36,792 nt of DNA from Methylotenera sp. (GTDB lineage: Bacteria > Pseudomonadota > Gammaproteobacteria > Burkholderiales > Methylophilaceae), in NCBI GenBank assembly GCA_009693255.1, contig SHXQ01000014.1, positions 1 through 36,792 on the forward strand. The letters are read 5' to 3'. The notes below the pieces were generated by a model. That model searched no databases. It saw only the letters and a list, made by a program, of their open reading frames with translations, and was not told where the DNA came from. Positions within the stretch are counted from its first letter, which is position 1, and each line of letters starts with the position of its first letter. The position numbers were made by a program, and so were the translations under genes. Below, piece after piece: positions 1-36,792 of the stretch.

Positions 1-35
1 TTCTTCAAATATTGAAGGATTTGCGTTGCATGCAT
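1..35 (-). CDS. Start of an unidentified gene, cut by the window edge
   Basis: An ATG on the minus strand at 35-33 is preceded by a good Shine-Dalgarno sequence (AAGGAG, six bases upstream). It opens a frame reading MHATQILQYLK that runs off the window. Only eleven codons are visible, so no family can be assigned. The real gene probably lies just beyond the window, downstream of the tRNA and in the same direction as rpoD. Confidence 0.5.
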   Translation of the reverse strand, partial: MHATQILQYLK

Positions 36-104
36 ATTAAACTCCTTAATGTACGATATGTGAAAAGGAAAGGGCCTACATAACATTATCATGCAAACCT
101 ATTT

Positions 105-183
<79 letters not shown>

Positions 184-202
184 GTAACCTTTTTGCTAAC
201 TA

Positions 203-2140
203 TTAATCCTGCCCTGTTTCTAAAAAGCTGCGTAATCTTTCCGAACGCGTTGGATGACGCAATTTACGTAAGGCTTTTGCCTCAATTTGACGAATCCGCT
301 CACGCGTCACATCAAATTGTTTACCTACTTCTTCTAGCGTATGATCCGTATTCATTTCAATGCCAAAGCGCATACGCAATACTTTTGCTTCTCGCGGCGT
401 AAGCGTCTCAAGCACTTCACTGGTCGCATCACGCAAGCTCGCATATATGGCCGCATCTACTGGCGCTAAAGTTTGGCCGTCTTCAATAAAGTCACCTAAA
501 TGTGAATCTTCATCGTCACCGATAGGTGTTTCCATTGAAATCGGCTCTTTGCTGATTTTTAAGATTTTACGAATCTTATCTTCAGGCATTTCCATTTTTT
601 CAGCTAATGTCGCAGGGTCTGGCTCTACACCAGTTTCTTGCAAAATCTGGCGGCTGATACGATTCATTTTATTAATCGTTTCGATCATGTGCACTGGAAT
701 ACGAATGGTACGCGCCTGATCAGCAATGGATCTGGTAATCGCTTGACGTATCCACCATGTAGCGTAGGTTGAAAATTTGAAACCACGACGATATTCAAAT
801 TTATCCACGGCCTTCATCAAACCGATATTGCCCTCTTGAATGAGATCTAAGAACTGTAAGCCACGGTTGGTATATTTTTTAGCGATCGAAATAACCAAAC
901 GCAAATTGGCTTCAATCATCTCACGTTTAGCACGACGAGCACGCGCTTCACCAGTGGTCATTTGCTTGTTGATTTCTTTTAGCTCTTTGATTGGAATACC
1001 TACATTAGTTTCCAAATCAATCAAACGTTGCTGCTGATCCAAAATAGAGTGGTTGTAGCGTGTTAGTTTTTCCACGTACGGCTTATCTGCTTTAAGTTCT
1101 TCAGCTAACCAGTTCTGATTACATTCATTACCCGGAAATGATTTGATGAAATACAAACGTGGCATGCCTGATTTTTCTACGCAAAAATCCAACACTTTGC
1201 GTTCATGGCCGCGTACAGTTTCAACCAAGTTACGGACTTGGTCACATAGCCCTTCGACTTGTTTTGGTGAAAATCTAAAGGCAGTGAGTTCTACTAAAAT
1301 TTCTGCCAGTAATATTTGATACTCAGGGTCTTGCGACCCTTTTACCGGCAAGATCGCCATCATTTTTAGGTTGGCTGCACGCACGACGGCAAATCGTTTG
1401 AGCACTTCTGCTTTTAATTTTTCTAAAACTTCAGCTGAAATAGCGGCCGCTTTTGCACCGTCCTCATCTTCATCCTCATCTTCATCAACGTCATCTGCTG
1501 ACTCATCCTCATCGGCTTCTACTACCGTTGGCTCAACTGCGCCAACATCTGAGTCTATCAAGCCATCCACCAAATCATCAACACTTAGCTCATCATTTTC
1601 AACTTTGTCGACCAACACAAGTAACGCGGCAATCGTCGTTGGACAGGCGGCAATCGCCTGCACCATATGTTTAAGACCATCTTCAATGCGCCGCGCAATT
1701 TCCACTTCACTTTCACGCGTCAGCAAATCAACCGTACCCATCTCGCGCATGTACATACGCACCGGGTCTGTCGTTCGTCCAAAATCTGAATCTACGGTTG
1801 CAAGCGCTTGCTCAGCCTCCTCTACCGCATCTTCATCAGTGACGGCTGGCGGTGCATCAGACATTAACAACACTTCTGCATCAGGAGCTTCTTCATAGAC
1901 CTGAATACCCATATCGTTAATCATGCCGATTATGCCATCTATCTGTTCTGAGTTTTGCACGTCATCTGGCAGATGATCGTTAATTTCCGCGTAAGTTAAA
2001 TAACCGCGATCTTTGCCCAATATGATTAACGTTTTTAGGCGCGAACGGCGTTCGTCAGCATTAGCTTCTTGCTGCTCCGGGCTAATAAACTCCACTTTCT
2101 TTTTGTCAGCTAACTGATCGCTTTTCTTCGGTCTTGCCAT
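203..2140 (-). CDS. rpoD: RNA polymerase primary sigma factor RpoD (sigma-70)
   Basis: This is the housekeeping sigma factor that directs RNA polymerase to most promoters. The 645-residue protein has region 1.1 (about 25-90), the [11 protein letters not shown] region 1.2 near 125, a non-conserved insert, and the highly conserved core from about 410: region 2 with [15 protein letters not shown] and [13 protein letters not shown] (2.3-2.4), region 3, and region 4.2 with [20 protein letters not shown] near the C terminus. Residues 209-227 are an almost unbroken run of Asp and Glu inside the insert, encoded by GA-rich triplet repeats. The start ATG has an AGAGGTG ribosome binding site. It is the last gene of the rpsU-yqeY-dnaG-rpoD operon and probably also has its own promoter at the end of dnaG. 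Confidence 0.98.
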
Positions 2141-2162
2141 GCCGCACCTCTAATTTTATGCA

Positions 2163-2195
2163 CACCATGCACATAAGTTCTTCTCTTACATGGTG
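2163..2195 (-). other. Hairpin between dnaG and rpoD
   Basis: CACCATG at 2163-2169 pairs perfectly with CATGGTG at 2189-2195, with a further inner pairing of TAAG (2174-2177) and CTTA (2185-2188). It lies in the rpoD leader, with no U-run, so it is not a terminator. In E. coli the dnaG-rpoD junction is an mRNA processing site; a similar role here is only a guess. Confidence 0.4.
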
Positions 2196-2217
2196 AATGT
2201 GATTTTTACAACCCTCT

Positions 2218-2226
2218 ATTATAGCA
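2218..2226 (-). promoter_or_regulatory. Candidate extended -10 promoter for rpoD
   Basis: Read on the minus strand, the gap after dnaG contains TGCTATAAT, a perfect -10 box with the TGn extension, about 80 bases before the rpoD start. No good -35 box is visible, as is usual for extended -10 promoters. It would let rpoD be made independently of rpsU and dnaG, as internal promoters do in the E. coli operon. Confidence 0.45.
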
Positions 2227-2236
2227 GAGTTAAACC

Positions 2237-3976
2237 TTATTTTGACTTAGGCTTACTGCCAAAACTTTTAAGTAAGCTACGCTCGTTTTCCGTCAAACTA
2301 CTTAACGGTTTTTCACTGATTTTTGCTAGTAAGGCATTGTCATTTTTTTTGGCGTATATTTGCTGCAACTGCTGCCTTGCCCCTACTAGTTCTTGCGCTA
2401 AATCTATGGTTTCGTCGAGCACATTAAGTGCCTGCTCTAATTCACGCATGACGCTTTCATCAATTTTATCTTCGAGCGCACGCATGATAACTACAGGTTT
2501 AGATTGGGGGTGATTTAAACAAGTTTCAATAGTCTTCTGCAACAATAACTCATTATCTGAATTGCCAACAATCCATAATAAATCTGCTTCGCTCACCAGC
2601 GCAGGATGCATTAGCATGGTTAAACAAAAGCGCTTATGTAATGAATTTGTGGTGCGGGTAAGTTTAGGCTTGGCTTGCACTGCCACCTTATTCAGGTTAG
2701 GCAACTTAAGTAAACTTTGCATTTCATCCACCGATAACTGCGCTAATTCCGCCACTTTTTTCCGCAAATACATTGCACTGCGAGGCGCATTGATTTGCTG
2801 CATGATGGGCTCAGCCTCATTTAGAAAGCGTACTTTATCTTCTTGGCTTTGCAACGGATTATCCGCACATAAATGCTTTAATATATATTGCGAGAGCGGC
2901 ATTGCTACTTTAATTTCCGCCTCAAATTTTTCTCGACCAAATTCCCGTACGTAAGAATCTGGATCATGCTCTTTAGGCAAAAATAAGAATGTCAATTTTA
3001 GCCCGTCGGTCAAAGCAGGCAAAGCATTCATTGCCGCACGCCAAGCAGCCGCAAGGCCTGCATTATCTCCATCAAAACAAAATACGATTTCATCTGTTTG
3101 CCGCATTAATTTAGCAATGTGAAACGGCGTGGTTGCTGTACCCAACGCCGCAACCACGTAATTAATGCCGTATTGCGCTAATGCGACCACATCCATATAA
3201 CCCTCAACTACCAACACTCGGCCAGCGCTGCGTATCGCGCGTCGCGCCAAAAACAAACCATACAGCTCATGGCCTTTTTGGAATAATGGTGTTTCTGGTG
3301 AGTTGTAGTATTTGGGGGTGTCTTCCGGGTTAATCACCCTTCCACCAAATCCAATGACCTGCCCCTTTTGGTCATGAATTGGAAACATAATGCGATCACG
3401 AAACCGATCATAGCGTCGACCTTGTTCATTCTCGACCACCAAACCAGCAATACTTAAAGCTTCATTCTCGTATTCAGGAAAAATACTTTGTAAATTTTGC
3501 CAGCCGGCAGGGGCGTAACCCACCTGAAATTTAGCAACGACTTGCCCACTTAGCCCGCGGCCTTTTAAGTAGTCAATCGCACGTTCTGATTTTTTTAGTG
3601 CGGCTTTGTAATATTGCGCGGCTTGTTGCAATGACTCTTGCAAACCGACCACGACTTTAGCTACAGGCTGGGCCGGATCTCGCGTTTCTTGCGGCACTAC
3701 CATACCGACCATTCTAGCAAGCTCGTTAATGGATTCAACAAAGCTTAAGCCTTGATACTCCATTAGAAAACCTACCACGGTGCCATGCGCGCCGCAACCG
3801 AAGCAGTGATAAAACTGCTTAGTAGGGCTTACCGTAAAACTAGGGGATTTTTCATTATGAAACGGGCAACAAGCAGAATAATTTGCCCCTGCTTTTTTTA
3901 ACGGCACATTTTTGTCAACAACATCGACAATATCAACGCGATTTAAAAGTTCTTGGATAAAGCTTTCTGGAATCAT
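2237..3976 (-). CDS. dnaG: DNA primase DnaG
   Basis: DnaG makes the RNA primers for lagging-strand replication and works with the DnaB helicase. The 579-residue length matches E. coli (581). The N-terminal zinc finger uses Cys37, His40, Cys58 and Cys61 in CPFHNEKSPSFTV...YHCFGCG. The catalytic core follows, with RFRDRIMFPI near 191-200 and the TOPRIM motifs VVEGYMDVV (Glu258) and FDGDNAG (Asp302/Asp304 area). The remainder, from about 430, is the helicase-binding domain. The start ATG has no clear Shine-Dalgarno sequence and sits 24 bases after a terminator hairpin; both would keep primase levels low, as in E. coli. Confidence 0.98.
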   Translation of the reverse strand: MIPESFIQELLNRVDIVDVVDKNVPLKKAGANYSACCPFHNEKSPSFTVSPTKQFYHCFGCGAHGTVVGFLMEYQGLSFVESINELARMVGMVVPQETRDPAQPVAKVVVGLQESLQQAAQYYKAALKKSERAIDYLKGRGLSGQVVAKFQVGYAPAGWQNLQSIFPEYENEALSIAGLVVENEQGRRYDRFRDRIMFPIHDQKGQVIGFGGRVINPEDTPKYYNSPETPLFQKGHELYGLFLARRAIRSAGRVLVVEGYMDVVALAQYGINYVVAALGTATTPFHIAKLMRQTDEIVFCFDGDNAGLAAAWRAAMNALPALTDGLKLTFLFLPKEHDPDSYVREFGREKFEAEIKVAMPLSQYILKHLCADNPLQSQEDKVRFLNEAEPIMQQINAPRSAMYLRKKVAELAQLSVDEMQSLLKLPNLNKVAVQAKPKLTRTTNSLHKRFCLTMLMHPALVSEADLLWIVGNSDNELLLQKTIETCLNHPQSKPVVIMRALEDKIDESVMRELEQALNVLDETIDLAQELVGARQQLQQIYAKKNDNALLAKISEKPLSSLTENERSLLKSFGSKPKSK

Positions 3977-4000
3977 AGTCGTGAGTATAAAGCTTAATCA

Positions 4001-4026
4001 AAAAAAGGAGCGATGAGCTCCTTTTA
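4001..4026 (-). terminator. Intrinsic terminator between yqeY and dnaG
   Basis: AAAAGGAGC at 4004-4012 pairs perfectly with GCTCCTTTT at 4018-4026 around a five-base loop. On the minus strand the stem is followed by a run of U from the A-tract at 4001-4007. It sits inside the operon, before dnaG, and probably lets only part of the transcripts continue into dnaG and rpoD. The structure could also work on the plus strand, where the U-run is poorer. Confidence 0.75.
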
Positions 4027-4059
4027 TTTTGTCTTATTTAAACTAGCCATACTGCTTAC

Positions 4060-4503
4060 TTAAGCTAAGCGCGTTTTAATCAAGCCCGATATTTTACCCA
4101 TATCGGCCCGCCCTACAACAAGCGGCTTAATGGCCGCCATCACTTTGCTCATGTCTTTAATACCATTCGCAGCCGTATCTATAACCACCTGCTCTAAAAT
4201 ATTCAACACTTCGGCTTCCGTCAACTGCTGCGGCAAATAAGTTTGCAATACAGTGACTTCAAACTTTTCAATATCAGCTAAGTCTTGACGATTTGCAGAT
4301 TCATACGCCGTAATTGAATCACGGCGCTGTTTAAGCATTTTTTCAATAACCACAATGACATCTGTATCATTTAATTCTATACGCTCATCCACTTCGCGCT
4401 GTTTAATAGCCGCTTGCAATAAGCGAATTGCGCCTAAGCGCACGCTATCTTTAGCCCGCATAGCGGTCTTCATGTCCTCAGATATTCTAGCTTTTAATAA
4501 CAT
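4060..4503 (-). CDS. yqeY: GatB/YqeY domain protein
   Basis: This 147-residue protein is a full-length free-standing YqeY domain. That domain is also found at the C terminus of the tRNA-dependent amidotransferase subunit GatB, where it contacts tRNA. Typical features are the N-terminal LLKARISEDMKTAMRAKDSVRLGAIRLLQAAIKQREVDER segment style and the C-terminal VMAAIKPLVVGRADMGKISGLIKTRL. The cellular role of stand-alone YqeY is not established. It lies between rpsU and dnaG, a common arrangement in beta- and gammaproteobacteria, and is probably cotranscribed with rpsU. Confidence 0.93.
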   Translation of the reverse strand: MLLKARISEDMKTAMRAKDSVRLGAIRLLQAAIKQREVDERIELNDTDVIVVIEKMLKQRRDSITAYESANRQDLADIEKFEVTVLQTYLPQQLTEAEVLNILEQVVIDTAANGIKDMSKVMAAIKPLVVGRADMGKISGLIKTRLA

Positions 4504-4547
4504 AGCGCTAAGCTCTTAATGACATACCAATAACTAAACTACCGTTA

Positions 4548-4760
4548 TTAGAATAATTTTGCTGGAAGCGTTTGTTTCATTAAACGACGGAACTGACGTT
4601 TAACCGCAGCAGCAGCTTTACGTTTACGTTCCCAAGTTGGTTTTTCGTAAAATTCGCGTGCGCGAAGATCATTTAACAAACCAGTTTTTTCAATTAAACG
4701 TTTAAAACGGCGAAGGGCAACGTCAAACGGCTCATTTTCTTTTACGCGTACACTAGACAT
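4548..4760 (-). CDS. rpsU: 30S ribosomal protein S21
   Basis: S21 is a small, very basic protein of the 30S subunit that helps in initiation. The 70-residue length and the sequence [18 protein letters not shown] followed by an Arg/Lys-rich C-terminal half are typical. It is the first gene of the rpsU-yqeY-dnaG-rpoD operon, about 100 bases downstream of a good candidate promoter. Confidence 0.97.
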
Positions 4761-4865
4761 TAATTCTCTCTTATCGACAACAATATTGATAGTTTATGCT
4801 CAAATTTCTAAAAATTAACCTAGCGGCTAAAACGCACAAGGTTCAGAAACTGAGAAAAGCCGACT

Positions 4866-4894
4866 ATTTTAATCGCATAATTGTTTTTATTCAA
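4866..4894 (-). promoter_or_regulatory. Candidate sigma-70 promoter for the rpsU operon
   Basis: On the minus strand TTGAAT (-35) and TAAAAT (-10) are separated by 17 bases. Transcription would start near 4859, leaving a leader of about 100 bases before rpsU. This is the best match in the divergent gap between rpsU and tsaD. Confidence 0.5.
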
Positions 4895-4920
4895 TTACTT
4901 TTATGCATTTGCCCTTAGTT

Positions 4921-4950
4921 TTGTACATTTATTGCTGAAATGCGTAATAA
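4921..4950 (+). promoter_or_regulatory. Candidate promoter for tsaD
   Basis: TTGTAC and TAATAA are separated by 18 bases, and transcription would start about 28 bases before the tsaD ATG. It is assigned only from the fit to the sigma-70 consensus. No strong ribosome binding site is visible before tsaD. Confidence 0.35.
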
Positions 4951-4984
4951 TTCAACTTTTACGATCTTTTAAGTATTCCAATCT

Positions 4985-6037
4985 ATGTTAATTCTAGGCG
5001 TTGAATCATCCTGCGACGAAACCGGGCTCGCATTATACGATACTGAGCACGGACTACTGGCGCATGCCTTGCACTCCCAAGTAGAAATGCATGCTGAGTA
5101 CGGTGGTGTGGTGCCTGAGCTCGCCTCGCGTGATCATATTCGGCGCGTGTTACCGCTCACCGAGCGCGTGCTTAATGACGCAAATAAAACATTGCAAGAC
5201 ATCGATGCCATCGCCTATACACAAGGGCCCGGCTTATCTGGAGCACTGTTAGTCGGCACTAGCTTCGCTGAATCACTGGCTTTTAGCTTACAAATTCCCA
5301 CTATCAATGTGCATCATCTTGAGGGGCATTTGCTGGCACCATTACTAGAAGACAATCCGCCAGCTTTTCCATTTGTTGCATTATTAGTTTCCGGCGGCCA
5401 CAGCCAATTAATGCGTGTGGATGGTATTGGCGAATATACGCTATTAGGCGACACATTAGACGACGCCGCAGGGGAAGCTTTTGATAAAACCGCCAAACTA
5501 CTTGGTTTAGGTTATCCAGGAGGCCCCGCACTGGCAAAACTGGCTGAGCATTCTCATTCAAATCACACCCATTCAACTGAAAGAAAGTCACCTTTTAAAT
5601 TACCGCGACCACTGCTCAATAGCGGTGATTTAAATTTTAGTTTTAGTGGCTTAAAAACTGCAGTATTAACCCTAAGCAATAAACATCAGCCTTTAGACGA
5701 AATCAGCAAAGCGGATATCGCGTGGGAGTTTCAAGAAGCGGTGACTGAGGTTCTGACAGCCAAATGCATGAATGCTTTGCGTGAAACTGGTTTAGATAAT
5801 CTGGTGGTTTCTGGTGGTGTGGGCGCAAATGCAAAATTACGTGAAAAATTAAATGCCGCGACTAAACGTAAGCTCTGCAAAGTAAGCTACCCACGTTTAG
5901 CGTTTTGTACTGATAACGGCGCGATGATTGCCTTTGCCGGCGCCATGCGCCTTAAGGCAATGCATGGCAAGGGCAACCAGAGCTATGGCTTTAGTGTGCG
6001 TCCAAGATGGGATTTAGCCGAATTACAAAAACCTTAG
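4985..6037 (+). CDS. tsaD: tRNA N6-threonylcarbamoyladenosine transferase TsaD
   Basis: TsaD transfers the threonylcarbamoyl group to A37 of ANN-decoding tRNAs, acting with TsaB, TsaE and TsaC. The 350-residue protein has the ASKHA fold signatures: [10 protein letters not shown] at the N terminus (5-14), the metal-binding histidines in HHLEGH (His111 and His115), VSGGHSQL near 138 and [12 protein letters not shown] near 275. The length is normal (E. coli 337). An extra His- and Ser-rich loop ([11 protein letters not shown]) is present near 190. It is read divergently from rpsU, a neighbour pair seen in many proteobacteria. Confidence 0.97.
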
Positions 6038-6068
6038 CCGCCTTCGCGCAATAAATTGCGCGCCTACA
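6038..6068. repeat. REP-like palindromic element after tsaD
   Basis: CGCGCAA (6045-6051) and TTGCGCG (6056-6062) form a perfect 7-bp stem with a TAAA loop, flanked by CCG...TT on one side and CCTACA on the other. On the minus strand it reads TGTAGG, stem, AAGGCGG. A second element with the same head and tail but a different stem lies at 34279-34311. The layout resembles the REP elements of pseudomonads, which start GTAGG and end CGCGAA. It may also act as the end of tsaD transcripts. Confidence 0.6.
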
Positions 6069-6072
6069 CAAT

Positions 6073-6693
6073 TTATTTCTTAGCAAAGCCAGATTCTGTC
6101 CCTGCCAACAACTTTTGAATGTTCGTTCTATGGCGCCAAATGAGCAGTAGCGACATCACCAGCACCGCGATGACGTAATCTTTATAGGCAGATAATAAAA
6201 ACCAAGCATAAACCGGTGCTAAGGCTGCCGCAATAATGGCAGCTAATGAGGAATAGCGCGAGATTGCAAATATCGCAATCCAAGTCAGCATTGCAGCTAA
6301 ACCAAGCAATGGAGAAATTGCCAGCATCACGCCCAGTGCAGTTGCTACGCCTTTACCGCCTTTAAATTTGTAAAAAATTGGGTATAAATGCCCAATAAAT
6401 ACTGCCAAGCTTACCGAAGCCACCTCCCACATCAGCATGTCTAATTGCAATGCTAACCATACGGGTAACCAGCCTTTAACTACATCTCCCAGCAAGGTCA
6501 GTGCGGCCGCTAATTTTTTACCACTGCGTAACACATTGGTTGCTCCAGGGTTACCGGAACCCACTGTACGCGGATCAGGCAAACCAAAAAGCTTGCTCAC
6601 AATAATGCCGAAAGCAATCGAGCCCAATAGATAAGCAGCAACAATCCCGACAACAGGAATCAATGTCGCCGGAATAAAACCTAATTCATTCAT
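6073..6693 (-). CDS. plsY: Acyl-phosphate glycerol-3-phosphate acyltransferase PlsY
   Basis: PlsY is an inner-membrane enzyme that moves an acyl group from acyl-phosphate to glycerol-3-phosphate, the first step of phospholipid synthesis in the PlsX/PlsY route. The 206 residues contain the family motifs: [15 protein letters not shown] (about 42-56), [13 protein letters not shown], and [13 protein letters not shown] (about 110). Five or so hydrophobic segments fit the known topology. It stands alone, divergent from folB and convergent with tsaD. Confidence 0.97.
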
Positions 6694-6787
6694 TTCGCCT
6701 AACCCTCCTGTGATGCACTAAAATAGTATGCATCACATTCTAAACCATAGCAAAATACTAGGTATATATTTTTAGGCAAACTATTTT

Positions 6788-7150
6788 ATGGACGTCATAT
6801 TTTTAAGCGAAGTCAAAGTGCAAACTAAACTCGGCGTACCTGCTTGGGAGCGCCTTTTGCCACAAACCATTGTGCTCGACATTGAAATGCGTTACGACTT
6901 AAGTAAAGCCGGAAAAACGGATAGCATTGCAGACACGGTCAACTATGGTGCGGTAGTGAGTCGCATCAGAGAAAGTTTAACTAAGCATAGCTTTCGATTA
7001 GTTGAAGCTTTAGCTGAACATGTTTGCCAGTTAATCTTACAAGAGTTTGGCGTACTACATGTCAAAATTAAAGTCGCCAAACCAGGTATATTGCCAGGTC
7101 TAAAGGCATTGGGCGTAGTCATTGAAAGAAGCTTTCAGCCTCTAGGATGA
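6788..7150 (+). CDS. folB: Dihydroneopterin aldolase FolB
   Basis: FolB cleaves dihydroneopterin to 6-hydroxymethyl-dihydropterin and glycolaldehyde in folate synthesis. The 120-residue length is typical, with an N-terminal MDVIFLSEVKVQTKLGVPAWER, the DTVNYGAV segment and the SFRLVEALAEH helix bearing the active-site Glu, then the C-terminal VKIKVAKPGILPGLKALGVVIER strand-loop. Its 3' end overlaps the 3' end of xerD by 16 bases on the opposite strand. Confidence 0.96.
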   Translation: MDVIFLSEVKVQTKLGVPAWERLLPQTIVLDIEMRYDLSKAGKTDSIADTVNYGAVVSRIRESLTKHSFRLVEALAEHVCQLILQEFGVLHVKIKVAKPGILPGLKALGVVIERSFQPLG

Positions 7151-8067
7151 TGCGCGCTATGTAATTGCTTCAAGCGCTCCCGTGCTACGTGCGTATAAAT
7201 CTGTGTTGTAGAAATATCAGCATGGCCTAATAACATTTGTACCACCCTTAAATCAGCACCATGATTTAACAAATGGGTAGCAAAAGCGTGCCGCAACACG
7301 TGCGGTGACATCGGCTTATTAATACCCGCCAACAAGGCATAGCGTTTAATTAAATACCAAAAAGCTTGGCGCGTCATCGCCTCCCCGCGATTAGTGACAA
7401 ACAATGCATTACATAAGCGCTTTTGTAAAATGTCTGGCCTAGCCTCAGTTAAATAGCGTGAGATCCAATCAACCGCTTCTTCGCCCATAGGGACTAAACG
7501 GGTTTTGCTACCTTTACCGGTCACTCTAACCACGCCATCGTTGATGCTGACTTCGGTTACTTTTACCCCCACCAATTCAGATACACGCAAACCGCAAGCG
7601 TAAAGTAATTCCAGCATCGCTCTATCGCGTAGCCCGACCGGTTCACTTAAGCTAGGTGCATCAAGTAGCGCAAGCACCTCATCCTCATTGAGGCTTTTAG
7701 GTAAGCTCCGCGGCAGCTTGGGTGCTTGTATTTGTATGGTGGGGTCTCGACTAATTTTGTTATCACGCATTAAATAGCGATAAAAACGTCGCATGCTGGC
7801 GATGAGTCGGCTGATGCTACGCGGTTTATTTTGTGGAAATTTGACGGCCAGATATTGCTGAATATCTGCTTGATCTACCGTTAATAATTGCTTGTTTTGT
7901 TTGGTAAGCCAATGTGAAAATGCACCCAAATCTAAACGATAACTTTCTAAGGTGTTTTTTGCCAAGCCATCTTCTAACCATAAATGGTCAATAAAGACAT
8001 CAAGTTCTGCTGCATCGGTAACTGTAAGTGCCTGCCCACTCACGCGCTTAGCCTTTTCTGTATTCAT
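7135..8067 (-). CDS. xerD: Site-specific tyrosine recombinase XerD
   Basis: XerD pairs with XerC to resolve chromosome dimers at dif during division. The protein has an N-terminal SAM-like core-binding domain and a C-terminal catalytic domain with the full tyrosine recombinase set: Arg in ACGLRVSELV, Lys in TGKGSKTRLVP, HVLRHAFATHLL (His and Arg), LGHADISTTQIYTHV (His and the nucleophile Tyr). The start at 8067 (MNTEK, 310 residues) is preferred over 8079 because a GAAGGTG ribosome binding site precedes it. The 5' end overlaps the ogt stop by 20 bases, so the two are probably translated together. Confidence 0.95.
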   Translation of the reverse strand: MNTEKAKRVSGQALTVTDAAELDVFIDHLWLEDGLAKNTLESYRLDLGAFSHWLTKQNKQLLTVDQADIQQYLAVKFPQNKPRSISRLIASMRRFYRYLMRDNKISRDPTIQIQAPKLPRSLPKSLNEDEVLALLDAPSLSEPVGLRDRAMLELLYACGLRVSELVGVKVTEVSINDGVVRVTGKGSKTRLVPMGEEAVDWISRYLTEARPDILQKRLCNALFVTNRGEAMTRQAFWYLIKRYALLAGINKPMSPHVLRHAFATHLLNHGADLRVVQMLLGHADISTTQIYTHVARERLKQLHSAHHPRG

Positions 8068-8536
8068 ATACACCTTCATGGGCTAACAGCCAGCGCTTAA
8101 TGTTCAAGCCATTTTTTTTACCCTGCATAAATCCGCCTAGATCATTTTTTGCCAGCACACGATGACAGGGAATCATCAAGGGCGTACGATTCGCACCACA
8201 GGCATTAGCCGCCGCACGTGGTCCTGAGTTTAATTGTTGGGCAAGTTGGCCGTAACTGCGTGTTTTCCCATGCGGGATGCTAGCGATTGTCTGCCAAACA
8301 TGCTGCTGAAAAGCGGTGTCTTGCCTAGGGGGCTGTGAATTAAATGGGCTATTAGCCTGCTGCAAATATCGCATTATTTGCTGATACGTTTGAGCTACTA
8401 GCGGATTTTCCGATGTTTGGTTTTCTGTTATGGGCGCTGTTGCTAATAAATCAATCACAAGCTGACCCGCTTGCATTGAAATTGCAATTGCACCAAAAAG
8501 CGTATTAATCAATGCGGAAAAATGATTTGTCATCAC
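8048..8536 (-). CDS. ogt: Methylated-DNA-protein-cysteine methyltransferase
   Basis: This suicide repair enzyme takes the methyl group from O6-methylguanine onto its own cysteine. The 162-residue protein has the helix-turn-helix/arginine-finger part (IPHGKTRSYGQLAQQL, SGPRAAANACGANR) and the active-site IPCHRVLAKNDLGGF, with the receptor Cys in PCHRV. It lacks the AraC-like Ada domain, so it is a plain Ogt/AGT. It overlaps xerD downstream. Confidence 0.95.
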   Translation of the reverse strand: MMTNHFSALINTLFGAIAISMQAGQLVIDLLATAPITENQTSENPLVAQTYQQIMRYLQQANSPFNSQPPRQDTAFQQHVWQTIASIPHGKTRSYGQLAQQLNSGPRAAANACGANRTPLMIPCHRVLAKNDLGGFMQGKKNGLNIKRWLLAHEGVYEYRKG

Positions 8537-8571
8537 ATGATGTTAAACGAATGTGCTGAATATGCAAATGT

Positions 8572-8606
8572 AAAAAAACCCCAAATGACTTTCGCCTTTT
8601 GGGGTT
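8572..8606 (-). terminator. Terminator of the rpsP-rplS operon
   Basis: AACCCCAAA and TTTGGGGTT pair around a short loop just after rplS. On the minus strand the stem is followed by TTTTT from the A-run at 8572-8578. This separates the ribosomal operon from ogt. Confidence 0.85.
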
Positions 8607-8628
8607 GTGCATTAAGACTGCGCTAAAT

Positions 8629-9030
8629 TTATGCGTCGCCTGCTGCTGCTGGTGCCATCACTTCTTTTTCACGTGAGAATAATTTTTCTTTAATCCGCGC
8701 TGATTTACCTGAACGCTCACGTAGGTAGTAAAGTTTTGCACGGCGAACATCACCGCGACGTTTAACTTCAATGCTAGCGATTAGTGGTGAGTATGTTTGG
8801 AATGTACGCTCAACACCTTCACCTGATGAGATTTTACGTACGATAAATGATGAATTCAGACCGCGGTTACGCTTAGCAATCACAACACCTTCGTAAGATT
8901 GCACACGTTTACGTGTACCTTCAACAACGTTTACACCGATCACTACCGTGTCGCCTGGTGCAAAAACAGGAATCGTTTTGCCTAAACGGGCAATTTCTTC
9001 CTCTTCTAACATTTTAATAATATCTGCCAT
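8629..9030 (-). CDS. rplS: 50S ribosomal protein L19
   Basis: L19 sits at the subunit interface of the ribosome. The core [35 protein letters not shown] style sequence and the [12 protein letters not shown] and [25 protein letters not shown] motifs are diagnostic. At 133 residues it is slightly longer than E. coli L19 (115), because of a short tail ending MAPAAAGDA that is absent from E. coli. It is last in rpsP-rimM-trmD-rplS. Confidence 0.98.
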
Positions 9031-9082
9031 TTTCTTATCCCTCGCGGGTTCCTTTTAATTATGAAGAGCTTGTTCCTGCTAG

Positions 9083-9820
9083 TTAATCCTGCTCTAGCAG
9101 CCGTGCTTCTTCTTTCGTCAACGGCCTTGCGGCCAATAAATCGGGACGCTGATCCCGAGTTCTGTGCAATGACATTTTCAAACGCCACTGTTTAATCTTG
9201 GCATGATTACCTGATAACAACACTTCAGGAACCTTCATACCCTTATATTCTTCTGGCCTCGTATAGTGTGGGCAATCTAGCAAACCATCGACAAATGAAT
9301 CTTCTATTGCAGAATCACTATCGCCCAAACTACCTGGCAACTGCCTAACTATGGCATCTATTAACGCCATGGCGGGCAACTCTCCACCACTTAATACATA
9401 ATCACCCATCGACAATTCTTCATCCACGTGCGCATCTATCAGTCGCTGGTCAACCCCTTCATAGCGACTCGCCAACAAGACTAAGCCTTGCTTTTTGCTT
9501 AATGCCATCACTTTTTCATGCGTCAACGGTTTACCCGCTGGTGAAAGATGAACAACCCAACTTTCTATTTGCACTGCTGCTTGTTGCACTTTAGCTGCCG
9601 CCAAGGCTTTCTCTAAAGGTTCTACCAGCATGACCATGCCAGGACCGCCGCCATAAGGCCTGTCATCTATCGTCTTATGATTATCCGTGGTGTAGTCACG
9701 CGGATTCCAAAACTGTAGGTCATAAATCTTTTGCTGTAAGGCTCTACTACTAATGCCAAATTGACTGATGGCATCAAACATTTCCGGAAACAACGTGACC
9801 ACATCAAATCTAAATGCCAT
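9083..9820 (-). CDS. trmD: tRNA (guanine-37-N1)-methyltransferase TrmD
   Basis: TrmD methylates G37 next to the anticodon, using SAM, which prevents +1 frameshifting. It has the SPOUT deep-knot sequences SRYEGVDQR and [20 protein letters not shown], and the N-terminal [14 protein letters not shown]. The start at 9820 (MAFRFD, 245 residues) is preferred over the in-frame ATG at 9841: it aligns with the family start and lies two bases after the rimM stop, an arrangement suited to translational coupling. Confidence 0.96.
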
Positions 9821-9822
9821 GA

Positions 9823-10395
9823 CTAGAAATCTGCATCCCAATCTACCAACATCGTTTTAGCTTTTAAATCTACTGCGAGGACTACATCCGCGGTAAATGG
9901 CAACAATCTTTCTTGTGGTTTTGCTTGAGTAGCGGCTGTTGCCTGCTTCGAATCTTCCGCTGTCATTGTGTCCGCATTTACTACGATGACATCATTGGCG
10001 CCCGTTTCAAATACATCTACTATTAAACCAAAATCAAGGTCTTGCTTGTTTTTAACACGTAAACCTATTAAATCAGACCAATAATACGCATTCTCTTCTG
10101 CCTCAGGCAATTGCGATCTTGGTACGGCGATTTGCTTACCTTTGCAAGCAAGCGCCGCATCACGGTCATCAATACCTTTCAGCTTTACCACCAATACATC
10201 ATTGTGGACCTTAGCAGTTTCAACCACTAATTCACGCCAATCATCACCTTTACCTAACCACCAGGTGTCATAGTCAAACAGGCCATCAAACACTTCTGTG
10301 TCGGGCACAATTTTTAGCCAGCCAAAAACGCCATAAGGCGCAACAATGCGCCCCATGACTACCATATTGTCGCCGGCTAAATTACTGACTGCCAA
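9823..10395 (-). CDS. rimM: 16S rRNA processing protein RimM
   Basis: RimM binds S19 and helps mature the 3' head domain of the 30S subunit. The N-terminal RimM domain opens [18 protein letters not shown] and continues through the [25 protein letters not shown] region; the C-terminal PRC-barrel follows ([10 protein letters not shown], then [14 protein letters not shown]). At 190 residues it is a little longer than usual because of a loop (about 140-155) rich in Ala, Thr and Gln between barrel strands, and a ten-residue N-terminal extension. Confidence 0.95.
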
Positions 10396-10454
10396 AATGA
10401 CTCACACACTTAAATCTTTGCATTGGCGATATTTTTATCACCAATGCAAATAAA

Positions 10455-10961
10455 TTAAGCGTCTGCAGCTGGCGTTTCAGCAGCTTCTGCAGCTGGCGCT
10501 TCAACTTCTGCCTCAGCTTCTACTGGAGCAGCGGCGGCTTCTGCCTCGGCAGCTTTGGCTGCAGCCTCTGCGGCTTCTTCAGCAGCTTTAGCATCTAATT
10601 CAGCTTTAGCAGCATCCGCGGCAGCTTTTGCTTTAGCCGCTTCTACAGCAGCAATTTTAGCTTTAGCAGCATCCGCTTTAGCAGCATCTTTTGCTTTTGC
10701 AGCAATTGCGTGCTCTGGGCCTTTTGCATGAAACTTAACCAAACGTGCAACGGTATCTGACAATTGCGCACCTTGACTTTGCCAATGTGTCACGCGCTCT
10801 TGATCTACACGTAGCGCTTCAGCACCGGCTTTGGCTGATGGATTGTAAAACCCAACACGCTCAATAAAGCGGCCATCACGGCGGTTGCGTGAATCAGCAA
10901 CGACTAAGTTGTAGAAAGGAGTTTTTTTCGCGCCACCACGAGCTAATCGAATAATAACCAT
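10455..10961 (-). CDS. rpsP: 30S ribosomal protein S16 with a long Ala-rich tail
   Basis: S16 is a primary assembly protein of the 30S subunit. Residues 1 to about 85 are a normal S16 ([39 protein letters not shown]). The rest, about 80 residues, is a low-complexity tail made almost only of Ala, Lys, Glu and Asp: first Lys/Ala heptad-like repeats, then a strongly acidic Glu/Ala/Pro end. This doubles the usual length of about 80. The tail is in frame with no sign of a frameshift. It opens the rpsP-rimM-trmD-rplS operon. Confidence 0.96.
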
Positions 10962-11006
10962 AATCTTTGTTCTCTTTATTGAAAAATTTATCGCAGAAAG
11001 GCGCGG

Positions 11007-11036
11007 ATTTTACGCTACTAGTTGTGGTTTTGACAA
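11007..11036 (-). promoter_or_regulatory. Candidate promoter of the rpsP operon
   Basis: On the minus strand TTGTCA and TAAAAT are 18 bases apart in the 100-base gap between queC and rpsP. Transcription would start near 11000, about 40 bases before rpsP. Confidence 0.5.
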
Positions 11037-11061
11037 GTCCTTTATGTATTTAGTCGTTGAT

Positions 11062-11781
11062 TTAGCTAAATTGATGATGATCCGCACTTATCACGACGGT
11101 TTTATAACGCGTTGGATCTATCAAACCCGCCGCCGCAAACCCTTCACGCCTTAATCGGCAAGAGTCACAAAGTCCACAAGCTTCACCATGACTATCAGCT
11201 TGGTAACAAGAAACAGTCATCGCGTAATCCACACCTAGCTTTGATCCTAACTGTACAATTTGTGCTTTTGTCATATCAATGAGCGGCGCATGTATGGTAA
11301 TTGCATGGCCTTCTACCGCACTTTTAGTTGCTAAATTCGCCATCGCCTGAAAGGCCTTAACATATTCTCCACGACAATCCGGATAGCCAGAATAATCGAG
11401 CGCATTCACCCCGATAAAAATATCTTGGCTTTGCAGCACTTCCGCCCATGCCAAAGCCAGTGACAACATTATAGTATTGCGCGCCGGCACGTATGTAATC
11501 GGGATGCCGACTGTTTCATGCTCAGGCACGGCAATGGCGTCGTCCGTCAGTGCCGACCCGCCAAATAATGATAAATCTAAATTAGCTGTTTTATGCGCAG
11601 CCGCCCCCATGATGGCAGCTACATTTTTTGCGGCATCCAGCTCAGCAATATGGCGCTGATGATAATCAAGGCTTAAGCAATAACAATCAAACCCTTGCGA
11701 CTTGGCAATCGCAAGACAGGTCGCGGAATCTAGGCCTCCAGAAAGTAGTACCACCGCATTTTTTCGTTGCTTATTGTGCAT
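11062..11781 (-). CDS. queC: 7-cyano-7-deazaguanine synthase QueC
   Basis: QueC turns 7-carboxy-7-deazaguanine into preQ0 with ATP and ammonia, on the way to queuosine in tRNA. The ATP PP-loop SGGLDSATC is near the N terminus and the zinc site is C-terminal, [18 protein letters not shown]. The start at 11781 ([13 protein letters not shown], 239 residues) is preferred over 11808, since it lies two bases after the queE stop. It is translated after queE in a two-gene operon. Confidence 0.96.
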
Positions 11782-11783
11782 AG

Positions 11784-12422
11784 TTAAACGCCAGACTTTT
11801 CGCCCCATAGTATTTTATGTAACTGCACTTGCATACGCACCGGCAGTTTGTCGGCCAGCACCCAGTCAGCTAATGCCGTAGGGTTGACTTGACTGTACAC
11901 GGGTGAAAATAATACTGGGCATTTATTCACGATCTGATGCTTATCTAATATAGTCTTTGCCCAATCGTAATCTTCACGGTTACATAACACAAACTTCACC
12001 TCATCCGATGGCTTAAGGTGATCAAGGTTGCTCCATACATTATTCGCCACCTCGCCTGAACCTGGTGTTTTCACATCGAGTATCACGGACACGCGCGTAT
12101 CCACTTGGCTAGTATCAATAGCGCCACCTGTTTCTAGCGAAACCTGATATCCAGCATCGCCCAGTGCCTTTAACAAAACATGGCAATTTTTTTGTGCAAG
12201 CGGCTCGCCACCAGTCACCGTGACATATTTTGTGGAAAATTCAGCCACTTTAGCCAGAATACTAGCAATTTCCATATTGCTACCGCCACTAAATGCATAT
12301 GCAGTATCGCAGTAAACACAGCGCATCGGGCAGCCCGTAAGGCGCACAAATACGGTAGGCAAGCCTATTCGCGAAGACTCGCCTTGTATCGAATGGAAGA
12401 TTTCGTGAATTTTTAGTTTCAT
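11784..12422 (-). CDS. queE: 7-carboxy-7-deazaguanine synthase QueE
   Basis: QueE is a radical SAM enzyme that contracts the ring of carboxytetrahydropterin to 7-carboxy-7-deazaguanine. The [4Fe-4S] motif CX3CX2C is CPMRCVYC near residue 32-39, preceded by [24 protein letters not shown], and [10 protein letters not shown] follows. The 212-residue length is normal. It is the first gene of queE-queC; QueD and FolE are not in this window. Confidence 0.96.
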
Positions 12423-12735
12423 TGGAATGCTTGATTGCCAGCAATGCTTAATCGCTTCGTGGATTAAATATTGCAGAAAAACGTTTTATAAATGTAAAGT
12501 GAGTCCCCAGCCCGTATGAAGCGCTGGCCGAACTTAACCGAACAGCAACGATACAGCATTAGCGCTGAAATTAATACCACAAAATGGAACTAGCAAAACT
12601 CTGAACTTGCCCGCAGCGCCGAGCTGGCTTGAATCTAAGGCCTAAAAAATCACTCCCCTAGCAAAGCCTTAAACAGGTATGATTTGACTTTAGCTTTAGT
12701 GCGCTTCGGGCTTAAATGTTGCCAATTTAAAATTA
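12423..12735. other. Gene-poor stretch between queE and the M48-like gene
   Basis: This 313-base gap is unusually long for the window. It should hold the divergent promoters of queE and of the gene at 12736, but no convincing -35/-10 pair was found. No preQ1 riboswitch consensus was recognised before queE. The middle holds a possible transposase remnant, listed separately. Confidence 0.5.
12516..12632 (+). pseudogene. Possible decayed N terminus of an IS30-family transposase
   Basis: From an ATG at 12516 the frame reads MKRWPNLTEQQRYSISAEI, then a stop, then QNSELARSAELA and another stop. IS30 transposases typically begin with a short basic stretch followed by LT-x-x-QRY-x-I-x-A and then a TEIA-like helix-turn-helix, so the order of both segments fits. 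The match is short and in-frame stops are present, so this could be only a 3-kb-old scar or chance. No terminal repeats were seen. Confidence 0.35.
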
Positions 12736-13590
12736 ATGACCCACAAATTTTTCATACACCTAGCCCTATCGTTATTGCTACTGCATGGCAATAACGCCTC
12801 TGCACAAGCCCTTGCTGCCCCCACGACGATTAGCAATATTTATTCAGATATTGATATGCGTATGCGCTTAGCCACAAAAGCTAACGCTAAAGACTGCACA
12901 GGCGAGCTATGTACGTTGAATACTGCATTTGATGCACAAGTGCAGCAATTGGGCGAGCGCTTAGCCGCGACTGCTTATAAGGTCTATCCTGACCTCAGCA
13001 CTAGCGTCAGAAAATTTACGTTTATCGTTGCGGATAAAAAAGAACCTAGCATGGCGTCCAATGATGCGGGCAAGATTGTGGTTTTTCGTGGCATTCAAAG
13101 TTTAGCGCTCAATGAAGAGGCAGTCAGTTTTATTCTAGCCCGAGAAATGGGCCATGTGATTGGGCTTCATCATCACAAAAACACTTCCACTAAACTAATA
13201 TTATCGGTATTGGCCAGCGTCTTATTTCCGGCAATGTCGCTGTTCAGCGCTTCAAATGTGGCGGCACAAGCATCCACAACAGCTGCAACCAGCGTCGCTT
13301 CAGCCGCGACCTCATACTTAGGCTCTGAAGCCGTTCTCTTTAAAATTAAACCAAGTCAGTTGATTGAAGCAGATAACATTGCTATTAATTTATTGACTGC
13401 CCAAGGCTGGGATATGCGCTCTGTGGTAAGAATTCTGCAGTTTGAAGAGGCTGCTGATAGCAACGGCTGGCTAAAAGATTTACATATTACGACGCAACAT
13501 CTCAACGATTTAATCAGTACAGAGGATGCCAGTACACCTAAAACTGAAGCAGCCGCTATTTGGCAGGAAGTGGGCACTCCTGCGCAATAA
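12736..13590 (+). CDS. Exported M48-like metallopeptidase homologue with altered zinc motif
   Basis: This 284-residue protein has a signal peptide (MTHKFFIHLALSLLLLHGNNASAQA) and an M48-type layout. The motif that should be HExxH reads RExxH (Arg136-Glu137-Met-Gly-His140, in ILAREMGHVIGLHHH). The third-ligand motif is present as LIEADNIA (Glu211, Asp213), and a hydrophobic stretch at about 155-172 could anchor it to the membrane. Loss of the first His should weaken or abolish zinc binding, unless one of the nearby HHH residues substitutes. It could therefore be a periplasmic chaperone-like pseudoprotease related to the BepA/LoiP group. It stands alone and converges with the AmpG-like gene. 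Confidence 0.75.
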   Translation: MTHKFFIHLALSLLLLHGNNASAQALAAPTTISNIYSDIDMRMRLATKANAKDCTGELCTLNTAFDAQVQQLGERLAATAYKVYPDLSTSVRKFTFIVADKKEPSMASNDAGKIVVFRGIQSLALNEEAVSFILAREMGHVIGLHHHKNTSTKLILSVLASVLFPAMSLFSASNVAAQASTTAATSVASAATSYLGSEAVLFKIKPSQLIEADNIAINLLTAQGWDMRSVVRILQFEEAADSNGWLKDLHITTQHLNDLISTEDASTPKTEAAAIWQEVGTPAQ

Positions 13591-13600
13591 ATACCGCTCA

Positions 13601-14887
13601 TTAATCGCTTTTCGTATCAGCTGTCAGCCCATCGCATTGCCAAGGCGCAATTTTTATCAGTAATAACATGCCTGGAATGGCTAGCATAAAGCACAAAATA
13701 AAGAATTTAAACCAGCCTAAACTTTCTACCATATAGCCAGTAGCCGCATTGGCAAAGGTGCGCGGTACAGCGGCGAGGCTGGTAAACAAAGCAAACTGCG
13801 TGGCGGTGTAAAGTGGGTGGGTGGTCTGCGCAATGTAGGCCACAAATGCGGCTGTGCCTAAGCCTACGCCAAACGCCTCTAAACCAATCACCAGACCCAA
13901 CCACAATAGACTATGCCCAACAGTGGCTAACCAAGCAAAGCCTAATATCGCCAGCATTTGCACCACGCCAAATATCCATAGTGCGCGGTTGATCCCCAGC
14001 TTAAACATCCACACCCCGCCAAGTAGGCCGCCAATCACGCTAGGCCACAACCCTGCATTTTTGGCAATTAACCCAATTTCAGTTTTGCTAAAACCCATGT
14101 CTAAGTAAAACGGCGTTGCTAAAGCCGTTGCCATGCTATCGCCAAGTTTGTAAAGAAAAATAAATGCTAAAATAAATAAGGCCGATTGCAAACCATTGCG
14201 CTTAATAAACTCATTAAAAGGCTCAACTACTGCTGCCCTAAGGGTCTTAGGTACGCCACCATTAAGCGCCGGTTCTTTGACAAAAAACGTCATTAAAATA
14301 CCCGGCAACATAAACAGTGCGGTAATCATAAATACGCTGCTCCACGCCATGTGGTCTGCCAAAATAAGCGATAGCGACCCTGGGATTAAACCGGCAATTT
14401 TGTAGGCGTTAACATGCACAGCATTGCCTAACCCTAATTCATGATCAATTAATAACTCACGCCGATAAGCATCCAGCACAATGTCTTGACTGGCACTAAA
14501 AAATGCAACAACGGTGGCTAAATAAGCAATTGTCAAAATATCTGGCTTCGGGTTAAACGCGCCAAAAATTGGAATGGAAATCAATAATAAGAGCTGCGAA
14601 ATAATCAGCCAACCGCGACGACGACCCATAGAAAACGAACCAAACTGAGGAATATAGCAATCAAAAAATGGCGCCCACAAAAACTTCCAAGTAAAAGGTA
14701 GATTAATTAAAGCGAATAAGCCTATCGCTTTTAAATTAACCCCCTCACTGCGAAGCCATGCCGGTAAAAGACTGACTAAAATATACAGCGGCAAACCCGA
14801 ACTAAAGCCGGTAAAAATGCAAATGAGCATTTTTTTGCTCAATAGCGATTGCCAAATAGAGGACTGCGAACGGGTTGGTGGATTCAC
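13601..14887 (-). CDS. ampG: AmpG-like MFS permease (muropeptide transporter family)
   Basis: The 428-residue protein has about twelve hydrophobic segments and the AmpG signature KKMLICIFTGFSSGLPLYILVSLLPAWLRSEGVNL at its N terminus, followed by INLPFTWKFLWAPFFDCYIP. AmpG imports anhydro-muropeptides for cell-wall recycling. It is shorter than E. coli AmpG (491), which has extra C-terminal segments, so the exact substrate is uncertain. The start is GTG, sharing one base with the metW stop (TAGTG), and no ribosome binding site is visible; it is probably coupled to metW. Confidence 0.82.
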   Translation of the reverse strand: MNPPTRSQSSIWQSLLSKKMLICIFTGFSSGLPLYILVSLLPAWLRSEGVNLKAIGLFALINLPFTWKFLWAPFFDCYIPQFGSFSMGRRRGWLIISQLLLLISIPIFGAFNPKPDILTIAYLATVVAFFSASQDIVLDAYRRELLIDHELGLGNAVHVNAYKIAGLIPGSLSLILADHMAWSSVFMITALFMLPGILMTFFVKEPALNGGVPKTLRAAVVEPFNEFIKRNGLQSALFILAFIFLYKLGDSMATALATPFYLDMGFSKTEIGLIAKNAGLWPSVIGGLLGGVWMFKLGINRALWIFGVVQMLAILGFAWLATVGHSLLWLGLVIGLEAFGVGLGTAAFVAYIAQTTHPLYTATQFALFTSLAAVPRTFANAATGYMVESLGWFKFFILCFMLAIPGMLLLIKIAPWQCDGLTADTKSD

Positions 14888-15522
14888 TATTGCGCTTTTA
14901 GTCGGTACATCGCTAAATTACCCAATAGATTAGGCATAAAGCTCACTGCCTTAGTATCAGTGATGACGCAGCGCTCTAAAATAGTTATTTTGTGATTTTT
15001 ACAAAATTCATCAAAGTCGTTAATGGTGCAAAGGTGCACATTGGGCGTGTCATACCACTGATAAGGTAATATTTTTGAGACCGGCATGCGACCACCGGTG
15101 ATTTGTAAGCGGTTACGCCAGTAACCGAAATTAGGGAAAGTTACAATAATTTCACGGCCTACGCGTAACATTTCTTGCACAATCTCCTCGGTATTATGCA
15201 TGGCTTGCAAGGTTTGCGACAGTATTACGGTATCAAACGACCGGTCTTCAAAGACGGATAAACCGTCTTCCAAGTCCATTTGGATCACATTGCTACCGTT
15301 TTGCATACAGGCCAGCCAATTTGCATCATCTTTTTCTACGCCATAGCCTTTTACTTCTAAGCAGCTACGTAAGAATTGTAGCAATTCACCATCACCACAG
15401 CCCAAATCCAGCACCTTTGAACCCAAACCTACCCAACCTGCAATAATCGCAAAATCTTGCCTAAATTTCTGCGGAAAATTTGTAATATTTACATTATTTT
15501 GCACTGTTTTCTTCATGGTCAT
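14887..15522 (-). CDS. metW: MetW, methionine biosynthesis methyltransferase-fold protein
   Basis: MetW is a class I SAM-methyltransferase-like protein ([16 protein letters not shown] motif) of 211 residues. It is almost always encoded next to metX in proteobacteria and is needed for full MetX activity. The [21 protein letters not shown] segment is characteristic of the family. Its ATG overlaps the metX stop (ATGA), so the two are translationally coupled. Confidence 0.95.
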
Positions 15523-16643
15523 ACCTGTACATTACTCAAGTAGCTGCGCAAAATGTTGTGATAGTGTGCATCTGGCATTAAAAAAGCATCATGGCCATGT
15601 GCCGCAGTCACCTCTGCATAGCTAACGGTAAGCTCATTATCCAGTAAGGCTTTTACAATTTCGCGTGAGCGGGCCGGTGAAAAACGCCAATCGCTCGTGA
15701 AAGACACCACCAAAAATTGCGCTTCAACCTTCCGTAAGGCGAGGCTTAAGTCCTCATCAAAAGCCAGTGCCGGGTCGTAATAATCCAAGGCGCGGGTCAT
15801 GCGTAAATAGGTATTGGCATCAAACTCGCCGGCAAATTTATCGCCTTGATAACGCAAGTAAAATTCCATTTCAAACTCGGCATCAAAGCTATATTGAATG
15901 CCTTGTTTAAGTTTACGGCCAAACTTTTCATCCATCACATCATCACTTAAATAGGTAATATGACCTAGCATACGGGCGATTCTGAGACCGCGCCTAGGCA
16001 CTACACCATGTGCATAATAATCGCCGCTATGAAACTCAGGATCAGTAATAATCGCTTGCCGTGCCACCTCGTTAAACGCCATATTTTGCGCAGTGAGGTT
16101 GGGCGCTGAAGCAATCACCAAAGCATGACGCACGCGCGCTGGGTAGGCTATGGTCCACTGCAAGGCCTGCATGCCGCCCAAACTACCGCCAACCACCGCA
16201 GCTAATTGCTGTATGCCTAAATAATCTGCCAATAGAGTTTGTGAAGTCACCCAATCTTCCACCGTCAGCACAGGAAATTGTGAACCCCAAGGATTGCCTG
16301 TAGCAGAGTTAATGCTGGTGGCACCAGTACTACCATGACAGCCACCTAAGTTATTCACGCCTATCACAAAAAACTTATTGGTATCTAAGGGTTTATTGGG
16401 GCCAATTAAATTATCCCACCAGCCCGGGTATTTATCATCCCCGCTATACTTGCCCGCCACATGGTGCGTGCCAGACAGCGCATGACAGATGAGCACCGCA
16501 TTCGATTTGTCGGCGTTTAACGTGCCGTATGTTTCATACACCAAATCAAACTGCGGCAACACTGCGCCGCTTTTAAGTGTCAGTGGACTATTAAAATGTG
16601 CGGTTTGTGCGGCAACAATGCCAACTGAGTTATTTTCTTGCAT
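15519..16643 (-). CDS. metX: Homoserine O-acyltransferase MetX
   Basis: MetX acylates homoserine in methionine synthesis. It is an alpha/beta hydrolase fold protein of 374 residues, with nucleophile Ser154 in GGSLGGMQ, the Asp in [10 protein letters not shown] and the catalytic His in [11 protein letters not shown]. The acyl donor cannot be told from the sequence alone: homologues paired with MetW may use succinyl-CoA rather than acetyl-CoA. No Shine-Dalgarno sequence precedes the ATG, and a TATAAT box lies only a few bases upstream, so the mRNA may be leaderless or nearly so. Confidence 0.95.
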
Positions 16644-16716
16644 TTTGTGATTATACTATGGCTTATATAAAAATATTTTTGCTTAAAGTTTTAGGTGATA
16701 TTTTAAGGGGGCTTTG

Positions 16717-17268
16717 ATGGAAAGTTCAAACAACATTCAGCCATTTAAACAACATTGCCCGCAATTGGCAAAAAGTGTTTATGCCCACCAAACAGCCAGT
16801 ATTATTGGTCAAGTGCATATCGGTGAAAATAGCTCAATATGGCCAAGTGTAGTAATTCGGGGCGACATTAATTTTATCCGTATCGGACAAAATACCAACA
16901 TTCAAGACCTCAGCATCCTGCATGTTAACCATAAATCTGAGCAAGACCCAGAAGGCTCGCCACTCATCATTGGTGACAATGTCACCATCGGCCACGCCGT
17001 GATTTTGCATGGCTGTAGCATCGCCGATGAATGCCTGATTGGTATGGGCAGTATCGTCATGGACAAAGTTGTTGTACAAAAACAGGTGCTACTAGGCGCG
17101 GGTAGCCTTGTTCCTTCCGGCACTTTATTAGAAAGTGGCTATTTGTATGTGGGTCGCCCAGCCAAAAAAGTACGTGCATTAACGGCTGAAGAAATCGCAA
17201 GTTTAATGGAATCCGCCCGCAGTTACGTGCAAGTAAAAGACGCGTATTTAGCCGAAAATACGACTTAA
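16717..17268 (+). CDS. Gamma-class carbonic anhydrase family protein
   Basis: The 183-residue protein is a left-handed beta-helix of hexapeptide repeats. It contains RGDINFIRIGQNTNIQD and the metal-site histidines in ILHVNH and GHAVILHGC, as in YrdA/CaiE/PaaY-like gamma carbonic anhydrases. Substrate and activity are not proven for most such proteins. The ATG at 16717 is chosen over a TTG three bases earlier because the ribosome binding site AAGGGGG lies at the better distance. The 3' end overlaps prmC by 4 bases on the opposite strand. Confidence 0.93.
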   Translation: MESSNNIQPFKQHCPQLAKSVYAHQTASIIGQVHIGENSSIWPSVVIRGDINFIRIGQNTNIQDLSILHVNHKSEQDPEGSPLIIGDNVTIGHAVILHGCSIADECLIGMGSIVMDKVVVQKQVLLGAGSLVPSGTLLESGYLYVGRPAKKVRALTAEEIASLMESARSYVQVKDAYLAENTT

Positions 17269-18167
17269 TCCCAATGTGTGCTCACAATCAACGGATTTTT
17301 CCCTATCGTCACACGATCATTGCCGCCTAAATCTTTACGTGTTTCAATCTCAACTAAGCCGACTTGTGCCATTAAATTAGTGACCGCATCAGCCTGATTG
17401 TAGCCATGCTCTAGCATCAGCCAGCCTTGTGGTTTTAGGTAAATTAAACAATGCTCAACTATGTGCCGAATGTCATCCAGGCCATCTACGCCTGAGGCTA
17501 GTGCGCTGATAGGCTCAAAGCGTAAATCGCCTTGCACTAAATGGGCATCATTTTGCTCAATATATGGCGGATTGCTAACGATAAGATCAAATCGCTTACC
17601 GGCTAAAACATCAAACCAGTCACTTAACACAAAGGTGACGTTAGGAATATTTAACTGGGCGGCATTTTGTTTGGCAACAGCCAGTGCCGGCGCTGACGCA
17701 TCCACCGCCACAAGCATTACCTGTGGACAATTGTGAGCAATCGCCAAGGCAATCGCACCAGTGCCAGTGCCTAGATCTAAAATACTAAGCCCTTCACGGT
17801 CTCGCGAGAATGACGATGGCAATGGTGTAGCACCGGTAGGCAATTTCTCTAAAGCCGCATCTACCAATGTTTCCGTGTCAGGTCGTGGGATTAAAGTATC
17901 AGGCGTTACCAGTAAATCCAAGCCATAGAACTCACGACTAGCCAAAATATGAGCCATGGGCTCACCTGCTAAACGACGATTGAGCAATGCCTCAAACACC
18001 TCATGAATATTCGGTTGTAGCGCATCATGTTCGTGGGCAATCAACCATGTGCGATTAACGCCTAGTGCATATTGCAGCAATAGTTGCACTTCAAAAACGG
18101 ATTCCTCTGTTTTTAGTTGGGCACTCGCCATTTGCAATGCTGCTTTGATGGATAGTAGATTTGACAT
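17265..18167 (-). CDS. prmC: Release factor glutamine methyltransferase PrmC (HemK)
   Basis: PrmC methylates the Gln of the GGQ motif in release factors RF1 and RF2. The 300-residue protein has the helical N-terminal domain, the SAM motif LDLGTGTGAIALAIA and the catalytic SNPPYIE near residue 195. It lies downstream of prfA, its substrate's gene, but here a small lipoprotein gene intervenes. The usual order hemA-prfA-prmC is otherwise kept. Confidence 0.97.
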   Translation of the reverse strand: MSNLLSIKAALQMASAQLKTEESVFEVQLLLQYALGVNRTWLIAHEHDALQPNIHEVFEALLNRRLAGEPMAHILASREFYGLDLLVTPDTLIPRPDTETLVDAALEKLPTGATPLPSSFSRDREGLSILDLGTGTGAIALAIAHNCPQVMLVAVDASAPALAVAKQNAAQLNIPNVTFVLSDWFDVLAGKRFDLIVSNPPYIEQNDAHLVQGDLRFEPISALASGVDGLDDIRHIVEHCLIYLKPQGWLMLEHGYNQADAVTNLMAQVGLVEIETRKDLGGNDRVTIGKNPLIVSTHWD

Positions 18168-18203
18168 TTAATTAAGGGGGATATTAAACACAATCAAAGA
18201 GTG

Positions 18204-18437
18204 CTACTTTTGACAGAATTGAGAAAATTGATTGGCGGATAGCTCAAAATTTTCTTTTTTGGCCAATTCCCACGGACGTTCACATTGTACGGTTTTTTCA
18301 CACCAGCTGTAGCCCGCAGAACCTATGCACCCACGGGCGTCCCCATCTACGCCTACCATGGTCACATTGGCGGTCTGTTGGGCGCAGGCCGCCAATACAA
18401 GCAACCCCATTACGCTGATAATGACCTTAATTTCCAT
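18204..18437 (-). CDS. Small Cys-rich lipoprotein, function unknown
   Basis: This 77-residue protein has a lipoprotein signal peptide ending in the lipobox LAAC (Cys18). The mature part carries four more cysteines (37, 46, 52, 75), fitting two disulfide bonds, and a CIGSAGYSWCE...CERPWELA block. I recognise that block as a recurring pattern in small secreted proteins but cannot name a function for it. It sits between prfA and prmC in the same direction, 37 to 36 bases from each neighbour. Confidence 0.85.
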   Translation of the reverse strand: MEIKVIISVMGLLVLAACAQQTANVTMVGVDGDARGCIGSAGYSWCEKTVQCERPWELAKKENFELSANQFSQFCQK

Positions 18438-18472
18438 GGCGACGCTTGTAATTAAATCACTGCTCAGGCGTT

Positions 18473-19555
18473 TTAATTATCATCACCCAAGCTTGCCAAC
18501 AAATCAGCTTGATGTTCGGCGGACAACGCGCCAATCAACTCATCCATATCACCTTCAGTAATCGCATCAATTTTATAAAGCGTCAGGTTAATGCGGTGAT
18601 CAGTAATGCGGCCTTGTGGGTAGTTATAGGTGCGAATGCGCTCACTTCGGTCGCCGCTACCAATCAAACTTTTACGCTCAGAGGCAATTTTACTTTGCTG
18701 CTCGTCCACTTGCTTGGCTTTAATGCGCGCCGCCAGCACCTGCATGGCCTGTGCTTTGTTAGCATGCTGGCTGCGGCCTTCTTGGCATTCCACTACGATG
18801 CCGCTGGGCGCGTGTGTAATACGCACGGCAGAATCTGTTTTATTGATGTGCTGCCCACCTGCGCCACTGGCACGATAAGTATCAATGCGAATATCTGCGG
18901 GGTTAATCACCACATCTGATACTTCATCCGCCTCCGGCAGCACGGCAACAGTACACGCTGAAGTATGAATGCGGCCTTGCGTTTCCGTATCGGGCACACG
19001 CTGCACCCTATGACCGCCAGACTCAAATTTGAGTTTTGAGTAGGCGCCGTAACCTTCAATTTTAACGATGATTTCTTTGTAGCCGCCGACTTCAGATTCA
19101 TTGGCGGACATGATGTCCACTTTCCACTTTTGCCGCTCTGCGTACCTTGAATACATTCTAAACAGGTCACCGCAAAACAAGCCCGATTCGTCGCCACCGG
19201 TGCCTGCACGAATTTCCAAAAAGAGATTCTTATCGTCATTCGGGTCTTTGGGCAGTAGTAGTTTTTGTAGTTCTAACTCAACCTGCTCTAGTTTTGCTTT
19301 ACCCGCTTCAATTTCCTCTTGGGCAAACTCTTTCATGTCGGGATCGCTCAACATCTTTTGTGCTTCCGCCATATCCGCTTCGGTTTGCTCAAACACATGA
19401 TACTGCGCAACGATAGGGGTAATTTCGGCATGCTCTTGGGTGATTTTCCGATAATTATCCATGTTGTTGGTCACTCCTTCAGAACTCATCAGGCGGTTTA
19501 GTTCTTCTAAACGGTCGCTCAAGGTAGCGAGCTTTCTAATCATGCTAGGTTTCAT
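18473..19555 (-). CDS. prfA: Peptide chain release factor 1
   Basis: RF1 reads UAA and UAG stop codons and triggers peptide release. The 360-residue length is exact for the family. The codon-recognition tripeptide is Pro188-Asp189-Thr190, a variant of the usual P-x-T, and the catalytic GGQ is at 233-235 in [21 protein letters not shown]. This gene is downstream of hemA, as in most beta- and gammaproteobacteria. Confidence 0.98.
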
Positions 19556-19578
19556 GGTGGGGATTCTTTAACTTTAAA

Positions 19579-20823
19579 TTAGGACTTAATTCGGTAAAGC
19601 TGTTTAATCATATCTTCCAGCTTGGCATGCTCTTCACCATGCGCGTGATTGAGCGCATGGTTAGGGGCGTGTAAAAACTTGTTGGTCAGCGCATTACTCA
19701 GGCCTTCTAATACTTTTTCAGGGGCTTCCCCTTTTTGTATAAGCTTAAGCGCTTTGTCTAGCTCAGCTTGACGCGTGGCCTCAGCTTGGTCGCGTAGCGC
19801 CTTAATGGTCGGCACTGCATCGCGTTTTTTGAGCCATTGCATAAAGTGTTCTACGCGTGCCGTCACAATCAACTCCGCATCTAGCGCGGCTTCTTGGCGA
19901 TTGACGACGCCGTCACTAACCACTTGTGCAAGATCATCTACCGTGTATAAAAATACATCGTCTAACGCAGCGACCTCAGCCTCAACATCGCGTGGCACAG
20001 CTAAGTCCACCATAAAAATAGGCCGATGACGACGTGCTTTAATGGCACTTTCCACCATGCCTAAACCGACAATCGGCAATTGGCTAGCGGTGCTTGTAAT
20101 CACGATATCAAACTCAGCAAAACAATCTGTTAGGCCATTCAGTAAAATGGCCTGGCCACCAATTTTTGCCGCCAAACTAGTGCCGCGCTCTAAGGTACGG
20201 TTGGCCACCATCATACTTTTGGGCTTTTGTGCCGCAAAGTGATCGGCACAAAGCTCTATCATTTCACCCGCACCAATAAATAATACATTTTGCTCCCTGA
20301 TGTCGCCAAAAATGCGCTGTGCAAGCTTGACTGCAGCCGCAGCCATCGAAATTGAGTTTGCCCCCACATCAGTATTAGTGCGCACTTCTTTTGCCACTTC
20401 AAACGTGCGTTGAAACAGCTTGTGTAGCAACGTACCCAGCGTACCCGCATCTTGCGCTATTTTGACCGATTGCTTAAATTGTCCCAAAATTTGCGCCTCA
20501 CCAAGCACCATACTATCTAAGCCAGAAGCCACACGGAAGGCATGTTTTACCGCCTCATCATTGGGCAAAGTATAGATATAAGGTTGAAGCTTGCTGACGT
20601 CGAGCTTGTGGTATTGCGACAACCAGTTGAGCGGCTTTTGCGGGTTATCGGTGCTGCAATAAAGCTCAGTGCGGTTGCAAGTAGACAAAATAGCCGCCTC
20701 AGTCGCGTCGTGTGTGGTCAGTTCACGCAAGGCGCTGCCAAGATGCTCACTATTAAAAGCAACATTTTCACGAATTTGGATGGGGGCGGTCGTGTGGTTC
20801 ACACCGATAACATATAACTGCAT
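19579..20823 (-). CDS. hemA: Glutamyl-tRNA reductase HemA
   Basis: HemA reduces Glu-tRNA to glutamate-1-semialdehyde, the first step of haem synthesis by the C5 route. The N-terminal [17 protein letters not shown], the active-site Cys49 in [10 protein letters not shown], and the [10 protein letters not shown] segment (about 105) are typical. The start at ATG 20823 ([10 protein letters not shown], 414 residues) is preferred over a TTG 36 bases upstream. It leads the hemA-prfA-(lipoprotein)-prmC group and is divergent from rpe. The final enzymes of the same pathway include hemB at 26457. Confidence 0.97.
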
Positions 20824-20948
20824 AGGTGCAATTTTGATGGATTGCCTTATGTTAAGCAAGAAGCATCATCTTAAACGCAAGAAATAGGGTTAAAATAGCG
20901 GTTTAATGCACCAAATTTAGTTAACATTTAACAGAATGGACTTTCGCC

Positions 20949-21659
20949 ATGGATAAAACTTTTAGAATTGCCCCTAGTATTCTTTCGGCAAACTTTGCCA
21001 AACTTGGTCAAGAGATTGATGATGTCATCAGCTCGGGCACAGATTTAGTGCATTTTGACGTGATGGATAATCACTACGTGCCTAACCTGACGATAGGCCC
21101 TTTAGTCTGTGAAGCGATTCGTGAAACCGCCAAGCGCGTGGGTGGCATTATCGATGTGCATTTGATGGTAAAACCTGTGGATCGCATCATTCCTGACTTT
21201 GCTAAAGCGGGCGCGAACATCATTACTTTTCACCCAGAAGCTTCTGAACATATCGACCGCAGCCTTGCCATGGTGCGTGACTTAGGCTGTAAATCCGGCT
21301 TGGTATTTAACCCAGCAACTTCACTCAGTTATTTAGACCATGTCATGGATAAAGTGGACATGATTTTATTGATGAGCGTCAACCCTGGCTTTGGCGGTCA
21401 AAAATTCATCCCGGAAACTTTAAATAAATTACGTTTAGCGCGCGCTAAAATTGATGCCTATTATGAAAAAACAGGCCGTCAAATATGGCTAGAAGTAGAC
21501 GGTGGCGTCAATGCACAAAATATTGCTGAAATTGCCCAAGCAGGGGCAGATACCTTTGTCGCTGGCAATGCAATTTTCACGCAAGGTAAAGACGCCGATA
21601 AAAATCGCTACAACACTATTGTCAGCGAGTTGCGCGCATCATTAGCGACAGTAAAATAG
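20949..21659 (+). CDS. rpe: Ribulose-phosphate 3-epimerase
   Basis: Rpe interconverts ribulose-5-phosphate and xylulose-5-phosphate in the pentose phosphate (and RuMP/Calvin) pathways. The 236-residue TIM-barrel has [39 protein letters not shown] and [12 protein letters not shown] with the metal-binding His and Asp residues, and [12 protein letters not shown] near the end. It starts the rpe-gph-trp cluster. Confidence 0.97.
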
Positions 21660-21670
21660 ACGGTCAAGCA

Positions 21671-22354
21671 TTGCCTAGTACCCCTAATCAGAAGTTCAAG
21701 GTCAAAGCCATCATGATTGACCTTGATGGCACCTTGATGCACACCGCACCAGAAATAGCGCGGGCGTCAAATCGCATGTTGGCTGCGCTAGGCAAATCAA
21801 CTTTAGATGCACGGCAGATAGAATCATATATCGGTGAAGGCGCGCATGCGCTGATTCAGCGCTGCTTAACAGAGCAATTGGGTGCAGAGCCTGAAGCTGC
21901 TGAATATGCAGAAGCGCAAAAGTTATTTTTTGAGTTTTATGCCCATAATGTGACTGAAAGCAAGCCTTATCCGCAGGTGCTAGAAGGTTTACAAGCTTTG
22001 CAAGCCGCAGGTTACCCATTAGCCTGCGTCACCAATAAGCCGGCAAGCTTTACCTTGCCTTTATTGGAAGCCAATCATTTAATGTCCTACTTTAAGTTGG
22101 TCGTGTCTGGGGATACGTTATCAAAAAAGAAACCAGATCCAGATCAGCTTTTTTATATTTGTGAAAAACTCGGCATTTCAATAACGGACGCCTTACTTAT
22201 CGGCGATTCTAAAATGGATATTGCGGCAGCCCGTAATGCAGGTTGCTATGTATTTACCGTGCCTTATGGCTATAATCAAGGCCAGCGCGCAAAAGCCAGT
22301 GAGGTAGATGCGCGTATTAAGCATATCGGTGATGCACTCGCTTGCTTGCATTAA
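21671..22354 (+). CDS. gph: Phosphoglycolate phosphatase
   Basis: Gph is a HAD-family phosphatase that hydrolyses 2-phosphoglycolate formed by oxygenation or DNA repair. The nucleophile Asp17 and Asp19 lie in IDLDGTLMHT, motif II is in CVTNKPASF, and GDSKMDIAAARNAG carries the acidic motif IV. The best start is a TTG at 21671, since the only nearby ATG is at 21713 and would trim the first strand. It is the usual partner of rpe in this cluster. Confidence 0.93.
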   Translation: MPSTPNQKFKVKAIMIDLDGTLMHTAPEIARASNRMLAALGKSTLDARQIESYIGEGAHALIQRCLTEQLGAEPEAAEYAEAQKLFFEFYAHNVTESKPYPQVLEGLQALQAAGYPLACVTNKPASFTLPLLEANHLMSYFKLVVSGDTLSKKKPDPDQLFYICEKLGISITDALLIGDSKMDIAAARNAGCYVFTVPYGYNQGQRAKASEVDARIKHIGDALACLH

Positions 22355-22374
22355 CAATTAAACCTATTTAATCT
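22346..22374 (+). promoter_or_regulatory. Candidate promoter of the trp operon
   Basis: TTGCAT and TAATCT are 17 bases apart. The -35 box lies inside the last codons of gph. Transcription would begin near 22381, only about five bases before the trpL ATG. No trp operator was recognised. Confidence 0.3.
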
Positions 22375-22385
22375 AACTATCTAAC

Positions 22386-22436
22386 ATGAACATCAGTAAC
22401 AGCAAAACATATAGTTGGCGATGGTGGCGGGCCTAA
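22386..22436 (+). CDS. trpL: trp operon leader peptide TrpL
   Basis: The 16-codon frame [16 protein letters not shown] begins at an ATG and ends in TAA. It has three Trp codons at positions 11, 13 and 14 of 16, which is far above chance, and it lies 78 bases before trpE. Short peptides with clustered Trp codons in front of trpE are the hallmark of ribosome-stalling control (Yanofsky-type attenuation). There is no good ribosome binding site, which fits a near-leaderless transcript if the promoter given is right. A conventional gene finder would miss it. Confidence 0.75.
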
Positions 22437-22509
22437 AGCCCCCAAGTAGCGCAAAGCGGATGAATAGCCGCGCCAAACGACACCATTTAAACCAAGCTAT
22501 AGCTAAGGA
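22410..22509 (+). promoter_or_regulatory. Trp leader RNA structure before trpE
   Basis: TATAGTTGG (22410-22418, holding the first Trp codon) can pair with CCAAGCTATA (22492-22501, one bulge), and ATGGTG (22421-22426, Trp codons 13-14) with CACCAT (22481-22486). The pairings are nested and end three bases before the trpE ribosome binding site TAAGGA (22504-22509). Two smaller hairpins lie inside: GGGC/GCCC at 22429-22441 and GCGG/CCGC at 22456-22471. No stem is followed by a U-run, so transcription termination is not obvious; stalling at the Trp codons may instead open the region for trpE translation. Confidence 0.5.
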
Positions 22510-22513
22510 AATT

Positions 22514-24022
22514 ATGTTTAGTACGATTAATTTAGAACAGTTCAACGCTCTTGCCCAACAAGGCTATAACCGCATTCCACTGGTGTTGGAAACTTTTGCG
22601 GACTTAGATACGCCCTTATCGCTATATTTAAAATTAGCCAATCAACCATACTCTTACTTGCTAGAATCTGTGCAAGGTGGCGAGCGTTTTGGCCGATACT
22701 CAATTATTGGCCTGCCGGCAAAAACGCGCATCGTTGCCTACGGCAATCAAGTACAAGTACTTGAAGGCGATATTGTTGTTGAAACAGCAGAAAACACCAA
22801 CCCTTTAGACTTTGTTAAAGGTTATCAAGCCCGCTTCAAAACGCCACCTTATCAAGGTCTACCGCGTTTTACAGGTGGGCTGACGGGTTATTTTGGCTAT
22901 GAAACTGTGCGCTATATTGAAAAAAGGTTAGTCGGGGTGAATAAGCCGGATGCGATTAACGTACCGGATGTACTGCTGATGCTGTCGACCGAAATTGCCG
23001 TGGTTGACAACTTAAGCGGTAAGCTTTATTTCATCGTCTACGCCAATCCAGCCCAAGCCAATGCCTACGAAAATGCCTATGCTCGCTTAACTGAATTGCT
23101 GAAAATGTTACGTAAAACTGTGGCGATACCACAAGCGCTTGCCACAACAAGCTCAGTCGCTAGCTCAGAATTTGGTGAAGATAATTTCAAAGCGGCCGTC
23201 AAACGTGCGCAACAATATATTTTAGATGGTGACATCATGCAGGTAGTACTTTCACAACGCATGTCACAGAAGTTTACTGCGCCACCACTCTCCTTATATC
23301 GCGCTTTACGCAGCTTAAATCCATCGCCTTATATGTTTTATTACGACATGGGCGATCATCATGTGGTGGGTGCATCACCGGAGATTCTAGTACGGCTTGA
23401 GAATGGCACCGTCACTGCGCGCCCAATTGCTGGCACGCGCCCACGAGGCAAAACCCGCGAGCAAGATATCGCGCTTGCCGAGGAGCTGCTGGCAGACCCA
23501 AAAGAGCGTGCTGAACATGTGCAACTCATGGATTTAGGCCGCAATGATGTCGGTCGAGTAGCGCAAACCGGCACGGTCAAGGTCACGGACAACATGATGA
23601 TAGAGCGTTACTCGCATGTCATGCATATTGTCAGCAACGTTGAAGGTAAACTCAAAGCGGGTATGGATGCAATTGATGTGATTAAAGCTACCTTCCCTGC
23701 CGGCACGGTAAGTGGTGCGCCTAAAGTCCGTGCCATGGAAATCATTGATGAACTAGAACCCAGCAAACGTGGCATCTACGCTGGCGCAGTCGGTTATTTA
23801 GGCTTTAATGGTGATATGGACGTAGCGATTGCCATTAGAACCGGTGTGATTAAAAACAATATACTCTATGTGCAAGCCGGTGCTGGCATTGTGGCAGATT
23901 CAGTCCCCCAAAGTGAGTGGGATGAAACGCAAAACAAAGCGAAAGCCGTGCTACGCGCTGCTGAATTGGTACAAGCGGGTTTGGATTTGAATAGTGAAGC
24001 GGTTCCGAAAGTAGGGTATTAA
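22514..24022 (+). CDS. trpE: Anthranilate synthase component I
   Basis: TrpE makes anthranilate from chorismate, with ammonia supplied by TrpG. The start at 22514 ([10 protein letters not shown], 502 residues) is chosen because it has TAAGGA eight bases upstream and matches the family; the open frame continues upstream through 22415, which overlaps trpL. Residues [15 protein letters not shown] hold the tryptophan feedback site (LLES). The C-terminal chorismate-binding core has [24 protein letters not shown] and [13 protein letters not shown]. It is the first gene of trpEGDC. Confidence 0.97.
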
Positions 24023-24023
24023 C

Positions 24024-24587
24024 ATGTTACTCATGATCGATAATTACGATTCTTTTACTTACAACTTGGTGCAATATTTAGGTGAGCTGGGGCAAGAAGT
24101 GCAGGTCTACCGTAACGATGAAATTGATTTAGCCAAAGTGGCGTCACTCAAACCTACGCATATTGTCGTTTCGCCAGGCCCGTGTACGCCTAATGAAGCG
24201 GGCATCAGCGTACCGTTGATTAAAGAATTTTCCGGAAAAATTCCTTTGCTAGGCGTCTGTTTAGGCCATCAAAGTATAGGTCAAGCGTTTGGTGGGCGTA
24301 TTATTAAAGCTAAAACTTTAATGCACGGCAAAACATCGTTAATTTACCATCATAATATTGGTGTATTTAGAGACTTACCTAACCCTTATACTGCAACGCG
24401 CTACCATTCCTTAGTCATAGAAAAAGAGACTTTGCCAGATTGTTTAGAAATTACTGCATGGACCGAAGATGGCGAGATTATGGGCGTACGTCACAAGACT
24501 TTACGGGTTGAGGGTGTACAGTTTCACCCGGAGTCTATACTCACCGAACATGGCCATGCGCTTTTGAATAATTTCCTGAAAGAATAA
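24024..24587 (+). CDS. trpG: Anthranilate synthase glutamine amidotransferase component
   Basis: TrpG splits glutamine and passes ammonia to TrpE. The class I amidotransferase nucleophile Cys79 is in LLGVCLGHQ and the His and Glu of the triad lie in [10 protein letters not shown] near the C terminus. The 187-residue length is that of a single TrpG, not fused to TrpD. It could also serve PabB, as in many bacteria. It begins two bases after trpE. Confidence 0.96.
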
Positions 24588-24591
24588 ATCC

Positions 24592-25602
24592 GTGTCATTT
24601 TCACAAACGCTTAATCAAGTCATCAATGGTCAAAACTTAAGTTTTACCGTGATGCAGTCTTTGATGCGGCAAGTGATGGCAGGTGAGTTAACGCAGGCAC
24701 AAATTGCCGGCGTATTAATCGCCTTGCGCATTAAAGGTGAAACGGTTGATGAAATTGCCGCTGCCGCCAGCGTCATGCGCGAGCTTTCTACTAAAGTCAG
24801 CATCAGCAACGATACGCATTTGATTGACACCTGCGGCACCGGTGGCGATGGCATACAGACCTTTAATGTTTCTACAGTGAGTGCATTTGTCGCGGCTGCC
24901 GCAGGCGCCAAGGTCGCTAAGCATGGTGGTCGTTCTGTATCCTCTACTTGTGGCAGTGCCGATGTATTAGAAGCACTGGGTGTGAATGTCAATCTGTCGC
25001 CAGCGCAAGTGGCTAAATGTGTGGATGACATCGGCATTGGTTTTATGTTTGCGCCTAATCACCACAGCGCCATGAAGTATGCCGCACCAGTAAGACGCGA
25101 GCTAGGCGTGCGCACTTTGTTTAATCTGCTAGGTCCTCTCACCAACCCAGCCAATGCCAAGCGCCAAGTGATGGGTGTATTTGCTAAAGTGCTTACCGAA
25201 AAATTAGCCCACGTATTACAGCAACTGGGTAGTGAGCATGTGTTGGTGGTGTGCGGCGCAGATGGCATGGATGAGATTTCATTTACCGGCGACACGCATA
25301 TTGCCGAGTTAAAAAATGGCCAAGTGACCGAATACACCATTAATCCTAGCCAATTTGGCATGGCATTGCATCAATTAAAAAGCATACAAATTCAAAATGC
25401 AGACCAATCAAAAGCCATGATTTTAGAGGTGTTGCATGGTAAAACAGGCGCAGCGCGCGATATTGTACTACTCAATGCAGGCGCTGCAATTTACGTTGCT
25501 GGCGTGGTAGATAGTTTGCAAACCGGCATCAACAAAGCCGCAGAAGTGATTGATAACGGCTTAGCTTTGGCCACATTAAACGCACTTAAAAAAACGACCT
25601 AA
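24592..25602 (+). CDS. trpD: Anthranilate phosphoribosyltransferase
   Basis: TrpD joins anthranilate to PRPP in tryptophan synthesis. The PRPP-binding GTGGD is at 82-86, with [21 protein letters not shown] following. The 336-residue length is normal and the start is GTG, four bases after the trpG stop. There is no fused TrpG domain. Confidence 0.96.
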
Positions 25603-25622
25603 CGCAATACACTGGAAACAAT

Positions 25623-26414
25623 ATGTCAGATATTTTAAATAAAATTTTAGCCTCTAAAAAAATAGAAATTGCCGCGAGCAAAGCGGCGGTCAGTCTAAGT
25701 CAATTGCAAAAGCAGACAGAAGCGCAAGGCGAGCCACGTGATTTCGTAGGCAGCATACACAAAAAAATCATGGCCAATAAACCAGCGGTGATTGCTGAAA
25801 TTAAAAAAGCCAGCCCCTCTAAAGGCATTATTCGCGCCGACTTTAATCCAGCAGAAATTGCCAAGAGCTATGAAAAAGGTGGCGCTGCGTGTTTGTCAGT
25901 GCTTACTGACGTTGAATATTTTCAAGGCTCTGCTGCGTATTTAAAACAAGCCCGCGCCGCGTGTAAGTTACCCGTATTGCGTAAAGATTTCCTCATCGAT
26001 GAATATCAAGTTTTTGAGGCACGTGCGATGGGGGCTGATTGTATTCTGCTGATTGTGGCTGCGCTTGAACTCAAGCAAATGCAGGCATTAGAATTATTAG
26101 CCAACGAACTAGGCATGGCAGTACTAGTAGAAGTACATGATGCCGATGAATTAGCCTTGGCGGTACAATTGGACACACCGCTCATTGGCATTAATAACCG
26201 TAATCTACGTACTTTTGAAGTGACCTTGCAAACCACTTTAGATTTATTAAAAATAATGCCGGATGACCGTTTTGTTGTCACAGAATCAGGCATCTTTACA
26301 CCCGAAGACGTTAAGCTAATGATGGACAATGATGTGCAAGGATTTTTAGTAGGTGAAGCCTTTATGCGTCAGCCTGACCCAGGTGTAGAATTGGCAAGAG
26401 TGTTTAATTGTTAA
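25623..26414 (+). CDS. trpC: Indole-3-glycerol phosphate synthase
   Basis: TrpC closes the indole ring from CdRP. The 263-residue TIM-barrel has the conserved [32 protein letters not shown] and [14 protein letters not shown] segments and the end [12 protein letters not shown]. It is the monofunctional form, without a TrpF domain; trpF, trpB and trpA are not in this window. The gap from trpD is 20 bases. Confidence 0.97.
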
Positions 26415-26447
26415 CTTATCAAATAAGCTAACGATTTCTTGAATTGA

Positions 26448-27446
<999 letters not shown>

Positions 27447-27468
27447 ATCTATTTTAGCGCTTACGCAC

Positions 27469-27492
27469 GCCCTTAAACTTTTATTAAGGGGC
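27469..27492. terminator. Hairpin between convergent hemB and the 27484 gene
   Basis: CCCTTAA (27470-27476) pairs with TTAAGGG (27484-27490) around ACTTTTA. The stem includes the stop codon of the minus-strand gene and is not followed by a clear U-run on either strand, so its role as a terminator is weak. Confidence 0.3.
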
Positions 27493-28110
27493 TTGTAACA
27501 AACTTTTCAGCGCAGAAATATCAGCGCGCTCTGCATTGCTACCATCTACCGCCCGTTTAGTGGACACTCTAATTTCGTCCACTTCGAAGACGCTTAACTT
27601 AATGATGCCAGACGCCATCTCAAGTGAAAAAACTGGAACTTTTTTACGGCCATAGCCATTATTATCGCGCTTGCCATCATTCATCACGCGATAAAACTTT
27701 TCATTGGTTTCAAATGGAATGTCTTGATTGAGTAGAAACATTTCCACGTCCTTCAAGCTATCTGCAAATAAATGAATGTGCGTTTCAGCACCTAGTCCAG
27801 CAGTACCATCTAGTACTGCACCAGTTAAATGCGGATTAAATCTCTCTAATAACTGCATGGTAAATAATGCGCTTTTTCTTAGATTAGCCAAATTTTCTGG
27901 ATGCTCATCACTTAAAAATAGCATATTATAAAGTTTGAGCTCTTGCTCTATTTCCGCATTAGAAGGCAAAGCGCCAAAATCAATCGCATCAAATTGACGG
28001 CCCGCTTTCTTTTTAGCATAGGCAAAGTCAGAAATACCATCCTCAGCCATCATCCTTGCCGCTTGTTGGGCAATTAACTGCCGTAATTGCTGTGAATTTT
28101 CTTTAGCCAT
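27484..28110 (-). CDS. Conserved protein of unknown function
   Basis: The 208-residue soluble protein has no signal peptide or membrane segment. It opens with a helical, Gln- and Ala-rich region, has FDAIDFGALPSNAEIEQELKLYNMLF in the middle, and then a mixed alpha/beta half with GAVLDGTAGLGAETHIHLFADS, VEMFLLNQDIPFE and VFEVDEIRVSTKRAVDGS. The GTA-G-ETHIHLF layout faintly resembles nucleotidyltransferase-fold proteins, but I cannot assign a function. It follows mrcA by 20 bases and is probably cotranscribed. The ATG at 28110 is preferred to the GTG three bases upstream. Confidence 0.85.
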   Translation of the reverse strand: MAKENSQQLRQLIAQQAARMMAEDGISDFAYAKKKAGRQFDAIDFGALPSNAEIEQELKLYNMLFLSDEHPENLANLRKSALFTMQLLERFNPHLTGAVLDGTAGLGAETHIHLFADSLKDVEMFLLNQDIPFETNEKFYRVMNDGKRDNNGYGRKKVPVFSLEMASGIIKLSVFEVDEIRVSTKRAVDGSNAERADISALKSLLQAP

Positions 28111-28130
28111 CACAAAAGTATATTTAATTG

Positions 28131-30590
28131 CTAGTTCGGCTCTAATATTTTGGCCACGCTATTTTGCGAATCAGGTGGTGTGTGTTGTGATAGGTTATTG
28201 GGGCTGGGCGCCGTTGGCGTTTTATTGACTGTTGAAGGAAGCCGTAGCACATCAGGCTGCGACAACTGCTGTGCTTGGTTAGGTATAACAGCCACATTGC
28301 TATCCAATGGTGCTGGTGCAGTCTCTTCAATCTGTGGTGGTAGATTTTCATGATAGAAGTATTCAACCACCCCGCCGTTATCACGCGTGCCGGTTGTCGG
28401 GTCTATATTAATAGCCACCACGCCGTCTGGCATCCACATCGCCACTTCAGGCACACTTTGCAATGCCGTTGCCATATATTTAATCCAAATCGGCAATGCT
28501 GCGCCGGCCCCAGTTTCGCCTTTACCTAGTGGTCGCGGTTTATCAAAACCTATCCACGCAATCGCCACTTGCTTAGGGCTGTAACCGGCAAACCAAGCAT
28601 CATTATGGTCGTTGGTAGTGCCGGTTTTACCTGCAATATCGCTACGACCCAGACTTAATGCGCGCATTGCCGTACCGCTTTGCACCACACTTTGCATCAT
28701 CGAGTTCATGATAAAGGCATTCCGAGCATCTATCACGCGCGGCGCGCCATTACTGGCGCGGTCAAACCGGGTAGTTAAAATCACTTTGCCATCATGGTCG
28801 ACTATTTTAGAAATTAAATTTGATTTTACTCGATAACCACCATTAGCAAATACCGCGTAGGCACTCGCCATTTGCCAAGGCGTTGTTGAACCAGCTCCTA
28901 GTGCCATCGTCAAGTAAGGCGGGTGGTCTTTCGCGGCAAAACCGAACCGGGTAATGTAATCTTGCGCATAACCCGGACCGATGTTTTTTAGTACGCGGAT
29001 GGCCACAGTATTCACAGAATGCGCCAAAGCTTTTCTTAATCCGATAGGCCCTTCAAATGAATTCTCATAATTCTGTGGCGACCATTCTTTGCTACCCGTT
29101 GCGCTGGCAGAAAAATTGAGCGGCGCATCTTCGACAATGCTGGCCGGGGTATAGCCCTTTTCTAAAGCCGCCGAATAAATAAAGGGTTTGAAACTTGAAC
29201 CTGGCTGACGCCGCGCCTGTGTGACGTGGTTAAATTTACTTTGATTGAAATCAAATCCCCCAACCAAAGCGCGTATTGCTCCATTTTCTGGGTCTAGCGC
29301 AATCAGCGCAGACTCAACTTGAGGAAGCTGTACGATACGCCAGCTATCGCCACTTTTAATGATACGCACCACCGCCCCAACTTTTAATAAACGCTTGGCG
29401 GGATCTTTATCGCGCAACATTTTTTCTACAAAACTTAAGCCATAGCCAGTCACCTCGATATCATCGCCACTTTTGCTATGCAACCAAACAGCTTTGGCTG
29501 AAATATTGGTGATCACGGCGGGCATGAAGCCATTAAATGTTTCAATGTCGTCTAATGCTGATTCTATTGCATTCTTTTTGCCCTCCAACAACTCGAGCGC
29601 GGCAAGATCTAACACTTTCTCTGGGCCGCGGTAACCATGGCGCAAGTCATAGTCTAAAACGCCTTCACGCACCGCTACATTCGCCGCCTCTTGATTGGCT
29701 TTGCGGACTGTGGTGTAGACTTTAATGCCGCTACTGTAAATTTCGTCTTGGTATTGCGCATACAATTGGTTGCGCACCAACTCTGCCACGTAATCTGCCG
29801 ACAAGTCGCGAGATTGCTTAGAGGCTTTAAAGCGTAAAGTTTGTTTTAATGCGGCTTGGTAGCGATCTTGTTTGATAAAGCCAAAGCGAAACATGTCGTG
29901 CAAGACTTCTTGTTGACGGCCTATCGCACGTTTCGGGTTGGTAAATGGATTGTAGTTTGAGGGTGCCTTAGGTAGGCCGGCTAATAGTGCAGTCTCGGCA
30001 AGATTGAGTTTGTCGAGCGGCTTGCCGTAATACATTTGCGAAGCGGCAGCGAAGCCATAAGCCCGTTGCCCTAAGTAAATTTGGTTAAGATAAAGTTCAA
30101 GAATTGCGTCTTTACTCAAATTATGTTCAATTTTAATGGCGAGTAAAGCTTCATTAATCTTGGTAATCATCGTGCGCCTGCCATTGGGCACGGTAAAAAA
30201 GTTTTTCGCCACCTGCATGGTGATGGTACTTGCCCCTTCATGGCTTTTACCCGTCACATTATTTCTAATGGCACGCAGCACCCCCGTCGCATCGATACCA
30301 CCATGCTGATAAAAACGGCGATCTTCAATGGCCAGCACCGCATCTTTCATATTTTGCGGCATGTTTTCAATCTTAACGTAGGCGCGACGCTCTTCTCCAA
30401 ACTCAGCAATTAAATAGCCATCTTCAGAGTAAACCCGCAAAGGGAGCTTGGGTTGGTAGTCAGTCAGCGCTTCTAGCGAAGGTAATGAAGGGTAAATAAG
30501 TGCCGCAGCGATAGTCACTAGCGCAGTTACCGATAATACACTCACCATCAGTGCGAATAAAACATAGTGCCACCATTTAGTAGGAGTCAT
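28131..30590 (-). CDS. mrcA: Penicillin-binding protein 1A (bifunctional peptidoglycan synthase)
   Basis: PBP1A polymerises glycan strands and cross-links peptides at the periplasmic face. The 819 residues have an N-terminal membrane anchor (about 8-33), a GT51 glycosyltransferase domain with catalytic Glu89 in AIEDRRFYQHGG and EGASTITMQVAKN, an OB-like insert, and a transpeptidase domain with Ser465 in SSFKPF, SVN at 525-527 and KTGTT at 655-659. The last 60 residues are Pro- and Ser-rich. In relatives this gene is divergent from pilMNOPQ; here only a pilQ remnant faces it. Confidence 0.97.
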   Translation of the reverse strand: MTPTKWWHYVLFALMVSVLSVTALVTIAAALIYPSLPSLEALTDYQPKLPLRVYSEDGYLIAEFGEERRAYVKIENMPQNMKDAVLAIEDRRFYQHGGIDATGVLRAIRNNVTGKSHEGASTITMQVAKNFFTVPNGRRTMITKINEALLAIKIEHNLSKDAILELYLNQIYLGQRAYGFAAASQMYYGKPLDKLNLAETALLAGLPKAPSNYNPFTNPKRAIGRQQEVLHDMFRFGFIKQDRYQAALKQTLRFKASKQSRDLSADYVAELVRNQLYAQYQDEIYSSGIKVYTTVRKANQEAANVAVREGVLDYDLRHGYRGPEKVLDLAALELLEGKKNAIESALDDIETFNGFMPAVITNISAKAVWLHSKSGDDIEVTGYGLSFVEKMLRDKDPAKRLLKVGAVVRIIKSGDSWRIVQLPQVESALIALDPENGAIRALVGGFDFNQSKFNHVTQARRQPGSSFKPFIYSAALEKGYTPASIVEDAPLNFSASATGSKEWSPQNYENSFEGPIGLRKALAHSVNTVAIRVLKNIGPGYAQDYITRFGFAAKDHPPYLTMALGAGSTTPWQMASAYAVFANGGYRVKSNLISKIVDHDGKVILTTRFDRASNGAPRVIDARNAFIMNSMMQSVVQSGTAMRALSLGRSDIAGKTGTTNDHNDAWFAGYSPKQVAIAWIGFDKPRPLGKGETGAGAALPIWIKYMATALQSVPEVAMWMPDGVVAINIDPTTGTRDNGGVVEYFYHENLPPQIEETAPAPLDSNVAVIPNQAQQLSQPDVLRLPSTVNKTPTAPSPNNLSQHTPPDSQNSVAKILEPN

Positions 30591-30684
30591 GTATTTTAAA
30601 AATCTTTTTATTAATATATCTTTATTATAAATTGCTCTGACAATGCTTGCTGATAAACAATTAAATAAACCTTTAAAAAGTTTT

Positions 30685-31379
30685 AAGTTAAAAGCAGCGA
30701 CAAATTAAGTGTTGATGCAATGGGCCTTGCATGGAAACTGCTAGGCTCACGCGAGAAGCGTGTGACACTGGCCTTGCCTACAGGTACGGATGGCTTGCAG
30801 TCTAACTTAGCCGTGACTGGTGCATCCGGTAGTTTTGCTTTCAGCTTATTTAGGTTACCCGCGGGTTTATTGCTCAATTTAGAACTCACCGCCATGGAAT
30901 CAGATGGTCGCGGCAAGGTGGTTTCTAGTCCGCGCGCCACCGCCGCCAATCAGCATAAAGCTAAAATTGCCCAAGGAGCTGGAATTGGTTATTTAGAGGC
31001 AAGTAGCAGTGGCGCGGCAACCGTGGCATTTAAATCTGCCGTACTAAGCTTAGAGATCACACCACAAATTACCCCAGACGACAAAATCATCATGGAACTA
31101 GGTGTGAAAAAAGACAGCCCAGGTATCTTGTTTAATAACATTCCTTCCATAAATACACAAAACGTTAATACTTAAGTGTTGGTGGGTAATGGTGAAACTG
31201 CAGTATTAGGCAGCATTTACGAGCAAACCACACGTAATGATGTTGCAAAAGTGCCGTTCTTTGGTGATTTACCGATTTTGGGCAATTTGTTCAAGCGTAA
31301 AACCGTGCAAAATGATAGATCAGAATTGCTGATATTCGTCACGCCAAAAATTATGGACGACAGCTTAGCCTTACATTAA
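30685..31379 (+). pseudogene. pilQ: Degraded 3' remnant of pilQ (type IV pilus secretin)
   Basis: The frame reads FSLFRLPAGLLLNLELTAMESDGRGKVVSSPRATAANQ, ASSSGAATVAFKSAVLSLEITPQITPDDKIIME, FNNIPSINTQNVNT, stop, VLVGNGETAVLGSIYEQTTRND and VPFFGDLPILGNLFKRK, ending LLIFVTPKIMDD; these are the C-terminal secretin core of PilQ, in order. A TAA at 31173-31175 replaces what is normally a Gln codon (one C to T change). The N-terminal AMIN and N0/N1 domains and pilMNOP are all gone, and the frame has no good start or ribosome binding site. It is therefore a relic, not a working secretin. Confidence 0.88.
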
Positions 31380-31443
31380 TGTGCGCAAGCTCAACTTCAG
31401 ACGATTTAAATTAGAAAATATGACAGCGCGTCAAGATTGTCAT

Positions 31444-31476
31444 AAAATGCCCATCATCGCGATGGGCATTTTGTTT
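31444..31476 (+). terminator. Intrinsic terminator after the pilQ relic
   Basis: AAAATGCCCATC (31444-31455) pairs perfectly with GATGGGCATTTT (31461-31472), a 12-bp stem with a five-base loop, followed by GTTTATT. It is intact although the gene before it is not, and it lies only about 20 bases before the aroK start. Confidence 0.8.
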
Positions 31477-31495
31477 ATTAAGATTAGGTGAGGCT

Positions 31496-32029
31496 TTGAA
31501 AAATATTTTCTTTATAGGATTGATGGGGGCAGGTAAAACCACGATTGGCCGCTTAATCGCTAAGGAAATGGGTATGGATTTTCATGATTCTGACCATGAG
31601 ATTGAGCGTAACACTGGCGTTAAAATACCGCTGATCTTTGAATTAGAAGGCGAGGCTGGTTTTCGTAAACGCGAGACCGCCGCCATTGAGGATCTCTGCC
31701 AGCTCAACAACATCGTGCTGGCGACCGGTGGTGGCGCGGTACTAGTCCCAGAAAATCGTCAGTTGCTAAAAAATAATGGCAAAATCATTTATTTGCGCGC
31801 CAGCGTGCATGATTTATGGCAGCGCACGCGCAATGATAAATCCCGCCCCTTGTTGCAAGGTAGCAATATCAAACAAAAGTTAGAGCAGTTGTATTTAGAG
31901 CGCAATCCTCTCTACACCGCACTGGCTGACTTTATTGTGGATACCGGCGTGCAGTCGGCGACAGAGATTAGCCATCACATTGAGCAATTGATCAGAAACG
32001 ATCACGCCGCCGAGAATGCGCCAAAATAG
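31496..32029 (+). CDS. aroK: Shikimate kinase
   Basis: AroK phosphorylates shikimate in the aromatic amino acid pathway. The P-loop GLMGAGKT is at residues 8-15, and the [13 protein letters not shown] and [12 protein letters not shown] segments bind shikimate. The 177-residue length is typical. It starts with TTG, supported by an AGGTGAGG ribosome binding site at the right distance. It leads aroK-aroB-dgt. Confidence 0.95.
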
Positions 32030-32075
32030 CGACTACGATACGATTCAACTCAACCCATTAAAGCCCACCATTAAG

Positions 32076-33152
32076 ATGCAAACACTCAAAGTAGAACTCG
32101 CCAACAGAAGTTACCCGATACACATTGGTCGCAATTTAATCGCAGACGCCAGCCTGATATTGCCGCACCTTAAGCGTAAACACGTGGCCATCGTCACCAA
32201 CACCACAGTGGCGCCCTTGTATTTAGCGAAGCTCACGCAAACCTTAGAGGCAGCCGACGTTAGGGTCATCCCGATTATTTTGCCCGACGGCGAGGCCTAT
32301 AAAAACACCGAAACACTCAACAGCATTTACGATGTGTTGCTGCAAAACCGCTGTGAGCGCAGCACCACTTTAATTGCGCTCGGTGGTGGCGTGATAGGTG
32401 ATTTAACCGGCTATGCGGCCGCCACTTACTTACGCGGTGTGCCTTTTATTCAAATTCCTACCACGTTGCTGTCACAGGTTGATTCTTCTGTCGGCGGTAA
32501 AACCGGCATCAATCATCCGCTTGGTAAAAATATGATAGGCGCTTTTTATCAGCCACAATTAGTCTTGGCCGATATTGACACCTTACAAACACTGCCAGCA
32601 CGGGAGTTTTCGGCGGGTGTGGCAGAAGTAATTAAATATGGCTTAATTCGCGATGCTGATTTCTTTGACTGGCTAGAAGTGAATATGGCCAAGCTCATGC
32701 AGTTAGATGAACAAGTGCTAAGCGCAGCGATTTACCGCTCATGCCTAAGCAAAGCCGATGTGGTGGCGAAAGACGAACACGAGCAAGGCGAACGTGCGTT
32801 GCTGAATTTGGGCCACACCTTTGGCCATGCGATTGAAAACGCCATGGGTTATGGCGTGTGGTTGCACGGTGAAGCCGTAGCTGCCGGCACTATGATGGCG
32901 GCTGATTTATCGCAGCGCATGGCTTGGTTAAGCGCTGCTGATGTCGCTAGAATTAAAAATAGTTTTATCGCCGCCAATTTACCCATTAATCCGCCCAAGT
33001 TAGGGGCTACAAAATATCTAGATTTAATGGGTTTAGATAAAAAAGTAGAAAATGGCAAAATCCGGCTAGTCTTACAGCAAGGCATAGGCAAGGCAGTGAT
33101 TACCAGTGACTACGATACCGAAAAATTAACAGCGACATTAAGCCTATGTTGA
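32076..33152 (+). CDS. aroB: 3-dehydroquinate synthase
   Basis: AroB cyclises DAHP to 3-dehydroquinate, using NAD and a divalent metal, early in the shikimate pathway. The NAD-binding [20 protein letters not shown] and the zinc-site [14 protein letters not shown] and HGEAVAAG motifs are present. The start at 32076 ([18 protein letters not shown], 358 residues) matches the family; an earlier in-frame ATG at 32016 overlaps aroK and would add 20 unrelated residues. Confidence 0.96.
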
Positions 33153-34270
33153 ATCTTGCTCCTTACGCTGCTAAGCCTGAACTTTCATTAGGGCGTGAAT
33201 TTGACGAGCCGCCGTCTAACACGCGCAACGCCTTTCAGCGTGATCGCGACCGCATTATTCACTCTACCGCTTTTAGGCGCCTAGAATACAAAACCCAAGT
33301 GTTTGTAAACCACGAAGGTGATTTATTTCGTACCCGCTTAACGCACACCTTAGAAGTGGCACAAATGGCACGCGGTATTGCCCGTACCCTTAACCTACAT
33401 GAAGACTTAACTGAAGCCATTGCCTTAGCACATGATTTAGGCCACACGCCGTTTGGCCATGCTGGGCAAGATGCATTGAATGCCTGCATGCGAGACTTTG
33501 GTGGCTTTGAGCATAATCTACAATCCTTACGCGTGGTAGAGAAACTAGAGCTACGCTACGCAGATTTTGATGGGCTAAATTTAAGTTTTGAAGTGCGCGA
33601 AGGCATACTCAAACACTGTGCCCTTAAAAATGCCAAGCTATTGGGCAATGTCGGTCAGCGCTTTTTAGATAAAACTAGCCCCAGCTTAGAAGCGCAACTC
33701 ACCAACTATGCCGATGAAATAGCCTATAACAACCACGACATTGATGACGGCTTACGCTCAGGTTTAATTACCATCGCGCAATTAGCCAAGGTGGAATTGT
33801 TTGCCAATAATCTAGCCATCGTGCAAGCTAAATACCCAAAATTAGAGCAAAAACGGCTGATCCACGAAACCATACGCCGCATGATTAACACGTTGGTAGT
33901 CGATTTATGTACCCACAGCGCACACATCATTGCCCAACATGACCCCAAAAACATCAGCGATATTCGCCAGTTGCCGCAACTCATTAGCTTTAGCAGTGCC
34001 ATTGCCGAACAAAATCAAAAACTCAAGCAATTTTTACGCAAGCATTTATACCATCATTACAAAGTCAACCGCATGAGTGCCAAAGCCACGCGCATAGTGC
34101 GCGAGCTATTTACCGGCTTTTTTGAAAATACTGGTTTACTGCCCGATGAGTTTCAAGCCTACGCCGAAATAGATAAAGCCCGCGCCGTGGCCGATTACAT
34201 TGCCGGCATGACCGATCGCTTTGCTATTCGTGAACACCGAAAGTTGTTTACCGTAGAAGAATATTTGTAG
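33146..34270 (+). CDS. dgt: Deoxyguanosinetriphosphate triphosphohydrolase-like protein
   Basis: Dgt-type enzymes are HD-domain dNTP triphosphohydrolases that remove triphosphate from dNTPs. The 374-residue protein has His67 in [17 protein letters not shown] and the His96-Asp97 pair in [16 protein letters not shown], with the later Asp in [19 protein letters not shown]. It belongs to the shorter subgroup (E. coli Dgt is 505 residues), whose nucleotide preference is often broader. Its start overlaps the aroB end by 7 bases. Confidence 0.94.
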
Positions 34271-34278
34271 CATGCAAA

Positions 34279-34311
34279 CGCCGCTTTTCGCGGTCGTAGA
34301 CCGCGCCTACA
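34279..34311. repeat. REP-like palindromic element after dgt
   Basis: CGCGGTC (34289-34295) and GACCGCG (34299-34305) form a perfect 7-bp stem with loop GTA, flanked by CCGCTTTT on the left and CCTACA on the right. The minus strand reads TGTAGG, stem, AAAAGCGG. Head and tail match the element at 6038-6068, while the stem differs, as expected of a dispersed REP family. It may also help to end aroK-aroB-dgt transcripts. Confidence 0.6.
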
Positions 34312-34354
34312 TAGGGTTCAGCCGCAAATAATGGTTATTATGTTGCAAATTTAC

Positions 34355-34374
34355 AACAAATGTAATTATTTGTT
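34355..34374. promoter_or_regulatory. Inverted repeat upstream of the porin gene
   Basis: AACAAAT and ATTTGTT form a 7-base inverted repeat with a 6-base spacer, about 170 bases before the porin ATG. The size and symmetry fit the binding site of a dimeric regulator, but no factor can be named. Confidence 0.3.
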
Positions 34375-34462
34375 ACAAAAAGTGCAATTAACTGTTGTTT
34401 CGCGAAATTGGTTTAGGCATACTGACTCACCTTCTCGATAAAAACTATTCGTAGTTGGCATT

Positions 34463-34497
34463 GAGAGAGTTTGCAAACTCTCTCACCGCAAGGTGAG
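34463..34497 (+). promoter_or_regulatory. Two overlapping hairpins in the porin 5' leader
   Basis: GAGAGAGTTTGCAAACTCTCTC (34463-34484 in full; an 11-bp perfect palindrome) is followed by CTCACC-GCAA-GGTGAG (34482-34497), a 6-bp stem closed by a GNRA tetraloop. The two share three bases (CTC), so they cannot both be complete at once. They lie 46 bases before the porin ATG. Such stems often protect highly expressed outer membrane protein mRNAs or respond to small RNAs. Confidence 0.5.
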
Positions 34498-34542
34498 ATT
34501 ATCTAAGAAGTACAAATAGCAATAAACTTTTAGGAGATTTAG

Positions 34543-35709
34543 ATGAATAACACAATTAAATTAGCAGTTGCTTCAGCTTTACTAGCTGCAGCTTCAAGTG
34601 CTTCAGCAGCTGGTGGTATCGTAGCTGGTGATTGGACTCTAGACGTTGGTGGCGTTGTAAACGCTTACTACACATCTACAAAAACAGCTGGTGCTCAAGC
34701 TGTAAGCAACATCACTACAGGTTTGCTACCTAACTACCTAGCGGTTTCTGGTAAAACACGTCAAAACGATTTAGACGTTGGTTTCAACATCTCAATCAAC
34801 CCAGGCGCGTCAACTATTGCATCTGGCAAACAATCATCTCATCAAGAAAACCGTCAAGCATACTTAACATTCGGTGATGCTTCATGGGGTTCTATCAAAC
34901 TAGGTAAAGATTTAGGTATCTACGCTTCTGACGCTATCTTGAACGACATGACATTATTAGGTGTGGGTCGTGGTGCTGGTGTTTTAGCTGGTAACACAAC
35001 TACACTAGGTCGTATCGGTGGTGGTTTCATGTATGCTGACTGGAAAGCACAAGCAGCTTACACCACACCAAACTTCAATGGCCTCAGCGCTACATTTGGT
35101 GCTACACAAGCTTGGAACCATGATGGAGCCGGTGGTGTTGACGCTGCTGCAACTACATTACGTGGTGGTGGCGAGCCAGCATTTGAAGCGAAAGCATCTT
35201 ACGCATTTGCCGGTGACGTATCTGGTAAAGTATGGGCTTCTGGTATCTCACAAAACATGCAATTAACATCTTCAGTTAATAAAACTTCATCTGCATGGGA
35301 TCTTGGTGCTAATGTAAACATGGCTGGCTTTGGCTTGACTGGTTACTACGGCGAAGGTAAAGGTACTGGTACAGTTGTTCAATTTAGCCAGGCTTATACT
35401 AATGCCAACGCTAAACGTGATTCAAGCGATTGGTACGTTCAAGCTACTTACGCACTTCCAGGTGTAGGCACTAAATTAGGCGTTTCATACGGTGAGTCTC
35501 AACTTGACGGCGTAACTGCTGGTTCAGACGATAATTTTAACGATAAAACAAATGAACAAATTACTGTTGGTGCTTACCACCCAATTACTAAACACCTAAA
35601 CTTGGTGGCTGAGTATACGGAATTTGATTCTAAAGTAGATTATGTTACTGCTACAGACACATCTTCAAAAGGTAAAACAATTTCTCTAGGCGCAATCTTA
35701 TTCTTCTAG
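34543..35709 (+). CDS. Gram-negative porin
   Basis: This 388-residue outer membrane protein has a signal peptide (MNNTIKLAVASALLAAASSASA) and ends in a Phe (GAILFF), the assembly signal for beta-barrels. Alternating strands with many Gly, Tyr and aromatic girdle residues are visible throughout, and SWGSIKLGKDLGIYASDAI is the porin-type constriction-loop region. A strong ribosome binding site (TAGGAGA) and a very narrow codon choice (GGT, GCT, ACA) mark a highly expressed gene. A UUCG-capped terminator follows. The solute is not identifiable. Confidence 0.93.
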   Translation: MNNTIKLAVASALLAAASSASAAGGIVAGDWTLDVGGVVNAYYTSTKTAGAQAVSNITTGLLPNYLAVSGKTRQNDLDVGFNISINPGASTIASGKQSSHQENRQAYLTFGDASWGSIKLGKDLGIYASDAILNDMTLLGVGRGAGVLAGNTTTLGRIGGGFMYADWKAQAAYTTPNFNGLSATFGATQAWNHDGAGGVDAAATTLRGGGEPAFEAKASYAFAGDVSGKVWASGISQNMQLTSSVNKTSSAWDLGANVNMAGFGLTGYYGEGKGTGTVVQFSQAYTNANAKRDSSDWYVQATYALPGVGTKLGVSYGESQLDGVTAGSDDNFNDKTNEQITVGAYHPITKHLNLVAEYTEFDSKVDYVTATDTSSKGKTISLGAILFF

Positions 35710-35772
35710 GATTACCGCAGGGTTAACCCTGTGTTAGTTTAGAAGCTTAATATTAAGCTTTGAGTAATAAAT

Positions 35773-35801
35773 AAAAACGGCAACTTCGGTTGCCGTTTTT
35801 T
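35773..35801 (+). terminator. Terminator after the porin gene
   Basis: AAAAACGGCAAC-TTCG-GTTGCCGTTTTTT forms a 12-bp stem with a UUCG tetraloop closed by C-G, followed by a U-run. An identical copy lies at 36532-36560. Confidence 0.92.
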
Positions 35802-35847
35802 ATCTATAGATTAAGCTATTGGTTAAAGAATCATTGTAAAGAATAAT

Positions 35848-36522
35848 ATGAATTTATACCCTGTTACCGTCATCAACGATTTTTACGATAATCCTGATGC
35901 CATTCGTCAATTTGCCTTGGCACAAAAATACAAATTTCGGCATGAAGAAGAGGGGCTGGATTACGTTTACCCAGGCTGCCGTACGAAAGATTTACATACG
36001 CTGGATCCTTCATTGCAAGCCATCGTACTTAAGAAATTGGTTTCCGTTTTTCATATCCCAGAACATGATCTAATGCGCTGGGCCATATCATCAAGCTTCC
36101 AGAGTGTGTCAGAGATCTATAAGGAAGGCGTTATTCATACCGACACTAACACCATATTTGCTGGGGTGCTTTATTTGTCACCCAATGCACCGCTAGATGC
36201 TGGTACATCGTTGTATCGAAAAAATGCCAGCTTTACTCAAGAAAAATACCAACAAGCATCCGATCAAAATGACGAACGGTTTAAAACCGGCGAAATTGTT
36301 ATGGACACCGGTTTTCACAGCATGTTTGATGAAGTGGTGCGTGTGAATAATGCCTACAACACGCTCATTCTTTTTGAAGGCGATATTTACCATGCCGCCA
36401 ATAACTTCTTCGGTGAAACTTTAGAAGACTCCCGTCTCGTCCAAGTATTTTTTGTTAATAAAATTGATGCTAATAAAGCCAATTCGTTTCCGCTTAATCG
36501 GACTAAAGCAATTGGGCTTTGA
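35848..36522 (+). CDS. DUF6445-type 2-oxoglutarate oxygenase-like protein
   Basis: This 224-residue cytoplasmic protein has the likely Fe(II) triad of a double-stranded beta-helix dioxygenase: His97-Thr-Asp99 (GVIHTDTNTIFAGVLYLSP) and distal His182 (EGDIYHAANNFFG), with Arg196 placed to bind 2-oxoglutarate. The opening NLYPVTVINDFYDNPDAIRQFAL is usual in this family. Such proteins are found near phage or cell-envelope genes, and the substrate is unknown. It lies between two identical terminators, so it must have its own promoter in the 45 bases before it or be read by leak from the porin. Confidence 0.75.
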   Translation: MNLYPVTVINDFYDNPDAIRQFALAQKYKFRHEEEGLDYVYPGCRTKDLHTLDPSLQAIVLKKLVSVFHIPEHDLMRWAISSSFQSVSEIYKEGVIHTDTNTIFAGVLYLSPNAPLDAGTSLYRKNASFTQEKYQQASDQNDERFKTGEIVMDTGFHSMFDEVVRVNNAYNTLILFEGDIYHAANNFFGETLEDSRLVQVFFVNKIDANKANSFPLNRTKAIGL

Positions 36523-36531
36523 GTTACAAAT

Positions 36532-36560
36532 AAAAACGGCAACTTCGGTTGCCGTTTTTT
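36532..36560 (+). terminator. Terminator after the oxygenase-like gene
   Basis: This is a copy of the porin terminator; 35 bases (36528-36562) are identical to 35769-35803, including flanking A-rich bases and the U-run. It is ten bases after the stop codon. Confidence 0.92.
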
Positions 36561-36593
36561 ATGCTTGTCGTTTACCTACCCAGTTGATGAGCA

Positions 36594-36621
36594 TAAAAAA
36601 GCCCACCGATTAAAGTGGGCT
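36594..36621 (-). terminator. Terminator of ntrC
   Basis: AGCCCAC and GTGGGCT pair around CGATTAAA; on the minus strand the stem is followed by UUUUUU from the A-run at 36595-36600. It ends transcripts coming from the ntrC gene about 30 bases after its stop. Confidence 0.85.
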
Positions 36622-36652
36622 GGTATTTTATTTGAGTATCCGTATTTAAAGC

Positions 36653-36792
36653 TTAATCTTCAATACCTAACTCCTGAATTTTACGCGTAAGGGTATTGCG
36701 CCCCATGCCTAACTGATTGGCCGCTTCAATGCGACGGCCATGGGTATGCTCTAAGGCTTTAACAATTAAAATACGCTCAAAAATTTGCATGC
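36653..36792 (-). CDS. ntrC: C-terminal end of nitrogen regulator NtrC
   Basis: The minus strand encodes FERILIVKALEHTHGRRIEAANQLGMGRNTLTRKIQELGIED and a stop; this is the Fis-type DNA-binding helix-turn-helix at the end of NtrC. Only about 46 codons are in the window; the receiver and AAA+ domains lie beyond the end. NtrC activates sigma-54 promoters for nitrogen assimilation. Other NtrC-family activators share this domain, but the GRNTLTRKIQELGI form is that of NtrC itself. Confidence 0.85.
   Translation of the reverse strand, partial: MQIFERILIVKALEHTHGRRIEAANQLGMGRNTLTRKIQELGIED

Follow-up and report, generated by a model that had tools for sequence, protein, structure and literature searches.

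Textbooks explain transcription attenuation by the trp operon, and a short Trp-rich reading frame in front of trpE in Methylotenera sp. raises the question of whether such a leader would control the next gene by terminating transcription or by hiding and exposing the trpE start. The frame lies in a stretch of 36,792 nucleotides (contig SHXQ01000014.1), the whole of which is referred to here as the window. The gene order on the + strand is rpe, gph, the leader ORF, trpE, trpG, trpD, trpC and hemB. Upstream of the leader are rpe, encoding ribulose-phosphate 3-epimerase (20949..21659; TIGR01163 above cut-off), and gph, encoding phosphoglycolate phosphatase (21671..22354; NF009695 above cut-off), whose stop codon is separated from the leader ATG by a gap of 31 nt. 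Downstream, trpE encodes anthranilate synthase component I (22514..24022; TIGR00564 above cut-off), and trpG, trpD and trpC, recognized by profile matches, are contiguous with it (24024..26414).

The leader ORF itself (22386..22436, + strand) consists of 16 codons plus a stop codon and has a counterpart in relatives. Exactly as an earlier note on this DNA had claimed, three Trp codons (residues 11, 13 and 14) fall within its final six. The note had also placed the ORF correctly ahead of trpE, with a distance of 78 nt that should read 77: the leader stop ends at 22436, the trpE ATG is at 22514, and no known frame lies in the spacer between them. The Trp-codon core is UGG CGA UGG UGG (Trp-Arg-Trp-Trp; 22416..22427, + strand), and across an alignment of 17 sequences UGGCGAUGGUG is invariant. 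The trpE initiation region (22504..22518, + strand), assigned from the sequence and the predicted fold, comprises the Shine-Dalgarno (SD) sequence UAAGGA at 22504-22509 and the start AUGUU. The trpE frame is open in the 5' direction as far as a TTG at 22415, within the leader Trp codons; this TTG is probably not the start of an N-terminally extended trpE, because a stop codon interrupts the frame in relative L001 (judged by eye). A promoter-like match inside the leader (22387-22415) is at chance level, with 2 such matches in the region against 1.8 expected, and its TATAGT is common to one of the 16 aligned close relatives (L021).

That the leader is a real ORF is clear from its occurrence in relatives, which is far beyond chance. 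The trpE loci of 80 relatives (L001-L080), with TrpE identities of 78 to 95%, were collected as a family set; 63 of the 80 are labelled as Methylophilaceae (genera, family or order), one as Sulfuritalea and the others as proteobacteria. A short Trp-rich ORF, defined by at least two Trp codons in the last 16 residues and a position shortly before trpE, occurs just 5' of the gene in 79 of the 81 family sequences, the window counted. The exceptions are L019, in which the contig ends 40 nt upstream, and L042, in which one Trp codon is left (by eye). Under a strict criterion the leader is present in 72 of 80 sequences (window included, contig-end L019 excluded), and of 944 positions drawn at random from these loci 0.64% satisfy it. 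The N-terminal residues of the family leaders are variable and the Trp-Arg tail is conserved; all 16 aligned close relatives retain at least two Trp codons. Conservation of these codons, on which the earlier note had let its proposal depend, is thus borne out. In the 77 sequences where the distance could be measured, the leader start lies -4 to 85 nt from the stop codon of a long upstream frame, and the leader is therefore usually inside or directly behind the upstream gene, in the window behind gph. Because many leaders begin so close behind that stop, leader translation may be coupled to translation of the upstream gene.

Two wider samples were added. At the level of the order, 113 loci were examined, of which 65 had a candidate leader and 48 had none by the criteria used. 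Fourteen candidates were removed by hand (four repeats of window or family loci, L081-L084, and ten doubtful ORFs), leaving an order set of 51 that still holds three loci of the same family (L085-L087). The class-level sample began with 85 genomes, 79 of which had a match; 65 loci were fetched and 64 were usable. These genomes are presumably gammaproteobacteria of other orders, given their kinship label and the GTDB taxonomy. Leaders with RW, WR or WW tails were found in 29 of the class loci, and 35 of the 64 had no leader by the criteria. The class leaders were used without manual cleaning; L215 was left out since it could not be positioned, and a single leader among the 29 was too short for the swap test described below. 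Finally, the 130 leaders of the family and order sets (79 and 51) were greedily thinned to 60 representatives with dissimilar sequences.

Three scans of the window found no intrinsic terminator (a hairpin with a U-tract) between the leader and trpE, in agreement with the earlier observation that no stem there is followed by a U-run. Against Rfam, the sole match at gathering score in the whole window was a tRNA, with no trp leader family, and between 22340 and 22600 two matches appeared up to an E value of 10, both at chance level and both to unrelated families. These results tell against classical ribosome-mediated transcription attenuation with an unusual terminator, in which the predicted hairpins would be antiterminator and terminator forms. 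Such an explanation seems unlikely for the window, although Trp-codon leaders like this one are known from textbooks as transcription attenuators (with E. coli trpL as the control here) and the family data leave it some ground. A strict terminator test was positive in 0 of 81 family sequences, which is no strong result, since 1.7% would be expected by chance. A looser test, which asked for a hairpin and U-tract at -12 kcal or better, was passed by 5 of the 79 family loci, 9 of the 51 in the order set and 5 of the 29 in the class set, as against 0 to 0.5% of shuffles (none of them in the comparison with the five family loci); at -8 kcal it was passed by 9 of 79 family loci and 2.2% of shuffles. 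Of the five family hairpins, four have short or broken U-tracts, reading CTTTTGT or TTGTTTG, and one is followed by TTTTTCA. Because a hairpin with a U-tract is present in some loci, with strong examples outside the family such as L180 and L187, transcription attenuation may operate in places.

If the leader acts without a terminator, it could do so by covering the trpE start, and the predicted fold of the window offers several helices. The leader start, AACAUGA (22383..22389), is predicted to pair with UUAUGUU at the trpE start (22512-22518). Seven pairs are possible in 15 of the 17 aligned sequences and six of the seven in the other two, L009 and L012. The end of the segment before the Trp codons, together with the first Trp codon (UAUAGUUGG, 22410..22418), is predicted to pair with 22492-22501, immediately 5' of the trpE SD; the helix is UAUAGUUGG:CCAAGCUAUA in the window, and L001, L003, L005, L010, L013 and L016 have the shifted register CACATA:TATGTG instead (with one G-U pair in L003). 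A third helix, already proposed in the earlier note, joins GAUGGUG (22420..22426) to CACCAUU (22481-22487). A small predicted hairpin, GGGC-loop-GCCC (22429..22441), spans the leader stop codon with no U-run after it; like the leader segments above it is on the + strand. In the ensemble of window folds, trpE positions -14 to +2 have a mean paired probability of 0.62, of which the leader accounts for 0.60.

None of this is exceptional for the window taken alone. The stretch from leader to trpE folds no more stably than shuffled copies do, with a z of -0.53 and 57 of 200 copies doing as well, and the window considered by itself gives z -1.16 for the pre-Trp segment with the trpE start and z -1.36 for the leader with the downstream region. 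Nor do the Trp codons fare better in relatives. Their pairing with the bases before the SD gives a mean z of -0.36 against shuffles in the 79 family leaders and -0.01 in the 51 order leaders; 518 and 355 of 5000 swaps between genomes were as good in the two sets, as were 9080 of 20000 for the 60 dissimilar representatives. Pairing of the Trp codons with the whole spacer was matched by 1101 of 5000 swaps. A conserved helix between the Trp codons and either region is accordingly rejected, there being no excess over shuffles or swaps. The long nested pairings reported from the sequence (22410-22418 with 22492-22501, and 22420-22426 with 22481-22487) do occur in the predicted fold, and what does not hold up is their conservation. 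Column-wise covariation in the 17-sequence clade of the window is uninformative, because there is hardly any variation in the start-start helix and the register of the middle one shifts between the window and its relatives. With a fold like that of shuffled sequence and a Trp-codon pairing at chance, it is only comparison that lifts structure at this locus above chance.

The comparison that does so is a swap test. The leader before its first Trp codon was paired either with its own genome's trpE initiation region, taken as about -24 to +5, or with that of other genomes. In the order set (n = 51), native pairs averaged -17.38 kcal and swapped pairs -12.21 kcal, and 0 of 5000 swaps were as good as the native arrangement. 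The family set (n = 79) gave -12.79 against -8.63 kcal, again with 0 of 5000, although the sequences there are related and not independent. For the 60 dissimilar representatives the averages were -16.93 and -10.95 kcal; 0 of 20000 swaps were as good, and 55 of the 60 beat their own swapped average. The result is the same when swaps are restricted to GC classes (n = 87; 0 of 20000) and when both start codons are removed (n = 85; 0 of 20000). L094 was omitted from these two tests; its long complementarity between leader and start is made of CACAGAGACACAGAGGCACAGAG-type sequence, which we take to resemble a dispersed repeat. Measured against shuffled initiation regions, the mean z is -2.39 in the family (47 of 79 below -2) and -2.67 in the order set (35 of 51).

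The position of the complementarity is informative as well. When leaders were scanned along their own loci in the family, complementarity peaked at the trpE start, at -14.1 for the segment centred at -4, with -11.5 and -11.3 in the adjoining positions and -5.2 to -9.9 elsewhere. In the order sample a second peak, at +156 within trpE (22 loci), equals that at the start, and specificity there therefore depends on the swap tests. The SD region and the start codon are covered by paired positions in the 57 of 60 representatives that have a duplex of -10 kcal or better. Perfect Watson-Crick runs of at least 8 nt occur in 21 of 89 native pairs as opposed to 1.7% of swapped pairs; examples are CTCCTGTA (L091), CCTGAAAAC (L128), ACCTGGAA (L199) and CCATCACCTGG (L225). 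Pairing of the leader start codon with the trpE start codon appears in many of the 37 family duplexes that were displayed, as it does in the window. The pre-Trp segment is also more complementary to the region upstream of the SD in native than in swapped pairs (-14.53 and -11.39 kcal; 0 of 20000 swaps as good; 60 representatives), and the helix would therefore extend beyond the trpE start. As far as these comparisons can locate it, the helix that carries the signal is formed not by the Trp codons but by the segment before them, together with the leader start codon, pairing with the trpE SD and start codon.

The same pattern reaches the class-level sample, where 28 leaders gave -16.70 kcal in native and -11.24 kcal in swapped pairs (0 of 10000 swaps as good). 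Class loci without a leader have a small native excess (-15.95 against -14.68 kcal; 136 of 10000 swaps as good), which may reflect missed leaders. That co-evolution is aimed at the trpE start is a further point against classical attenuation, and it also bears on a Rho-dependent scheme. In the latter, clearance of the leader would let Rho use the untranslated gap before trpE, and a stalled ribosome would block Rho or restore coupling. The lack of an intrinsic terminator in the window and the 77-nt gap with no known frame would suit Rho, and hidden trpE starts would favour Rho polarity in any case. Such a scheme nevertheless leaves the complementarity between leader and trpE start across lineages unexplained, the gap is mostly poorly conserved, and Rho is an improbable principal agent here.

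Hairpins with a U-tract between the leader and trpE were observed in the order-level loci L090, L140, L148, L171, L180 and L187. Three of these combine a better U-tract with poor start pairing, as judged by their ranks in the swap test (L187, 0.92; L148, 0.74; L090, 0.65), and three are counterexamples with low ranks (L180, 0.22; L140, 0.12; L171, 0.04). Lineages may have switched between control of transcription and control of translation, although the number of loci is too small to claim it.

The reading that we consider probable for the window is a tryptophan-responsive translational attenuator, to which the conserved leader and the co-evolving complementarity in relatives both point. It keeps one part of what the earlier note proposed, namely that a Trp leader lacking a terminator may act by exposing the trpE start rather than by classical termination, and replaces the other, since the helix concerned would be that of the pre-Trp segment with the SD and start. 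The leader ORF at 22386-22436 would be translated before trpE, and its 5' half, which reaches from the start codon up to the first of the Trp codons, is complementary to the trpE SD and start codon. With plentiful Trp-tRNA, the leader would be cleared of ribosomes and fold onto the trpE start, keeping trpE translation low. When Trp-tRNA is scarce, a ribosome would stall at UGG CGA UGG UGG while the following ribosome queued or initiated, and the two together would mask the leader half of the helix and release the trpE start.

An energy model with ribosomes placed on the leader gives this scheme some quantitative shape. Across the 60 representatives, the modelled cost of opening the trpE start is 11.6 kcal with no ribosome present. 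With a single ribosome it depends on the position: 5.5 kcal for the leader start, 9.1 for the first Trp codon, 11.0 for the last one and 11.2 for the stop codon. A stalled ribosome with another queued behind it brings the cost to 5.7 kcal, as compared with 5.9 kcal when the pre-Trp segment is shuffled, and the ribosome-free cost exceeds the shuffled cost in 59 of the 60. In the model, release by two ribosomes amounts to at least 2 kcal in 47 of 60 representatives and at least 5 kcal in 35 of 60. A single stalled ribosome yields a reduction above 1 kcal in no more than 32 of 60; set against a ribosome at the stop, a stall at the first Trp codon frees more in 36 of 60 and less in 6 of 60. The full effect requires the queued ribosome, which the model adds only if the first Trp codon is number 10 or later. 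In 39 of 79 family leaders that codon is number 11, a position that would leave about one ribosome footprint behind the stalled ribosome. On these model costs, stalled and queued ribosomes would free trpE, and a ribosome that completes the leader and reaches its stop codon would not.

The window is a member of this pairing pattern, but a weak one. Its rank in the swap test is 0.69, its helix is interrupted by internal loops, and its pre-Trp part pairs worse than that of most relatives tested. Its modelled costs are 7.6 kcal free, 6.7 with one ribosome, 4.5 with two and 5.3 with the segment shuffled. It is conceivable, if very improbable, that there is no regulation in this lineage at all, the leader being a remnant or the pairing merely fixing the level of trpE translation. 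Besides the weak pairing of the window, the family member reduced to a single Trp codon, L042, would fit such a loss. The three Trp codons of the window and their retention in close relatives do not, and neither does the 3.1 kcal that a stalled and a queued ribosome would release in the window according to the model.

A further feature is an excess of one Arg codon beside the Trp codons. Of 107 Arg codons that come directly after a Trp codon in the leaders of the 60 representatives, 44 are CGA, as against 9 of 191 in the first part of trpE; in the window the CGA is at 22419-22421, inside the Trp-codon core. The adjacent pair CGA-UGG is present in 42 of the 79 leaders of the family, 29 of the 51 of the order and 23 of the 29 of the class. 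This last figure is inflated, as is the presence of WR in 130 of 130, because the choice of leaders favoured WR, RW or WW tails and, in the class set, additionally CGATGG or TGGCGA. The pairing tests (shuffles, swaps and the whole spacer) do not account for the excess of CGA. One idea is that a slow, inosine-decoded CGA held in the P site while UGG waits is the cause of the excess.

Comparison with E. coli is instructive in both directions. The leader there is likewise a short ORF; it lies 91 nt before trpE and carries adjacent Trp codons next to an Arg codon (WWR). Its Trp codons pair downstream. Unlike the window, however, E. coli has a terminator hairpin with a U-tract, detected by the same test at -13.4 kcal, and its leader is complementary to its trpE start by only -4.3 kcal, which is weaker than with the starts of other genomes (-8.0). 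The reviews of proteobacterial attenuators by Vitreschak (2004) and Merino (2008) are likely to list leaders from betaproteobacteria, and the leader peptides, if perhaps not the start pairing, may have been described before. No translation-level trp leader in beta- or gammaproteobacteria is described in the titles and abstracts among the matches listed.

Trp-codon leaders are already known, as are translation-level leaders for antibiotics and cysteine, and one for leucine has been proposed. In ermC, a four-segment switch frees the SD. The likeness lies in the leader peptide, ErmCL, and in a ribosome stall that exposes the SD of the next gene; the stall there is caused by an antibiotic, whereas here Trp codons and direct pairing of leader and trpE start would be involved (PMC10219788). 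Polycysteine leader ORFs of mycobacteria are closer in being leaders of amino-acid codons before an amino-acid operon whose downstream translation they control (PMC9031893), and cys leaders with no obvious terminators are also on record (PMC1262725). They differ in that the amino acid is cysteine, the ORFs are leaderless and the organisms are Actinobacteria. In the LEU element before leuA in Actinobacteria, the partner of the SD, at the base of a pseudoknot, is the run of Leu codons itself, whereas here it would be the segment before the Trp codons that pairs with the SD and start. The trpL of Sinorhizobium meliloti (rnTrpL) is another Trp leader before trpE, and differs in acting by transcription attenuation with a terminator and a released sRNA (PMC7298713). 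Attenuation is also reported for trpE and trpGDC of Pseudomonas putida, another gammaproteobacterium.

Taken more broadly, the chances seem about even that, the E. coli lineage apart, a large share of beta- and gammaproteobacteria use a translation-level Trp switch at trpE. In such a switch the leader start region would be the reverse complement of the trpE start region, the two being mutually exclusive, CGA beside UGG would hold the ribosome, and lineages would have moved between translation and transcription attenuation. If this is true, attenuators form a more varied family in which the E. coli scheme is a single branch, and lineages with either or both mechanisms make the evolution of attenuation testable. 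It would also suggest a search rule: a leader whose 5' half is complementary to the next start could reveal translation-level leaders that searches for terminators miss.

Some smaller observations concern the leader itself. An SD match of at least 4 nt is missing from 55 of 79 family leaders, from about 66 of 79 random positions and from 32 of 79 trpE genes; in the window the stretch concerned is 22372-22385. In the genome to which the window belongs, TGGCGATGGTGG occurs at four sites, and the three besides the leader overlap long frames on either strand.
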